From NCBI GenBank assembly GCA_001644045.1, contig LUUF01000087.1, forward strand, positions 1-64,000: 64,000 nt of DNA, read 5' to 3'. A program made the translations under genes and the position numbers. Below are positions 1-64,000 of this stretch, one piece after another (the first letter of the stretch is position 1; every line of letters begins with the position of its first letter). This DNA is from Methylomonas methanica (GTDB taxonomy: Bacteria; Pseudomonadota; Gammaproteobacteria; Methylococcales; Methylomonadaceae). Below the pieces are notes generated by a model, which saw only the letters and a program-made list of their open reading frames with translations, searched no databases and was not told the origin of the DNA.

Positions 1-19
1 TCAGTTTTTTGGTCCACAT
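1..19 (-). CDS. Start of an unidentified gene downstream of merP (partial)
   Basis: An ATG at position 19 on the minus strand opens a frame that runs off the window (first residues MWTKKL). An AAGGAA ribosome-binding site lies about six bases upstream. It sits 14 bases after the merP stop and so is probably the next gene of the mer transcript. Only six codons are visible, so the product cannot be named; merA, merC or an unrelated gene are all possible. Confidence 0.4.
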
Positions 20-33
20 AACGATTCCTTGAA

Positions 34-369
34 TTACTTTGACTGGTGAACAGTCGCCGGGTAACCGGCATTTGTAGTCGCTTTAATCAAGGCTTCTATG
101 CTGGTTTTTTGCGGATTAAACGTGACATCTGCCATTTTAGTATCCCCATCGACACTTACCTTTTGTACACCATCGACACCCTGTAAAGCCTTTTTAATGG
201 TGATTTTGCACATCGCACAGGTCATGTTCTGCATGTCCAATATGACCGATTGGCTGCTGTTTTGATTTTGCACAGAAACAGGAGCAACTGCTTCAGCATG
301 GGCTGTCTGCATTAATAAAGGTGCGGCCAATAAGCTCAACGTTAAACATACGGTTTTAATAGTCATCAT
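34..369 (-). CDS. merP: Periplasmic mercuric-ion binding protein MerP
   Basis: Small periplasmic Hg(II) carrier that hands mercury to the inner-membrane transporter MerT. The 111-residue product has a signal peptide (about residues 1-25, ending near AHA) followed by one heavy-metal-associated domain (about 42-108). The metal site is the CxxC pair Cys51/Cys54 in the context NMTCAMC. It lies 8 bases after merT in the same direction, forming merR-merT-merP. The mature part has a somewhat longer Ser/Gln-rich linker before the domain than classical Tn501 MerP. A copper chaperone would be the alternative, but the adjacent merT and a MerR with the mercury cysteine triad make MerP much more likely. 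Confidence 0.9.
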   Translation of the reverse strand: MMTIKTVCLTLSLLAAPLLMQTAHAEAVAPVSVQNQNSSQSVILDMQNMTCAMCKITIKKALQGVDGVQKVSVDGDTKMADVTFNPQKTSIEALIKATTNAGYPATVHQSK

Positions 370-377
370 TATTCTCC

Positions 378-749
378 TTAGTTCATAAAAATCGGGGCAT
401 ACCAGGGAAAGGTCAACAGCAGCAAGATCAACGCCGAGCCAATCCAGAAGATCATCCGCTGTTTGTGTTTAACTTCTGATGAGGCACAGGCCTTACCTTC
501 TTCGCAGCTATCCGGTATCAAATAGAGCTTGCGATACCCCAGACCAATAAAAATTAGGGTTAGGATAATAAAATAAGGTCTAACCGTTTCCATTGAAGTG
601 AAGGCGCTCATCCACGCTCCGCCAATCCCTAAGGAAATAAGCAGCAAGGGGCCGACACAGCAAACCGATGCGCCAATGGCGGCTAATACGGCGCCGATTC
701 CTAACCAGGATGGATTTTCTGTGGGCGGTATTTCATGTTCTGTCGTCAT
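378..749 (-). CDS. merT: Mercuric ion transporter MerT
   Basis: Inner-membrane protein that imports Hg(II) from MerP into the cytoplasm. The 123-residue product has three predicted transmembrane segments (about 17-41, 58-76 and 99-118). The vicinal pair Cys30-Cys31 lies in the first segment and a second pair, Cys82 and Cys88, in the loop after the second, the pattern expected of MerT. It is the first structural gene after the mer promoter. No mercuric reductase gene is visible in the window, so the detoxifying step must be encoded beyond position 1 or elsewhere. Confidence 0.92.
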   Translation of the reverse strand: MTTEHEIPPTENPSWLGIGAVLAAIGASVCCVGPLLLISLGIGGAWMSAFTSMETVRPYFIILTLIFIGLGYRKLYLIPDSCEEGKACASSEVKHKQRMIFWIGSALILLLLTFPWYAPIFMN

Positions 750-846
750 AAGAATTTTCCTAAATAAAAACTAAGCGTCTGAGTGCTGCATTCAGCAAGG
801 GCATGATGAATGCAGGGAATGTCAGGTTTTGAAAGTTCGGATAGGA

Positions 847-877
847 GTCTAATCCCTGTACTACAGAACAGAGTCAA
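847..877 (-). promoter_or_regulatory. mer promoter/operator (MerR-controlled, 19-bp spacer)
   Basis: Read on the minus strand, a TTGACT -35 box (872-877) is separated by exactly 19 bp from a TTAGAC -10 box (847-852). The over-long spacer holds the dyad CTGTA-G-TACAG. A 19-bp spacer with a central dyad is the hallmark of promoters that MerR untwists when it binds Hg(II). It lies between merR and merT, so merTP transcription should be mercury-inducible. Here merR lies upstream on the same strand rather than divergently. Confidence 0.85.
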
Positions 878-897
878 GAAGAATTATTTTAGAATGC

Positions 898-1302
898 TCA
901 GGATTTTAAGTCCGAGTTATTTGAAAGGGCATCAATGAGGGAGCAATGTTCTGCGGAAGAATCGTTCTGGCAGCGTTTTATCAGGCTATCCAAGACATTG
1001 CGAAGAGCTATTAAATCCTTTATTTGTGCATCGATTTGCTGACATTTTTGTTCGGCAATTTTTCGCACATCGGCGCAATGATCGTCATCAAGCGATAACA
1101 GTTGGGCAATTTCTTTTAAGGTAAAACCCGCTTGTTGCGCGCGTTTGATAAAGCGGATTCTGGTGATGGCATGGGCTGGATAGTGCCGAAAACCGCTACC
1201 GGGTTTACCGGGTTCATCCAGCATACCGATCCGCTGGTAATAGCGTATGGTTTCAACAGTGACTTCGGCTTGTTTGGCAAGTTTGCCAATCGTAAGTTTC
1301 AT
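898..1302 (-). CDS. merR: Mercury-responsive regulator MerR
   Basis: Transcriptional activator/repressor of the mer genes. The 134-residue protein has the MerR-type winged HTH (about 1-70; TIGKLAK...TIRYYQRIG), a dimerisation helix (about 75-112) and a C-terminal metal loop. Cys76, Cys111 and Cys120 are spaced 35 and 9 residues apart, exactly as the Hg-binding Cys82/117/126 of Tn501 MerR, which supports mercury specificity over other MerR ligands. Its start codon overlaps the stop of a short upstream frame that begins with a second copy of the MerR N-terminus (1299-1448). Confidence 0.92.
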   Translation of the reverse strand: MKLTIGKLAKQAEVTVETIRYYQRIGMLDEPGKPGSGFRHYPAHAITRIRFIKRAQQAGFTLKEIAQLLSLDDDHCADVRKIAEQKCQQIDAQIKDLIALRNVLDSLIKRCQNDSSAEHCSLIDALSNNSDLKS

Positions 1303-1448
1303 CTTTGCACCAGCATGTGTGTTTCAGAAAACGACCAATTGATGTGACTCGATTGATGGGCAAGACAAAACGCACCTACCTGATCTGCATCCAGCAAGCG
1401 GCTGACTTCGGTTTGTTTGGCAAGTTTGCCTATGGTCAAAGCTGGCAT
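1299..1448 (-). pseudogene. Truncated merR paralogue overlapping the merR start
   Basis: A 49-codon frame begins MPALTIGKLAKQTEVS, nearly the same as the first 16 residues of the neighbouring MerR (MKLTIGKLAKQAEVT), then diverges into sequence unlike MerR. Its TGA overlaps the merR ATG (ATGA), so it could be translationally coupled to merR. The simplest reading is the residue of a second merR copy after deletion. The non-MerR tail of about 33 residues was not recognised. A functional leader peptide is the alternative. Confidence 0.6.
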
Positions 1449-1596
1449 TTTATTGAGCCTTAGATCAAAGGAGTTTTATTGTCATGTATTTTCCAATCAC
1501 TAGCCTTTAGGCGTCCAGATTTTTCACTATCTGTGTCACTACTTTTTCACTAACTTGTCATTTTTTTCATTAATAGTGTCATCCGACACGACAACT

Positions 1597-4047
<2,451 letters not shown>

Positions 4048-4106
4048 TTATGTCAAGCATGAACCAGTTGCATCGTGTGTGATGGGAGTTGTTAATTTTT
4101 ATTATT

Positions 4107-4122
4107 TGTTCCACGTGAAACA
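4107..4122. promoter_or_regulatory. parS site 1 (ParB-binding centromere)
   Basis: The 16-mer TGTTCCACGTGAAACA matches the near-universal bacterial parS consensus tGTTnCACGTGAAACa with the central CACGTG. It lies between recF and gyrB. ParA and ParB are encoded at 61.0-62.7 kb in the same window, so this is a likely loading site for the chromosomal partition complex near the origin. Confidence 0.9.
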
Positions 4123-5196
4123 TCAAAGCTGTTTTACCTCGCCATGTTCCACGTGAAACCACTTATAGTTTTCTATTGAGCTCATGTCACCAAAATCAGC
4201 TACATCTGTACTGCTGATAAAAACCTGGCAGCTCAATCCAACGAGGTATTTTATCAATTTTGCCCGGTTTTCTGTATCCAATTCGGACGCTAGATCGTCA
4301 ATGAGGATGCAGCAGGAGTATGGGCTTTCCCGGTTCAATAAAGTCACTTGCGCCAACAACAAAGCCAAGACCAAAAGCTTTTGTTGCCCGCGGGACAGAT
4401 AGTCTTTCGCCAGTCTTTTGTTTTGATACGTTTGAAAATCCGCCCGGTGCGGTCCGCTATGCGTAAAGCCGTAGCGCATATCTCGGTCCAGATCGTTTTT
4501 CAAAATTAAGTCTAGGGCTTGCTTATCATCCCACCCCGGCAAGAAGCGTAAATCGACATCGTCTTTATTTAAGAAATGGCTAGCCATTTCCAAAAACACC
4601 GGTTGCAAGCTAGCTACGTAGGCCAAACGAAAATCGTTGATCACCTGCCCATATTCCACAAGTTCCTTGTCCCAGGCCGGAAGCTGTTTGATTTGCCGCG
4701 TTTTCAACAAAGCGTTGCGCTGCTGCAAAGCCTTATTAAACTTGCGCCAACAGGGCAGAAAGTTTTTGTGCTGATTAAAAATGCCCCAATCTAAAAACTC
4801 CCGGCGAATTTGCGGTCCGGAGTCGAGCAAACGATAGCTCTTGGGATGTATCAATTGCACCGGCAATGCGTAAGCCAAATCCGCTTTTTGCCGATCTTCC
4901 TGATCGATGCGGATCTGGCATTGCTTATTATCAATCTGTATCCCCAGCGTACTAACCGAACCGGAGTGTTGCCGGTTTTGCGCGGAAACGGTCAATTGCG
5001 GCTGATCGAACGAAATGGCCTGCTTGGTATGAGTCGTTCTAAAAGAACGGGATCGACCCAAAATAAAAATAGCTTCCAGCAGCGAACTCTTACCGCTGGC
5101 ATTGGCGCCAGTGATCAAATTAATGGCGGGCGACGGTGAAATGCTTGCAGAATGGATGTTTCTGACCGACAGCACATCCAGCTTTAACAAGGTCAT
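4123..5196 (-). CDS. recF: DNA replication and repair protein RecF
   Basis: SMC-like ATPase that loads RecA at single-strand gaps together with RecO and RecR. The 357 residues match the E. coli length exactly. Visible motifs are Walker A GANASGKSS (about 30-38), the signature region LSRGQQKLLVLAL near 270 and Walker B ILIDDLASELD near 300. It starts 14 bases after dnaN, in the usual dnaA-dnaN-recF-gyrB order. The last codons contain a parS site, so this end of the gene is under double constraint. Confidence 0.97.
   Translation of the reverse strand: MTLLKLDVLSVRNIHSASISPSPAINLITGANASGKSSLLEAIFILGRSRSFRTTHTKQAISFDQPQLTVSAQNRQHSGSVSTLGIQIDNKQCQIRIDQEDRQKADLAYALPVQLIHPKSYRLLDSGPQIRREFLDWGIFNQHKNFLPCWRKFNKALQQRNALLKTRQIKQLPAWDKELVEYGQVINDFRLAYVASLQPVFLEMASHFLNKDDVDLRFLPGWDDKQALDLILKNDLDRDMRYGFTHSGPHRADFQTYQNKRLAKDYLSRGQQKLLVLALLLAQVTLLNRESPYSCCILIDDLASELDTENRAKLIKYLVGLSCQVFISSTDVADFGDMSSIENYKWFHVEHGEVKQL
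4145..4160. promoter_or_regulatory. parS site 2 inside the recF 3' end
   Basis: The sequence TGTTCCACGTGAAACC is a second parS copy, 38 bp from the first and with the same 15-base core. It lies inside the recF coding sequence, where it encodes part of the C-terminal FHVEH residues. Two parS sites this close would form a joint ParB nucleation point. Confidence 0.85.
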
Positions 5197-5210
5197 AATC
5201 GCTAAACGAC

Positions 5211-6314
5211 CTACATTCGCATCGGCATAACAATAAATTTAAACAAAGGCTGTTCGGGTTCTTCGATGAAACAGCTGCTGGCATTGCCGGCGATGGTCAG
5301 CACCGCCATTTCGGAATCGAGATTGGATACCGCATCCAGCATATATTGGGAATTAAACGAAATACTTAACGGCTCGCCTTGATAATCGATGATCAATTCT
5401 TCCTCGGCCTCGTCATGCTCGGGATTGTGCGTACTCAATTTCAGCAAATCGCCGGAAATATCGAAAGTTACGCCTTTGTACTTTTCGTTGGACAAAATCG
5501 CCACCCTGGTTAACGCATCTCTCAAGACCTGTTTTTGAATCAACAACGGACTCATAAAGCTTTGATTGAACACTTTACTGAAATCCGGAAACTTCGCATC
5601 GATCAGTTTGGACGAGAACACCACATCCTTGTAATAAATCCGGATGTTGTTGCTGGAAAACTGGATATTCAATTCGGCGTCTGCATCGTCCAACAAGCGG
5701 CTTAGTTCCTGTACCGCTTTTCTAGGCATGATGATGCGGGCTTCATAACCGGTCGCTTGTCCTATATCATCTTCATAAATCGACAAACGATGACCATCGG
5801 AAGCTACCAGCTTCAGCCTGGAATTACTTACGTTCAGCAACAAGCCGTTCAAGTAATAGCGCACATCCTGATTGGCCATGCAAAACACGGTTTTATCTAG
5901 CGCCTTCTTGAATTTGCCGGCATTCAGCAAAAAGCTATGCTCAAACTCGGACTCGTTGAACTCCGGATAATGTTCGGCCGGCAAGGTACTCAAAGAAAAT
6001 CGGCTACGGCCGGAGACGACCTTGACCTTATCGTCTTGCAATTCGAAATGAATTTCCGCACCGTTCGGTAATAAGCGGCAAATATCCAGAAATTTTCTAG
6101 CGGGAACCGTGATTTCCCCGGAATGAGATATTGATTCGATATTTAACTTAGCAACAATCTGAATTTCCGTATCCGTACCGGTCATCACCAACTGATCGTC
6201 GCTGGCCTGCAACAGCACATTGGACAGAATCGGCATGGTCTGCCGTTTCTCGATAACGCTGACGATTTGCTGCAACGGCGGCAAAATTTGATCTCTGCTA
6301 ATAATAAATTTCAT
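5211..6314 (-). CDS. dnaN: DNA polymerase III beta sliding clamp
   Basis: Ring-shaped processivity clamp of the replicative polymerase. The 367-residue protein (E. coli 366) has three repeated clamp folds. It begins MKFIISRDQILPPLQQIVSVIEKRQTMPIL (quoted in part: MKFIISRDQI) and ends with the typical C-terminal MPMRM. It lies downstream of dnaA across a 189-bp spacer that holds DnaA boxes and AT-rich DNA, and just before recF. Confidence 0.98.
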   Translation of the reverse strand: MKFIISRDQILPPLQQIVSVIEKRQTMPILSNVLLQASDDQLVMTGTDTEIQIVAKLNIESISHSGEITVPARKFLDICRLLPNGAEIHFELQDDKVKVVSGRSRFSLSTLPAEHYPEFNESEFEHSFLLNAGKFKKALDKTVFCMANQDVRYYLNGLLLNVSNSRLKLVASDGHRLSIYEDDIGQATGYEARIIMPRKAVQELSRLLDDADAELNIQFSSNNIRIYYKDVVFSSKLIDAKFPDFSKVFNQSFMSPLLIQKQVLRDALTRVAILSNEKYKGVTFDISGDLLKLSTHNPEHDEAEEELIIDYQGEPLSISFNSQYMLDAVSNLDSEMAVLTIAGNASSCFIEEPEQPLFKFIVMPMRM

Positions 6315-6530
6315 ATAAATATCTTTTATATATTGTTACTACTATGTAAACAAAAAGCTGTGGAAAACCGAAATTACCTAATTTAAATCAAAATCTTAGC
6401 ATGTATCAAACATTGTTGTCGGATACCGTTTTAGCTTGTATGGGGTTTGTGGATAACCTAAAGGACAAATTTTCGGCACACTTTATCCACAACTTACACG
6501 CAATTAATGCGATAAGGTTCTCAACAGGTT
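6314..6530. other. Origin-like module A (dnaA-dnaN spacer): DnaA boxes, AT-rich tract, DnaA-trios
   Basis: The module contains TATAAATATCTTT (6314-6326), an AT-rich tract, DnaA-trio repeats on the minus strand (TAGTAGTAA, 6336-6344) and the DnaA box TTTTCCACA (minus strand, 6359-6367). Two perfect boxes follow: TTATCCACA on minus at 6448-6456 and on plus at 6483-6491. Last comes AGGTTCTCAACAG near 6515-6527, inside the dnaA 3' end. A box followed by trios in an AT-rich stretch is the arrangement of a basal unwinding element. The same plan recurs at 13985-14215. Confidence 0.75.
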
Positions 6531-7820
6531 TTTGTAATCTTCCGCCATCTTCACATCATCGTCTTTCAACTCAGCCACGCGCTTACAGGCATTGATGACC
6601 GTGGTGTGATCGCGTCCGCCAAAGGCATCGCCTATTTCCGGATAGCTATGCGATGTCAATTCCCTGGCCAGACACATGGCCACTTGTCGGGGCCGGGTGA
6701 TGGATTGTTTGCGGTTTTTTGAGGACAAATCCGCCACCCTGATCTTGAAATACTCGGCCACGGTCTTCTGGATGTTATCGATGCTGATTAACTTGTCTTG
6801 CAAGCTGATCAAATCGTGCAAAGCTTCCTTGGTAAATTCCAGGGTGATGTCGCGGCCGGTAAATTGTGAATTGGCCACCACCCGCCGTAACGCACCTTCA
6901 AGATCTCTAACATTGGAAGGTATGCGTTTGGCAATGAAGAAAGCGATGTCTTGATCCAGATCCACACCGACCTGCATGGCCTTTTTAATCAAGATAGCGG
7001 CACGGGTTTCCAGATCCGGTGGTTCAATCGCGACCGGCAAACCCCAACCGAAGCGCGATTTCAAACGGTCTTCCAGACCATCGATTTCCTTGGGATATTT
7101 ATCGCAGGTCAAAACCACCTGATGTTTGTTATCCAGCAGATTGTTAAAGGTGTGGAAAAACTCTTCCTGCGAACGTTCCTTACCGGCCAGAAACTGGATG
7201 TCGTCCATCAATAAAATATCGATGCTGCGGTAGTACTCTTTAAATTGGTTGATACTGTTTTGTTGCAGCGCCTTGACCATGTCCTGCACGAACTTCTCGG
7301 AATGCAGATAGACAATATTGGCATCGGGTTTTTTCAACAGCACCGCGTTGCCGATGGCATGCATCAAGTGGGTTTTACCCAGACCGGAACTGCCGTAGAT
7401 AAACAGCGGGTTGTAAACTTTGCCGATATTGTCGGAAACCGTTACCGAAGCGGCTCTGGCCAATTGGTTGGATTTACCTTCCACAAAGCTCTCGAAGGTG
7501 AAGGCTTTGTTTAAAAAATTGGGTTGATTCTTCTTTTGTGTAGGACTCTTGCTGAGGATGGGCGCTTTGATGGCCGGCGATTTTTTGCTGCCGATTTCAA
7601 ACTGCACCGCCAAGGTCGCATTGGAAAACTCGTTGACCGCGTCTTCGATGACCGCGAAAAAATGCTGTTTGATATGGTCGATAATAAACCGGTTGGGAGC
7701 GAGCAATTTTAACTGGCTGTCGGTTTCCACTGCTTGCAGCGGCCTGATCCAGGTGCTGAAATCGGTACTGGGAATTTCATGTTCAAGCTTGGCCAGGCAG
7801 TTGTTCCAAATCACACTCAT
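6504..7820 (-). CDS. dnaA: Chromosomal replication initiator DnaA
   Basis: AAA+ initiator that binds DnaA boxes and melts the origin. The product is about 438 residues. It has an N-terminal DnaB-interacting domain ([25 protein letters not shown], quoted in part: [12 protein letters not shown]), a linker (about 80-110), the AAA+ core with Walker [10 protein letters not shown] and Walker [11 protein letters not shown], and the DNA-binding signature [13 protein letters not shown] near the C-terminus. The ATG at 7820 fits the usual family start; an ATG two codons earlier (7826) is the alternative. No strong Shine-Dalgarno is visible for either. Confidence 0.98.
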
Positions 7821-7911
7821 CGGCATTCAAGAAGGGGCTTAGAAAGGCCTTGCATGATACCACAGTGACCGCTTAGGGCTTGACTCTATGGACGTTATCA
7901 GAAAAGAATGA

Positions 7912-8556
<645 letters not shown>

Positions 8557-8570
8557 CACTAACAACACCT

Positions 8571-9008
8571 ATGAAAACTAGAAAAACTTCTTATCTATTT
8601 GCAACGTTGATTGTTTCGGCGTTGACCATTGCCGGCTGCTCCAGCGATGAAGCGGAAACCCCCAAAACCAGCGCCGGCACTGCCAAAAAAGCGGTACACA
8701 GAGCCGATACCGGCGAAGCCACCGAACCCGAGAAACGCCAGTTCGAAAAAGAATTTTCCGCCAAATGTGTAGCGCGGGAACTGAAAAATTCGAATAACAA
8801 AGACGTCGACGAAAAACGTTTTCAAGAAAGCTGCGACTGCATCGCCGAACACATCATGAAAGATCTGTCGGAAATCGATGCGGAGAAGTACCTGGAAGAC
8901 CATGAGGACACGCAAACCTTGGGTATCAAATTCGATGCTGCGGCTTATTTCTGTTTGCAAAATAAACCTCAACCCAAAGGACCGCAGTTATTTGGCAAGC
9001 CACAATAA
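8571..9008 (+). CDS. Predicted lipoprotein of unknown function
   Basis: The 145-residue product begins with a basic, hydrophobic leader ending in the lipobox LTIAGC (acylated Cys near residue 23), so it should be a membrane-anchored lipoprotein. The mature part is charged and low in complexity (Ala/Lys/Glu). It has four conserved-looking Cys in its second half (SAKCVAREL, SCDCIAEH, YFCLQ), which could form disulfides. I do not recognise the family. It follows gmk by 14 bases. Confidence 0.75.
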   Translation: MKTRKTSYLFATLIVSALTIAGCSSDEAETPKTSAGTAKKAVHRADTGEATEPEKRQFEKEFSAKCVARELKNSNNKDVDEKRFQESCDCIAEHIMKDLSEIDAEKYLEDHEDTQTLGIKFDAAAYFCLQNKPQPKGPQLFGKPQ

Positions 9009-9012
9009 TAAC

Positions 9013-9073
9013 GTAGGTTGGGTTAGCCGCCAGGCGTAACCCAACACGTCGGCCTTAAATGTTGGGTTACCCT
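9013..9073. repeat. Dispersed palindrome of the GGTTGGGTTA family
   Basis: Between the lipoprotein gene and hemL, TTGGGTTA (9018-9025) faces TAACCCAA (9037-9044) around a GC-rich loop. It is preceded by GTAGG, and a third half-copy, TGTTGGGTTA, lies near 9060. Related elements occur at 33500-33601 and 45281-45355. The position between genes and the stem-loop form resemble REP-type elements; it may also act as a transcript end. Confidence 0.65.
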
Positions 9074-9137
9074 TTATCGAGCTTTTATGCCAAAAGGGTA
9101 AACTCAACCTTCACGATTTTCGCCATCCTTCATACCC

Positions 9138-10418
9138 ATGACCCAATCTTCCGAATTATTTTCTCAAGCCAAGCAATACATTCCCGGCGGCGTAAACTCG
9201 CCGGTGCGTTCTTTCAGCGGCGTCGGCGGTACGCCGGTGTATTTCGACCGCGCAGCCGGCGCTTACGTTTACGACAGCGAAGGCAAGCGTTACATCGATT
9301 ATGTCGGTTCCTGGGGGCCAATGATTTTGGGCCACGCGCATCCGGCCGTGATCGACGCCGTTAAGCTCAGCGCCGAAAAGGGTTTGAGCTTCGGTGCGCC
9401 CACCGAGATCGAAACGCTGATGGCACAAACAGTCTGCGCACTGCTGTCGTCGATAGAAATGGTGCGCATGGTCAGCTCCGGCACCGAAGCCACCATGAGC
9501 GCATTGCGCTTAGCGCGCGGTTACACAGGCCGCGACAAGATCGTTAAATTCGAAGGTTGCTACCACGGCCATTCCGATTCCTTGTTGGTCAAGGCCGGAT
9601 CCGGCGCGTTGACTTTCGGCGTACCCAGTTCCCCCGGCGTGCCTGCCTCGGTCGCCTCCGACACCATCACCCTGACTTACAACGACAGCGATGCAGTACG
9701 CAGCACCTTTGCCGAACTGGGCGACAAGATCGCCTGCATCATCGTCGAACCGGTGGCCGGCAACATGAACTGCATCCCACCGGAACCCGGCTTCTTACAA
9801 ACCCTGCGCGAGGTCTGCGACCAATACGGCAGCGTGCTGATTTTCGATGAAGTGATGACCGGCTTCCGCGTCGGTTTGCAAGGTGCGCAAGGTCTGTATG
9901 GGATCAAACCGGATTTGACCACGCTAGGTAAAATCATCGGCGGTGGCCTGCCGGTCGGCGCTTTCGGCGGCAGCCGCAAGATTATGGAATATTTGGCGCC
10001 GCTGGGTCCTGTGTATCAAGCCGGCACCTTGTCCGGCTGCCCGGTGGCGATGGCCGCAGGCTTAAAAACCCTGGAACTGATCAACCAACCCGGTTTCTAC
10101 GAGGCCCTGACCGCCAAGACCGCAACGCTGTTACAAGGTTTGCAAGCCGCCGCCGATCAGGCCGGCATCGCTTTTACCACCAACCAGGTCGGCGGCATGT
10201 TCGGTTTATTCTTCAGCAATGAAAAATCGGTCAGCCGTTTTTCCCAAGTGATGGCTTGCGATGTCGACCGTTTCAAACGCTTTTTTCATGCGATGTTGGA
10301 TAAAGGCTTTTATCTGGCTCCATCGGCTTTTGAAGCTGGGTTTGTTTCTGCCGCGCATACGGATGAGGATTTGCTGGCTACTGTGGATGCGGCAGCTGAC
10401 GTGTTTAAGGGGTTGTGA
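9138..10418 (+). CDS. hemL: Glutamate-1-semialdehyde 2,1-aminomutase
   Basis: PLP enzyme of the C5 tetrapyrrole pathway that turns glutamate-1-semialdehyde into 5-aminolevulinate. The 426 residues are the standard length. Family motifs include [13 protein letters not shown] at the N-terminus, [14 protein letters not shown], the cofactor-binding [12 protein letters not shown], and the PLP lysine in [18 protein letters not shown]. The start at 9138 gives [12 protein letters not shown], as in orthologues. It stands alone between a palindromic repeat and an unknown gene. Confidence 0.97.
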
Positions 10419-10446
10419 TGATATTTGGAAATTTTTTAACTACTTA

Positions 10447-10983
10447 ATGGGTACCAAAATTTATTCGCAATACGACCTTGATCCTCAGCTTTCCTCTGCG
10501 TTGAAATCAATCTACGAGGAGGTAATGTGGCTTTCTGCGCGCCCCAACGTTACTCCAGGGCGTGCGCGTGCTTGGTACACCCACATCATGGCCGAGGCCG
10601 TAAAACGAAAGTTGCGTCGCTTCACTGGCAAAGTCTCCGAGATGACTGCCACACAAAACGATGGCCCGCTAATGCTTGAGCATTTCAAACGTATTCAAAC
10701 GACGCTTACTGCACTTGTTGAACAACACCGCGCCGAACAACTCAACGACCCGGATGCTTTTATCAAAACGTTAGTTGACTATGAGCAAGTTCACATAGTC
10801 ACTCGCGATGAGAACTACGCCGCCATGCGTGCCAAAGGGAATTATAACCAAGCAGGTATCGTACTTTTTCCGTGGGAAGAACTTTCTGAAGGGCAGCGTA
10901 CTGAGTTGTGGAACAAAATGCTTCGAGGGAAGGTAGCAAACGCAGGCGCTTTCAAACCCCAACGTATAACCTGCACAACATAG
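10447..10983 (+). CDS. Uncharacterised protein, 178 residues
   Basis: The frame is open from inside hemL, but the first sensible start after the hemL stop is the ATG at 10447 (MGTKIYSQYDLDPQL). The product has no signal peptide or membrane segment. It is rich in Arg/Lys and helix-forming residues, with a Trp/Arg-rich early part (VMWLSARPNVTPGRARAWY) and a C-terminal IVLFPWEELSEGQR. I do not recognise the family. No clear ribosome-binding site is visible. Codon use is less GC-rich than hemL and the gene sits next to palindromic repeats and a toxin-antitoxin pair, so it may be accessory DNA. Confidence 0.6.
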   Translation: MGTKIYSQYDLDPQLSSALKSIYEEVMWLSARPNVTPGRARAWYTHIMAEAVKRKLRRFTGKVSEMTATQNDGPLMLEHFKRIQTTLTALVEQHRAEQLNDPDAFIKTLVDYEQVHIVTRDENYAAMRAKGNYNQAGIVLFPWEELSEGQRTELWNKMLRGKVANAGAFKPQRITCTT

Positions 10984-11067
10984 GCCGCGTAGCTCCGATT
11001 AGCGAAGCGTAATCGGAGGCATGAAAGCCTCCCATTCGTGCGGTTACGCTCCGCTAACCGCACCTAC
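10981..11067. repeat. Double hairpin repeat between genes
   Basis: Two consecutive perfect stems lie here: CTCCGATTA/TAATCGGAG (10993-11001 with 11010-11018, loop GCGAAGCG) and GTGCGGTTA/TAACCGCAC (11038-11046 with 11055-11063). Both have the plan stem-TTA-GC-rich loop-TAA-stem and the cluster ends in CCTAC, like the other palindromes in this window. The remaining DNA to 11317 shows no gene. Confidence 0.65.
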
Positions 11068-11317
11068 CAATAACGATTTCCCCGTTTTTACGCGGTGCTT
11101 GGGCAAGTGACAGCCAACAAGCCCGGTAGGTCAGGATTCGCGATAGCGTTCCCTGACAACATGGTTCGATTTGTCACGCAGCCGCTCGGCAACTGCTCTT
11201 GCGTTGCCCTACCTCCTGCATCCATACAGTCGTATCGAGCCAACGTAACCTACGAAATTTTTTCATAAAGACCGCCCCAATCGCCCCTTGCCTGTAGTTA
11301 TATCCCTGTTTTCGTCT

Positions 11318-11341
11318 TATAATCGTACGGTATTTCCGTAC
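11318..11341 (+). promoter_or_regulatory. Promoter and autoregulatory operator of yefM-yoeB
   Basis: A consensus TATAAT -10 (11318-11323) is followed immediately by the perfect palindrome GTACGG-TATTT-CCGTAC (11325-11341), 14 bases before the antitoxin GTG. A palindrome overlapping the transcription start is where YefM/YoeB complexes usually repress their own operon. The -35 is weak (TAGTTA at 11295-11300). Confidence 0.75.
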
Positions 11342-11355
11342 AGGAGAAAGCCACC

Positions 11356-11628
11356 GTGGAAACCGTCAGCGTCAATCAATTCCGAGACAATTTAAAAAAC
11401 TACGTCGAGCAAGTAGTCGATAACCACGAACCTTTGAAAGTCACACGCCGAGCAGGTGATGCGTTTGTCGTGATCAGCGCGGACGATTGGGAACGGGAGC
11501 AGGAAACGCTTTATGTTTTGCAAAACGCCGGCTTGATGGCGCAAATCAGCGCTTCCACCGCAACGCACGCTCAACAAAAAGGTTATCAACCCAGCGACGA
11601 ACAACTGCATGAAATCGTTGGTATTTGA
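11356..11628 (+). CDS. yefM: Antitoxin of the YefM/Phd family
   Basis: Neutralises the adjacent YoeB-type toxin and represses the operon. The 90-residue protein has the Phd/YefM DNA-binding N-terminus (METVSVNQFRDNLKNYVEQV) and the ITRRAGDAFVVISADDWE-like core, with a variable C-terminal arm that should wrap the toxin. It starts at a GTG (11356) with AGGAGAAAG upstream. Its 3' end overlaps the toxin gene by 20 bases, typical translational coupling. Confidence 0.92.
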   Translation: METVSVNQFRDNLKNYVEQVVDNHEPLKVTRRAGDAFVVISADDWEREQETLYVLQNAGLMAQISASTATHAQQKGYQPSDEQLHEIVGI

Positions 11629-11878
11629 AGGTAACACGTGGGCGATATACGAAGAGCTAAGAGACAAAGACAAGGTTTTGCACAAAGCGTTGTGCAAATT
11701 GCTCCGGGAAATGTTGCGTGGCGATCCTGCAAGCGGTTTGGGTAAACCGGAACCACTCAGGCATAATCTTTCCGGCCTTTGGTCCAGGCGGATTTCCCAC
11801 AAAGATCGGCTGATTTATAAGTTCGACAACAACTACATTTATATATTTGCTATCGGCGGCCATTATGAACAGTATTGA
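11609..11878 (+). CDS. yoeB: YoeB-family endoribonuclease toxin
   Basis: RelE-superfamily toxin that cuts mRNA at the ribosomal A site. The 89 residues contain the family core GLGKPEPLRHNLSGLWSRRI and a C-terminal GGHYEQY. Residues equivalent to the YoeB catalytic set are present: Glu48, Arg67 and His85. Tyr86 follows His85 as in E. coli YoeB. The gene overlaps its antitoxin by 20 bases. All catalytic positions look intact, so the toxin is probably active. Confidence 0.93.
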   Translation: MKSLVFEGNTWAIYEELRDKDKVLHKALCKLLREMLRGDPASGLGKPEPLRHNLSGLWSRRISHKDRLIYKFDNNYIYIFAIGGHYEQY

Positions 11879-11936
11879 CAATGCCGTGTAGGTTCGCTTC
11901 CATCCTGGCTATAAAACACCGATTGGAGCCAAACAT

Positions 11937-12575
11937 ATGAATATTTCAGTTAACAACAACGAACCGCATTTTCCAGCCTACCCCCAAAATCACCCGACCC
12001 GGAATTTCAAATCAACCCAGCTTCTGATTTTCGCGGCTTGTTTATTGTCCTCAGTTCCGGGCTCAAGCCATGCCGATTTTGTTACCCATCCGCTAACTGA
12101 AGCGCCGTCTTCACAATCACCGGAACCGGCAACGCCGGCCGTACCGGAAGCCGCCGATACCAGCCAGCCTAACCAAGCCGAGATTGACTTTAACGAGCAA
12201 TTTGGCGAAAAGAAATTGGGTACTTGCAGCATGACCTACAAGCTGGAGGGGTTTTCGCTGGCGTATAAACAATACGATGGGACCGGGGAAATAACCTGCC
12301 GCAACGGTCAAAAAGCCAAGGTGGCGCTGTCGTCAAAAAGCATCGGCTTTACGATCGGTTATTCGGTGATAGAGGGAGAAGCCTATTTCACCGACGTCAA
12401 ATATATCAGCGAGCTATTTGGTGATTATGTTTCGCTGGGTAACCACTTTGGGTTTAAAAACTCGGTGGATAGACAAGTATTGACCCGAGGCGAAATTTCC
12501 TTGGTTATGCTGGGCAAAGGCAAGGGGTTTGATATTGGCTTTACCATTGGCGATTTATCCATCAAACCGCGTTAA
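11937..12575 (+). CDS. Predicted exported protein of unknown function
   Basis: The 212-residue frame has a hydrophobic segment at about 28-46 (LLIFAACLLSSVPGSSHA) that looks like a signal peptide preceded by an unusually long polar N-terminus; a later start near Asn23 would make it conventional, but no ATG is available there. A Pro/Ala/Ser-rich linker (about 50-80) leads to a globular domain with two Cys (GTCSMTY, EITCRNG) and Gly-rich beta-like sequence. I do not recognise it. Confidence 0.65.
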   Translation: MNISVNNNEPHFPAYPQNHPTRNFKSTQLLIFAACLLSSVPGSSHADFVTHPLTEAPSSQSPEPATPAVPEAADTSQPNQAEIDFNEQFGEKKLGTCSMTYKLEGFSLAYKQYDGTGEITCRNGQKAKVALSSKSIGFTIGYSVIEGEAYFTDVKYISELFGDYVSLGNHFGFKNSVDRQVLTRGEISLVMLGKGKGFDIGFTIGDLSIKPR

Positions 12576-12605
12576 CCCGCTCGTTTTAGTCACAAAGAGG
12601 TTCTG

Positions 12606-13946
12606 ATGGATGAGATATGGATGGCGCTGGCTTCACTACCGCTAGCGGCGTTGCTTGGCTATGGCGTTTGCGCTTGGCTTAGCGGTAAACGGCATCGCGA
12701 GTTGCAAAGTCAGTTGGAGCAACAACAACAGCAACTCCAACAGCAGGCAGTCAAATTGGCGGTGGCCGAGGAGCGCACGCTATTGTTGACTCAAAAGGAA
12801 ACCGAACTGCAAAGTTTGCAACACCAGCTGCTGGCATTGAAAACCGAGAATGCCGAACTTAATACTCGCCAGCAGGAACAGCATAAACACAACGAAGAGA
12901 AGATCCGTTTACTGCAAGATGCGGAAAATCAGTTAAAAACCCAGTTCGAGAATCTGGCCCACAGGATTTTCGAGGAACGCGGCAAGCAGTTCGCCGAACA
13001 CAACAAAACCAGCATCGAAAGTTTAGTCGCGCCGCTTAAGCAACAACTCGGCGAATTCAAAAACCGCGTCGAAAGCGTTTACGACAATGAAACCAAGGAT
13101 CGTATTTCCTTGCGAGAGGAAATCGTCTCGCTCCGCCGCGACACCGCCAAAATGAATCAGGAAGCGCTGAACCTGACCCGTGCGTTAAAAGGCGATCATA
13201 AAACCCAGGGCAATTGGGGTGAGATGATCCTGGAAAAAGTCTTGGAACAATCCGGCTTGCGCAAAGGCATCGAATACGAAACCCAAGGCGCATTCCGCGA
13301 CAGCGATAATCGGTTGTTCAAACCCGATGTGATCGTCCGCCTGCCGGAAAACAAGGATGTGATCATCGATTCCAAAGTCTCGTTGCTGGCTTACGAGCGC
13401 TATTGCTCGGCGGAAGACGACAACCAGCGCATCGAAGCCTTGAAACAACATACCGAAGCGATCAGAAACCATATCAAAGGCTTAAGCAACAAAGACTACT
13501 CCAGTTTGAAAAGCCTAAGGTCTTTGGATTTTGTGTTGCTGTTCATGCCTATTGAAGCAGCCTTCATGGCCGCTTTCCAAGCCGACGAAAAGCTGTTCAA
13601 TGACGCTTTCGAACACAAGATAGTCGTCGTTACCCCCACCACGTTACTGGCAACTTTGCGTACCGTACAAAACATCTGGCGTTACGAACAGCAAAACGAA
13701 AACGCCCGTTTGATCGCGGATAAGGCCGGCGGTTTGTACGACAAGATCCGAGGTTTTGTGGAGGATATTGAAAAACTGGGCAACCAACTCAGCACCGTAC
13801 AAAAAACCTACGACGGCATCGTCAACAAACTCAGTAGCGGTAGCGGCAATTTGCTCCGTCAAGCCAGCGCGTTTGAAGAATTGGGGGTTAAGGTCAAAAA
13901 AAAACTCCCCAAAAGCCTAACCGAACAAATGTCACCGGAGGATTGA
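12606..13946 (+). CDS. rmuC: DNA recombination protein RmuC
   Basis: Predicted nuclease-like protein that limits recombination at inverted repeats. The 446 residues start with a membrane-anchoring helix (about 5-25), followed by a long Gln/Glu-rich coiled coil (about 30-120). The conserved RmuC domain then carries KTQGNWGEMILEKVLEQSGL and PDVIVRLPENKDVIIDSKVSL, where the Asp-Asp-Ser-Lys stretch resembles a PD-(D/E)xK core. It ends just before a second origin-like cluster. Confidence 0.95.
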   Translation: MDEIWMALASLPLAALLGYGVCAWLSGKRHRELQSQLEQQQQQLQQQAVKLAVAEERTLLLTQKETELQSLQHQLLALKTENAELNTRQQEQHKHNEEKIRLLQDAENQLKTQFENLAHRIFEERGKQFAEHNKTSIESLVAPLKQQLGEFKNRVESVYDNETKDRISLREEIVSLRRDTAKMNQEALNLTRALKGDHKTQGNWGEMILEKVLEQSGLRKGIEYETQGAFRDSDNRLFKPDVIVRLPENKDVIIDSKVSLLAYERYCSAEDDNQRIEALKQHTEAIRNHIKGLSNKDYSSLKSLRSLDFVLLFMPIEAAFMAAFQADEKLFNDAFEHKIVVVTPTTLLATLRTVQNIWRYEQQNENARLIADKAGGLYDKIRGFVEDIEKLGNQLSTVQKTYDGIVNKLSSGSGNLLRQASAFEELGVKVKKKLPKSLTEQMSPED

Positions 13947-13984
13947 TGTTTCCGTGATCTGAAATGTTCAGGTCCAGTCGCTAT

Positions 13985-14215
13985 AGTAATAATAACTTTA
14001 TAAATATCTTTAGATTATTATTACTATTAGTGCTGAAAAATCTGTGGAAAACCCTGTTTATACATTTTAATTCATGGCCTTATTAAAAATTAATGCTGTT
14101 GGACATCAGACTTTTTGCTTGTTCACAGGCTGGGGATAACCGAAAAGCGGATTTTTTTAGACAACTTATCCACAAATTCCTAGGTATTTAACCAACAGGT
14201 TTTCAACAGCAGCCC
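13985..14215. other. Origin-like module B: AT-rich unwinding region, DnaA-trios and DnaA boxes
   Basis: The 420-bp gap after rmuC contains TATAAATATCTTT (13999-14011) and five perfect DnaA-trios on the minus strand, TAATAGTAATAATAA (14015-14029). DnaA boxes follow: TTTTCCACA (minus, 14043-14051), near-matches TTGTTCACA (14119-14127) and TTATCCCCA (minus, 14131-14139), and a perfect TTATCCACA (14166-14174). AGGTTTTCAACAG ends the set (14197-14209). Spacings match module A (6314-6530) to within one base, so the two are homologous. Its non-coding setting and longer trio run make it a strong oriC candidate. Confidence 0.75.
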
Positions 14216-14368
14216 TATTTTTAGACCCAAAATTTTTATCTGGCGTATTCGTGGCAAGTGATCTGCTATTGGGTTTGTTACAGCCATTAACAGTGATAGC
14301 ATGCCTGGAGTGTGGGCATAGCGCAGTCAGCCATTGGATCCAAGATAAAAAGAACAGAGGCCATCAGC

Positions 14369-15295
14369 ATGAATCAAACCAGTCCTGAATTTTTCAGTCA
14401 GCTACATATCGATATCGCCCGCAATTCCACGGACGATTTCAATCTGTTCCACGATAGCCGGAAGTGGCAGAACATTAACGGCAACCCGTTTAATGGCCCG
14501 ATTACCTTGGGATTTCAGCTGGAGTCCTTAATCGAAGGCAAGATAGCGGACTATCGTCGGCAACATGACGAAGAAAAATTGATAGCCGAACAGGGTCTGA
14601 ACTTCAGCAACTACCAATTTACGTTTGCCAATGTAATCAAGCCCGGCCAGGCTATTGAAGTGGACATCAAGGAGTCGCAGCTTAAACATGAGCCTTCGGC
14701 GAGCTTGAGTAATCGGATTATCGTCAAGGCCGACGGTAAACTGGCTTTGACCGGCTATAAGAAAGAAACCGCCGAACCGCTGTTTTTAGGCCAGCCGGAT
14801 TTGTCTCGCGTCGGCGAATTGAAAATCCAGCCTGACCGTTGTTTTCTGAACAATGGTTTTTTTCTAAAGCGTAAGTTCATGATGACCAGCAATGCCAAGA
14901 ATTTTCTATGCGCATCGCTACGCGATCAAACCCGGTATTTTGACGAATTGCAGGATAAGGTTATTTTTCCGGAGATGTTTCCGTGCGCGTTGCTGTCCAG
15001 TGCATTGCTGGAAAAAGCCTTGAAATGGCTGCACGATTTCGAGCGCAATCCCATGGTCTATACTTCGCACAAAATCTGTATCGACAGACAGTGCTTATCG
15101 CAGTTGAGAAGTAACGACGCGGTGCATATTTTGATCAAACCCGCGGCAGATTGCGCCGCGCACGATTTCGGCGACTTGAACGCCACACCCTTGGATTACG
15201 AATGTTACGGCCTCGTCAACAATAATAATGCCTTAGTGTTTAGAGCATTGATTTCGCTGGTGCCGCTGGAGTTAATCCGCAAGGCAATGGCATAA
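14369..15295 (+). CDS. Uncharacterised protein, possibly with a hot-dog-type fold
   Basis: I place the start at ATG 14369 (MNQTSPEFFSQL), which has AGAGG about ten bases upstream; a longer frame opens at 14312. The 308-residue soluble protein begins with DFNLFHDSRKW followed by a Gly/Pro turn and GPITLGFQLESLI, reminiscent of the N-terminal helix of MaoC/hot-dog dehydratases. That resemblance is weak and I would not assign a reaction. It has no signal peptide. It lies between the origin-like module and an RND efflux pair. Confidence 0.65.
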   Translation: MNQTSPEFFSQLHIDIARNSTDDFNLFHDSRKWQNINGNPFNGPITLGFQLESLIEGKIADYRRQHDEEKLIAEQGLNFSNYQFTFANVIKPGQAIEVDIKESQLKHEPSASLSNRIIVKADGKLALTGYKKETAEPLFLGQPDLSRVGELKIQPDRCFLNNGFFLKRKFMMTSNAKNFLCASLRDQTRYFDELQDKVIFPEMFPCALLSSALLEKALKWLHDFERNPMVYTSHKICIDRQCLSQLRSNDAVHILIKPAADCAAHDFGDLNATPLDYECYGLVNNNNALVFRALISLVPLELIRKAMA

Positions 15296-15336
15296 ATAAC
15301 TCAGGATGCAGCTAGGGCTATTTTAAAGGGGATAAG

Positions 15337-16404
15337 ATGAAATATTTGTTGTTGATGTTGCCGCTGTTATTGGTGGCTTGCGAAAAACCAGAGCCTAAGG
15401 CATCAGCGCCAAGGCCGGCTTTGGTGGTGACGGTGGGAGAACAGACTGCGGCGGCTCCCATCATATTGGTGGGTGAAATCCGTTCCCGCTATGAAAGTGC
15501 TCAAGGTTTTCGCATCAACGGCAAAATCATCGAACGCAATGTCGATACGGGGGCGGTAGTGACGAAAGGTCAGCTGCTCGCTAAGCTGGATAGCATGGAT
15601 ACCGGTCTATCGACTCAAGCGGCTCAGGCGGAAGTGCGCGCGGCGGAAGCCGATTTGGCGTTGGCCCAGGCCGAGCTGGACAGACAACGCCAATTACACG
15701 CCAGCAAATTCATTTCCAACCAGGCTTTGGATATTCAGGAAGCGCAATTCAAAGCGGCGGCGGCCAGGGTAAAGCAGACGCGCGCGCAAGCCGCGGTAAC
15801 CGGCAATCAATCGCGCTATACGCACTTGCTGGCGGAGCGGGACGGTGTGGTTACTCAAATTCATGCCGAACCGGGTCAGGTGGTTGCCGCCGGCGAGCCT
15901 ATTGTTCGCATCGCGGTGCCGGACAACAAAGAAGTAGAAATTGCGGTACCCGAATCGCGGATGTTGGGCATCGCTGTTGATGTGCCGGCGGAAGTCAGGC
16001 TTTGGGCAAATCCCAACACCGTATATCAAGGTAAAGTCCGGGAAGTGGCACCGGCTGCCGATAATGTTACGCGTACCTTTCAAGTACGTGTGATTCTGCC
16101 GGAAGCCGACGATTCGGTGCGTTTGGGCATGACTGCCGGCGTGCGCTTTTATCATCAAGAAATCAACGACTTTTTATTGCCGACCACGGCGGTCACTCAG
16201 CGCGATGGTCAATCGGTAGTATGGGTGGTTAATCCAGCCAACGGCGAAGTTCAGCCTAGAGCCGTTCAGGCCGGCGCGTTTCGTGAAGACGGCGTGTTGA
16301 TTGCCAGCGGTATACAAAAAGGCGAACAAGTAGTGGTGGCCGGGGTGCAAACCTTGGTGCCTGGCCAGATAGTGCGGGCGACGCCGATGCGGGGCCAACC
16401 ATGA
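15337..16404 (+). CDS. RND efflux periplasmic adaptor (membrane fusion) lipoprotein
   Basis: Links the inner-membrane RND pump encoded next to an outer-membrane channel. The 355 residues begin with a lipoprotein signal ending LLLVAC (Cys15). A split biotinyl-lipoyl domain (GKIIERNVDTGAVVTKGQLLAKLD and LAERDGVVTQIHAEPGQVVAAGEPIV, each quoted in part: GAVVTKGQLLAKLD, AEPGQVVAAGEPIV) flanks an alpha-helical hairpin (about 90-150). Beta-barrel and membrane-proximal domains follow. The stop overlaps the pump gene by four bases. No outer-membrane factor is nearby. Confidence 0.92.
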   Translation: MKYLLLMLPLLLVACEKPEPKASAPRPALVVTVGEQTAAAPIILVGEIRSRYESAQGFRINGKIIERNVDTGAVVTKGQLLAKLDSMDTGLSTQAAQAEVRAAEADLALAQAELDRQRQLHASKFISNQALDIQEAQFKAAAARVKQTRAQAAVTGNQSRYTHLLAERDGVVTQIHAEPGQVVAAGEPIVRIAVPDNKEVEIAVPESRMLGIAVDVPAEVRLWANPNTVYQGKVREVAPAADNVTRTFQVRVILPEADDSVRLGMTAGVRFYHQEINDFLLPTTAVTQRDGQSVVWVVNPANGEVQPRAVQAGAFREDGVLIASGIQKGEQVVVAGVQTLVPGQIVRATPMRGQP

Positions 16405-19400
16405 AATCGGGCTTCAATCTTTCCGAGTGGTCCTTGCGGCACCCGGCATTGGTGTTATATGCCATGCTGACACTGACTCTGGTTGGTATGCTGTCTTATA
16501 CCAGACTGGGCCAGTCGGAAGATCCGCCGTTTACCTTCAAAGTCATGGTTATCCGCACCGGTTGGCCGGGTGCCAGCGCCCAGGAAGTGGAGCAACAGGT
16601 CACCGATAAACTGGAAAAAAAACTACAGGAAGTGCCCTGGCTGGATAATTTACGCAGTTATTCCAGGCCGGGCGAGTCTTTAATATTTCTGTCGGCCAAA
16701 GATTCCACGCCGGCAGACCAAGTCCCGGACATTTTTTATCAAGCGCGTAAAAAAGTCGGCGATATTGCTTATACCTTGCCGAATGGTATCGAGGGCCCGA
16801 CGTTTAATGACGAATTTGGGGATGTCTATGGGAATTTGTATGCCTTGACCGGTGATGGCTATGACTATGCGGAACTGAAACGTCATGCCGAAACCGTGCG
16901 CGCCGAGTTGCTCAGAATGAACGATGTCGCCAAGGTCGATTTTTTCGGCGAACAGAAACAACGCATTTATGTCGAATTATCCAATGCCAAATTAGCGACC
17001 ATCGGCGTTGATATCGCCACCTTGCTGCGTACTTTGCAAGCGCAGAATTTGGTGACAGGCAGCGGCAGTTTCGATTCTGAAAACGAGCATATCCGGATTG
17101 CGGTGACCGGTCGTTACGATAGGTTGGAAGAATTGCGCGATGTGCGTTTTCGCGCCAATAACAACGAATTTCGGCTGGGTGATGTCGCCAAAATCAGTCG
17201 CGGCTTTGAAGATCCTCCCAAGGACAGGGTTCGTTATAAAGGCCGTGACGCGCTATTGATCGGGGTATCGATGCGTGCTGGCGGCGATATCATCAAATTG
17301 GGCCGCGATTTGGATCAGGCGGTAACGACTACCCAAGCCCAATTGCCGGTGGGTTTGGAATTACATACCGTGTCGTCCCAGCCGAAAGCAGTACAGCGCT
17401 CGGTCAACGAGTTTGCGAAAGCGTTGACGGAAGCAGTAGTGATTGTGCTGGGTGTTAGCTTGCTGTCCTTGGGCTTGCGGACCGGAATTGTCGTCGCGAT
17501 TACCATCCCGGTGGTCCTGGCGGTTACTTTTTGGTTGATGCATCTGTTTGGCGTCGGTCTGCATAAAATTTCGCTGGGTGCATTGATCTTGGCCTTGGGT
17601 TTGCTGGTAGACGATGCGATCATCGCCGTGGAAATGATGGCGTCGAAAATGGAGCAAGGCTGGGATCGTACTCGTGCCGCTGCGTTTGCCTACACATCCA
17701 CCGCGATGCCGATGCTGAGCGGCACATTAGTAACCGCCGCCGGCTTTTTGCCGATTGCTACGGCTGAGTCTTCCACCGGCGAATACACGCGTTCGATCTT
17801 TCAAGTGGTTGTAATAGCCTTGTTAGTATCTTGGTTTGCGGCGGTGGTGTTTGTACCGTATTTGGGCTATCGCTTGCTGCCGGACTTGAGTAAGGGGCAA
17901 GAGCAAGAGTCAGGCTGGACACGGTTTTGGGCCAGGTTGTTGAAAAAACCGCAATCCGAACAGCCGAAGCAACATGCTCATGATCTTTACCAAACGCCAT
18001 TTTATCTGCGCTTTCGAAAGCTGGTTGCCGCTTGCGTTGTTCACCGTTGGCTGGTGATTTTTTTAACCATAGCGATGTTTGTTACCGCCATCTTCGGTTT
18101 TAAATTCGTCCAGCAACAGTTTTTCCCCGATTCCACCCGGCCGGAGTTAATCGTCGATTTGCGTTTGGCGGAAGGCGTGTCTTATGTCGCTACGGAAGCC
18201 GATGTGAAAAAACTGGAGGCATGGCTGGATAAGCAAAGCGGCATAGATAATTATGTCGCTTATGTCGGCAACGGCAGTCCGCGCTTTTATTTGCCTTTGG
18301 ATCAGCAGCTGCCGCAACGCAGTTTTGCGCAATTTGTGATCCTGACCAATGGCCCCACGGAACGCGAACAACTGCGCGATAAACTAATACAACTATTCGA
18401 ACAGGATTTTCCTGATATGCGCGGCAGCGTATTACGTTTGGAGAACGGCCCGCCAGTAGGTTTTCCCGTGCAATTCAGAGTCTCCGGGCCGGATTTACTA
18501 ACGCTACGCACGATTGCTCACCAGGTGGCGGATGTGATGCGCGCCAATCCTTATCCGTCCAATGTGCAGTTGGATTGGGAAGAGCCGGTGAAAGTCGTGC
18601 GCGTGAATGTCGAGCAATCCAAGGCTAGATTGCTGGGAATTTCTTCCAGCGATATTGCCAATATTGTCAATGGTGCGCTACAAGGGCTGTATGTTACCGA
18701 GTTTCGCGAAGGCATCGAGCGCATCGATTTATTGGTGCGTGGCGCTGAAGCCGAACGTAAGCATTTATCGCGTCTGCAAAATTTGATGATACCTATCCCC
18801 GGCGGACGCAGTGTACCCCTGTCGCAAGTCGCCGAATTGGATTACGGCTTTGAAGAAGGCCTGATTTGGCGGCGTAATCGCGTGCCTACCGTCACCGTGC
18901 GAGCGAATTTGTATGGCAACATGCAGGCGCCGATGGTATCGGCACAAATCGAAGAACAGTTAGCGGATATTAAGCGGCAATTACCGCCCGGTTACCGCTT
19001 AGAGACCGGCGGTGCGGTTGAAGAATCGGCTAAAGGCGGGGATTCGGTAGCGGCCGGCATGCCCTTGTTTTTTCTGACCGTATTGACCGTGTTGATGATC
19101 CAGTTACAAAGTTTTTCGCGAATGGCCTTGGTGTTATTGACGGCGCCGCTGGGTTTGATTGGCGTGACTTTGTTTTTATTGATTTTTCAACAACCGTTCG
19201 GGTTTGTGGCGATGCTGGGTACCATCGCGCTTTCAGGAATGATCATGCGTAACTCGGTGATTCTGGTCGATCAAATCGATCAGGATAAGCTGGCCGGGCG
19301 TTCGGATTTTGATGCCATCGTCGATTCCACGGTGCGTCGGTTTCGGCCTATCGTATTAACGGCAGCGGCGGCGATATTGGCTATGATTCCACTCACCCAC

Positions 19401-19517
19401 AGCGCTTTTTTCGGGCCGATGGCGGTGGCGATTATGGGAGGTCTGACTGTCGCGACTGTATTGACGTTGCTGTTTTTGCCCGCTTTGTATGCTGCCTGGT
19501 TCAGAATTGCCGTTTAA
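16401..19517 (+). CDS. RND-family efflux transporter permease
   Basis: Proton-driven multidrug or solute exporter of the AcrB superfamily. The 1038 residues contain twelve expected membrane segments with two large periplasmic loops (about 40-330 and 560-870). The proton-relay region is in the fourth helix (LGALILALGLLVDDAIIAVEMM, in part: LGLLVDDAIIAVE). Start ATG 16401 overlaps the adaptor gene. The protein is closer to the two-gene HAE1-like pumps without a cognate outer-membrane gene than to AcrB itself. Substrate cannot be told from sequence. Confidence 0.94.
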   Translation: MKSGFNLSEWSLRHPALVLYAMLTLTLVGMLSYTRLGQSEDPPFTFKVMVIRTGWPGASAQEVEQQVTDKLEKKLQEVPWLDNLRSYSRPGESLIFLSAKDSTPADQVPDIFYQARKKVGDIAYTLPNGIEGPTFNDEFGDVYGNLYALTGDGYDYAELKRHAETVRAELLRMNDVAKVDFFGEQKQRIYVELSNAKLATIGVDIATLLRTLQAQNLVTGSGSFDSENEHIRIAVTGRYDRLEELRDVRFRANNNEFRLGDVAKISRGFEDPPKDRVRYKGRDALLIGVSMRAGGDIIKLGRDLDQAVTTTQAQLPVGLELHTVSSQPKAVQRSVNEFAKALTEAVVIVLGVSLLSLGLRTGIVVAITIPVVLAVTFWLMHLFGVGLHKISLGALILALGLLVDDAIIAVEMMASKMEQGWDRTRAAAFAYTSTAMPMLSGTLVTAAGFLPIATAESSTGEYTRSIFQVVVIALLVSWFAAVVFVPYLGYRLLPDLSKGQEQESGWTRFWARLLKKPQSEQPKQHAHDLYQTPFYLRFRKLVAACVVHRWLVIFLTIAMFVTAIFGFKFVQQQFFPDSTRPELIVDLRLAEGVSYVATEADVKKLEAWLDKQSGIDNYVAYVGNGSPRFYLPLDQQLPQRSFAQFVILTNGPTEREQLRDKLIQLFEQDFPDMRGSVLRLENGPPVGFPVQFRVSGPDLLTLRTIAHQVADVMRANPYPSNVQLDWEEPVKVVRVNVEQSKARLLGISSSDIANIVNGALQGLYVTEFREGIERIDLLVRGAEAERKHLSRLQNLMIPIPGGRSVPLSQVAELDYGFEEGLIWRRNRVPTVTVRANLYGNMQAPMVSAQIEEQLADIKRQLPPGYRLETGGAVEESAKGGDSVAAGMPLFFLTVLTVLMIQLQSFSRMALVLLTAPLGLIGVTLFLLIFQQPFGFVAMLGTIALSGMIMRNSVILVDQIDQDKLAGRSDFDAIVDSTVRRFRPIVLTAAAAILAMIPLTHSAFFGPMAVAIMGGLTVATVLTLLFLPALYAAWFRIAV

Positions 19518-19557
19518 TTTTTAAAGGTCAAAATCAAGGCTGTTATTTGGGTGTTCG

Positions 19558-19625
19558 CTATCTTTAGAGTTCCCGCGCCCCGGTGTGAACAGGGGAAAAG
19601 CTTTACGGGAACGATTAATTGATAG
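19558..19625. other. Nested inverted-repeat structure downstream of the RND pump gene
   Basis: Three nested complementary arms occur: CTATC/GATAG (19558-19562 with 19621-19625), GTTCCCG/CGGGAAC (19569-19575 with 19606-19612) and CCCC/GGGG (19578-19581 with 19592-19595). They could fold into one long imperfect hairpin at the end of the efflux operon. There is no clear T-run, so it is not a textbook terminator. It could be a repeat or a structured transcript end. Confidence 0.4.
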
Positions 19626-19676
19626 CTAGCCAAGTTTTATTTGTTTTTTAGGCTAAGAAATTACGGATGGTGATTT

Positions 19677-20066
19677 TCAGTTTTTAATAAAGTGATAAAC
19701 GTCGCCGAATTTGCCTTTCAAGGTCATGGATTTATCGGTTTTTTCCTGGAGTGCGAATACGTCAAATTTGTCCGGTCTACCCAACATGGCAATTTTTAAT
19801 TTACCGCCCTCTATTTCGTAGGTCACGGGGGATTGGTCGTAAAAAGTACCTTCGCGAGGAATATGGGTGATGGTGACTTTGCCGTCCTTAAAAGTCCAGG
19901 TATCTTCGCGCTTGATGGTTTCCGTGGCGGTAACCGATTTTTTGGTATATTCCAGTTTCCAGCTGCCTTGTACTTCTTCATTGGATTGCAGCGGAACATC
20001 GGCAAAACTCAGGCCGGAAAATACCGATAGGCCTAGTAAAGCGGCGGCTAATTTTATTTTTTTCAT
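19677..20066 (-). CDS. Small secreted protein of unknown function
   Basis: The 129-residue product has a clear Sec signal peptide (MKKIKLAAALLGLSVFSGLSFA, cleavage near residue 22). The mature domain of about 105 residues begins VQGSWKLEYTKKS and has beta-rich repeats (TWTFKDGKVTITH, YEIEGGKLKIAMLG). This resembles lipocalin-like 'GxW' proteins of the periplasm. The resemblance is from the pattern only; no ligand is suggested. A ribosome-binding GGGAGAG lies upstream of the ATG. Confidence 0.75.
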   Translation of the reverse strand: MKKIKLAAALLGLSVFSGLSFADVPLQSNEEVQGSWKLEYTKKSVTATETIKREDTWTFKDGKVTITHIPREGTFYDQSPVTYEIEGGKLKIAMLGRPDKFDVFALQEKTDKSMTLKGKFGDVYHFIKN

Positions 20067-20168
20067 AGTGCTCTCCCGTTGGTGAATAACAAGAAAATCA
20101 TTCTACGCTCAGGCAGGAGCAAAGTATCTTTAAATTATTGGGGTATATCTGGAAGGTATTAAAACCGA

Positions 20169-20816
20169 TTATTCGAAGGCTGTGATTACCTCACTTTCCA
20201 ATTTGCCGGCTTCCATCCAGGCGGTTACTGCCGGGCAGGCCAGCACCGTGTCCACATACGCTTGCGCCTCTTTATTGGTTTCCAGTTGATAGCTGTGAAA
20301 ACGTAAGGCGACCGGGGCGAACATCGCGTCTACTATCGTAAATCGGCCAAATAGCCAGGGACCATACTGACGGTGGAGTTGGCGGTAGTGTTGCCAAATT
20401 TCGCCGATACGTTCTATGTCAGGATGCACCGCTTCCGGTAACTGCTTTGCTTTTGGCGTTCGCTTGCAATTCATACCGCAGTACGTGCGTAGTGCGGTAA
20501 AACCGGAATGCATCTCCGCGGCCAGGGAACGTGCCGCGGCGCGTTCGGCAAAATCGTCCGGCCAGCCTTGGGTTTGCGGAAAGCGTTCCGCCAGATATTC
20601 CAAAATCGCCAGCGAATCCCAAACTTTAAGCTCGCCGTCCAACAACACTGGCACTTTACCGGTCGGCGAATATTGCAGCAGTTTGTCTTTCGAATCCTCC
20701 CGATACAGTGGGATTCTGATTTCCGAGAATTCAATGTCGTGATATTTCAAAAACAGCCAAGGCCGCAGTGACCAGGATGAATAGTTTTTGTTACCGATGA
20801 CTAAGGACAGACTCAT
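20169..20816 (-). CDS. Glutathione S-transferase family protein
   Basis: The 215-residue protein has an N-terminal thioredoxin-like domain (SLVIGNKNYSSWSLRPWLFLK, in part: NKNYSSWSLRPWL) with Ser at the probable glutathione-activating position. The cis-Pro motif GKVPVL and the glutathione-binding VWDSLAILEYLAE follow, then an all-helical C-terminal domain. The sequence type is the YfcF/zeta-like bacterial class in which Ser replaces Tyr. It stands alone; the substrate is unknown. Confidence 0.9.
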   Translation of the reverse strand: MSLSLVIGNKNYSSWSLRPWLFLKYHDIEFSEIRIPLYREDSKDKLLQYSPTGKVPVLLDGELKVWDSLAILEYLAERFPQTQGWPDDFAERAAARSLAAEMHSGFTALRTYCGMNCKRTPKAKQLPEAVHPDIERIGEIWQHYRQLHRQYGPWLFGRFTIVDAMFAPVALRFHSYQLETNKEAQAYVDTVLACPAVTAWMEAGKLESEVITAFE

Positions 20817-20931
20817 GAACGGAAACTCCTTTGCAGAAATTTAAAATTAAATTTTCAACTGGGTTGGCGGCTGTCGAAGTCTTTTCCCAAGCGGAGTTGC
20901 GACAGACTGGCTATCCGGCCGTATTAATCAG

Positions 20932-21027
20932 ATGCCTACTTTAGAATTAGTGTTTACCCGATGGATCCACGTTGTGGCCTTGGGCGATAGGTTTAAGTTT
21001 TGGCGCATCATCCTTGCCGTTTTATAA
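20932..21027 (+). pseudogene. Possible remnant of a CopD-like membrane protein start
   Basis: In the 315-bp gap between the GST and deaminase genes, a 31-codon frame reads MPTLELVFTRWIHVVALGD and then stops at a TAA. MP-LE-V-TRW-HVVA is how several bacterial CopD-like or related four-helix membrane proteins begin, but the rest of the gene is absent. This is an impression from one short stretch. The remainder of the gap shows no gene. Confidence 0.25.
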
Positions 21028-21131
21028 CAATTAACAGCGCAGAGCAATGCCCATTTTATAAAGCTTGGTTATGAGGCTGTTAAACTGGAATATGCAGTCA
21101 TTATTTTGCGGAGTCCGAGGTCAATCCTTGG

Positions 21132-21581
21132 TTAACAACAACCCTCGCCGATGTCTTCAAACCAAATCTGTGGCGATTGAGCAATAAAACGGCTCATTAA
21201 ATCGATACAAGCCGCGTCATTCAATTCCACGATCTTAACGCCGGCTTCTCTCAGCCAGTCCAGATGCCCAGTAAAGTTGACAGATTCGCCAACCACCACC
21301 GTGCTGATATTGAATTGCCGAATCAATCCCGAGCAATACCAGCAGGGTGCCAAGGTCGTCACCAGGATTTTGTCGCGGTAGCTGGTTTGCCGGCCGGCTT
21401 TGCGGAATGCGTCGGTTTCGCCGTGCACGGAAGGATCGTTGTCTTGTACGCGGCGATTGCGGCCACGGCTCAGCAACTTGCCATCGGCGTCAAACAAAGC
21501 CGCGCCAACCGGCACGCCGCCTTCGTTAAAACCGGCTTGAGCTTCGGCAAATGCCACGGCCAGCATCTCGTTATAGTTCAT
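21132..21581 (-). CDS. Cytosine deaminase-like nucleoside/base deaminase (fungal FCY1 type)
   Basis: Zinc-dependent deaminase of the CDA fold. The 149-residue protein has the zinc ligands His53 and catalytic Glu55 in HGE, and Cys80/Cys83 in APCWYC. It resembles yeast cytosine deaminase (158 residues) over its length, including GxGRNxRxQ near residue 40, VVGESVNF near 95 and the C-terminal PQIWFEDIGE. This makes it unlike the E. coli CodA amidohydrolase and closer to FCY1 than to TadA. Cytosine or a related base is the likely substrate; guanine deaminase is an alternative. Confidence 0.85.
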   Translation of the reverse strand: MNYNEMLAVAFAEAQAGFNEGGVPVGAALFDADGKLLSRGRNRRVQDNDPSVHGETDAFRKAGRQTSYRDKILVTTLAPCWYCSGLIRQFNISTVVVGESVNFTGHLDWLREAGVKIVELNDAACIDLMSRFIAQSPQIWFEDIGEGCC

Positions 21582-21643
21582 CGCAAATCCTGAATTCTAA
21601 GGGGTATGTTTGAAAATCCCCTATTAAGGCTTTAAATTAAGCA

Positions 21644-21740
21644 CCCTCTAATGCTTGGAGAGGGTTGGGGTGAGGAGAGTCCGATAAGGAAACAGCCTTT
21701 TTGATTCCCCTCTTCCTAGCCTTCTCTCTGAGAGAGAAGG
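21644..21740. repeat. Dispersed CCCTCT...AGAGGGTTGGGGTGAGG repeat
   Basis: CCCTCT (21644-21649) faces AGAGGG (21659-21664), followed by TTGGGGTGAGG, and then a second palindrome, CTTCTCTCTGAGAGAGAAG (21721-21739). The same core recurs at 31767-31800. It fills the gap between the deaminase and ubiA genes, both on the minus strand, and may also serve as a transcript end for ubiA. Confidence 0.6.
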
Positions 21741-21751
21741 AACGATTCATC

Positions 21752-22612
21752 TTATGAATAAGCCAACACAATCCCGACAAATACAGCCAAACCAAACCAA
21801 TTGTTGTTTAAAAATGCCTTGAAACAACTGGGCTTGTCGAAATGAAAAATCAGTTTCTGCTGGTAAACCGCCAGACCGGCGGCAACCGCCAAACCGGCGT
21901 AATACGGCCAACCCAGTTGTTGCATTATGCCCACTGTAACCAATAATCCCATAATCACAACTTGTAGGCCGGCGGTAATTTCCCGCACCCGCTTGCCGAA
22001 TAGAATCGCGGTGGATTTCACGCCAATTTTCAAATCGTCGTCGATGTCTACCATCGCGTACATCGTGTCGTAAACCAGCGCCCACAGCAGGACCGCTAAG
22101 TACAAAATCCAGCCGACTGTGGGAATTTCGTTGGTTTGCGCGGCAAACGCCATCGGCACCGCAAACCCAAACGCCGCGCCTAGATAAGCCTGCGGCAGAT
22201 GAGTAAAACGCTTCATAAACGGATAGCTGGCCGCCAGAAACGCGCCGATAAACGACAAACCGATGGTGTACCAATTCATCAGCAACACCAGGCCGAACGC
22301 AGTCAGACATAACGCCGCAAACACGATCAGCGCTTCCTTTGGCGTGACCTTGCCGGCAGCAATCGGCCGCAGCTTGGTTCTGTCGACATGCGGGTCGAAA
22401 TCCTTGTCGGCGTAATCGTTGATCACGCAGCCGGCGGCGCGCATCAGCACCACGCCCAGCGTAAACACGATCAACACCAACAAACCCGGCTTGCCGTTGC
22501 CGGCGATCCACAAGGCCCACAGCGTCGGCCACAACAGAATGAAAATACCTATGGGTTTATCGAAACGGGCCAGGAGCCAGTATTGGTGGAAGCGATCTCT
22601 TATGTAATTCAT
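21752..22612 (-). CDS. ubiA: 4-hydroxybenzoate polyprenyltransferase
   Basis: Membrane enzyme that attaches the polyprenyl tail to 4-hydroxybenzoate in ubiquinone synthesis. The 286 residues are of normal size, with about eight membrane segments. Both aspartate-rich prenyl-diphosphate sites are present: NDYADKDFD (about 65-73, with DRTKLRP following) and [12 protein letters not shown] (about 190-201). No ubiC is adjacent, which is the common partner elsewhere. Confidence 0.95.
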
Positions 22613-22686
22613 TAAGAAGAGTATACTTTAGGCAAAATATTTAAGAGTTATTTGGTGATTTAGGGAATACGAATAACGCCAATGTT

Positions 22687-24372
22687 TTATTCGTAAGATA
22701 CTTTCCAAGTTAAAACAGCTTGAGTTGCAAGCCACGCTTGATAGTCATTTAAGTTCTGCAAATTCCATTGATTGTATGATGCTACTTTCACGGCGAGCGG
22801 GTAATGAGAATTCATGTAAGCTATTTTTTTATCCTCAAAACTTGAACGGCCTAACTGATCTTTCTCAAGTAAAATGACGTTGCCTAATCGGTCCTGAATA
22901 TCGTTGATTCCACCGCCAAAATAATTGTCCCAATTCTCATCAGGATTGTATGGACATATATGCTCTAATGTTGTTTTTGTATAATTTGTGTTGTGGCCTA
23001 GATAATATTCTATTTCAGATAATAAAAATCGAATTTTCTTCTCGCTGCGTCGACTGGGCATTTTATGAAACTCGAAAGCATTAAAGAAGGCATCGTCACT
23101 AGGATAAAGTTTTTTAAATATTTCGCTATTTTTTATATGACTTGCTCTGGTATAATCACGATTGTTAATTTTTATTGCTAATTGATTATAGGCTGTTTCT
23201 TGTTCATTTGGAGAGAAATGACATATAACGTTATATCGGATGGATAGCACATATATATATTTGGTGAGCTTTACGAACTCATCTGGAGAAAATCGATGAA
23301 ACGCGCTCATTAGGATAGTAAATGGTTGTTTTATATTGAATAAATCAAAGCCATCCAAATATTTTTTAGCTTCGCGATAATCTATTTCTTGATTTGCCCA
23401 CCAATCATCTTCAGGATTTAATAAAGATGCATATACTGGGGCATATATTCCTAAAGAACGTAGATAAGTATAAGCTTTTTCTGGAGTATCAGCCAGTTTT
23501 CTAACTGAAGAAAACAGCTCTCTCTTTTGTGATAAATTTGCCTGAAAATTGTGGTGATAGCGAATGAAGTCGGTGAAATTGCTTTCTCCTAATTGAGATA
23601 CGATCTCAGACCAACTTTCGTCAAGATCGTTCAGGTCTTGGTCGTCGACGTTATCATTTTTTGTAACAATAGAAAATATATAGTTTTTAAGCAAATCAGG
23701 AGTAGATAATTGTACGCCACGAGCATTTAATGTTTCAAAAACTTTATAAGCATTGAGATCATCCTGAACGACGATTTTAGTAAAAATCATTCCCGATGCA
23801 ACGCGTTCGATGAACTCAGCAATTTCTTGTCCGCTACCACCTGTTTTCTTTTCTTCAAAGAATTTGAAGCATCTATTTATCAGTTTATTGGTGTTGGTTT
23901 GTCCTCGTTTATTTGGTGCTTCCAAGTTATCGCATATCGCTTTGAAATTAACACTGTTATTTCGGTTTAGAGATAATTTACTATCCACTCTTAGGGAAAT
24001 TGGATTGGTTGATCCGATATAACGCTCTTTCAAAACTTTTAGTCTATGGTTGTTTTCATTTACTTCCTGCCCCTTGTTAATCAAGGTTTGAATGTTTTTC
24101 ATGGCAGCTAGTATAATTAATGACAAAGTTATCAGTCGCTGTTGACCATCTATAACCTCGAAATCATATTGTGCTTTACGCTGTAAAACGATATAGCCCA
24201 TATAATGAAATTGTTCTTCGACTATTGTTTCTATATCTGCCCATAAATCTTCCCACTGCTGCTTATCCCAGGCATAATCTCGTTGAAAGCGTGGTACTTG
24301 ATATTTTATACCATTGCCTATTAATTCTTGGAAGCTTTGATTTGTTGGCTCCATTAGCATAAAGGTTGCCAT
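22687..24372 (-). CDS. DUF262/DUF1524 protein, GmrSD-like restriction factor candidate
   Basis: The 561-residue protein has an N-terminal DUF262 domain (YQVPRFQRDYAWDKQQWEDL from about residue 24 and DGQQR at 75-79, the ParB-like nucleotide-handling motif). Its C-terminal DUF1524 HNH-type nuclease region has LEHICP and, further on, RLGNVILL. This combination is found in GmrSD-type IV enzymes that cut modified phage DNA and in related defence proteins. The gene is clearly more AT-rich than its neighbours ubiA and hldE and stands alone between housekeeping genes, suggesting acquisition. No partner or methylase is nearby. Confidence 0.85.
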   Translation of the reverse strand: MATFMLMEPTNQSFQELIGNGIKYQVPRFQRDYAWDKQQWEDLWADIETIVEEQFHYMGYIVLQRKAQYDFEVIDGQQRLITLSLIILAAMKNIQTLINKGQEVNENNHRLKVLKERYIGSTNPISLRVDSKLSLNRNNSVNFKAICDNLEAPNKRGQTNTNKLINRCFKFFEEKKTGGSGQEIAEFIERVASGMIFTKIVVQDDLNAYKVFETLNARGVQLSTPDLLKNYIFSIVTKNDNVDDQDLNDLDESWSEIVSQLGESNFTDFIRYHHNFQANLSQKRELFSSVRKLADTPEKAYTYLRSLGIYAPVYASLLNPEDDWWANQEIDYREAKKYLDGFDLFNIKQPFTILMSAFHRFSPDEFVKLTKYIYVLSIRYNVICHFSPNEQETAYNQLAIKINNRDYTRASHIKNSEIFKKLYPSDDAFFNAFEFHKMPSRRSEKKIRFLLSEIEYYLGHNTNYTKTTLEHICPYNPDENWDNYFGGGINDIQDRLGNVILLEKDQLGRSSFEDKKIAYMNSHYPLAVKVASYNQWNLQNLNDYQAWLATQAVLTWKVSYE

Positions 24373-24461
24373 TGATTCTTCCTATTTATTAATTATTTAA
24401 AGTGGTATATATATTAAATATATAGCTATTCATAAACGTGTTTTTCTGTATCAGTACAGTA

Positions 24462-25892
24462 TTAGCTTTGTGATTTTTCTTTTATTGTCTGAATAATCGC
24501 CGTCGTCGAATGCCCTTCGATAAACGACAAAATCTTCACCTCGCCGCCGTTGGCCAGCACGCTTTCGTGGCCGGCGATGCCGGTGATGTCGGTGTAATCG
24601 CCGCCTTTCACCAGGATGTCGGGTAGTAATTGATCAATGACTTCCTTGGGGGTGTCTTGTTCGAATTCCACCACCCAATCCACGCATTCCAGCGCCGCCA
24701 GCATCTCCATGCGATGATCCAGCTTGTTGACCGGTCGTTCGGGGCCTTTCAGGCGTTGCACCGAGGCGTCGCTGTTGACTAAAACCACCAAACGGTCGCC
24801 CAGGGTTTTGGCTTGTTGCAGGTAGCGGAGATGGCCGGGATGCAGAATGTCGAAGCAGCCGTTGGTGGCGACGATTTTTTCGCCGTTTTGTTTGGCGGCG
24901 GCGCGCTCGGCCAGCAGGTCCGGCAGGCTGCAGACGCCTTTACGGTGCGCGCGCGGGCCTTGCAAGGTGGTATTCAACTCGTCGGTATTGACGGTAGCGG
25001 TGCCCATTTTGCCGACCACGATGCCGGCGCCGATGTTGGCGAGTTGCGTGGCTTCGGCCAGCGGCTTTTTTGCGGCCAGGCTGGCGGCCAGTACGGAAAT
25101 TACCGTGTCGCCGGCGCCGGTAACGTCGAATACTTCGCGGGCGTGAGTCGGTAGATGCAAGGGCTCTTCGTCTTTGCTGAGCAAGGTCATGCCATGTTCG
25201 CCACGGGTGACCAGCAAGGCTTGCAACTCTAGTTCGTTCAGCAAGTTCATGCCGCGCTCGATTATTTGCTGCTGATCGCTGCAACGGCCAACCACCGCTT
25301 CAAACTCGCTGAGGTTGGGTGTGATCAGCGTGGCTTGCCGATAAATCGAAAAATCGCTGCCTTTCGGATCGACCAATACCGGTTTGTTCAGCTGTTTGGC
25401 CAAGCGGATGAATTGTTGCACCTGGCTCAAGGTGCCTTTGCCGTAATCGGACAGCACGATGACTTGCGATTGCATCATCTCGGCGTGATACAGGTGTAGT
25501 AGCGCATCGCTATCGACTTGCTGAAAGCCGTCTTCAAAATCCAGCCTGATCAATTGCTGATGCCGGCTCATTACCCGCAACTTGGTGATGGTGGGATAAC
25601 CCGGCACCGCCTGAAACAGACACAAAACTTTAGCCTGTTGCAGCAATTGTTTCAGGGCGGTCGCGGCCTCGTCTTCGCCGGTAAAACCCAGCAAGGATAC
25701 TTTCGCCCCCAGCGCGGCGATGTTTAAAGCCACGTTGCCCGCACCGCCGGCGCGTTGTTCGTCTTGTTTGACGTGCACTACCGGCACCGGCGCTTCCGGG
25801 GAAATCCGTGAAGTGGCGCCGTGCCAGTAACGGTCCAGCATCAGGTCGCCGACCACCAGCACGCGGGCGGTTGAATAGTTGGGTAATTGCAT
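24462..25892 (-). CDS. hldE: Bifunctional heptose-7-phosphate kinase / heptose-1-phosphate adenylyltransferase
   Basis: Makes ADP-heptose for the lipopolysaccharide inner core. The 476 residues (E. coli 477) carry an N-terminal ribokinase-type kinase ([11 protein letters not shown] near 15; [16 protein letters not shown] near 260). The C-terminal nucleotidyltransferase has [16 protein letters not shown] near 345. It is transcribed on the minus strand, divergent from arsC. Confidence 0.97.
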
Positions 25893-25964
25893 GGCTTTGG
25901 GGGCTTATCCGTGATTCGAAGGGTGCTATTATAGCCGCAACCCGTCATGATTAAGGTGCAAACC

Positions 25965-26899
<935 letters not shown>

Positions 26900-26912
26900 T
26901 AGTAAGTTGGGC

Positions 26913-27695
26913 TTAGAATATCCCCAAGGCCTTAAGACAGGCCTTGCCAAGTTCCACCCGCTTGGGCGCATCGGCAGCCTGGTTAATGTCGATATTCAAC
27001 GCAAAACTATACACATGTTGTCCATTCGTGACCCAGCCTACCCACCAGCCAATATCGGGGTTGGGAGCGTTTAACCAGCCAGTTTTGCCGTGTAAAACCC
27101 GTTCGCCGTTTTGCTCGAGCATGACGATGTCCCTGACTTTGGCCTGAACATCGCCAGAGAGCGGTAATTGATCCCGCGCCAGGCGGGCCAAAAATGCCGT
27201 CTGTTCCACCGCGCTGATTTTTAGCGGACCGTCCAGCCAAAACCTATCGACCTTATCGCCTATCTCGGCGCTACCGTAGCCCAGGCTGGCAAGTCCTTCC
27301 CGCATCCGCGCATGGCCGATGCGCCGTGCCAGTGCTTGATAAATCGGCACGTTGGACAGCTTGATCGCCTCGCGCAAGCCCATATCACGCTCCCAGTCTT
27401 TGATCATTTGCGGTTGACCGCCGAATGGCAACGGCTCGTCCACGCTGTCGACCGCGCCTACCGACAAGCCAATCAAGCTATTGACTATCTTGAACGTCGA
27501 GGCCGGGATGAAACGGGTTTCCGCGCGGAGCCGGTCGTGGCCGATCAGCCTGTCCGCATCGACATCGTAGGCCAGGAAAGTGCCGTGCACGCCGGCGTCG
27601 CTGAATAGTTTGCCAAGCTCCGGACTGTCGAGCCATTCGATAGCGTTAACCCGGCCGGCAAGTAGTAATAGCAGAGCGGCAAATAGATGTTTCAT
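26913..27695 (-). CDS. Class D (OXA-type) beta-lactamase
   Basis: Periplasmic serine beta-lactamase. The 260 residues have a signal peptide (about 1-18, ending VNA). The motifs are Ser66-Thr-Phe-Lys69 (nucleophile and carbamylated Lys), Ser114-Asn-Val, Trp153 in FWLDGPLKIS and Lys204-Thr-Gly. The usual YGN motif reads Tyr140-Gly-Ser here. The gene begins immediately after the stop of the VOC gene (TAA ATG), so it is the last cistron of the ECF-controlled operon. Resistance phenotype cannot be inferred; it could act on cell-wall-derived or unknown substrates. Confidence 0.93.
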   Translation of the reverse strand: MKHLFAALLLLLAGRVNAIEWLDSPELGKLFSDAGVHGTFLAYDVDADRLIGHDRLRAETRFIPASTFKIVNSLIGLSVGAVDSVDEPLPFGGQPQMIKDWERDMGLREAIKLSNVPIYQALARRIGHARMREGLASLGYGSAEIGDKVDRFWLDGPLKISAVEQTAFLARLARDQLPLSGDVQAKVRDIVMLEQNGERVLHGKTGWLNAPNPDIGWWVGWVTNGQHVYSFALNIDINQAADAPKRVELGKACLKALGIF

Positions 27696-28169
27696 TTAGG
27701 CTTGTTCGTAGGCGAGTTTTAAAGTGTTTATGTCTATTTTCGTCATTTTCAGCATGGCCTGCATCACCCGCCCGGCTTTTACCGGGTCGGGATCGCTCAA
27801 TAATTCGATCAGAATATTCGGCACGATCTGCCAGGTCACGCCGAATTTGTCCTCCAGCCAGGCGCATTGATTTTCCTTACCGCCCTCGGACAGTTTTTCC
27901 CAATAATGGTCCACTTCCGCTTGGTTTTCGCAGTGTACGACAAATGAAATAGCCGGCGATAGCTGGTACATCGGCCCACCGTTGAGCGCAGTAAACACTT
28001 GCCCGTCCAGCTCGAAATTGGCGGTCATCACGCTGCCCTTCGGTCCGGGCCCGGCGTCGCCGTAGCGATTGACGCTCAAGATTTTCGAATTTTTAAAAAT
28101 GGATACGTAAAAATTCATCGCTTGTTCGGCTTGGTCGTCGAACCATAAAAATGGGGTGATTTTTGGCAT
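27696..28169 (-). CDS. VOC/PhnB-like (3-demethylubiquinone methyltransferase-like) protein
   Basis: The 157-residue protein belongs to the 'PhnB/YjdN' branch of the vicinal-oxygen-chelate fold (ITPFLWFDDQAEQAMNFYVSIFKNSKI, in part: FLWFDDQAEQAMNFYVSIF; GVTWQIVPNILIELL). These are often annotated as 3-demethylubiquinone-9 3-methyltransferase domain proteins, although they lack methyltransferase motifs. It is the seventh gene of the operon that begins at 31102 and is directly followed by the beta-lactamase. Function unknown. Confidence 0.88.
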   Translation of the reverse strand: MPKITPFLWFDDQAEQAMNFYVSIFKNSKILSVNRYGDAGPGPKGSVMTANFELDGQVFTALNGGPMYQLSPAISFVVHCENQAEVDHYWEKLSEGGKENQCAWLEDKFGVTWQIVPNILIELLSDPDPVKAGRVMQAMLKMTKIDINTLKLAYEQA

Positions 28170-28216
28170 GGCGTTTACTCGGTAAGTTATAAAAAGTTAT
28201 GACCGGTTTTCCCGGC

Positions 28217-28693
28217 TTACAGGCTGGCTACCAGCTCGGCCAGTTGGTCGGTGGCCTTGCCCCAGCCTTCGTGAAAACCCATTTCTTCGTGGGTTTTCCG
28301 GTCAGCCGCGCTCCAATGCAAAACGCGAGCGGCGTAACGGGTTTTTCCGCCTTCAGGCGTAAACGTGACGATGCCGGTCATGAAGGGTTTGGCGGAGGTT
28401 TCCCAGGCGCTGGTGTAGGCGTCGGTGAACACCAGGCGTTCGTTTTGCACAACTTCAAGATAGACGCCTTGGTTTGGAAATTCCTGGCCGTCCGGGCTAC
28501 GCATCACGATTATGCTGGTGCCGCCGGCTCGGACATCGAGTTCGGCGGAAGCCACGGTCCAGGGCTTCGGACAAAACCATTGCTTGAGCAGTGCCGGTTC
28601 GGTCCAGGCTCTATAGAGTTGCTCGGGTGGCGCATCGATCAGGCGCGTCAACACCAGTTCCCGCGATTCAGCTGTTTGTTCTATTGGATTCAT
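28217..28693 (-). CDS. SRPBCC (AHSA1-like) domain protein
   Basis: The 158-residue protein is a START/Bet v1-like fold of the AHSA1 group (LVLTRLIDAPPEQLYRAWTEPALLKQWFCP, in part: DAPPEQLYRAWTEPALLKQWF; GWGKATDQLAELVAS at the end). Such proteins bind small hydrophobic ligands, but the ligand is unknown. It is the sixth gene of the ECF-controlled operon, 47 bases before the VOC gene. Confidence 0.9.
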   Translation of the reverse strand: MNPIEQTAESRELVLTRLIDAPPEQLYRAWTEPALLKQWFCPKPWTVASAELDVRAGGTSIIVMRSPDGQEFPNQGVYLEVVQNERLVFTDAYTSAWETSAKPFMTGIVTFTPEGGKTRYAARVLHWSAADRKTHEEMGFHEGWGKATDQLAELVASL

Positions 28694-28722
28694 GGCTTTT
28701 CCTCTGTAATTGAAATATATGA

Positions 28723-29250
28723 CTACTTTTCGGTGATGGTTTTTAGCTCGGCCAAACTTTCCTCGAATTTCCCGCCTATCATCTTGTCCATGCTGAACAC
28801 CAGGCTCATTACTTTGGAAAGATAAGGGCTGGGGCCGAAGATAGCCTGGGTGACGCGCGTCGAGTCACCCTCCGTTTGCAGAACAAATTCCAAGGTGTTT
28901 TGCGCCGGAAACGGTTTGATGAAGTCCATCCGGATGGTTATTTTAGCGGGCGGCATCGCGTCAATAATCTCCATGCGCCCCTGGCCGATGTCCTGGTTGC
29001 CGTCCCATTCGTACACCGCACCCGGCCCGCTGGCCGCGCCGCTGTATGTTCGCTTCATACCGGGGTCCACTTTTTCCCAGGCCGACCAGGTTTGCATGTT
29101 GTGCAAATCGCTGATCAACGGAAAAATCGTTTCCGGGGTAGCTTTGATTGTGATCGAGCGTTGTACGCGGAACGTATCGGGTTTGGTCGCCGCATAAATA
29201 AGTATGCAGGCGATGACTACGGCCAAGACAATTAGTATCGTTTTGATCAT
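28723..29250 (-). CDS. Membrane-anchored SRPBCC (polyketide cyclase-like) protein
   Basis: I choose the ATG at 29250 (MIKTILIVLAVVIA) with GAGGAAAATC upstream; an in-frame extension to 29328 lies inside the previous gene. The 175 residues start with a membrane helix (about 3-22) and continue as a Bet v1-like domain (VQRSITIKATPETIFPLISDL). It belongs to the SRPBCC proteins annotated as polyketide cyclase/dehydrase. It is the fifth gene of the operon. Confidence 0.87.
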   Translation of the reverse strand: MIKTILIVLAVVIACILIYAATKPDTFRVQRSITIKATPETIFPLISDLHNMQTWSAWEKVDPGMKRTYSGAASGPGAVYEWDGNQDIGQGRMEIIDAMPPAKITIRMDFIKPFPAQNTLEFVLQTEGDSTRVTQAIFGPSPYLSKVMSLVFSMDKMIGGKFEESLAELKTITEK

Positions 29251-29285
29251 CGGATTTTCCTCGATAGTGCAATAGAACCAAGAGA

Positions 29286-29768
29286 TTATGTTTTGCGCCG
29301 ATACTGCGCCGTCATGAATAGCTGCCATTGGCCTTCGTCGTCGAGCAGATACGAAGTCAGTAAGCGTTGTTGCGGACTCTGGATAGTGATTACGTCGCGC
29401 TGATTGGCTAACTTGCCTTCGCTAGTGCAGCACGGACCTTCGGTATTCAGCGTTAGCGCAGTGCCATTGGCGTCCAGCGCGCCGTCGTAAATCCAGAGAT
29501 GGGTCATCATCGAACCTATCCAGGTGCCTACAAAGCGCTGCTGCCTAGTGTCGTAACCCAATGTCATCAACATAGTCGCCGTGCCGCCGCCCGGCATTTC
29601 GCCGCAACCCTCGCACAATAGCCACAATCCTCCCAAGCTGCGCACGCTCTCGGAACCTTCGAATTTCTCGGGCGGCTGGCCAGGTTCCATTACGCATTCG
29701 GACACATAGGTCCATTCGCCAATCAATTGTTGTAACCATTCGTGTTCTTTCTGCAGGTCAATTTTCAT
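29286..29768 (-). CDS. DUF1579-type protein
   Basis: The 160-residue soluble protein shows the DUF1579 pattern: HEWLQQLIGEWTYVSE near the start, GGLWLLCEGCGEMPGG and MLTLGYDTRQQRFVGTWI in the middle (in part: LGYDTRQQRFVGTWIGSMM). The family is uncharacterised and is commonly found near SRPBCC and DGPF genes. It is the fourth gene of the operon. Confidence 0.85.
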   Translation of the reverse strand: MKIDLQKEHEWLQQLIGEWTYVSECVMEPGQPPEKFEGSESVRSLGGLWLLCEGCGEMPGGGTATMLMTLGYDTRQQRFVGTWIGSMMTHLWIYDGALDANGTALTLNTEGPCCTSEGKLANQRDVITIQSPQQRLLTSYLLDDEGQWQLFMTAQYRRKT

Positions 29769-29793
29769 TGCTTATTCCTCTTCGGTTGCGTTT

Positions 29794-30147
29794 TTACGAT
29801 GGCAGGCCCGGAATCTCGATCAGCGGCCGCACTTCGACGGTGCCCTTGCGCGCCATCGGAATCTGTTCGGCGATAGCAATGGCTGCATCCAGATCCCGGG
29901 CTTCAACCAAATAGTAGCCGCCCAGTTGTTCGCGGGTTTCCGCGAACGGGCCGTCGGTGACGAAGCGCTTGCCATCGCGTACCCGCACGCTGGTAGCCAT
30001 GGCTGTGGGTTGCAACGGACTGGCCGCCAGGTATTGGCCGTCGGCTTTGAGTTTGTGTGCGAGTTGGGTGGACTCGACATAACAGGCTTGCCGCTCGGCT
30101 TCGTCCAGGCTGTGCTCTTCTAGATAAATCAGTAACATATATTTCAT
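29794..30147 (-). CDS. YCII/DGPF-domain protein
   Basis: The 117 residues (start ATG 30147, MKYMLLIYLEE) carry the DGPFAETREQLGGYY signature and end EVRPLIEIPG, defining the YCII-related DGPF family. These proteins are the usual genomic companions of ECF sigma factors of the ECF42 group. A much longer open frame continues upstream through the next gene and is not the start. It is the third gene of the operon. Confidence 0.92.
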   Translation of the reverse strand: MKYMLLIYLEEHSLDEAERQACYVESTQLAHKLKADGQYLAASPLQPTAMATSVRVRDGKRFVTDGPFAETREQLGGYYLVEARDLDAAIAIAEQIPMARKGTVEVRPLIEIPGLPS

Positions 30148-30158
30148 CAGAGTCTCCT

Positions 30159-30566
30159 CTAGCCTTGGCACGCCGCGCCGGGCTCCATGTAACAATATTC
30201 CCAGATGTGGCCATCCGGATCCTGAAAGCCGTGCGCATACATAAAACCGTGATCTTGCGGTTCCTTGTAAAGCGTGCCGCCGGCGGCGATGGCAGTGCTG
30301 ACGATGGTATCGACTTTTTCCCGGCTTTCCGCCGATAGGCACAGCAACATTTCCGTACTTTTTGTGGCGTCGCAAATGGCTTTGGGCGTGAAGGACTGGA
30401 AGAAGTTTTCGGTCAGCAACATCACGAAAATATCGTCGCTGACGATCATGCAAGTTGCGTCGTCGTTGGTAAATTGCGGATTGAAGCTGTAACCCAGCCG
30501 GGTAAAGAACGCGATGGAAATAGGCAGATTTTTCACGGCTAAGTTGACGAAAACTTGTGTGGCCAT
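30159..30566 (-). CDS. VOC-family (glyoxalase/bleomycin resistance-like) protein
   Basis: The 135-residue protein (start ATG 30566, MATQVFVNLAVKNLPISIAFF) has the bacterial VOC pattern F-RLGY near residue 25 and HGFQDPDGHIWEYCYM near the end. The DPDGH-WE motif is where a metal or a ligand is held in this fold. Substrate unknown. It is the second gene of the operon; TCCTTTTA-type ribosome-binding sequence AAAAGGAGCC lies upstream. Confidence 0.9.
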   Translation of the reverse strand: MATQVFVNLAVKNLPISIAFFTRLGYSFNPQFTNDDATCMIVSDDIFVMLLTENFFQSFTPKAICDATKSTEMLLCLSAESREKVDTIVSTAIAAGGTLYKEPQDHGFMYAHGFQDPDGHIWEYCYMEPGAACQG

Positions 30567-30610
30567 ATTGGCTCCTTTTATAAAATTGGTAGAAATACCG
30601 GTTGCCGGTT

Positions 30611-31102
30611 TTATGCAGTTCCGCCGCCCGCCGCTTGCGCTGCGAAAAATGCGGCCATACGGCTGGGCATTTCGCTGGGATCGACGTCTTCGATATGCGT
30701 GGCTATCAGCCACTGATGGCCGAACGGATCGCAAACCGCGCCCATCCGGTCGCCCCAGAATTGGTTGGCTGGCGGCATCGTCGATGTGGCACCGGCCTTT
30801 ATCGCGGCGGTAAAGGCCGTATCGACATCCGCAACGTACAAGAATAGTTTGACCGGTGTGCCGCCCAGGGTTTTCGGTGAATGATCGCTGCAATGCGGAT
30901 TTTCGTCGGCGAGCATGAATATCGAATCGCCGATTTTGAATTCGGCGTGAACTATGTTGCCGTCCGGTGCATTCAGCCGGGATAACTCGCTGGCCGCGAA
31001 GGCCTTTTTATAAAACTCCAGCGCATCCGCCGCGCCTTGCACCACCAGATATGTGGTAAGTGTGTGATAGCCTTCGGGTATGGGTTTAATGGTGGTGGTC
31101 AT
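30611..31102 (-). CDS. VOC/PhnB-like protein, first gene of the ECF-controlled operon
   Basis: I place the start at ATG 31102 (MTTTIKPIPEGYHTLTTYLVV) with GAGGAAAACCC upstream. The 163-residue protein is a PhnB/glyoxalase-like VOC protein with ALEFYKKAFAASEL, GDSIFMLADENP, and CDPFGHQWLIATH. The last two motifs are typical of the YcgJ/PhnB group. It is the first gene after the ECF-type promoter at 31155-31181, and seven more genes follow with gaps of 0-47 bases. Confidence 0.9.
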   Translation of the reverse strand: MTTTIKPIPEGYHTLTTYLVVQGAADALEFYKKAFAASELSRLNAPDGNIVHAEFKIGDSIFMLADENPHCSDHSPKTLGGTPVKLFLYVADVDTAFTAAIKAGATSTMPPANQFWGDRMGAVCDPFGHQWLIATHIEDVDPSEMPSRMAAFFAAQAAGGGTA

Positions 31103-31154
31103 GGGGTTTTCCTCGTTTGGGGTTGAGTACTGATAAATATGGTTTGCATCCTTA

Positions 31155-31181
31155 GTCGAACGGCGACTGCTCAAATCGACA
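31155..31181 (-). promoter_or_regulatory. ECF sigma promoter of the VOC/DGPF/SRPBCC/beta-lactamase operon
   Basis: Read on the minus strand, TGTCGA (31176-31181) and CGAC (31155-31158) are separated by exactly 17 bp, about 53 bp upstream of the operon's first ATG. This is the same element pair and spacing as the promoter at 31636-31662. TGTCGA with a CGA(T/C) -10 is my recollection of the ECF42-group target, and an ECF42-like sigma gene lies 4 kb away. Confidence 0.85.
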
Positions 31182-31221
31182 TCACGTTAAAATTTTTTTG
31201 TTCCCCAGGTTGGGCCGCATT

Positions 31222-31599
31222 TCAATTAACCAGACCCAGCGCTTCCAAGGTTTTCGGATCTTCCGCTACCGGCCGAATTTCCACGCAACCCAACTTCGCT
31301 CCGGGAATTCGCGCGGCCACCTGGATCGCTTCGTTCAAATCGTCGGCTTCGATCAGGTAATAGCCGCCGAGTTGTTCCTTGGTTTCCGCAAACGGGCCGT
31401 CGGTGATGCTTACTTTACCGCCGCGCACCCGCAGCGTGATGGCGGCATTGGCCGGCAGCAGCCGATTGCAGCTCAGGTAATGACCGCTGTTGCGGATGGC
31501 TTGGGTAAATTCGGTGTATTCGTCAAAGTGTTTGGCTGCGGCCTCATCGGTCATTTGTTCCATCACGGTTTCGGCGCAAATCAGGCAAAGGTATTTCAT
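31222..31599 (-). CDS. YCII/DGPF-domain protein with its own promoter
   Basis: The 125 residues (start ATG 31599, MKYLCLICAETVMEQM; GAGGAA precedes it) have the DGPFAETKEQLGGYYLIEA signature (19 residues) and end EIRPVAEDPKTLEAL. It is a second member of the same family as the product of 29794-30147. It is transcribed separately from the ECF-type promoter at 31636-31662 and ends just upstream of the operon promoter. Confidence 0.92.
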   Translation of the reverse strand: MKYLCLICAETVMEQMTDEAAAKHFDEYTEFTQAIRNSGHYLSCNRLLPANAAITLRVRGGKVSITDGPFAETKEQLGGYYLIEADDLNEAIQVAARIPGAKLGCVEIRPVAEDPKTLEALGLVN

Positions 31600-31635
31600 G
31601 GTCAATTCCTCGGGCAATAGTGTTCACACTGAATA

Positions 31636-31662
31636 GTCGTTTAGGGCTGGGCAAATTCGACA
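31636..31662 (-). promoter_or_regulatory. ECF sigma promoter of the stand-alone DGPF gene
   Basis: On the minus strand, TGTCGA (31657-31662), a 17-bp spacer and CGAC (31636-31639) lie about 37 bases upstream of the ATG at 31599. Both hexamer and spacer match the operon promoter at 31155-31181, supporting control by one sigma factor. Confidence 0.85.
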
Positions 31663-31688
31663 ACTAGGCTGCTTTTAGCAAAAAAGCT

Positions 31689-31938
31689 TGTAACTATTCA
31701 GCGAATCATAAAGCCCGGCAAATCGTTAAAAGTATGTCTCTCTCCGAAGGCGGAGTCGTGAATGCCCCCTCTCCTTGCGGGAGAGGGTTGGGGTGAGGGG
31801 GAATAAACTATTGTTTTACATGCCCTCATCCTAACCTTCTCCTTTATACCCCATGGGTACGGAGGGAGAAGGGACTGTTTCGGCTTTTACTACATCCTTC
31901 ACCAGGTGGGCATTGGTACTAAGAGCTGAATAGTTACA
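31689..31938. mobile_element. MITE-like element with 14-bp terminal inverted repeats
   Basis: Perfect 14-bp inverted repeats, TGTAACTATTCAGC (31689-31702) and GCTGAATAGTTACA (31925-31938), bound a 250-bp segment without a gene. It contains the dispersed CCCTCTCC-TTGC-GGAGAGGG palindrome (31767-31787) followed by TTGGGGTGAGGGGG, and a related half-copy near 31840. Size, perfect ends and lack of coding sequence fit a non-autonomous transposable element. No target-site duplication is obvious. Confidence 0.65.
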
Positions 31939-32030
31939 GTTTCTCGCGCCTTGCCGTTGAGCCGAAGCCGGCAGTCGCTTACCATGGAAAGATCGACCTC
32001 AATTTTTCACAATCTGACCGGAGATGAACG

Positions 32031-32525
32031 ATGACCCTATGCCCTTGCGGCTCCAAACTGGATTATGCCGAATGCTGCGGCCCGATCATCGACGGTGCGC
32101 TCGCGCCCACCGCCGAGGCCTTAATGCGCTCGCGCTACACGGCTTTCGTACAACGGAAGCTGGACCATATCGAACGTACCCACGCCCCGGAAATTAAGGA
32201 CGATTTCAATCGAGCGGAAGCCGAGCGGATGGCGGAAGAATGCGAATGGCGCAGCCTGGAAATTCGCAATGCCACGGAAACCGGCGATACGGCGCAAGTC
32301 GAATTTACGATAAAGTTTCGCCGCGACAAACAGGACAGAGTACAAACCGAGTTAGCCAGTTTCCGCCGCGAAAACGGCGAGTGGCTGTATGTCAGCGGCG
32401 ATCTTAATCCCAAGGTGACGCAACGAGTAGTCAGTAAGGTGGGCCGCAACGATCCGTGTCCGTGCGGGTCGGGTAAAAAAGCCAAAAAATGCTGCGGCAC
32501 CACGACTGAATTAGAGCAGGAATGA
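32031..32525 (+). CDS. YchJ-family SEC-C metal-binding protein
   Basis: The 164-residue protein has a Cys-rich zinc motif at each end ([15 protein letters not shown] at about 3-17; [17 protein letters not shown] at about 141-157), the second a SEC-C motif. The middle domain is NTF2-like ([22 protein letters not shown], in part: [15 protein letters not shown]). It is the YchJ/UPF0225 family, of unknown role. Its last codons overlap the next gene by four bases. Confidence 0.9.
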
Positions 32526-33286
32526 CGCAGCGTTTTCACTGCACCGCGTGCGGCAAGTGCTGTTACGGACAGTTGCCGCTGACGGTAAACGATGCGTTTA
32601 AGCATGCCGACCGCTTTCCGCTGGCCATGGTTTGGACGCCGTTACGGCAAGGCGGCAAAGACTTTGCGACGGTGTCGCAGTTGGGGGCCACGATAAAACT
32701 AGCCAATCGGAAAGAATTGGCGGTATTGATTGTGCCAACTGCCTATATTCCCCCGTCGTTTCCGTGCCCAGCGCTGGCGGCCGATAATCTGTGCGGCATT
32801 CACGCCGATAAACCCTCGCGTTGCCGCACCATGCCGTTTTACCCGTATCGGCAGGAGCAATTTCAAGCCGAGTTATTAAAACCGCAACCTGGTTGGGCTT
32901 GCGATACCTCAGAATCGGCGCCGCTGGTGTTTGCCGACAAGAAAATTCTGTTTCGCGAAGATTTTGATGCAGAGCGCCAGGAATTGGAGGAACAGATTCC
33001 ACAGATCCGCCGCTATGCCGACTATATGTTGAAGTACACGCCGCAGTTGGTCGATAACCTCGCCAAAGTGTCGCTCAAGCCCAAGGGCGGACAAGTGGTG
33101 ACCAGCCTCTCGTCATTTCTGACCGCGATTCGCCACCCCAATGCCCAACAGATTGCCCGGCAGCAACTGCCGGTGTTGAACAGTTATGTAGAGGAAACCG
33201 CCTCCGAATCCAGCCTGGTGGAATACCATCGCCATTATTTAAGCGGGGCCAAAGAAATGCAGTATTTAGCCCAGCAAGCCCGATAA
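32522..33286 (+). CDS. YkgJ-type cysteine cluster protein
   Basis: The 254-residue protein carries the cysteine cluster [17 protein letters not shown] at the N-terminus, then [28 protein letters not shown]. This is the zinc/iron chelating arrangement of the YkgJ (PF03692) family. The ligands occur before residue 110 and the remainder is helical and specific to this branch. It overlaps ychJ by four bases; both may handle metals. Function unknown. Confidence 0.85.
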
Positions 33287-33499
33287 CTATTCGCCTTGCC
33301 AGTTGTCGCAACTCATGAAAAAAAACCGATTGGCTTTGGTTACTAGAACCTGAATGGGAAACATGTTTGCAACTGTACTGGTATTATCCGCGAGCCAGTT
33401 GTGCTTGACCCCGGATCACTCTACCGACTCAAAATAGACAGGCGGTTGAGCTTTCCAATGACCGCTAATGGGCAATAATCTGAATCTCCCTTTGTTGAA

Positions 33500-33601
33500 G
33501 TAGGCTGGGTTGAATGATAATGAAACCCAGCTAGAAGCTATTAAAGCTGGGTATCGCTGCCGCTCAACCCAGCCTACACCACTGTCGCTCCACCCAGTCT
33601 A
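33500..33601. repeat. Palindromic repeat with 14-bp inverted ends
   Basis: GTAGGCTGGGTTGA (33500-33513) and TCAACCCAGCCTAC (33564-33577) are perfect inverted repeats 50 bp apart, with internal half-sites AAACCCAGCT and AGCTGGGTA and a degenerate third end (CCACCCAGTCTAC) to about 33601. It is the longest copy of the TAGG-TTGGGTT family in this window. The rest of the gap from 33287 to 33731 shows no gene; the 60-codon frame through the repeat is an artefact. Confidence 0.7.
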
Positions 33602-33731
33602 CGATCCTAATGTTAACTTAGAAGAAGCGGGTCTGTGTTCACGATGCGAATGGGGGGATGCATATGCAACGGCTAACTGTGAAAAGTACTAACAAATTAT
33701 TCAATGAAGCAACCAAGTATAAGGACGACAT

Positions 33732-34562
33732 GTGCCAAATTCATCTATCGAACGCATTCTAATTCTTGCCAAAACCTATCCGTCGCCGAGTTCCAAGTAT
33801 ATGGAAACGTCCTGCGTTGCAGGAATAACCGATAAGGGATTGATGCGACGGCTTTATCCAGTGCCGTTTCGTTTGCTGGAAGGCGCGCAGCAATTCAGCA
33901 AGTGGCAGTGGATTAACGTTAGAACAATTAAGGCACCGCAGGATCATCGGAAAGAGAGTTATCGATTATTTGTAGATACATTGGCTTGCGGCGAAAAGAT
34001 TGAAAGCAAGCAGAACTGGGCATTTAGGCGGTATTGGCTCGAGCAAATCCCATCGTTCGATAGTTTCGGCGACATCGAGCGATCACGGATCGATGATGGT
34101 TTGTCGCTTTCGCTGCTGCGGCCGAAAAAAGTTTTTAAACTCGAAATTGCCAAAGCCAAAAGCCTGGATTGGACACCGGAAGAAAAAGAAAAGCTATTGT
34201 GTGAGCAGACGCAAGACGATCTGTTTTCGCAGGAGGACGCGGAACGTGATTTTGCGACATTGCGAAAAGTGCCGTTTGATTTTTACTACCACTACCTTTG
34301 TGATACGGCGGAAGGCGAGAAAGAATATCACCATAAGATTGTGGACTGGGAGGCCTGTGCGCTTTATTGGAATTGTGTCAAGAAGCACGGGTCAAACTGG
34401 GAAGTGCCATTTCGCGCTGGCTTGGAAGACAAATTGATAAGCAAAGACCTAATGTTTTTGATGGGTAACCAGCACCGTTTTCAACACCAATGGCTGATTA
34501 TTAGCATGATCTACCCACCTAAGCCACAGCCGCAGGAAGTGACGCAATTTTCCTTGTTTTAG
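33732..34562 (+). CDS. Uncharacterised protein, partner of DUF488 (dual OB-fold type suspected)
   Basis: The 276-residue product starts at a GTG (33732) with AAGGA about six bases ahead. It begins IERILILAKTYPSPSSKYMETSCVAGI and LMRRLYPVPFRLLEG (quoted in part: ILILAKTYPSPSSKYMETS). I associate this with proteins named 'dual OB domain' that occur beside DUF488 genes, but from memory only. Further on are acidic and helical stretches and a C-terminal RFQHQWLIISMIYPP. Its end overlaps the opposite-strand DUF488 gene by 44 bases. Confidence 0.65.
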   Translation: MPNSSIERILILAKTYPSPSSKYMETSCVAGITDKGLMRRLYPVPFRLLEGAQQFSKWQWINVRTIKAPQDHRKESYRLFVDTLACGEKIESKQNWAFRRYWLEQIPSFDSFGDIERSRIDDGLSLSLLRPKKVFKLEIAKAKSLDWTPEEKEKLLCEQTQDDLFSQEDAERDFATLRKVPFDFYYHYLCDTAEGEKEYHHKIVDWEACALYWNCVKKHGSNWEVPFRAGLEDKLISKDLMFLMGNQHRFQHQWLIISMIYPPKPQPQEVTQFSLF

Positions 34563-35001
34563 ATTCGGCCCGGTTGATATGCACGATATCGGTTCCGTTA
34601 TATTGGCGGATGGCGTTCGCTACCATTGAGCGATGGCAAAAACGGTAATCGGCTTCGTAGCAGAGTAAGGCACAATTTGAATAGACCGCGTTGTCCGCCA
34701 CGTACGCGATGGCTTGATCCTGAGTGTGCAGGTATTTTAAAAAGCCTTCTGTGTAGCGTTTCCAATTATTGTCTTGCTTATATTGCTCCCTGACTGGCTT
34801 TGGGCAACCTAACGCTACGACGTGCAAGTATTCAATGCCTGAGAGATTAAGTAGGTTGGATAGCGCCGTTTTGGCAAACCCAGGTTTCCGAGACCCCGGA
34901 AATTCGCGGATATCGATTACAGTGTCAATATGGTATTTTTTTAAAAGTGCCAGAAATGCATCGATGTCGATGCCTTCATAACCTATGGTGTAAATCGTCA
35001 T
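34519..35001 (-). CDS. DUF488-family protein
   Basis: I take the ATG at 35001 (MTIYTIGYEGIDIDAFLALL); a longer frame to 35088 is unlikely. The 160-residue protein shows the DUF488 signatures TIGYEG, DIREFPGSRKPGFAKTAL and LLCYEADYRFCHRSMVA, with Cys-His in the last. The family is uncharacterised and often sits with predicted nucleic-acid or defence genes. It is convergent with the previous gene, and the 3' ends overlap by 44 bases, so translation of one mRNA end is antisense to the other. Confidence 0.88.
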   Translation of the reverse strand: MTIYTIGYEGIDIDAFLALLKKYHIDTVIDIREFPGSRKPGFAKTALSNLLNLSGIEYLHVVALGCPKPVREQYKQDNNWKRYTEGFLKYLHTQDQAIAYVADNAVYSNCALLCYEADYRFCHRSMVANAIRQYNGTDIVHINRAESKTRKIASLPAAVA

Positions 35002-35057
35002 TTTTTTGCCCTCTCGGCAATAGTTTAGCTGACGCCAGGCTTCGCCGATAGGTTTGT

Positions 35058-35220
35058 TTATTGATTTTCGTTTACAGCAGCTAGACACATCTCCTCATTA
35101 TGCCTCGGATTATTCACCCAATCGCTGACCGGTGTGGCGGCGATGTCTGGTAGGCGTCGTTATCCAATAAGCGGAACACGCTGTCCTGGTCGGCGGCTTT
35201 CTCCTGCCATGGCGCATGGC
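35058..35220 (-). pseudogene. Fragment of a decayed gene upstream of the DUF488 gene
   Basis: On the minus strand one frame reads PWQEKAADQDSVFRLLDND, then AYQTSPP, and a one-base frame change continues as TPVSDWVNNPRHNEEM to a TAA at 35058-35060. Both stretches look like ordinary protein, and the frameshift joins them, suggesting the 3' end of a former gene. I do not recognise the family. The remainder of the gap to 35480 shows no gene. Confidence 0.35.
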
Positions 35221-35480
35221 TGGATCAGCATTACAGGCAATACGCGCAATAGATCAAGTTATGAAAGTATAACTGCTGATTTGGGGGGTTTAGAGTGTCA
35301 GCTAATAGTCCACCTTAAGACGCTAGATAAAGATCCTTGGCAAGCGGCTTTTGGCCGAACGTGCCTATCAGAATGACGGGGCTCGAAACTTCTCATTTGT
35401 TGTGTCAAAAGCGGGCATGGTTCGCGACGCAAATGATGGAATATCACTTTAAACTCAATCGCCTATGTTTCCGAATTCTG

Positions 35481-36722
35481 TCACTCGACACGGATTTCCC
35501 ACAATCTGCGCGCCAAAAAGCGCCGCTCCGGTTCCTGACGTGTCAAAGCCAGGGCTTGTTCGTAAGCCGTGATCGCTTCGTCGGTTCTGCCCAAACGCCG
35601 GTACAAGTCAGCCCTCGCCGCGTGCGCTAGGTGATAATCGTTAAGGTCGCCGTTCTGTAAAATCGCATCGATCAAAGCCAGCCCGGCCGCCGGTCCATCC
35701 CACATCGCTACTGCCACGGCCCGGTTTAATTCGATCACCGGCGAGGCATCGATGCGCAATAAGACTTCGTAGAGTGCGACGATTTGCGACCAGTCCGTGG
35801 CGGCGGCATGGCTGGCATTGGCGTGCACCGCGGCGATGGCGGCTTGCACGGCATATTGGCCATAGCGCTGCGACACTAAGGCCCGCTGCACCAGTGCCGA
35901 ACCTTCCGCGATGCGTTCGCTGTCCCACAAGCTGCGGTCTTGGTCGTCCAACAAAATCAGTTCGCCATCAGGTCCGGTTCTGGCGGCGCGGCGCGATTCG
36001 TGCAATAGCATCAACGCCAGTAAGCCTTGCGCTTCCGGCTCCGGCAGTAACTCGACCAACAAACGTCCCAAACGTATCGCCTCTTCCGACAAATCGTGCC
36101 GGGTTAGCGCAGCGCCGGACGAAGCGGAGTAACCTTCGTTGAACACTAGATAAACCACCCGCAGCACCGAGTCCAAGCGGTCGGCTAGTTCGGCGGGTGC
36201 GGGTACTTGGTAAGGAATGCGGGCGTCGCGGATCTTGGTTTTGGCGCGGACGATGCGCTGGGCAAGCGTTGGCGTTGGTGCCAGAAAGGCGCGGGCGATT
36301 TCCTCGGTCGCCAGGCCGCAGACTTCGCGTAACGTCAATGCGACTTGCGCATCCGGGGATAAGGCAGGATGGCAACAGGTGAAGATCAGCCGTAGGCGGT
36401 CGTCTTCCAGGCCTTCGTCATCCGTGTCGTCGGTTTCGCTGGCCGGATCTGCCAGGGTATCGGCATCCTCCAGCACGTCGAAGCGGGCTTGCCGGCGCAG
36501 GCCGTCGATGGCCTTGAAGCGGCCGGCCGACACCAACCAGGCGCGCGGATTGGCCGGCAAGCCGTTGCGCGGCCATTGTTCGAGAGCTGCGCGAAACGCG
36601 TCGTGCAGCGCTTCCTCGGCAACATCGAAATCGCCGAGCAGCCGAATCAAGGTTGCCAGCACATGGCGGGATTCGCTTTGGTAGATTGCGTCGATTTTCT
36701 CGCGCACCGTCGTTTCGTTCAT
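35481..36722 (-). CDS. ECF42-like sigma factor with C-terminal TPR-like domain
   Basis: RNA polymerase sigma factor expected to drive the DGPF genes. The 413-residue protein has sigma region 2 (residues about 13-80; HVLATLIRLLGDFDVAEEALHDAF, in part: LIRLLGDFDVAEEALHDAF; then PRAWLVSAGRFKAIDGLRR) and region 4 (LTLREVCGLATEEIARAFLA). A C-terminal extension of about 220 residues includes TPR-like repeats (ARADLYRRLGRTDEAITAYEQAL). No anti-sigma gene is adjacent, as expected of this group. It lies 3.9 kb from the DGPF cluster, next to a marR gene. Confidence 0.9.
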   Translation of the reverse strand: MNETTVREKIDAIYQSESRHVLATLIRLLGDFDVAEEALHDAFRAALEQWPRNGLPANPRAWLVSAGRFKAIDGLRRQARFDVLEDADTLADPASETDDTDDEGLEDDRLRLIFTCCHPALSPDAQVALTLREVCGLATEEIARAFLAPTPTLAQRIVRAKTKIRDARIPYQVPAPAELADRLDSVLRVVYLVFNEGYSASSGAALTRHDLSEEAIRLGRLLVELLPEPEAQGLLALMLLHESRRAARTGPDGELILLDDQDRSLWDSERIAEGSALVQRALVSQRYGQYAVQAAIAAVHANASHAAATDWSQIVALYEVLLRIDASPVIELNRAVAVAMWDGPAAGLALIDAILQNGDLNDYHLAHAARADLYRRLGRTDEAITAYEQALALTRQEPERRFLARRLWEIRVE

Positions 36723-36730
36723 ATCGGCTT

Positions 36731-37213
36731 TCAGCCTTGAGCATTCAAGCTACGCATCACTTGATGCCAGCCGGCTTCAGCGTTGGCGCCGACTCGTGCG
36801 AATACTGTTTGCAGCTGCTGCATTTGGGTACCGGTCAGTTGTGCTTCCAATTCCGCGCCGTCCGCCGTCAGGCTGAGTTCGCGCACCCGTTTATCGTGCA
36901 TGGCCGTGTCTATCATGACCAGCTGCATGTCCATTAACTGCCGCAACGGCGCGTTCAAGGCTTGTTTGCTGACGCTGAGCATGCCCAGCAATGCGTTCAC
37001 GGAAATCCGCGGATTGCGGCCGACGAAATACAAGATCCGGTGATGCACCCGCCCCAGTCCGCGCTCGGCCAGGATGCGGTCGGGCTGTACGGTAAAGGCG
37101 CGATAGCCGAAGTAAAACTGTTCGATAGCCAGGCGCAACGCGGCTTCGCGCATGTCCGGCGTCAATGTTTCATCAAGTGGGGGATTATCGATAGCGGATA
37201 TTTGGTCAACCAT
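36731..37213 (-). CDS. MarR-family transcriptional regulator
   Basis: The 160-residue winged-helix protein (HHRILYFVGRNPRISVNALLGMLSVSKQALNAPLRQL, in part: ISVNALLGMLSVSKQALNAPL) should dimerise and repress the genes around it. It is 8 bases upstream of the ECF sigma gene and divergent from the aminotransferase gene. Two copies of the inverted repeat GTCAA-N5-TTGAC lie in the divergent spacer, the first overlapping its own start codon, consistent with autorepression and control of the aminotransferase. Confidence 0.9.
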   Translation of the reverse strand: MVDQISAIDNPPLDETLTPDMREAALRLAIEQFYFGYRAFTVQPDRILAERGLGRVHHRILYFVGRNPRISVNALLGMLSVSKQALNAPLRQLMDMQLVMIDTAMHDKRVRELSLTADGAELEAQLTGTQMQQLQTVFARVGANAEAGWHQVMRSLNAQG

Positions 37214-37219
37214 ATTGAC
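37205..37219. promoter_or_regulatory. MarR operator copy 1
   Basis: GTCAA-CCATA-TTGAC, an inverted repeat within the longer direct repeat GGTCAAC-N3-ATTGACATT that is repeated 48 bp away. This copy covers the marR start codon (37211-37213). Confidence 0.7.
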
Positions 37220-37252
37220 ATTATAGGCAGGTAGCCGTTAGCATGGCTATAG

Positions 37253-37267
37253 GTCAACTTTATTGAC
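37253..37267. promoter_or_regulatory. MarR operator copy 2
   Basis: GTCAA-CTTTA-TTGAC, the second copy, 18 bases before the aminotransferase start codon. With copy 1 it would let one MarR dimer pair block both divergent promoters. Confidence 0.7.
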
Positions 37268-37284
37268 ATTTATCAACGCCCGCC

Positions 37285-38445
37285 ATGAACTCATTATCGC
37301 CGCTACGCCCTATCCGTTTTTCCGCTCGTACCCAAGACCTGCATCCCTCGCCGATCCGCGAAATTCTAGCCGTCGTCGACCGACCCGGCATGATTTCCTT
37401 TGCCGGCGGCTTACCGTCGTTGGACAGTTTTCCGCAATTCAACCTGGAGGCCATGCCGCAACACATGCTGCAATACGGTGCCAGCGAAGGCGAAGCGGAA
37501 CTGCGCCTGCGGATTGCCGAAGACATGCAAAGCTTGGGGCTGCAATGTTCAGCCGAACAAGTGTTGATCCTGTCAGGATCGCAGCAAGGCATCGATTTGG
37601 TCGCCAAATTGTTCATCGATCCCGGCACGCCGGTGGCGGTGGAGGCGCCGACTTATCTGGCGGCCCTGCAGGTGTTTCGTTTTTTCGGTGCCCGCTTTGT
37701 CGCTTACGATGCCGGGGCGCCCGATCTAGATACCTGGCGGCGGGAAAAGCCGGCGTTTGCTTATGCGATACCCACGTTTCAGAACCCCAGCGGCCGCTGC
37801 CTGGATGCATCGGAACGCACCGTCTTGGCCGCCGCTTGCGATGCGGCGAATATTCCTTTGTTTGAGGACGACCCCTACCGTGATCTGATATACGACGACT
37901 GCGAGCGCACGCCGGTGTGCGCCGGTTTGCAACACGCGCCTTGGATTTATCAAGGCTCGTTTTCGAAAAGTTTGGCGCCGGGTTTGCGCCTGGGCTATCT
38001 GGTGGCTTCGCCGGAATTAATGCCTTTTTTGACCCGGTTGAAGCAGGCGGCCGATTTGCACAGCAACCGTGTCAGCCAGTGGCTGGTATTGCAACAATTG
38101 AACGATCCTGATCGCAGTCAGCAGTTAGTGGAACTGGCCGGACATTATCGCCAGCGCCGCGATGTATTTGAAGCGGCGCTAAGCCGGCATTTTTCGGATC
38201 TAGCCAGTTGGCAAATCCCGCCCGGCGGCTTGTTTTTTTGGCTGACGCTGAACAGTCGCATCGATACCCGCCAGCTATTGCCCAAGGCTATTGAAGCGGG
38301 CGTGGCGTTTATGCCTGGCGAACCCTTCCTGCCGATGGATGTGGAGGCTTGCGGCCAGCTGCGTCTGAACTTCAGTCACGCCGACGCAGCACAGGCCGAG
38401 CGTGGTCTGCGGATATTGGCTGAGTTGGTTCGGGAGTTTGTTTGA
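37285..38445 (+). CDS. PLP-dependent class I/II aminotransferase
   Basis: The 386-residue protein has the type I fold with LILSGSQQGIDLVAKLF, cofactor-contacting AFAYAIPTFQNPSGRC, EDDPYRDLIYDD and the PLP Lys in QGSFSKSLAPGLRLGY. It resembles the 2-aminoadipate/multisubstrate aminotransferase group (LysN/KatII, LysN-like). The amino donor and acceptor cannot be told. It is probably repressed by the divergent MarR gene. Confidence 0.9.
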   Translation: MNSLSPLRPIRFSARTQDLHPSPIREILAVVDRPGMISFAGGLPSLDSFPQFNLEAMPQHMLQYGASEGEAELRLRIAEDMQSLGLQCSAEQVLILSGSQQGIDLVAKLFIDPGTPVAVEAPTYLAALQVFRFFGARFVAYDAGAPDLDTWRREKPAFAYAIPTFQNPSGRCLDASERTVLAAACDAANIPLFEDDPYRDLIYDDCERTPVCAGLQHAPWIYQGSFSKSLAPGLRLGYLVASPELMPFLTRLKQAADLHSNRVSQWLVLQQLNDPDRSQQLVELAGHYRQRRDVFEAALSRHFSDLASWQIPPGGLFFWLTLNSRIDTRQLLPKAIEAGVAFMPGEPFLPMDVEACGQLRLNFSHADAAQAERGLRILAELVREFV

Positions 38446-38528
38446 TATAGCTTCCGCCCAGCTGTTGACAAAGTCCATAAATAGACTTATTTTAAGGTAA
38501 AGTTTAGATAAGTTGTTTTGGAGGGCTT

Positions 38529-38933
38529 ATGTTGTCAACAGCTCATGCGCAATTACCCGCCGACAGCGCAATGGTGGCCGGCGCCGCGTTACGTACTTTT
38601 TTTAATATCGCCGATGCCTGGCGTTTGAACGTCGAGCAGGCCATGGTGCTGTTGGGATTGGATTCGCGCAGCACCTATTTCAAATGGAAGAAAAATCCGG
38701 AAACGGCCAGTCTTAACGCGGATAAATTGGAAAGACTGTCATATATCTTCGGTATTTATAAGGCCTTGCAGATTCTTCTACCCAAGCCGGAAGCGGCGGA
38801 CGGCTGGTTGCATCAACCCAATCAGGCCGCGCTGTTTTCCGGGCAAACCGCGTTGCAACGCATGTTATCCGGGCGGGTGGCGGATTTATATGTGGTGCGC
38901 CAATATCTGGACGCGCAGTGCGGTTGGGCCTAA
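38529..38933 (+). CDS. Antitoxin with MbcA/ParS/Xre toxin-binding domain
   Basis: The 134-residue protein has an N-terminal Xre-type helical region (about 20-75; NVEQAMVLLGLDSRSTYFKWKK) and a C-terminal DUF2384/MbcA-ParS toxin-binding domain (LFSGQTALQRMLSGRVADLYVVRQYLDA, in part: GQTALQRMLSGRVADLYVV). It precedes the RES toxin gene with TAATG overlap, the canonical antitoxin-toxin order. It should bind both the toxin and the operator. Confidence 0.88.
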   Translation: MLSTAHAQLPADSAMVAGAALRTFFNIADAWRLNVEQAMVLLGLDSRSTYFKWKKNPETASLNADKLERLSYIFGIYKALQILLPKPEAADGWLHQPNQAALFSGQTALQRMLSGRVADLYVVRQYLDAQCGWA

Positions 38934-39631
38934 TGACGGTGCTCAAGACCAGTCGAATAGACTGGCGGCCGTGTTGGCGGCTGATTCCCAGCCGGTTTCC
39001 TCCCACCGGCTTGTTCGACAGAGTGGCAGACCCGGCTGACCTGGATGTGGTGTTTGCCATCGAAGCGCTGACTAACGACCGTTTGCGCGACGAAGCCGGC
39101 GAAATTAGTTTGGTCGCGGCGGCGGACCGTATTTCCGGACCAGGTACTACGCCGATCATGGCGGCGTTCACGCACCTGAATCCGGAGGGTAGCCGGTTTT
39201 GCGACGGCAGTTACGGCGTGTATTACGCTGCCAAAGACATCGATACCGCGATAGCCGAGACCTGCTTTCATCGCAAACGGTTTATGGCCGCGACTCAACA
39301 AGCACCGCTTGAAATTGACATGCGCAGTTATGCCTCCGATTTGAATGCCGATTTGCACGATATTCGCGATCTGCAAGCTGAAATGCCTGATATTTACGAT
39401 GCCGACACCGGCAATTACGCCGCCGCGCAGGCCTTGGCCCGGCAGTTGCGCGCGGACGGTGCGGACGGTATCGTCTATTCCAGCGTGCGGGCGGCGGGCG
39501 GCGAATGTGTGGCGGTCTTTAAACCACGCTTGCTGGCGCCGGTCAAGCAAGGCGCGCATTATTGTTACGTGTGGGACGGCCGGCAAATCAGCGCGGTTTA
39601 TAAAAAAGAACTTTACCATCCCGGTATTTAA
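38933..39631 (+). CDS. RES-domain NAD+-degrading toxin
   Basis: The 232-residue product (start ATG 38933, overlapping the antitoxin stop) belongs to the RES family, which depletes NAD+ by an ADP-ribosyltransferase-like fold. Residues matching the Arg-Glu-Ser signature lie in CWRLIPSRF or GSRFCDGSYGVYYA (Arg), IAETCFHRKRF (Glu) and YSSVR (Ser). The pair is a type II Xre-RES toxin-antitoxin unit. Confidence 0.9.
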   Translation: MTVLKTSRIDWRPCWRLIPSRFPPTGLFDRVADPADLDVVFAIEALTNDRLRDEAGEISLVAAADRISGPGTTPIMAAFTHLNPEGSRFCDGSYGVYYAAKDIDTAIAETCFHRKRFMAATQQAPLEIDMRSYASDLNADLHDIRDLQAEMPDIYDADTGNYAAAQALARQLRADGADGIVYSSVRAAGGECVAVFKPRLLAPVKQGAHYCYVWDGRQISAVYKKELYHPGI

Positions 39632-39640
39632 CGGATAGCC

Positions 39641-40117
39641 ATGCTCGATTTGCCAGTACCCAGCCGAGAAAACGATTTTTACGAAACCCATATCCAATTG
39701 TTGTTGCACAGCTATCGCAGGTTACTGGGCAAACCCTTGCTGGAAAGGTCCGCAAGCTTGTCGCTGGGCCGGCAAGTTTATCAGGCCAATTTCGCGTTGC
39801 TGTCGCATAACAGCGCTGCCGATCCCTTATTCAATTACGCCAACCAAACCGCGCAGAATTTATTCGAGCTGCCTTGGCCGGAATTTATCGGCATGCCGTC
39901 GCGTTTCTCGGCGGAACCGGTGAACCGCGAAGAGCGCGAACGCTTGCTGCATCAAGTCGCCAGCCAGGGCTATATCGACAATTATGCCGGCGTGCGTATC
40001 GCCAAATCCGGCAAGCGTTTTTTGATCGAGCGGGCGGTGGTGTGGAATGTCTACGATAGCGTGCAACGATATGTCGGCCAGGCGGCTTGTTTTAGCGACT
40101 GGCGCTTGTTACCCTGA
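39641..40117 (+). CDS. MEKHLA-domain protein
   Basis: The 158-residue soluble protein has the MEKHLA domain, a PAS-like fold otherwise seen at the C-terminus of plant HD-ZIP III factors (FNYANQTAQNLFELPWPEFIGMPSR, in part: NYANQTAQNLFELPWPEFIG). Bacterial members are free-standing and uncharacterised, possibly sensing redox or light. It starts nine bases after the RES toxin gene, so may be cotranscribed. Confidence 0.87.
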   Translation: MLDLPVPSRENDFYETHIQLLLHSYRRLLGKPLLERSASLSLGRQVYQANFALLSHNSAADPLFNYANQTAQNLFELPWPEFIGMPSRFSAEPVNREERERLLHQVASQGYIDNYAGVRIAKSGKRFLIERAVVWNVYDSVQRYVGQAACFSDWRLLP

Positions 40118-40157
40118 GCCCATCCGTTTCCATCAACTCACTGTCTGCGAGAAATTT

Positions 40158-40634
40158 ATGCTGAAAATATCCTTAAAACGCGGCGGCCGCCTCTGCTGCG
40201 GATTGTTGCTAATGCTGGCTGGCGCGGCGCAGGCCGATGAAGTGGGCTGTGTAACCACGGCCTGGAAGCTGATCGGCGCCAATCACAAGGTCTGCGTCGA
40301 TGTGTTCGAAGACCCGAAAATTCCGAATGTGATTTGCCATATCAGCCAGGCCAGAACCGGCGGTATTTCCGGCGGCTTGGGGCTGGCCGAAGATCCGTCG
40401 CAGTTCTCGCTAGCCTGTCGGCAAATCGGTCCGATCAATTTGCCGGCCAAACTGGCCGAGGAAGAAACCGTGTTTTCGGAAAGTACCTCGCTGCTGTTCA
40501 AATCCACCAACATTACCCGTTTGTGGGATGCCAAGCACAACACGCTGGTTTATCTGGCGATCAGCCGCAAAGTAATCGAAGGTGCGCCGGCCAATAGCGT
40601 GTCCACCGTGCCGGTTATGCCGTGGGGTAGATAA
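40158..40634 (+). CDS. creA: CreA-family periplasmic protein
   Basis: The 158 residues (start ATG 40158) have a signal peptide (about 1-25; ending AQA) and the CreA motifs KVCVDVFEDPKIPNVICHIS and DPSQFSLACRQIGPI. CreA is a conserved periplasmic protein of unknown role. Longer upstream open sequence lies within the previous gene and is discarded. Both Cys in the mature part could pair. Confidence 0.92.
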   Translation: MLKISLKRGGRLCCGLLLMLAGAAQADEVGCVTTAWKLIGANHKVCVDVFEDPKIPNVICHISQARTGGISGGLGLAEDPSQFSLACRQIGPINLPAKLAEEETVFSESTSLLFKSTNITRLWDAKHNTLVYLAISRKVIEGAPANSVSTVPVMPWGR

Positions 40635-40644
40635 GGCGTCGGGA

Positions 40645-42579
40645 TCAACTCGATCCGGCGTTCAAAGGACTATCGGCACGGGGTTTAATCCATTTCAATA
40701 AGGCCTCGTAAAGCGTAGCCGGCAGAATCGGTTTACCGATGAAGTCGTTCATGCCGGCGGTCAGACAGTGTTGATGATCGCCGTTCATCACGTTGGCGGT
40801 CATCGCGATCACCGGTATATTCTGGCAAGCCGGGATTTGCCGCAGCAGGCGGGTGGCTTGGTAGCCGTCCATCACCGGCATTTGCACATCCATCAGCACA
40901 CAGTCGTATTCGTGGCGGCGCAGTTTGTCCAAGGCTAGCTCGCCGTTTTCGGCAATATCCACCTGTAATTGCGCTTGCTCCAGTAACTCGATAGCGACGA
41001 TGCGATTGATTTCGTTGTCTTCCACCAGCAATACCCGTCCGCCATGCAACCGCGCCAGTTTGCCGATGTCTACGCTGGCCCGGTGCCGGCGAATTTGAAA
41101 GTTACGGATGGTGTTCAGATCGGTGACGCCCAGCAGAACGTTAAAGGTAAAGGTGGAGCCGATGCCGGGCCGGCTGCTGACTTCTATGTTCCCGCCCATT
41201 TGCTCTATCAATTGTTTGGAGATGATCAAACCCAGGCCGGTGCCGCCGTAGTTGCGGGTCACGCTGCTGTCGCCCTGGCTGAAGGCCTGGAACAGCTTGG
41301 TTTGTTGTTCGGCGGTGATGCCGATGCCGGTATCGCTGATTGCGAATTGCAGACGCACCGAATGTTGGTCGCGGCTGAGTTCGCCGAGGCTGACTTTGAT
41401 CTCGCCGTGTTCGGTAAACTTGATGGCGTTGCCGATCAGGTTGATCAAAACCTGCCGTAGCCGTTGCGGGTCGCCTATTACCGCATGATACTCCGGCCCG
41501 GCCGGCGGCCTGATTAGTTGAATGCCTTTATTGGCGCTGAGTTGCAACATAGTGGAGAACACGTGTTCCAGCATCTCTTCCAGCAGGAAGGGGATGGTCT
41601 CCATCTGCATCTTGCCGGCTTCCATTTTGGAAAAATCCAGAATGTCGCCTATCAATGTCATCAAGGAATGAGCGGACGATTCCACCCGTTTCAGGTATTC
41701 GCGCTGTTTAAAACTAAGTTCGCTGTTCAGGCACAGCTCTACCAAGCCGACTATCGCGTTCATCGGGGTACGGATTTCATGGCTCATATTGGCCAGGAAC
41801 TGGCTCTTGGCCTGATTGGCCGATTCCGCGTCTTGCTTGGCCAGCTCAAGCTCCTGGGTGCGGCTTTGCACTTGGCTTTCCAGTTCCGTTTCATGGGCCT
41901 GGATTTGCGCCAGCATATTGTTAAAGGCTTCGGCCAAATCGCTGATTTCGTCGTTGCCGGCATAATCGGAGCGCCGGCTGTAATCGTGGTCTTTTTCGAT
42001 TTGCCGCGCGGTGTTGGCCAATTTCAGCAAGGGACCCAAAAACGAACGCTGTAAACGCTGCACATACAACGCCACCACGCTCAGCGCAATCAAGATGATG
42101 CCGGTGTTGATCAGCGTATTCAGCAGCAGCGAGTGATAGGAACGTTTCAGATCGGCAATCAGCGTGATATGGCCGACGATTCGGTGATCTTTATGCACAA
42201 TCGGCAGAGTGATCTGCCGGGTTTTCGATAGCCAGGTCGGCCACCAAGCATGCCAGTTGGTGACTGGTTTTTCATAGCGGACCAGCGTGACGCCGCTGGG
42301 GGTTTGGATTTGGCCGGCGATAATGTCCGGATCGTGGGCCAGCGCATCCAGTACTTCCTGGGCGGTTTGATTGTCGTCGAACAACAAGGCGAAGCTACTG
42401 TTTTGGCCGATCATGTTGGCGGTCAAGGTCAGTTTCTGGCCGATGCTCTGTTGCAAGGCGGAATACTCGCGAATCGACAGCGATACTGTTGCCACCACCA
42501 GGCTTAAAATCACCATCAGTCGTAGGATCTTAGCCAGCTTGCGGCTGATGGAAATGCGAGGATCCGTTGACGCTATCAT
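40645..42579 (-). CDS. Hybrid sensor histidine kinase of the TonB-YfiR operon
   Basis: Inner-membrane hybrid kinase, 644 residues. It has a membrane helix (about 19-38), a short periplasmic CHASE8-like sensor (about 39-145), a second helix and a HAMP domain (about 185-240). A coiled coil leads into HisKA ([22 protein letters not shown], in part: [15 protein letters not shown]), then HATPase ([13 protein letters not shown]) and a C-terminal receiver ([33 protein letters not shown], with the phospho-Asp). It overlaps the yfiR gene by four bases and probably reports on it. Confidence 0.92.
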
Positions 42580-43085
42580 TCTATTATTTCGGCCATCCGC
42601 AGTAATTTCGAACTCAGCTTCAGATCGGCTGATTTCACCACTGCTAAATTTACCACCAGTTTTAGCCTGTTGTCGCGCAGCGTAAATTGCACCATACCCC
42701 CGTGGTTAGCGAAATTTTCCACATCGCCGACCAACAGCACGTGATGGTGTCTGGCTTGCTCGGCCAATACCGGCGTTAACCCGGCTAAGTCGCTTAAAAA
42801 TAAAATACTGCATTGGGCAATGTCGGGGGCGTCGTCCAGATTGACATGCACGGCATTGCCGTTGATTTTCTGACCTTCCAAAACCGGCAAATAGGCGCGC
42901 AATACGCTATGACCTTGCAAACAAATAGTGACCGGCGCGGTGCTGGGCCATTGCGCCAGCTCCGCGAAATGAAATAGATAGGCGGTCTTCAATTGAAACT
43001 CGCGGCTTTGGCTACTTTCCTCCGCGCGCGCTGATCCGGCGAACCAAACGCAGATGCTGAGTAGCAAAAGTGTGAGCAGACGCAT
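42576..43085 (-). CDS. YfiR-family periplasmic protein
   Basis: Start ATG 43085 ([19 protein letters not shown]) gives a 169-residue exported protein; the longer frame upstream runs back into the receptor gene. It has the YfiR/DUF4154 fold ([52 protein letters not shown], in part: [17 protein letters not shown]). In Pseudomonas YfiR represses the membrane cyclase YfiN; here the neighbouring histidine kinase is the likely partner. Confidence 0.9.
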
Positions 43086-43102
43086 CGGCGCAATAAACCG
43101 TC

Positions 43103-45130
43103 TTAAAAGTGCCAGGATATTTGCGCCAGATAGCCGCGTTGAATCTGGCTGGCGACCGGAATATACAAAACGTCGCTGAATTCCGGATGCTGATTGTCCA
43201 GCAGATTTTGCCCGCTTATCGATAACTCCAGATTTTTGTGCGGGTGCCAACCCAGGCGCAAGTCCAAGGAGATATAGGCCGGAATGCTGCGCCTGTCGAT
43301 ATACACTTCATCGACATAACGCGCCCAGGCATCCAGTTCGAGTTCGCTGGTCAGGTTGAACAAGGAACGCAGGGACACATTGTGCTGCGGATTGAAATGT
43401 TCCTCCGTGAGCGGGTCGCGGAACCAGGGTTGGTTTTTATCGTAATTGACCGAAAAGTGGTTGGCGCTGTAAGACGCTTGCAGCCGCCAATCGTGGTTTA
43501 CCCGGTAATTGACCGACAATTCCAGGCCGTAACTGTCCACCTGCCGGTAATTGGCCACGGTGGCCTGCTTGATATTGCCGAATATCGGGTTGTTATAGGT
43601 GACGCCGGTAAACTTGGTGCCCTGCATCCGGTCGTAAATGTTGTAAAACAACGCGCTATCGACATCCAGATTATTGGAAATTTGCCAGCGCCAACCCAAT
43701 TCGTAGGCCAATAGATTTTCGGTCAGCATCTCCGGATTGGCTTTGGCTTCGAAAAAACGGTTGCTATCGGGAATTTGCTTGAACAAACGGATGCTGTGTT
43801 GCGCCCGATTCGGCAACACCACGGCCCGCGACACTGCCGCCCATAGGCTATGTTGTTTATTGGGTGTCCATAGCAGCCGGGCGTTGGGTTCGGTTTCCCA
43901 GCCGGTGAAGGTAAAATGCTCCACCCGGTTGCCCAGCGTCAGTTTCACGTCGTCGCTTAAATCGATTTGATCCTGTAAAAATATGCCGACATTGTTTTGG
44001 GTGAATTGATTCGGCTCGAAACCCAGGGTTAGCGTATTGTCGAAGCTGTCGTCGATGTTTTGGTAATTCACGCCCCACATCAGCTTATGGTTATCAATGG
44101 CTGGCAGGGTGTGTTGAAAATCCAGATCGTAATGCGAGCGGCTCATCCGATTCACCGCCAGTTGCCATTCGGTTTGGGTAAACGCCATATTCAGCCGCCA
44201 ATCGTGGCCGCTGTCGGTGCGATGCGACCAGTTGCCCTGCAAACTGCCGGTCACGCCGTCCCTGCCGAAATCGTCGTTTTGCCATAACGGCGCGGTCGTC
44301 GAGGTTTTACCGATATAGTAGCCGCCCAGCCGGTAGCGGGAGACGTTGGCTTCCACCATCAGTTTGTCCTGGGCGCTGAGTTGGCTGTCCAGGCGAAAAT
44401 TGGCGGTCTCGGTATCGCCGGTGTCGTGAGTGTCTTGCTTGCCGGCCAAATCGATGCTGGCGTCGCGCACCATCGTACTGATAGTGCCGCGCAGGAAAGT
44501 GGATTCCGACAATTTCTGGCCGTAACGAATCCCGCCGAAACCGCGTTCCTCGGTGCCGCCGCCGGCATTGAGCAAACCGCCCTGGGTATCGCGGGCCGAA
44601 CGGGTAATGATGTTGATGGTGCCGTTCACGGCATTGGCACCCCACAAACTGCCGCTGGGGCCGCGCAACACTTCGATGCGCTCTATATCCGGCAACGACG
44701 GGTTTTGCTGGCCCCAATAGACGCCGCTGATTAATGGATCGTAGATGCTGCGGCCGTCTATCATCACTTGCAGCTTGTTGGCGTACAAGTCATTAAAACC
44801 GCGCGCGCTCACCGCCCAATTCCAGGAGTTGATTTTAGCGACGTTCATGCCCGGCACCATGCGTAAAACTTCCGGCAAACTGGTAGCGCCGGAGCGGCGG
44901 ATGTCTTCCGAGGTGATCACGAATGCGGCGGCCGGACTATCCTTGACCGTTTGTTCCTGCCGCGCCAGGCTGGACACTTCCAGTTCGGTGAGCTCCTCCC
45001 AACTCAAAGGCAGCAATTCGTTGGTCGCTTCGATGTCCGCCGGGTTTCCTTGAGCAAGCACATTCGTATGCACCAGGCAAAGCGGGCTGCATAAGTAGGC
45101 AAATTTACGCAGATAACGGTTAATTAGCAT
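43103..45130 (-). CDS. TonB-dependent outer-membrane receptor
   Basis: The 675-residue protein has a signal peptide (to about residue 26), a plug domain (SLARQEQTVKDSPAAAFVITSEDIRRSGA, in part: SPAAAFVITSEDIRRSG; VLRGPSGSLWGANAVNG) and a beta-barrel ending ISWHF with a C-terminal Phe. It is the first gene of receptor-yfiR-kinase. The resemblance is to the bile-salt/cobalamin-type group with an extra periplasmic reader. Transported substrate cannot be told. Confidence 0.93.
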   Translation of the reverse strand: MLINRYLRKFAYLCSPLCLVHTNVLAQGNPADIEATNELLPLSWEELTELEVSSLARQEQTVKDSPAAAFVITSEDIRRSGATSLPEVLRMVPGMNVAKINSWNWAVSARGFNDLYANKLQVMIDGRSIYDPLISGVYWGQQNPSLPDIERIEVLRGPSGSLWGANAVNGTINIITRSARDTQGGLLNAGGGTEERGFGGIRYGQKLSESTFLRGTISTMVRDASIDLAGKQDTHDTGDTETANFRLDSQLSAQDKLMVEANVSRYRLGGYYIGKTSTTAPLWQNDDFGRDGVTGSLQGNWSHRTDSGHDWRLNMAFTQTEWQLAVNRMSRSHYDLDFQHTLPAIDNHKLMWGVNYQNIDDSFDNTLTLGFEPNQFTQNNVGIFLQDQIDLSDDVKLTLGNRVEHFTFTGWETEPNARLLWTPNKQHSLWAAVSRAVVLPNRAQHSIRLFKQIPDSNRFFEAKANPEMLTENLLAYELGWRWQISNNLDVDSALFYNIYDRMQGTKFTGVTYNNPIFGNIKQATVANYRQVDSYGLELSVNYRVNHDWRLQASYSANHFSVNYDKNQPWFRDPLTEEHFNPQHNVSLRSLFNLTSELELDAWARYVDEVYIDRRSIPAYISLDLRLGWHPHKNLELSISGQNLLDNQHPEFSDVLYIPVASQIQRGYLAQISWHF

Positions 45131-45280
45131 GACATTTAGGCTTGGAGAGGCAAGGTTGCCGCTATTATAAAAGCCTTAACCGTTAACTGGGCAAATCAGT
45201 TGATAAGGGCTCTTATGAAGTAGCTGTTTAGCACGGAGCGGAAAAACTCTCTTCTGTTGGAGCGGGTGCCGTAAAAGGCG

Positions 45281-45355
45281 GGTTGGGCTGAATGCAATGA
45301 AGCCCAACGGTTTGATTTTGTGGGGTTTCGCCTTGCTCAACCCAAGCTACGTTTG
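45281..45355. repeat. Dispersed palindrome of the GGTTGGGCT family
   Basis: GTTGGGCT faces AGCCCAAC in 45282-45308, and GGGGTTTCGCC with GCTCAACCCAAGCTACG follows to about 45355. It shares TTGGG.../...CCCAA core with the elements at 9013 and 33500. The region from the receptor start to the reductase end (45131-45388) otherwise shows no gene. Confidence 0.6.
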
Positions 45356-45388
45356 GCTTTGCGCTGCCGGACTATGACCTGCTTGGTT

Positions 45389-46237
45389 TTAAAGCAAGGC
45401 TGTCACTGCCGCACATTCCGCGCTATTCAACTCAAACTCGAAAATGGCCAAATCCGCGCTGATATGCTCGGCGGATGTGGTGCCGGTTAAGGGTACGATG
45501 CCGATCTGCGTTAAATAGCGGAAGAATATTTGCGCCGGGCTGCGTTGGTATTTATCCGCCAGCGTTTTTACAACCGTGTCAGCCAAGATTTTGGGGTTGG
45601 CGGTTAACGTCCAGAAGCTTTCATAGACGATGTGCCGCTGCCGGCAAAACGCCCGCAATTGCTTATCGTAGCCGGTATCGGCATAAAACCGGTTCTGCAA
45701 TACGGCGGGTTTAACCGTCGCGTTGTCGTACAAAAACTCGAACAAGGCCGGATCGTAGCAATTGCTGATGCCCAGTTGCTTGGTGCCGCCGCTTTGCTGG
45801 ATGGCTTCCAGTGCTTGCCAAACTTCCAGCAACTGTCCGCGATCGGCCAGCGGCGAATGCAGTACCAGGCCATCCAGATAATCGGTTTGCAGATTTTTTA
45901 ACGAAGTTTGGAAGGACTGCGCGACTTGCTCAGGCAAGCTGGCCTTGGGGTCGTAAGGTATGCGTAGCGGATCGTGGCCGTTCAGGGGCGTGAATTTGCT
46001 TTGCAAGTAAAGATCGGATCGCTCCAGGCCCAATGCACGGCAAGCCGCCGACATACCTTCGCCAACGCCGGCCTCGTGGTAATGCTTGGGCTGGCAAGCA
46101 GTGTCGATACCACGAAAACCCAGGCTTATCGCCTGCTCCACCAGCGCGGCGGTGCGTTCTTGTTTCCAGGCTGTGCCGTAAATAATGCCCGGCATTTGTA
46201 CCCCGGCGGCGGAGAGAATAAAGTCGTTGCTTCTCAT
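45389..46237 (-). CDS. Aldo/keto reductase
   Basis: I take ATG 46237 (MRSNDFILSAAGVQMP), giving 282 residues. The (beta/alpha)8 NADPH-dependent oxidoreductase fold shows its catalytic tetrad: Asp in FRGIDTAC, Tyr in KHYHEAGVG, Lys in LYLQSKFTP and His in GLVLHSPL. Substrate unknown. An alternative upstream start at 46288 adds 17 residues. It stands alone, downstream of a palindromic repeat. Confidence 0.88.
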   Translation of the reverse strand: MRSNDFILSAAGVQMPGIIYGTAWKQERTAALVEQAISLGFRGIDTACQPKHYHEAGVGEGMSAACRALGLERSDLYLQSKFTPLNGHDPLRIPYDPKASLPEQVAQSFQTSLKNLQTDYLDGLVLHSPLADRGQLLEVWQALEAIQQSGGTKQLGISNCYDPALFEFLYDNATVKPAVLQNRFYADTGYDKQLRAFCRQRHIVYESFWTLTANPKILADTVVKTLADKYQRSPAQIFFRYLTQIGIVPLTGTTSAEHISADLAIFEFELNSAECAAVTALL

Positions 46238-46952
46238 CACGGCTCCCGAAAAAGTCTTGATCTTCGGTGATACCCGCCTGGGCGTCAATTGCCGGGACTA
46301 CTAAAAGCCGGGATTGCCGAGCGAAGTTGTTGTGGGGCGCTTGATATTGGCGGAGTTTTGACCAAAATCTGCCGGTCAAAAAATACAAGTGAACAGTTGG
46401 TTTATTAATCAAAGCGGCCATTTAGCAACCGACATCCAAGGAGCCTAAGCTTTTAGTTAACCCCAAACAGCGTCGCTATACCTTTGGTACAGCACAGATT
46501 CAACTGTGCCCCTTCTCCTTGACAAAGGATAGAGCCCAAAAATTAAACCGGTCGACTCGACTTCAGGCAGAGTAGGTTCCGCGTTAAGAAAATAGGAGTA
46601 TACGTATCAGAATGCCGATTAAAACCACATTTTTTTGTCTGTATGTTCTTGTGAAGAAAGGCTAGCAAAGCATGGTGAGACATCTAATATTCAACCCAAG
46701 CCTCAACGATTGAGGGGGAATATTCGCCTCAGTTGGGCTGATAGGAATCACCTTAAAATACGGGTCGAATTTTGTTGTTTTTAATGTGTCTCAGTCTGGT
46801 GTATAAGATATGTGGACTACGTGGAAGCACTCTCATAAGGATCAATCCAAGCGCTTTTCAATATTTACCGAAACAGTATTCCTTGTAGCACGGGTTGGCT
46901 TGTCGTTTTAGAGCAAAATTCCGCTGAAAATATCTTTTTTCTTTAGGCCGCT
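46238..46952. other. Intergenic region without a recognised gene (715 bp)
   Basis: No convincing coding frame was seen. There are two small hairpins, GCACAG-ATTCAA-CTGTGC (46492-46509) and CCTCAA-CGA-TTGAGG (46701-46715). The second is followed by an AT-rich stretch that could hold the promoter of the long kinase gene at 46953. I could not pick a convincing -10/-35 pair. Confidence 0.5.
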
Positions 46953-49900
46953 ATGGAAAATTTTTTGATTACCTCAAAAAGACTATTCCACCATTCCAAT
47001 GTCTTCACGCAAGTCGGCATTTTAGGGGAGTTTCTCTTGTTGTTCCTGCCTATCGTTATGCTGGTCTCGGTAGGTACCTGGTCTTTGGGCGAATCGCGCA
47101 TCAATACCGAAATGTCCATGTTAATGGCTGACGAAAAGACTTATGTAGAACTAAGCCAGGGACGTTTGGCCCGAGAATTGGCAGTGCCGATACGGCATAT
47201 GATTAGCCTGGCCAATGAAAAGCCTGTGCGTCACGTGTATGAAGCTGTAGATGGATCAAACACCACGCAAATGGAAGAGGCTTTTATTTCGTTAATGTCG
47301 CGCAACCCTAACTACGATAAGGTGCGCTGGATTGACGATCATGGACTGGAACGTGTTCGAGTCAATAATCGCAACGGACAACCTCTGCTAGTCCCGCACA
47401 GCGATTTACAGGACAAGCACGACCGCTATTTTTTTATTGATGCACTGCGGCTTGAAAAGGGTGAGATTTATATTTCTCCTCTCGATTTAAACATGGAAAA
47501 TGGTCAGTTCGAACTACCTTACAAACCAACTATCAGGGTGGCAACTCGTATTTTTGCCGCAGATGGCACACCTCGCGGCATCCTGATCATTAATATTGCC
47601 GCCCGTTCAATGTTGAATGCCTTTGTCGGCAGTGCCGGCCCCGCGGCCAATCGCATGATGCTGCTTAATGCCGACGGTTATTGGCTCAAGAGCCCCGATG
47701 AGTCCGACGAATGGGATTTCATGTTTCTGCGCAAAATGACCTTGGGCAACCGATACCCGGAGGCTTGGGAAGCAATATCGAAGACGGATAAGGGACAAGT
47801 TCATTTGCCGGATGGACTTTGGACCTGGAGTTCGGTATCGCCCGTTCCAGAACGGGATACCCGGCTATCGCATAACATACACTGGAAAGTCGTTACCCAT
47901 CTGCCGGGACGCGAGTTGTCTGCCTTGGAATATCAGGTTTGGCCGGTCAAGTTGGGGAGCGCGCTTATTATACTTTCGCTGTTTGGATTTGGCATTGACC
48001 GTTTAGTCCAGGCAAAAGCGGCGCGTGCGAAGGCCGAAAAGGAGGCGGCGTTGGCGCGCAGCGAAGTGGAAGCAGCTCATAGATTGCAGGAAGCGCAAGC
48101 CGGTTTTCGGATGCTATTTGAGGCCAACACCAGCGGCTTATTGGTGGTTGATGCCGGCGGCAGAATCATCATGGCTAACCCCGCCTTCGAGGATATGTTC
48201 GGTTACCGAGTTCCAGAGTTGCTGAACCAACCTGTCGAAATGCTCTTACCAGAGCTTATGCGTGCCTATCACGCCGAACAACGTGAAGCTTATCTCCACG
48301 CGCCCACCACTCGAGCCATGGGCGCCGGTAGGGATCTGCATGGCACCCGCAAGAATGGCAGCGTGTTTCCGATCGAAATCGGCTTGAGTCCTTATCGGGA
48401 TAACAATCAATATTTTGTGCTGGCCACGGTAGTGGACATTTCCGAGCGCAAGCGCGCCCAGGACGAGATCGTGCGCATGAATGAAATTCTGGAACAGCGC
48501 GTGGCCGAGCGGACAACCGAACTACAAACGGCTCGACAAGAGGCAGAGCGTTTGGCCAGCGTCAAAGGAAATTTCCTGGCCAACATGAGCCATGAAATAC
48601 GTACGCCGATGAACGCCATCCTTGGATTGGCCTATCTGTTGGAAAAGGCCCATCTCCCGACCGAGGAACACAATCTGGTCAAAAAAATTCGCATCGCCGG
48701 CCGTTCGTTACTGGGGATCATCAACGACATTCTGGATTTTTCCAAGATCGAATCAGGACGCCTTGAAATCGAGCATGCGCCATTCCGGCTGAATGACGTG
48801 CTGGACAATGTGGCGACACTAATGTCTGCCGTCGAATATAAACATGATGTCGAATTAGTAATGGGACCCGCACCGGAAGGTATGGAATTCTTGCGCGGAG
48901 ATGCACTGCGCCTGGAACAGATATTGGTAAATTTGACCAGCAATGCACTTAAATTTACCGAGCGCGGAAGTGTTGCACTTACGGTAGCACGGACGCCAGC
49001 GATTAACGGGCAGGATCGTTTGCGATTCAGCGTTAGGGATACCGGAAAAGGCATCGCTTTGGATAAGCAAATTGAAATCTTTTCCCCGTTCGCCCAAGAG
49101 GACACTTCTACGACACGTTGTTTCGGCGGCACCGGGCTAGGACTATCCATATGCCGATGCCTGGTAAAGATGATGGGTGGCGAGATTGGCGTCATCAGCG
49201 AACTCGGCAAAGGCAGCGAATTCTGGTTTGTGCTGCCCGTGGAGTTGGTTGAGCCTCAGGACTATGTGCAACCGGCCATGGCTTTCCAGAATGTTCTGAT
49301 CGCCGACGATCACCCGGTTGCCCGAGAGATGCTGGCCGCCACCGTGCGCAGTCTCGGTTGGAATCCGGAAGTCGTGTCCTCCGGCGAGGAAGCTGTAAAG
49401 CGCATCATTGCCCGAGCACAGAACAACAAGCTCCCGGACCTGCTGCTGCTGGACTGGCGTATGCCGGGCATGGATGGGCTGACTGCCGGACAGCAGATTA
49501 AGAAAGCCTTGGGCGACATTCCCAACGCACCACTGATTGTGATGGCCACGGCTCATGACCGCGATGCTTTGGTGCGTGAGCCGGGTGCAAATGTAGCCGA
49601 TGCCATCCTGAACAAGCCGGTAACGGCCTCGGCATTATATAACGTCTCAGAAGCCAAACGACACCAGCATGGGGATTTAGAGCCGGCCTCTACTACCTCG
49701 GTGGCAAACGATAGGCGTCTGCACCGGCTTCGGGTGCTGGTAGTGGATGATAGCGAAATCAATCGTGATATGGCGTGCCGCATCCTGGAATCGGAAGGCG
49801 CCATCGTTCATCTCGCCGATGACGGTAAAACCGCATTGGAATGGCTAAGCAATAATCCTGACCGAATCGACGTGGTTTTGATGGACGTCCAGATGCCGTT

Positions 49901-50741
49901 AATGGACGGTTATGAAGCGACTCGAAGGATTCGCGACACACTGGGCTTAGCCTCATTACCCATCATCGCCCTGACCGCGGGCGCCTTCAAAAACCAGCAG
50001 ACTGCGGCACTGGCGGCCGGCATGAATGGATTCATCTCCAAGCCTTTTGATGTCGACGATTTGATTCGGCAACTTCAGCAATACGCCACGGAGCAACATC
50101 AGGAAAGCATGGCGTCGATCACGACCCCACGCAATACCACCACTAAAGTCAGGCCAACTCCAATTATTGATCTGGAGCGTGGTGTGCATAGCTGGGGCGA
50201 TGTAGAGACTTACCATAAGTATCTACGCAAGTTTGCCGATGCCCACGGGCACGATGGCGATGAAATTGGCGGGCTAATTACGGTGGGATTGCTGGAACAC
50301 GCTCGGGTTCTGGCGCATAAATTAAAAGGCACCGCCGGTAATTTGGCAATGATGGTGGTATGGGAGCTGGCCGAAAAAATCGAACTAGCCTTGGCCGAAA
50401 ATCGTGAAACAGGCGATTGGCCGCATACCCTACAGCGGGCTCTCGATGACGTATTGGCCAAAATAACAGGCCTTACCAAACCAAATTCACCGAATGATGG
50501 GGCTATTTCCTGCGTGGTTGATAGCGACACCCCCCTGCATTTGTTGCGCGACTTATTGTTGGCTCTCGATCGAGACGACCCTGATGAAGCGGAACCTGCT
50601 CTGGGTGCCCTCGAGCAAATCCTGCCATTACAAATGCTGGAACCCATTCGGGAACTGCTGGATAACTTTGATTTCCGCGCCGCCGAGGAACAGACCAGAG
50701 CCCTGATTAAACGGTTAAACATCAATTTACAGGAGGTTTAA
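46953..50741 (+). CDS. Hybrid sensor histidine kinase with two receivers and an Hpt domain
   Basis: The 1262-residue protein has a membrane helix (about 22-44), a dCache-like periplasmic sensor (about 45-325), and a second helix (about 328-350). A PAS domain (about 385-505) and HisKA with the His in [15 protein letters not shown] (about 545) follow. The HATPase domain has GGTGLGLSICRCL. Two receivers follow (LLLDWRMPGMDGL and [21 protein letters not shown]), then a C-terminal Hpt with HKLKGTAGNLA. It is directly followed by an HD-GYP response regulator, so the phosphorelay may end in c-di-GMP hydrolysis. Confidence 0.93.
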   Translation: MENFLITSKRLFHHSNVFTQVGILGEFLLLFLPIVMLVSVGTWSLGESRINTEMSMLMADEKTYVELSQGRLARELAVPIRHMISLANEKPVRHVYEAVDGSNTTQMEEAFISLMSRNPNYDKVRWIDDHGLERVRVNNRNGQPLLVPHSDLQDKHDRYFFIDALRLEKGEIYISPLDLNMENGQFELPYKPTIRVATRIFAADGTPRGILIINIAARSMLNAFVGSAGPAANRMMLLNADGYWLKSPDESDEWDFMFLRKMTLGNRYPEAWEAISKTDKGQVHLPDGLWTWSSVSPVPERDTRLSHNIHWKVVTHLPGRELSALEYQVWPVKLGSALIILSLFGFGIDRLVQAKAARAKAEKEAALARSEVEAAHRLQEAQAGFRMLFEANTSGLLVVDAGGRIIMANPAFEDMFGYRVPELLNQPVEMLLPELMRAYHAEQREAYLHAPTTRAMGAGRDLHGTRKNGSVFPIEIGLSPYRDNNQYFVLATVVDISERKRAQDEIVRMNEILEQRVAERTTELQTARQEAERLASVKGNFLANMSHEIRTPMNAILGLAYLLEKAHLPTEEHNLVKKIRIAGRSLLGIINDILDFSKIESGRLEIEHAPFRLNDVLDNVATLMSAVEYKHDVELVMGPAPEGMEFLRGDALRLEQILVNLTSNALKFTERGSVALTVARTPAINGQDRLRFSVRDTGKGIALDKQIEIFSPFAQEDTSTTRCFGGTGLGLSICRCLVKMMGGEIGVISELGKGSEFWFVLPVELVEPQDYVQPAMAFQNVLIADDHPVAREMLAATVRSLGWNPEVVSSGEEAVKRIIARAQNNKLPDLLLLDWRMPGMDGLTAGQQIKKALGDIPNAPLIVMATAHDRDALVREPGANVADAILNKPVTASALYNVSEAKRHQHGDLEPASTTSVANDRRLHRLRVLVVDDSEINRDMACRILESEGAIVHLADDGKTALEWLSNNPDRIDVVLMDVQMPLMDGYEATRRIRDTLGLASLPIIALTAGAFKNQQTAALAAGMNGFISKPFDVDDLIRQLQQYATEQHQESMASITTPRNTTTKVRPTPIIDLERGVHSWGDVETYHKYLRKFADAHGHDGDEIGGLITVGLLEHARVLAHKLKGTAGNLAMMVVWELAEKIELALAENRETGDWPHTLQRALDDVLAKITGLTKPNSPNDGAISCVVDSDTPLHLLRDLLLALDRDDPDEAEPALGALEQILPLQMLEPIRELLDNFDFRAAEEQTRALIKRLNINLQEV

Positions 50742-50743
50742 CC

Positions 50744-51751
50744 ATGTCAAACGGTCCGATTCTATGTGTCGACGATGAACCCTACAATCTCGGCATCCTG
50801 CGCATGGCGTTAAAAGGGCGTCATTCCCTTGCATTTGCCCGTAGCGGCCGGGAAACCCTATTGGCCGTGGAAAAACACAATCCGGCATTGATCTTACTTG
50901 ATGTGCAGATGCCTGACATGGATGGCTACGAAGTATGTCGCCGACTCAAAAGTAACCGTGAGACGCAGGATATTCCGATCATCTTCGTCACGGGGATGAC
51001 GCAAGAAATCGACGAAAAAGCCGGATTCGACGTCGGTGCGGTGGATTACATTACCAAACCCATTTCAGTACCTATCGTACAAGCCAGGGTGCAAACTCAC
51101 CTGTCGCTGGTGCGGACCGATAAACTGGAAAAAAGTTATCACGATGCCATCCATATGCTGGGCAAAGCCGGTCATTACAACGATACCGACACCGGCGCCC
51201 ACATCTGGCGCATGGCGGCCTACAGCCGCTCTCTAGCGGAAACGATAGGCTGGAACGAGGAGCGCTGCAACCTGTTGGAATTGGCTGCGCCCATGCACGA
51301 TACCGGCAAAATCGGCATCCCCGATGCTGTATTGAAAAAGCCGGGCAAGTTGGATGCGGAAGAATGGCGGATCATGAAGACCCATACGACCATAGGGCAT
51401 GGCATCCTTAAACAAAGCGAGGCACCGTTATTTCAGCTTGCCGGTGAAATTGCGTTATACCATCATGAAAAATGCGATGGCAGCGGTTATCCGCATGGCT
51501 TGTCGGCGCAGGAGATTCCCGAGTCCGCGCGCGTTGTGGCTGTTGCTGATGTGTTCGACGCCCTTTCCATGAAACGTCCCTATAAAGACGCGTGGCCTTT
51601 GGATAAGACACTGGATTTCCTCAAGGAAAATGCCGGAACACATCTCGATAGTCGCCTAGTCCAGGCGTTCATGGACATTCTGCCAAAAATTCTAGATATT
51701 AAAGCGGAATGGGATACCCGCGAACTTACGTTGGAAGGAAACCTTTTCTAG
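50744..51751 (+). CDS. HD-GYP response regulator (c-di-GMP phosphodiesterase)
   Basis: The 335-residue protein has an N-terminal receiver (VDDEPYN, phospho-Asp in ILLDVQMPDMDGYEVCRRL) and a C-terminal HD-GYP domain with HDTGKIGIPDAVL, the second metal region and HHEKCDGSGYPHGL, i.e. the GYP motif is intact. It should hydrolyse c-di-GMP. It begins two bases after the hybrid kinase, so they are cotranscribed and probably one pathway. Confidence 0.94.
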   Translation: MSNGPILCVDDEPYNLGILRMALKGRHSLAFARSGRETLLAVEKHNPALILLDVQMPDMDGYEVCRRLKSNRETQDIPIIFVTGMTQEIDEKAGFDVGAVDYITKPISVPIVQARVQTHLSLVRTDKLEKSYHDAIHMLGKAGHYNDTDTGAHIWRMAAYSRSLAETIGWNEERCNLLELAAPMHDTGKIGIPDAVLKKPGKLDAEEWRIMKTHTTIGHGILKQSEAPLFQLAGEIALYHHEKCDGSGYPHGLSAQEIPESARVVAVADVFDALSMKRPYKDAWPLDKTLDFLKENAGTHLDSRLVQAFMDILPKILDIKAEWDTRELTLEGNLF

Positions 51752-51778
51752 GTTTCACTGCGGTTGGTTAGAGGTTTT

Positions 51779-51988
51779 ATGGTTCAGCGACTATATCGGA
51801 CGCTTTATGATAATGTGGCGGAGCAACGCTGGCTGGAAGCGCGCGATATTCTGGGCCATTTGCGAATGTTGGACGGACAGAATTAAACCTTACGCCGGTT
51901 TGACGAGATGATAGGCCGTCTGTCGGTTAAACCCCGCGAATTCCAGTTGCGATTAGCGGCGCATGTTGCGCCGGGCCAAGTCGCCTAA
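51779..51988 (+). pseudogene. Small unknown gene with one in-frame stop
   Basis: From the ATG at 51779, 35 codons read MVQRLYRTLYDNVAEQRW... to a TAA at 51884-51886. The same frame continues as TLRRFDEMIGRLSVKPREF to a second TAA at 51986-51988. The continuous reading across one TAA (which could be a changed CAA) suggests a former protein of about 69 residues. Two separate short genes would be the alternative. Function unknown. Confidence 0.4.
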
Positions 51989-52044
51989 ATCTGGCGGGTC
52001 CGGTTAAGCTAGCGTGTCTTACGTTTAACTTTCGGTAGATCACC

Positions 52045-52515
52045 ATGAAAAAACTCCTGCTTACCCTGCTGGCTATCCTGCTGATCATTGAGGAATGGTT
52101 GTGGGATTTTCTATCGGCCTGCGGTCATTATCTGGCCTTGCTGCTCAGGCTGGAAGGCGTCGAGCGTTGGTTGGCGCAAACTTCGCCGGCCATGGCTTTG
52201 CTGGCGTTTACGATTCCGGTGCTGATTGTGACGCCGATCAATCTGGCGGCCTTGTCCTTGCTATTGCACGGATTATTGTTGCAGGGCATTTTGCTGGAAG
52301 TGTTCGCCAAGTTGCTGGGTACTTTGCTGGTGGCGCGGGTGTTCAAACTGACTAAACCGCAATTGCTGACCTTCGGTATTATTGCCTTTGTCTATCATAC
52401 CGTGATGGGTTGGCTGCAGTGGGCGCACGCCAAGATTATCGATACCGAGATTTACCGTTGGTCGCGGCAGGTAAAAGCGCAGGTTAAGGCGAAAGTTAAA
52501 GCGTGGTTGGGCTAA
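52045..52515 (+). CDS. Predicted inner-membrane protein of unknown function
   Basis: The 156-residue protein is hydrophobic with about three to four predicted membrane helices (about 5-36, 44-66, 70-92 and a shorter segment at 110-128). Its C-terminus is Lys-rich and amphipathic (VKAQVKAKVKAWLG). Trp/Glu near position 17 (IIEEWLWDFL) is the only notable motif. Its role is unknown. It is convergent with the next gene. Confidence 0.75.
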   Translation: MKKLLLTLLAILLIIEEWLWDFLSACGHYLALLLRLEGVERWLAQTSPAMALLAFTIPVLIVTPINLAALSLLLHGLLLQGILLEVFAKLLGTLLVARVFKLTKPQLLTFGIIAFVYHTVMGWLQWAHAKIIDTEIYRWSRQVKAQVKAKVKAWLG

Positions 52516-52526
52516 ATTCTTGGGCG

Positions 52527-53276
52527 CTAATCGGGTTTCGAGCCAGTCAGTTTTTGCCTCTGTTTGATCAACACGTAGCCGCAGCCAATTAGCGAAATTA
52601 TCATCAACATCGCACCCAGCAGCTGCGCGAGTTTGGCCAATGTATGATCTTGCGCCAACAAGCCGGATTCGGTAAGCAGATATTCCCAATCGTGAAAGCC
52701 GTAAGGTGCGGAATGGCCGAAATTGCCGCCCAGCAAGGGCAGTTGCCCGGCGCGGGCGTCGTTGATATATGGCGCAATGTCCAGAAAGTTCTCGCCCACC
52801 CACCATAAGCACAAACCGGCGCCGAACGGATCGCGGGTTTTTAGCCACAAAGTCAGCATGCAAATCGTCGGCATTAGAATTTGGCCGAGGGTGCCGCCCA
52901 GCGAGCTGATGAATTGCCCGAACGGCCGGAAAATCAGATGGCCGGCTTCATGAAACGGCAGATTGACCAAATGCAGAAACGATTCACCGACCGCATTGCT
53001 GGCCAGGCCCGGCGTAATTAATAGCCAGCTCCACAACAAAAATCCTGGCAATAATACGCAGCGGCCGACAAAAATAGCATCGTTGTCTGCATAAACGTCG
53101 CTGCCGAAGAGCGTGTCCGCCGGCGGCTCGATGTGAATGATGACTTGGGGCCGTTCCGCAGTCGGCGAGCTTGAGCTGCCATGGTATTTGTAATATTTGG
53201 CAAAAACGATACCGCAATGCGGGCAGGTTTCCTCGGCGGGCGGCACGTCCCTATTACACTTGGGGCATGGCTTCAT
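52527..53276 (-). CDS. Zinc-ribbon membrane protein with HExxH motif
   Basis: The 249-residue product starts with a zinc ribbon (CPKCNRDVPPAEETCPHCG, two Cys pairs, about 3-22). It then has four to six membrane segments with the motif HEAGH (LPFHEAGHLIF, about residue 105), the shape of a site-2-type membrane zinc protease. A second site such as the NxxPxxxLDG motif is not evident, so it may be a divergent peptidase or a non-proteolytic relative. It is convergent with the gene at 52045. Confidence 0.75.
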   Translation of the reverse strand: MKPCPKCNRDVPPAEETCPHCGIVFAKYYKYHGSSSSPTAERPQVIIHIEPPADTLFGSDVYADNDAIFVGRCVLLPGFLLWSWLLITPGLASNAVGESFLHLVNLPFHEAGHLIFRPFGQFISSLGGTLGQILMPTICMLTLWLKTRDPFGAGLCLWWVGENFLDIAPYINDARAGQLPLLGGNFGHSAPYGFHDWEYLLTESGLLAQDHTLAKLAQLLGAMLMIISLIGCGYVLIKQRQKLTGSKPD

Positions 53277-53410
53277 GGCGGGGCTCCGGAGTTGATGGTG
53301 AGATGTTTTGTAACTAAACCTTAGCAGCTAGACCGGGATTTTTCGTCTCCGGCAAGATTTTATTTTTACGCTCGGCGACTTGTCGAACGAACGAGATTTT
53401 GAGGTTAATT

Positions 53411-53932
53411 ATGTTGGAACTGATATTCTCCAAAGCCGAACCGGCCGACGCGGAGCAATTGGCGGAGTTGATCAATTCGGCGTATCGCGGCGAATCCAGC
53501 CGGCAGGGTTGGACCACCGAAGCCGATTTGCTGGACGGCCGTCGCACCGATGCGGTGGATATTTTGGACTTAATCACCGGCGCGGAGTCGATGATTTTGC
53601 TGTGTCGGCGGCAGGGCGATTTGTTGGGATCGGTGCATTTACAAAAAGTCGATCAGCAGGTGCATATCGGTATGTTGGCGGTCGCGCCGGCTATGCAAGG
53701 TCTAGGGATAGGCAAGCGCTTGTTGGAAGCGGCGGAAGCCGAGGCCAGGCAAGCGTGGTTGGCAGCATGTTTGGTGATGGCGGTGATTCCTGCTCGGACC
53801 GAGCTGATTGCCTTTTACGAACGGCGCGGCTACCAGCGCACCGGGGTGATTAAGGCGTTTCCGGTTAATCCGGCATTATGGAAACCCAAAGTGGCAGGCT
53901 TGTCCTTGGAATTATTGGAAAAGCAGGTATAA
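53411..53932 (+). CDS. GNAT-family N-acetyltransferase
   Basis: The 173-residue protein (ATG 53411 preceded by GAGG; a TTG four codons earlier is less likely) has the GNAT fold with acetyl-CoA loop VAPAMQGLGIGKRLLEAAEAEA (in part: PAMQGLGIGKRLLEAAEAE) and FYERRGYQRTG near the end. Acceptor unknown; possibly an amino acid or protein N-terminus. Confidence 0.87.
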   Translation: MLELIFSKAEPADAEQLAELINSAYRGESSRQGWTTEADLLDGRRTDAVDILDLITGAESMILLCRRQGDLLGSVHLQKVDQQVHIGMLAVAPAMQGLGIGKRLLEAAEAEARQAWLAACLVMAVIPARTELIAFYERRGYQRTGVIKAFPVNPALWKPKVAGLSLELLEKQV

Positions 53933-53982
53933 GGAGCTCGGCATAATAAAGACTCAAGCCGAATTTGTCTGTTAAATGAAGG

Positions 53983-54910
53983 CTAGCTCGGTAAGTTGCT
54001 TGCGCTGTTCACGGAGGCAATGACTTGATTGCCGTTTCCAAGGTATTCCAGTGAGTCGAAACTCAGCATCCGGGATAAAGCAATACCCCGGCCGTGTAGG
54101 TCGGTTGCGCGTTCCGGCGAGAACGTTAGGAAACTCGATGAATCGAAGCCTTTGCCCTGATCTTTAATCGTAAAAGTGGTACGGCTCGGTTCTCTGAAGA
54201 CTTTAACGTGCACGAATTTGTCTTCATATTCGGGTTGATAGAGCCGGCTTTCGATTTCTTGCCGCCAGCGGCCTTGGCTGACCAGCTCGGTTTTTTCTTG
54301 ATAGCTGATGCCGAGATTGCCGTGTTCGACGGAATTTAGCAGTAACTCGGAAAGCCCGGTGGCGACTTTTTCCGGCTTACATGACAAATCGGCGAGCAGT
54401 GCGGTCAAACCCTTGATTTCATTCAACGTCCGGAAACTAAACTCGGCTTTTCGCAGCAAGCTCAGCGCTGCTTTTTTATTGGTAATCCTGGTTTTTAGCG
54501 CCTTATGGCGGCGACTGTCATCTATGGCCGAGGCTACAAACGCCAGTAAAATTTTTTCGTCGTATGGTTTGGTCAGATAATGATAAACCCCGGCATTGAT
54601 GCCTTCTACAATAGCGTCGTCGCGACGAGACCCCAGTCTGAAAAATCACTGGCAGCTCGGCAAAACGCGAATCGCCTTTGATTTTGGCTAATAGTTCCAT
54701 GCCATCCATGTACGGCATATTTCTATCGGTCACGACGATGTCAAAAGGTTTTTCGCTGCTGTTGAGCATTTGCCAGGCTTCGACACCGTTGCTGGCGGAT
54801 TGGACCAGATAGCCGGCGGATTCCAAATATTTGCGGAGTATTTCCCGCATAAGTTTCACGTCATCGGCGATTAATACGTTCGCTTTAAAGTCTCGGTCAG
54901 AAAATTTCAA
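53983..54910 (-). pseudogene. Frameshifted response regulator with RsbW-like ATPase
   Basis: From TTG 54910 (AGGAGAA ahead) the minus strand encodes a receiver (VLIADDVKLMREIL; VVTDRNMPYMDGM) to about residue 92, then shifts frame. The second frame continues with a receiver end (YHYLTKPYDEKIL), a linker and an RsbW/GHKL-type ATPase (ELLLNSVEHGNLG, DQGKGFD) to 53983. Removing one G of a GGGG run (54631-54634) rejoins them as one protein of about 308 residues. Sequencing error or genuine loss are both possible. Confidence 0.8.
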
Positions 54911-55075
54911 CGCTAATTCTCCTGGAGGCAGCGGTTTGAGCAATTAGCTGAGAAAATTAGCCTAGTGGCTTGAGTGATGCTATCTGCGTTCGGGCAATTA
55001 AGCAACTTTACCGGTTTTGCGATATACCGTTGAAGTCAAGGTTTTGCGGTCAAACCCTGATTCGGCTGGACTGAA

Positions 55076-55099
55076 CAATCGCAAATTACTTTGCGATTG
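55076..55099. terminator. Hairpin between lon-type and response regulator genes
   Basis: The 10-bp stem CAATCGCAAA/TTTGCGATTG with loop TTAC (55076-55099) lies downstream of the protease gene on the minus strand. A long T-run is missing (TTGTTT or TTCAGT), so it is a weak intrinsic terminator or only a hairpin. Confidence 0.4.
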
Positions 55100-55225
55100 T
55101 TTGCCTATCTGACAGAAATTTTATAAAAAATTAGGCTGTTTTAAGGCCAAATGTTTGGCTGAATCGCTAAAGAGCTCTTACTTGATGACTACTTCCAAGA
55201 TGGTAGATTTTCCGCCACGGCTCAT

Positions 55226-57610
55226 TTAACCGGTCTCGGTTTCCTTATCTTCATCCGCCGACATGTCGGATATTTCCTTCAAACGCGCCACGGCCTTGAA
55301 GTTGACACTGCCTTCCGGATACTGGCCTTCCGCGTTGATGGTTCCGGCTTCCTGACCGGTTAACAGGCTGAGTGCTTCGTCTACATTGGATACCGTGTAA
55401 ATCGCGAACAGGCCTTGTTCGACGGCATCCACTACTTGCTGTTTCAGCATTAAATTGCGTTTGTTCGATGCCGGGATGATCACGGCCTGCCTGCCGGTCA
55501 GGCCGCGCGCCGCGCATAGCTCGAAAAAGCCTTCGATTTTCTCGTTCACGCCGCCGATGGCTTGCACTTCGCCGTATTGATTGATCGAGCCGGTCATAGC
55601 AAAGCCCTGTTGTATCGGGGTACGGGTCAAGGCCGAGATCAGGCAGCACAGTTCGGCCAGCGAGGCGCTGTCGCCGTCGATATGGCCGTAGGATTGTTCC
55701 ATCGCGATGCTGGCGGAGATGGCCAGCGGAAATTGCTGCGCATAACAATGGCCGAGATAGCCGCTCAAAATCATCACGCCTTTGGAATGGATGGGTTGGC
55801 CCAGTTCCACTTCGCGCTCGATGTCGACGATGCCTCTGGAGCCGGGATGCACAGTGGCGGTGATCCGCGCCGGCGCGCCGAAGCTGCTGCCGCCGATGTC
55901 CATCACGGTCAGGCCGTTGACCTTGCCGATGGCCTCGCCGTCGGTGTCGATCAGGATGGTGCCTTCCAGCATTTCTTCCAGAATCGCTTCGGCGATGCGG
56001 CCGTTGCGTTGTTCGCGGGCCGATAATGCCAGCTCGATTTCGGTTTTATCGATGTTGACGGCCTTGGTTTGGCCCGCCAGCAGGTTGGCTTCGGCGATGA
56101 TTTCCAGGCAGCTGTTCACATGCGCGGATAGACGCTGCTGGTTTTCCGCTTGCCGGCAACTGTACTCGATCAGGCGCAGCAACGCGCCATCGGTCAAGGC
56201 TTTGGCGCCGGAATCGGCGGCGTGGCGTTTCAGCAATTGCACGAATTGGCCGACATTGTCCGGGCTGCGTTTGATGTGATCGTCGAAGTCGGCCAGAACC
56301 CTGAACATCTCATTGAATTCGCTATCCAGCTCTTCCAACAGATAGTAAATGTCGCGCGAACCGACCAGGATTACCTTGACGTTGAGCGGAATCACGCCAG
56401 GTTTCAGCGTGATGGTATTGATGCCCAGCTCGGAATACGGCGACTCGATTTCGATGCGCCCGGCTTGCAGCGCCCGCTTCAAGCCTTCCCAAACGAAGGG
56501 ATAAGTCAGCACTTTTTCCGCATCCAGGATCAAATAACCGCCATTGGCGCGGTGCAGTGAGCCTGGGCAGATGCGCCGGTAACTGGTCACCAGCGTGCCT
56601 TGGTCGCTGACATATTCGATGCGGCCGAACAGGTTTTGATAGATCGGATGCGGCTCGTAGATCACCGGTGCGCCGTTGCCGTCGTGTTTGCAATCCACCA
56701 GGATGTTGGGTAGATATTGCTCGATTAGCGCCAAGCGCTTGGCGATAATCTCGCGGCTGTCCTGGCTGCGGCTGGGCATCAGTAGCTCGCCGATGGTATT
56801 GCTCAGGCTTTTTTCGATCTCCGCCAGATAGGTAATCACGTCATCGACGTTTTGGTATTTGTTGTTCAGCTCGGCCAGCAGCGGCTCCAGCGCCTGCTTG
56901 ATGGTGTCGTTATCGAGCTGTCGAGTTTCTTCGACCAGCGTGCGTCGCCACTGCGGCAGCTCCAGCAACACGTCGCCCAGATATTCTTCCAATTCCTCGG
57001 TGTGTTGGTGGAAGGCATCGCGCTCCGCTTGCGGCAGCAAGGTGAATTGGTCTTCGTCCAGCGCCTTGTCGTTGCGAATCGGCAGAAAAGTGATGGTGTC
57101 GCTGTCGCGGTACAGCGCCACGCTCATCTCGCGGGCTTTGGCATCAACCAGATCGATGGCGCTGTTGTAACGCTGGTTGAAACGCCGCTCTATCGTGGTT
57201 TTTTTCTGCTGATAACTGGGGCTTTCGAATGCGGCCGGAAAGGTGGCCAGCACGTCGTCTATCAGTTTTTCGATGTCCTTGGCAAAGGCGTGCCCTTCCC
57301 CGGACGGCAGTTCGATAGCCACAGGCTCGCGCTGGTTTTCGAAATTGTCCACGTAGGCATAAGACAGCGGCGCTTCCTGCTGTTCGGCATAGGTGTTCAA
57401 ATAATGGCTGACCATGGACAGGCGGCCGGTGCCGGGATCGCCCATCACGAAGATGTTGTAGCCCGGCGCTTTCATCGCAATGCCGAAGGCCAGGGCCGAT
57501 TGCGCGCGGTTCTGGCCGAGGATGGCGTTGTGCTGTCCGGTTGGTGCGGTGCCGGGCAGATCGATAGCCAGCTTCAGGGCCGTAACCGGCAGTTTTAATT
57601 GTTCAAGCAT
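55226..57610 (-). CDS. Lon-type (LonB/YcbZ-like) ATP-dependent serine protease
   Basis: The 794-residue AAA+ protease has an N-terminal P-loop MGDPGTGRLSMV (about 55-66; Arg replaces the usual Walker A Lys) and an inserted helical region (about 120-290). Its second AAA part includes GSLHRANGGYLILDAEKVL. The C-terminal proteolytic domain has catalytic Ser in GDSASLAELCCLISAL and Lys in GGVNEKIEGFFELC. It is distinct from housekeeping Lon, as it lacks the N-terminal Lon domain. Substrates unknown. Confidence 0.92.
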   Translation of the reverse strand: MLEQLKLPVTALKLAIDLPGTAPTGQHNAILGQNRAQSALAFGIAMKAPGYNIFVMGDPGTGRLSMVSHYLNTYAEQQEAPLSYAYVDNFENQREPVAIELPSGEGHAFAKDIEKLIDDVLATFPAAFESPSYQQKKTTIERRFNQRYNSAIDLVDAKAREMSVALYRDSDTITFLPIRNDKALDEDQFTLLPQAERDAFHQHTEELEEYLGDVLLELPQWRRTLVEETRQLDNDTIKQALEPLLAELNNKYQNVDDVITYLAEIEKSLSNTIGELLMPSRSQDSREIIAKRLALIEQYLPNILVDCKHDGNGAPVIYEPHPIYQNLFGRIEYVSDQGTLVTSYRRICPGSLHRANGGYLILDAEKVLTYPFVWEGLKRALQAGRIEIESPYSELGINTITLKPGVIPLNVKVILVGSRDIYYLLEELDSEFNEMFRVLADFDDHIKRSPDNVGQFVQLLKRHAADSGAKALTDGALLRLIEYSCRQAENQQRLSAHVNSCLEIIAEANLLAGQTKAVNIDKTEIELALSAREQRNGRIAEAILEEMLEGTILIDTDGEAIGKVNGLTVMDIGGSSFGAPARITATVHPGSRGIVDIEREVELGQPIHSKGVMILSGYLGHCYAQQFPLAISASIAMEQSYGHIDGDSASLAELCCLISALTRTPIQQGFAMTGSINQYGEVQAIGGVNEKIEGFFELCAARGLTGRQAVIIPASNKRNLMLKQQVVDAVEQGLFAIYTVSNVDEALSLLTGQEAGTINAEGQYPEGSVNFKAVARLKEISDMSADEDKETETG

Positions 57611-57617
57611 GGCGCGG

Positions 57618-58226
57618 CTATTTGCTGTCCGGCATCGACAGCATGTGACGCATGCGTTCGGCCTTGGTTTTCAGATATTCAAGATTGTCTTGATGAATGC
57701 GGGCTTCGATGGCGATACGGTTATTAACCTTAATCCCCAGCTTGGTCAGTTCGTCGATTTTCAATGGATTGTTGGTGATCAGTTCGATGGAGCGCACTTG
57801 CAGGCTGTTTAAAATCAGCGCGGCAATGTCGTATTGACGTTCGTCAGCCAGGTGGCCGAGCTTGATGTTGGCATCGACGGTATCCAGGCCCTGGTCTTGC
57901 AGATTGTAAGCCTGTAGTTTTTTCAACAAGCCAATGCCGCGGCCTTCCTGGCGCAGATAAATCAATACGCCGCAACCGGCGGTATTAATCAGATCCAGGG
58001 CCATGTCCAGCTGTTCGCCACAATCGCAACGCCGCGAGCCCAGCACGTCACCGGTAAAACATTCGGAATGGATGCGGACCGGCACGTCTTCCTTGCCGGC
58101 TACCTCGCCTTTGACGAAGGCGACGTGTTCTTTTTTATCGAGGCTGTTGCTGTAGTAGTGCAGAATGAATTCGCCGTGCTTGGTGGGAATCCGGGTTTGA
58201 ACTTTATCTTCTATGCTTGCTTTCAC
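57618..58226 (-). CDS. ribA: GTP cyclohydrolase II
   Basis: First committed enzyme of riboflavin synthesis: opens GTP's imidazole ring. The 202 residues include the zinc-binding Cys set in CFTGDVLGSRRCDCGEQLD, the GTP site YLRQEGRGIGLLKK and TLGIKVNNR-like end region. Length is normal (E. coli 196). It is separated from the protease start by only 7 bases downstream, so they may be cotranscribed. Confidence 0.96.
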   Translation of the reverse strand: MKASIEDKVQTRIPTKHGEFILHYYSNSLDKKEHVAFVKGEVAGKEDVPVRIHSECFTGDVLGSRRCDCGEQLDMALDLINTAGCGVLIYLRQEGRGIGLLKKLQAYNLQDQGLDTVDANIKLGHLADERQYDIAALILNSLQVRSIELITNNPLKIDELTKLGIKVNNRIAIEARIHQDNLEYLKTKAERMRHMLSMPDSK

Positions 58227-58253
58227 TGATATTGAAATCCTTAGTGCGCGGCG

Positions 58254-58493
58254 TTAAGCGGCCAAAGCCTGCGACTGCATGGCTGCAGAAGGTAGGGCGG
58301 ATTGCCGAGAGCCTTTCTGAATCGCTGGGTCCGCAACGATTGAGAAAGGCTCCAGGCCTTGATGTTTGGCTTTACGGCGATATTGGGTTTTGTCGGCGTA
58401 GGTTTGCGCCTTGTTGAGTTGATGGGCGAATTTCGCCACCGGGTTTTTAATGGGTTTGTCGTCCAAACCCTTGCTGGGGTTTTGTTTTCTCAT
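58254..58493 (-). CDS. Small basic conserved protein, unknown function
   Basis: The 79-residue product has a GGAG ribosome-binding site at good spacing and a basic central region: NPVAKFAHQLNKAQTYADK, then TQYRRKAKHQGLEPFS. I have the impression of a small gammaproteobacterial family with 'NPVAKF...KHKGxEPF', but cannot name it. The Ala/Ser/Gln-rich tail after residue 50 looks less conserved. No signal peptide. Confidence 0.6.
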   Translation of the reverse strand: MRKQNPSKGLDDKPIKNPVAKFAHQLNKAQTYADKTQYRRKAKHQGLEPFSIVADPAIQKGSRQSALPSAAMQSQALAA

Positions 58494-58547
58494 GCTTTTT
58501 TCTCCGTAAGCTATTAAAATAACGTTTTATTTGAACATAGATTGCCT

Positions 58548-60416
58548 GTGAAATTCCAGAAAGACTTTGATGTGATCGTAGTGGGCGGCGGCCATGCCGG
58601 TACCGAGGCGGCGCTGGCTGCCGCGCGCTCCGGTGCGCAAACCCTGTTATTGTCGCAAAACATCGAAACCCTGGGGCAGATGAGCTGCAACCCGGCGATA
58701 GGCGGAATCGGCAAGGGTCATCTAGTCAAGGAAGTGGATGCGCTGGGCGGGATTATGGCGCAGGCTATCGATAAAGGCGGCATACAATTCCGCATCCTGA
58801 ATGCCAGCAAAGGCCCTGCGGTGCGGGCGACACGGGCGCAAGCAGACCGGATGCTTTATAAGCAGGCGGTACGCACTGCACTGGAAAATCAGCCCAATCT
58901 GGCTTTGTTCCAGCAAACCGTTTCCGATTTGCTGGTCGAAGGTGATCGGGTAGTGGGTGTAAAAACCCAGATGGGTTTGGAGTTTAATGCCAGAGCGGTG
59001 GTGTTGACCGCCGGTACCTTTCTGGCTGGGCGGATTCATATCGGCCTGGAAAATTACAGTGGCGGTCGGGCCGGCGACGCGGCCTCGATTGCGCTGGCCG
59101 AACGCTTGCGTGAGCTACCTTTCCGCATCGGCCGTTTGAAAACCGGCACGCCGGCCCGTATCGACGGCCGGACCATCGATTACAGCAAATTGCAGGAACA
59201 GCACGGCGACACGCCGCTGCCGGTATTTTCGTTCATGGGCAACCGCGAACAGCATCCGCGGCAAATCTGCTGCCATATCACCCGCACCAATCAGGAAACC
59301 CACGACATCATCCGTTCGGGTCTGGACCGTTCGCCGATGTACTCCGGGATTATCGAGGGCGTCGGTCCGCGTTACTGTCCGTCCATCGAAGATAAAGTGG
59401 TGCGCTTCGCCGACCGCGATTCGCACCAGATTTTCGTGGAACCGGAAGGTTTGACTACCAACGAAGTCTACCCGAATGGCATTTCCACCAGTTTGCCGTT
59501 CGACATCCAGTTCCGCTTCATTCGCACCATGCTGGGTTTTGAGAACGCGGAAATCGTCCGTCCGGGCTATGCGATTGAGTACGACTTTTTCGACCCGCGT
59601 GACCTGAAAACCTCTCTGGAAACCAAGCATATGAACGCGCTGTTCTTCGCCGGCCAGATCAACGGCACCACCGGTTACGAAGAAGCCGCCGCGCAAGGCT
59701 TGATCGCCGGCTTGAATGCCGCGCGCTTGGTCAAGGGCTTGGAGGGCTGGTGCCCCGGTCGCGACGAGGCTTATATTGGCGTGATGATCGACGATCTGAT
59801 CACCCGTGGCACCGCCGAGCCGTACCGGATGTTTACTAGTCGCGCCGAGTATCGTTTGCAATTGCGCGAGGACAATGCCGATTTGCGTTTGACCGAACAA
59901 GGCCGCGAATTGGGGCTGGTCGACGACGCCCGCTGGCAGCGTTTTGAGGAAAAGCGTGAGGCCATCGCCAATCTGCAAGGCAAGCTGGCCAAAAAATGGA
60001 TACGCACCGAATCCGACGAAGCCGTGTTGGCGGAGGAATTGTGGGGCAAAAAATTATTGAAAGAAGCCAGCCTGATGGAGATGCTGCGCCGGCCGGAAGT
60101 GGATGTCGAGAACCTGCTGCGTTTTAGCGACGAAACCGAAGTAGACGAACAAGTTGCCGAGCAGGTGGCTATCCAAGCCAAATACGCCGGCTATATAGAC
60201 AGGCAGCAAACCGAAATCAATAGGACTCTGCGTTACGAGCATCTAAAATTGCCGGACAATGTCGATTACAGTCTGGTGTCCGGTCTGTCCAACGAAGTCA
60301 GCGAAAAATTGAAAAAGCAGCGGCCGGAAACCTTGGGCCAAGCCTCGCGGATTCCCGGGATAACGCCGGCTGCGATTTCTTTGTTGTTGGTGCATCTGAA
60401 AAAGAAAAGCGCTTGA
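58548..60416 (+). CDS. mnmG: tRNA uridine-5-carboxymethylaminomethyl modification enzyme MnmG (GidA)
   Basis: FAD protein that, with MnmE, modifies U34 of some tRNAs. About 622 residues. Signatures are the FAD loop [35 protein letters not shown] and [14 protein letters not shown] with its conserved Cys. I place the start at GTG 58548 ([15 protein letters not shown]), which fits the family's N-terminal length; a TTG six bases earlier is possible. No Shine-Dalgarno is visible for either start. It heads mnmG-rsmG-parA-parB. Confidence 0.96.
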
Positions 60417-61042
60417 TGGATGCCTGTCGCGATAAGCTTGAGCTCGGCCTAAAAGCGCTTGGGCTGGATGTCGGTGAGCACGGTAACGATGCTTTATTTC
60501 GCTTTATCAAGCTGATAACAAAATGGAACAAAGCCTATAACCTGACGGCGGTGCGCGATCCGCTGGAGATGGTCAGTCTGCACATCTTGGATAGTTTGGC
60601 GATTCTGCCGTATCTACATGGCTCGCGAATTGCCGACATTGGTACCGGTGCCGGCTTGCCGGGCATTCCGCTGGCGATATGCCGGCCGGATTGTCAATTC
60701 ACCTTGGTCGATTCCAATTCCAAAAAAACCCGCTTCGTCCAGCAAGCCGTGCTGGAATTAAAGTTAAAAAATGTCGAAGTGGTACATAGCCGCGTCGAGC
60801 TGTTGCAACCGGAAATCTTGTTTTCCACGGTGATTTGCCGGGCCTTCGCCAGCATGCCCGATATTCTGCAATTGACCGGCCATTTGCTGGCCGAGGATGG
60901 CGTGCTGTTGGCGATGAAAGGTCAGCAGCCCGAGCAGGAACTGATAGACTTGGCCGAAACATACAGCGTGATTCCGCTGACGGTGCCCGGCATAGCGGCC
61001 GAACGCTGCCTGATTCGACTGGAGAAACCCAAGCATGGCTAA
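60416..61042 (+). CDS. rsmG: 16S rRNA (guanine527-N7) methyltransferase RsmG (GidB)
   Basis: Methylates G527 of 16S rRNA. The 208-residue SAM-dependent enzyme has DIGTGAGLPGIPLAI as the SAM loop (about 70-85) and FTLVDSNSKKTRFVQQ. The ATG overlaps the mnmG stop by one base, and its end overlaps parA by 8 bases. Confidence 0.95.
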   Translation: MDACRDKLELGLKALGLDVGEHGNDALFRFIKLITKWNKAYNLTAVRDPLEMVSLHILDSLAILPYLHGSRIADIGTGAGLPGIPLAICRPDCQFTLVDSNSKKTRFVQQAVLELKLKNVEVVHSRVELLQPEILFSTVICRAFASMPDILQLTGHLLAEDGVLLAMKGQQPEQELIDLAETYSVIPLTVPGIAAERCLIRLEKPKHG

Positions 61043-61811
61043 GATTATCGCAATTACCAACCAAAAAGGCGGCGTCGGTAAGACCACGACCAGCGTCAAT
61101 CTGGCGGCGGCGCTTGCGGCTACCAAGCGCAAGGTGTTGTTGATCGATCTGGATCCGCAAGGCAATGCGGCGATGGGTTGCGGGGTGAATAAGGAAGAAA
61201 TCGAATATTCCAGTTGCGAATTGCTGCTGGAGGAAGTACCGGTTTCCGAGATTGTCGTGAAAAATAAGCAGCTAGGTTTTGATTTGATTCCCGGTAATGC
61301 CGATTTAACCGCCGCCGAAGTGCAATTGATGAGCGCGCAACATCGCGAGCGGCGCCTGGCCGACGCTTTACTGACTATAAAAGATCAATACGATTACATT
61401 TTGATCGACTGTCCGCCGTCCTTGAATATGCTGACCTTGAATGCGATGGTCGCGGCCAACAGCGTGTTGATCCCGATGCAATGCGAATATTATTCGCTGG
61501 AAGGCTTGTCGTCGCTGATGTCCACCTTGCGCAGCATTCGCGACAGCGTCAATCCCGGTTTGTATCTGGAAGGCATATTGCGAACCATGGTCGATAGCCG
61601 TAGCCGGTTGGGCAAGGATGTCTCGGACCAGTTAATCGAATATTTCGGCGACAAAGTCTTTAGAACCACCATTCCCAGAAACATCCGTCTGGCCGAGGCG
61701 CCTAGCCACGGTGTGCCGGTGCTGGCTTACGACAAAGCCTCGCGCGGCGCGGTGGCCTATATTGCGCTGGCCGGCGAAATGATCAGAAAAGAAAAAGCGG
61801 CAAAAAAATGA
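61035..61811 (+). CDS. parA: Chromosome partitioning ATPase ParA
   Basis: Deviant Walker ATPase that moves origins through ParB-parS complexes. The 258 residues have KGGVGKTT at 11-18, LLIDLDPQGNAAMG, and DYILIDCPPSLNMLTLNAM. It lacks the N-terminal HTH of plasmid type Ia ParA, as expected of chromosomal ParA/Soj. It overlaps both neighbours. Two parS sites lie 57 kb away at 4.1 kb. Confidence 0.96.
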   Translation: MAKIIAITNQKGGVGKTTTSVNLAAALAATKRKVLLIDLDPQGNAAMGCGVNKEEIEYSSCELLLEEVPVSEIVVKNKQLGFDLIPGNADLTAAEVQLMSAQHRERRLADALLTIKDQYDYILIDCPPSLNMLTLNAMVAANSVLIPMQCEYYSLEGLSSLMSTLRSIRDSVNPGLYLEGILRTMVDSRSRLGKDVSDQLIEYFGDKVFRTTIPRNIRLAEAPSHGVPVLAYDKASRGAVAYIALAGEMIRKEKAAKK

Positions 61812-62656
61812 TGCAAAAAAAACGCGGTTTAGGGCGAGGTTTGAGCGAGTTGTTGGGCGACGTTAGTGCGCCGGTGCCGGAAAAACCTCAAGACGCGCAA
61901 AGCTTGCCCATCGAGTTTTTACAGCGCGGGAAGTATCAGCCGCGCAAGGACATGGATCCGGATAAGCTGAAGGAGTTGTCCGATTCGATAGCCGCGCAAG
62001 GCATTATCCAGCCGATCATCGTCCGTAAAATAGACGGCGAGAAATACGAAATTATCGCCGGAGAACGCCGCTGGCGGGCCGCGCAAATGGCCGAGTTGCA
62101 AGATGTGCCGGTATTGATCAAGGATCTCGACGATCGCTCGGTGATGGCGATAGCCTTGATCGAAAACATTCAGCGCGAGGATTTGAATGCGCTGGAAGAA
62201 GCCGAGGCCTTGCATCGTTTGCAGGACGAATTCGAACTCACTCATCAGCAGATCGCCACGGCGGTAGGCAAGTCGCGTACTACAATCACTAATTTATTGC
62301 GCCTGCTGGAGCTGGCCGGCGAAGTGAAAGGCATGTTGGGTAAGGGCTTGCTGGAAATGGGACATGCTCGCGCATTGCTGGGGCTGGACGAAGCCAAACA
62401 AGTCGAAATTGCCAATAAGGCCGTTAAACAAGGTTTGACCGTTAGAGCAGTGGAAAAGCTGGTGCGCGAACAGCATGAGGATAAGCCGGCGGTTGTGAAA
62501 AAAATCGACCCGGATACCTTGCGTTTGCAACGAGACCTGAGCGAAAGAACCGGTGCCAAGGTGGAAATCAATCATCAGAGCAGCGGTAAAGGCAAATTGA
62601 TTTTTACTTACACCAGTTTGGAAGAGCTGGAAGGCATTATTAAAAAAATCAATTGA
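61808..62656 (+). CDS. parB: Chromosome partitioning protein ParB
   Basis: CTP-dependent sliding clamp that loads at parS. The 282-residue protein has the KKRGLGRGLSELL N-terminus, the ParB/Srx CTPase domain (YEIIAGERRWRAAQMA), an HTH region (LTHQQIATAVGKSRTTITNLLRLLELA, in part: QQIATAVGKSRTTITNLLRL), and a C-terminal dimerisation segment. Starts at ATG 61808 or 61811. Its cognate sites are the parS pair near recF. Confidence 0.96.
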   Translation: MMQKKRGLGRGLSELLGDVSAPVPEKPQDAQSLPIEFLQRGKYQPRKDMDPDKLKELSDSIAAQGIIQPIIVRKIDGEKYEIIAGERRWRAAQMAELQDVPVLIKDLDDRSVMAIALIENIQREDLNALEEAEALHRLQDEFELTHQQIATAVGKSRTTITNLLRLLELAGEVKGMLGKGLLEMGHARALLGLDEAKQVEIANKAVKQGLTVRAVEKLVREQHEDKPAVVKKIDPDTLRLQRDLSERTGAKVEINHQSSGKGKLIFTYTSLEELEGIIKKIN

Positions 62657-62907
62657 CTGTTTCGGCGCTGGCAAATGTCGTACTTCGGCCACGACATGGG
62701 ACATTGTCGGATTTGCTACATTGTCGATTTGGGCAAAATTTCAGAAAATCAGTGTGTTACGAAATGGCATGTGTATTGCTGTAAGCGTTTGGATTGAAAG
62801 TTTGGAATAAAGCTCCTGTTCTTGGTGTTGACCGAGGGTGTGTTTGGATAGTCTTGCCAAATCAACAAGGTGGCGACGCTAATTGGTTCTTGCCAGGCGT
62901 GCTTACC

Positions 62908-62936
62908 TTGCTTTAGATGTGCTGGCTGGATATAAT
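62908..62936 (+). promoter_or_regulatory. Sigma-70 promoter of the ATP synthase operon
   Basis: A TTGCTT -35 (62908-62913), 17-bp spacer and perfect TATAAT -10 (62931-62936) lie about 30 bases before atpI. The rest of the 309-bp spacer after parB holds two direct copies of ACATTGTCG (62701-62709, 62718-62726) but no gene. Confidence 0.8.
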
Positions 62937-62965
62937 CGCCCAGCTCAAGACGAAAGGGGAAGTAA

Positions 62966-63334
62966 ATGGCAGCTAGAAATGAATTTTCTACTGTCAGAAA
63001 AGTAGTTTTTGGACAAGTCCTGATGGCTGCATTGGTGGCGTCGGGATTTTTATTGATAGGCGGTTGGAAAAGTGCAGTGTCTCCGTTACTCGGAGGATTC
63101 GTGGCTTTACTGCCCAATCTGTATTTTGCCTACAAAATCTATCTTGCCAAGGATTTGGGCGCGCAGGGTATCGTTAATGCATTTTATGCGGGCGAAACGG
63201 TTAAGTTGATTTTGACGGTAGCCCTGTTTTCTATCGTTTTACAGATTCCCTCTGTTGATTTCTTAACGCTGATGGTGGGTTACGCCGCAGTGTTGTCGGT
63301 TTTTTGGTTTGCGCTGTTTTTGTGGCGTGATTAG
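62966..63334 (+). CDS. atpI: ATP synthase assembly protein AtpI
   Basis: Small inner-membrane protein that assists assembly of the c-ring. The 122 residues have four membrane segments (about 11-30, 34-54, 67-90 and 97-120) and the FGQVLMAALVASGFLLIGGW and VNAFYAGETVKLILTVALF motifs. It has AGGGGAAG ahead of the ATG and precedes atpB by 18 bases. Confidence 0.92.
   Translation: MAARNEFSTVRKVVFGQVLMAALVASGFLLIGGWKSAVSPLLGGFVALLPNLYFAYKIYLAKDLGAQGIVNAFYAGETVKLILTVALFSIVLQIPSVDFLTLMVGYAAVLSVFWFALFLWRD

Positions 63335-64000
<666 letters not shown>

Follow-up and report, generated by a model that had tools for sequence, protein, structure and literature searches.

Bacterial chromosomes carry, as a rule, one origin of replication each. 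Does the region around dnaA in Methylomonas methanica hold one origin, an origin in two parts, or two origins? The window analysed here, the whole stretch of 64,000 nucleotides at positions 1 to 64,000 of contig LUUF01000087.1, is part of an 83 kb contig in a genome of 5.02 Mb. The minus strand of the window encodes gyrB-recF-dnaN-dnaA, and its plus strand encodes gmk, a lipoprotein, hemL and rmuC, gmk and hemL being named from sequence, without a family search. The original prediction, made from the letters of the window, was that the dnaN-dnaA spacer and the gap after rmuC keep the same order of elements, and that one is a copy of the other or the origin is bipartite. We observed all the listed elements in their places in both regions, hereafter module A and module B, and the start-to-start distances were reproduced (45 and 44 nt from the AT-rich motif to box 1, 89 and 88 nt from box 1 to box 2, and 35 and 35 nt from box 2 to box 3). 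Two elements needed refinement. The GGATAACC site, read earlier as merely box-like, stands where it was placed and is a real minus-strand DnaA box, perfect TTATCCACA in module A and TTATCCCCA, with one mismatch, in module B; and the shared AGGTT(C/T)TCAACAG, present in both modules, contains a fourth and weaker box. The features of the window are as follows:

5211..6314, minus strand: dnaN.
6286..6529, plus strand: module A, in the dnaN-dnaA spacer, complete as an origin-like unit (146.7 bits against the profile, E 1.5e-42 genome-wide).
6314..6326, plus strand: AT-rich motif TATAAATATCTTT of module A, part of the putative unwinding element.
6336..6344, minus strand: three DnaA-trios of module A, TAGTAGTAA as read on that strand, separated from box 1 by 14 nt.
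6359..6367, minus strand: box 1 of module A, TTTTCCACA, which adjoins the trios.
6386..6398, plus strand: IHF-like site of module A, AATCAAAATCTTA, with 9/9 specified positions of the IHF-site consensus used for scoring.
6448..6456, minus strand: box 2 of module A, perfect TTATCCACA.
6483..6491, plus strand: box 3 of module A, TTATCCACA.
6504..7826, minus strand: dnaA.
6518..6526, plus strand: box 4 of module A, TTCTCAACA, weak, identical across ten genomes of the window's clade.
7942..13946, plus strand: the stretch between the modules apart from dnaA (gmk, lipoprotein, hemL, Phd-like antitoxin, small ORFs, rmuC).
13982..14210, plus strand: module B, in the gap after rmuC, likewise complete as an origin-like unit (133.7 bits against the profile, E 1.5e-38 genome-wide).
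13999..14011, plus strand: AT-rich motif TATAAATATCTTT of module B, preceded by TAGTAATAATAA at 13984-13995.
14015..14029, minus strand: five DnaA-trios of module B (TAATAGTAATAATAA on the minus strand).
14043..14051, minus strand: box 1 of module B, TTTTCCACA.
14070..14082, plus strand: IHF-like site of module B, ATTCATGGCCTTA, with 7/9 positions of the consensus, poor here.
14131..14139, minus strand: box 2 of module B, TTATCCCCA, with one mismatch.
14166..14174, plus strand: box 3 of module B, TTATCCACA.
14200..14208, plus strand: box 4 of module B, TTTTCAACA.

Read from left to right, each module begins with an AT-rich stretch, followed by minus-strand DnaA-trios and, 13-14 nt on, by box 1 on the minus strand; an IHF-like site lies at +27, box 2 (minus) at +89 in A or +88 in B, box 3 (plus) 35 nt past box 2 and box 4 (plus) a further 34-35 nt away. 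The trios were called by the consensus TA(G/A) given in PMC6669920. Each module has the DnaA box cluster of a bacterial oriC, with four boxes of which the fourth is weak, and next to it an AT-rich putative unwinding element whose trios adjoin a reverse R1-type box. Module A reaches into the first codons of dnaN on one side and into the last codons of dnaA on the other; for the DnaA protein of the window, the best among the matches listed were Candidatus Methylobacter oryzae (78%) and a Methylococcales MAG (75%). The three-box geometry alone picks out both modules in the window, with A matched a second time by an overlapping reverse reading, and gives a mean of 0.0 matches in 20 mononucleotide shuffles of the window. 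SeqA was not found in the window's genome by a search whose control recovered SeqA in E. coli.

The likeness of the two modules had been held to go beyond shared consensus. They align end to end with a local score of 78, which none of 2000 dinucleotide shuffles reached (mean 20, maximum 37), and none of 2000 shuffles in which the five shared motifs were fixed and only the stretches between them were shuffled (maximum 59). Since the alignment is better than that of shuffled DNA of either kind, the motif-fixed included, the resemblance exceeds what shared consensus boxes give. A profile built from 30 modules of 19 genomes found only two strong matches in the window's genome, A and B; the next best (E 0.0047) is on the opposite strand and overlaps A.

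Relatives carrying only one of the two modules would have counted against the original prediction, and most relatives carry both: two full-length modules were found in 30/37 genomes of the genus, 14 of these 30 having been unused for the profile. Module B itself, used as query, matched in 25/61 genomes, all within the genus. In the genomes short of a pair, the second copy of G010 is cut off by a contig end, G032 and G019 have one intact and one degenerate module, G001 and G030 have one module each on contigs ending nearby, G007, a single contig, has one module only and G017 (77% complete) has none. One module, A, adjoins the start of dnaN in all 30 two-module genomes. In 12/30 the other lies in tandem, B standing 0.32-0.43 kb beyond A, and in 18/30 the pair is split, with B across the dnaA-gmk-hemL block and after rmuC; in G026, B follows hemL and rmuC was not found at that place. 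In several tandem species dnaA has been relocated away from dnaN. In a six-protein species tree made by a quick method, which left out G030 and labelled G032 and G019 (one intact module upstream of dnaN, degenerate A) as tandem, the earliest-branching lineages are tandem and the split state needs two changes, so that a tandem ancestor with two splits is the simplest reading of the arrangements in the genus.

Furthermore, the parts of the modules which would be needed for unwinding are conserved in both copies. Runs of at least three trios occur in 29/29 A copies and 32/34 B copies of the genus, against 0.8-0.9% of shuffles, with exactly three trios in 29/29 A copies and five in 22/34 B copies. 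The putative unwinding region is 86-88% A+T, and the first trio lies 13-14 nt from box 1 in 29/29 A and 33/34 B copies. An IHF-like score of at least 8/9 near the fixed offset was noticed in 23/29 A and 19/34 B copies, against 2.2% and 1.4% of shuffles. For these counts the A set leaves out the G005, G020 and G001-type extras unless picked by the three-box rule or hand-listed, and two modules, of G032 and G019, that had at first been labelled X count as B. Within the ten-genome clade of the window, mean identity among A copies is 100%, 98% and 100% at boxes 1 to 3, 100% at the trios and 86% in the linker; among B copies it is 100%, 98%, 100% and 98% at boxes 1 to 4, 92% at the trios, 82% in the AT-rich part and 67% in the linker. 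Module A evolves slower than B in this clade. These identities were computed over columns lined up at box 1 without gaps, which depresses the linker figure, and for copies picked by their boxes, which inflates box conservation, so the contrast between boxes and linker is somewhat overstated; the trios and the AT-rich part were not used for picking, and the contrast between trios and linker is unaffected by it. Both copies appear to be under selection at their DnaA sites.

The genealogy of the copies was consistent with copying. In a tree of 66 modules of the genus, the A and B labels need 3 changes, against 22.4 in shuffles. As A groups with A and B with B, the two modules are old paralogues, which supports the claim that one was copied from the other. 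The exception is G003, whose own A and B pair together, as gene conversion would give. In a family-wide tree of 131 modules, a clade of all A and B copies of the genus is not rejected (p-AU 0.51). A single A/B duplication for the whole family was considered and rejected by the AU test (p 0.0003 for an all-B clade and 0.0025 for an all-A clade). By this outcome the pair arose, or was homogenised, in the lineage of the genus, and across the family either pairs arose more than once or copies were homogenised within lineages; because of the rejection, module B of the window is not claimed to be the same locus as the B of other genera. The family tree omits the long branches of G020, G007 and G019, and the trees omit 11 of 146 model matches (six on the opposite strand or overlapping, five short).

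Similar pairs were observed elsewhere in the family. Of 65 genomes from its other genera, all of them new to the profile, 45 gave, at E <= 1e-8, at least two full-length matches free of overlap (24/33 and 21/32), and a pair is present in 15/23 of the genera sampled; the other 20/65 have fewer than two modules. As G007, G019 and G032 likewise lack a second intact copy, the pair is not indispensable. The two modules share a contig in 38 pairs, spaced 0.27-39.7 kb, and lie on different contigs in the remaining 7/45, the closest pair being taken wherever a genome has more than two matches. For 35 of the same-contig pairs the spacing is 0.5 kb or less in 13, 1.5-4 kb in 7 and above 5 kb in 15, with 39.7 kb (G120) the largest; G139 has its modules 24.5 kb apart and Candidatus Methylobacter oryzae 15.1 kb; in G118, G146 and G149 it is 25.3, 24.7 and 9.3 kb, measured across contig ends taken as circular. 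Short contigs favour short distances, and it may be noted that all 12 pairs on contigs over 2 Mb are also within 39.7 kb. Some pairs of the family lie on opposite strands, their relative orientation being reversed, and in G172 the modules flank dnaA. Flanks were read for 13 modules found away from dnaN in other genera: seven have a POT-family transporter on one side and a MoxR-type ATPase gene on the other (calls made by sequence likeness, with Pfam run on 2 of the 7), L332 shows the transporter only and L366 the MoxR-type gene only. Module B of the window is not at this site. Outside the family at most 12/74 genomes have two matches at E <= 1e-5, a count which keeps overlapping matches in, covers 3 genomes of unknown family and was made with a profile that is less sensitive there because its modules came from the genus. 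Among the genomes compared from family f4 (G039, G054, G057, G060), the match is at least 75 kb away from dnaA; in G043, G048, G053, G056 and G059 (families f7 and f8) it sits within the dnaA-dnaN spacer.

GC skew was examined along the window and in relatives. Four relatives were scanned without gaps, and in three of them (G035, G018 and G027, but not G011) the region coincides with the switch of skew. In G035 the cumulative minimum and the best change point both fall at about 3,267,000, the switch being placed at 3,267,001, within 5 kb of the tandem modules at 3,271,650-3,272,290, and dnaA is 140 kb off. The best change point of G018 is at -5.0 kb from the contig join, between B (-7.1) and A (+1.5), with the cumulative minimum at -4.6 kb; that of G027 is at -2.0 kb, again between B (-4.1) and A (+1.5), with the cumulative minimum at +3.1 kb, 1.6 kb beyond A. 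In G032, followed in sampled segments, negative or mixed skew gives way to mostly positive skew near 270-300 kb, at dnaN and the module and not at dnaA (position 1). G011 showed no switch at the modules, its skew being mostly negative on both sides over 400 kb, possibly from a rearrangement on the gyrB side. In the window itself, where only 6 kb of contig lie to the left of A, the cumulative minimum falls between the modules, at 12,179, and a single change point fits best at 51.5 kb; taken alone, the window is uninformative. Skew does not separate A from B, as the best points of G018 and G027 fall between them, and the GC skew at 4-fold sites of dnaA, gmk, hemL and rmuC, compared between split and tandem genomes, mainly reflected gene-specific bias and did not tell A from B.

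Combined together, these observations suggest that the window probably holds the chromosomal origin region with a duplicated, twin oriC, that is, two paralogous complete units, each of them a DnaA origin. DnaA would bind box 1 and load a filament onto the adjacent minus-strand trios, the filament would open the AT-rich element to the left of the trios, and an IHF-type bend would bring boxes 2-4 near box 1; judged by their elements, both units should be able to unwind. At the usual speed of a replication fork, the fork from the first-firing module would copy its partner within about a minute, and, since the modules lie within tens of kb, the pair would act as one initiation locus, which would explain a spacing that varies and stays below 40 kb. 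Module B may be the more frequent site of unwinding on account of its longer trio array, which is a guess, and module A may control dnaN, whose start it overlaps. Copying is a better reading than a strict bipartite origin, and working as two origins is possible. Tentatively, we can imagine that chromosomes of the family use two oriCs of the same type, both of which fire, in different or the same cells, either one resetting the other by passive replication, the pair having been split and re-spaced repeatedly (0.27-39.7 kb) with neither member lost in most species sampled.

We also considered that one module, B or A, is the working origin and that the other titrates or reloads DnaA or controls transcription of dnaN or dnaA, which we regard as rather unlikely. 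Module A is tied to the start of dnaN, is the slower-evolving copy in the window's clade and has only three trios, as a regulatory copy might, and some relatives manage with a single intact copy. A datA- or DARS-type site consists of DnaA boxes and an IHF site without an unwinding element. A pure DnaA store would need no such element, yet trios and AT-rich sequence are kept in both modules, which sets the two apart from that type. The precedent for one dominant origin is Pseudomonas aeruginosa, with two autonomously replicating origins (Yee and Smith 1990; Jiang 2006) of which only one is essential, as reported in PMC4403523.

The other alternative of the original prediction, a bipartite origin in which DnaA at both modules forms one looped complex needed to open one of them, fared less well than copying, and we consider it improbable. 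A single complex could span the 0.32-0.43 kb between the modules of the 12 tandem genomes, and the modules of G172 flank dnaA as box clusters do in Bacillus and Helicobacter. Known bipartite origins, as described in PMC4285127, have two box clusters, one of them with an unwinding element, within a total of up to about 2 kb. That length agrees with the tandem species; the gap is 7.7 kb in the window and up to 39.7 kb in relatives, the putative unwinding element is conserved in both halves, with its trio runs in 29/29 A and 32/34 B copies, and some genomes have the two in reversed relative orientation, all of which argues against a strict bipartite origin. That the second module is a decaying leftover, a recent duplicate or a displaced old origin drifting away, is very improbable and was already disfavoured: it would suit the single intact copies of G007, G019 and G032, but the duplication is older than the radiation of the genus, and boxes stay intact while linkers diverge.

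The oriC of E. coli has an IHF site and outward-facing boxes. Each module resembles the basal unwinding system, exemplified by incC of B. subtilis, where a box is followed by same-strand TA(G/A) trios (consensus as in PMC6669920) leading into AT-rich DNA. Unlike that system, the unit here occurs twice per chromosome, and in its IHF-like site and outward-facing boxes it is like the E. coli oriC. The pair resembles the bipartite oriC of Bacillus subtilis and Helicobacter pylori in having two box clusters near dnaA, which flank dnaA in at least G172. It differs from the Epsilonproteobacteria, in which unwinding is confined to oriC2 (PMC5043019) and the spacer is about one gene; here both units look able to unwind and the spacer is 0.27-39.7 kb. 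The likeness to P. aeruginosa is that of a gammaproteobacterium with two origin-like segments, one of which may dominate; here, by contrast, the copies are clearly paralogous, share one common layout and vary in spacing between species. Among 64 gammaproteobacterial loci scanned, six have two or more separate weak profile matches, four of them from Pseudomonas or Halopseudomonas (L159, L187, L195, L196; E 1.5e-11 to 1.3e-3) besides L182 and L133, and in L196 the far match is flanked by mnmG and mnmE.

A natural bacterial chromosome with two origins is also found in the fused Vibrio cholerae strains NSCV1 and NSCV2 (2018), where both origins are active in NSCV1 and one is silenced in NSCV2 (PMC6284228). 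Those are of unrelated types (oriC and the plasmid-type ori2) brought together by fusion, unlike the present copies, which are of the same type, lie within 40 kb and recur across a family. An opinion paper of 2015 found no evidence that any bacterial chromosome has two functional origins (PMC4403523), and the putative double origins of DoriC, likewise two predicted oriCs per chromosome, are from isolated species, the origins being separated by 150-882 kb or due to a duplicated dnaA cluster (Gao 2015, PMC4403523), unlike the pair here, which recurs in most of the family genera sampled. Our literature search, which covered main texts mostly outside subscription journals, met no description of an oriC pair in this group among the papers listed. 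Two origins on one bacterial chromosome are already known; as far as our searches show, a recurrent, re-spaced pair of complete paralogous oriCs is undescribed. Most sampled genera of the family keep two complete paralogous units, putative oriCs, in natural variants of distance, order, orientation and dnaA position, and such variants make it testable whether a bacterium can use two copies of oriC and what sets the distance allowed between them.

In three relatives the block dnaA-gmk-lipoprotein-hemL is kept together but lies apart from dnaN and the origin modules (loci L071, L122 and L124 in genomes G012, G021 and G035, respectively). The distance between the two is about 97 kb in G012 and 140 kb in G035, and in G021 they are placed on different contigs. 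In a fourth genome, G002, dnaA lies about 45 kb off, as measured across the contig ends and from the position of dnaA alone. In these four genomes dnaA and its origin have become separated naturally.

In the window, inverted arms TAGTAATAATAA / TTATTATTACTATTA were found on both sides of the AT-rich part of module B, the origin-like unit after rmuC (13984-13995 with 14015-14029). The left arm of module A, the unit in the dnaN-dnaA spacer, occupies the same place as the first codons of dnaN, and therefore these codons may double as origin sequence. The following genes, identified by Pfam, were noticed in the neighbourhood of the modules.

34-1302, MerT, heavy-metal-associated (MerP-like) protein and MerR regulator
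11356-11628, Phd/YefM-type antitoxin gene
22687-24372, GmrSD-type (DUF262) restriction endonuclease

The mer-type genes, at the contig end, are adjacent to the origin region because they adjoin gyrB directly. The antitoxin gene is positioned between hemL and rmuC, and some 8 kb separate the endonuclease gene, which is set in DNA of lower G+C, from module B.

Two tandem modules were also observed within the dnaA-dnaN spacer of G056 (L106, about 10055-10907), which belongs to another family of the same order; therefore, module pairs may have arisen independently there. Within the family, in five other genera, a module away from dnaN is flanked on one side by a gene for a POT-family peptide transporter and on the other by one for a MoxR-type ATPase (L326, L327, L354, L357, L362, L364 and L365), and this interval would be a recurrent second origin locus, which is unlike the second-module locus of the window.
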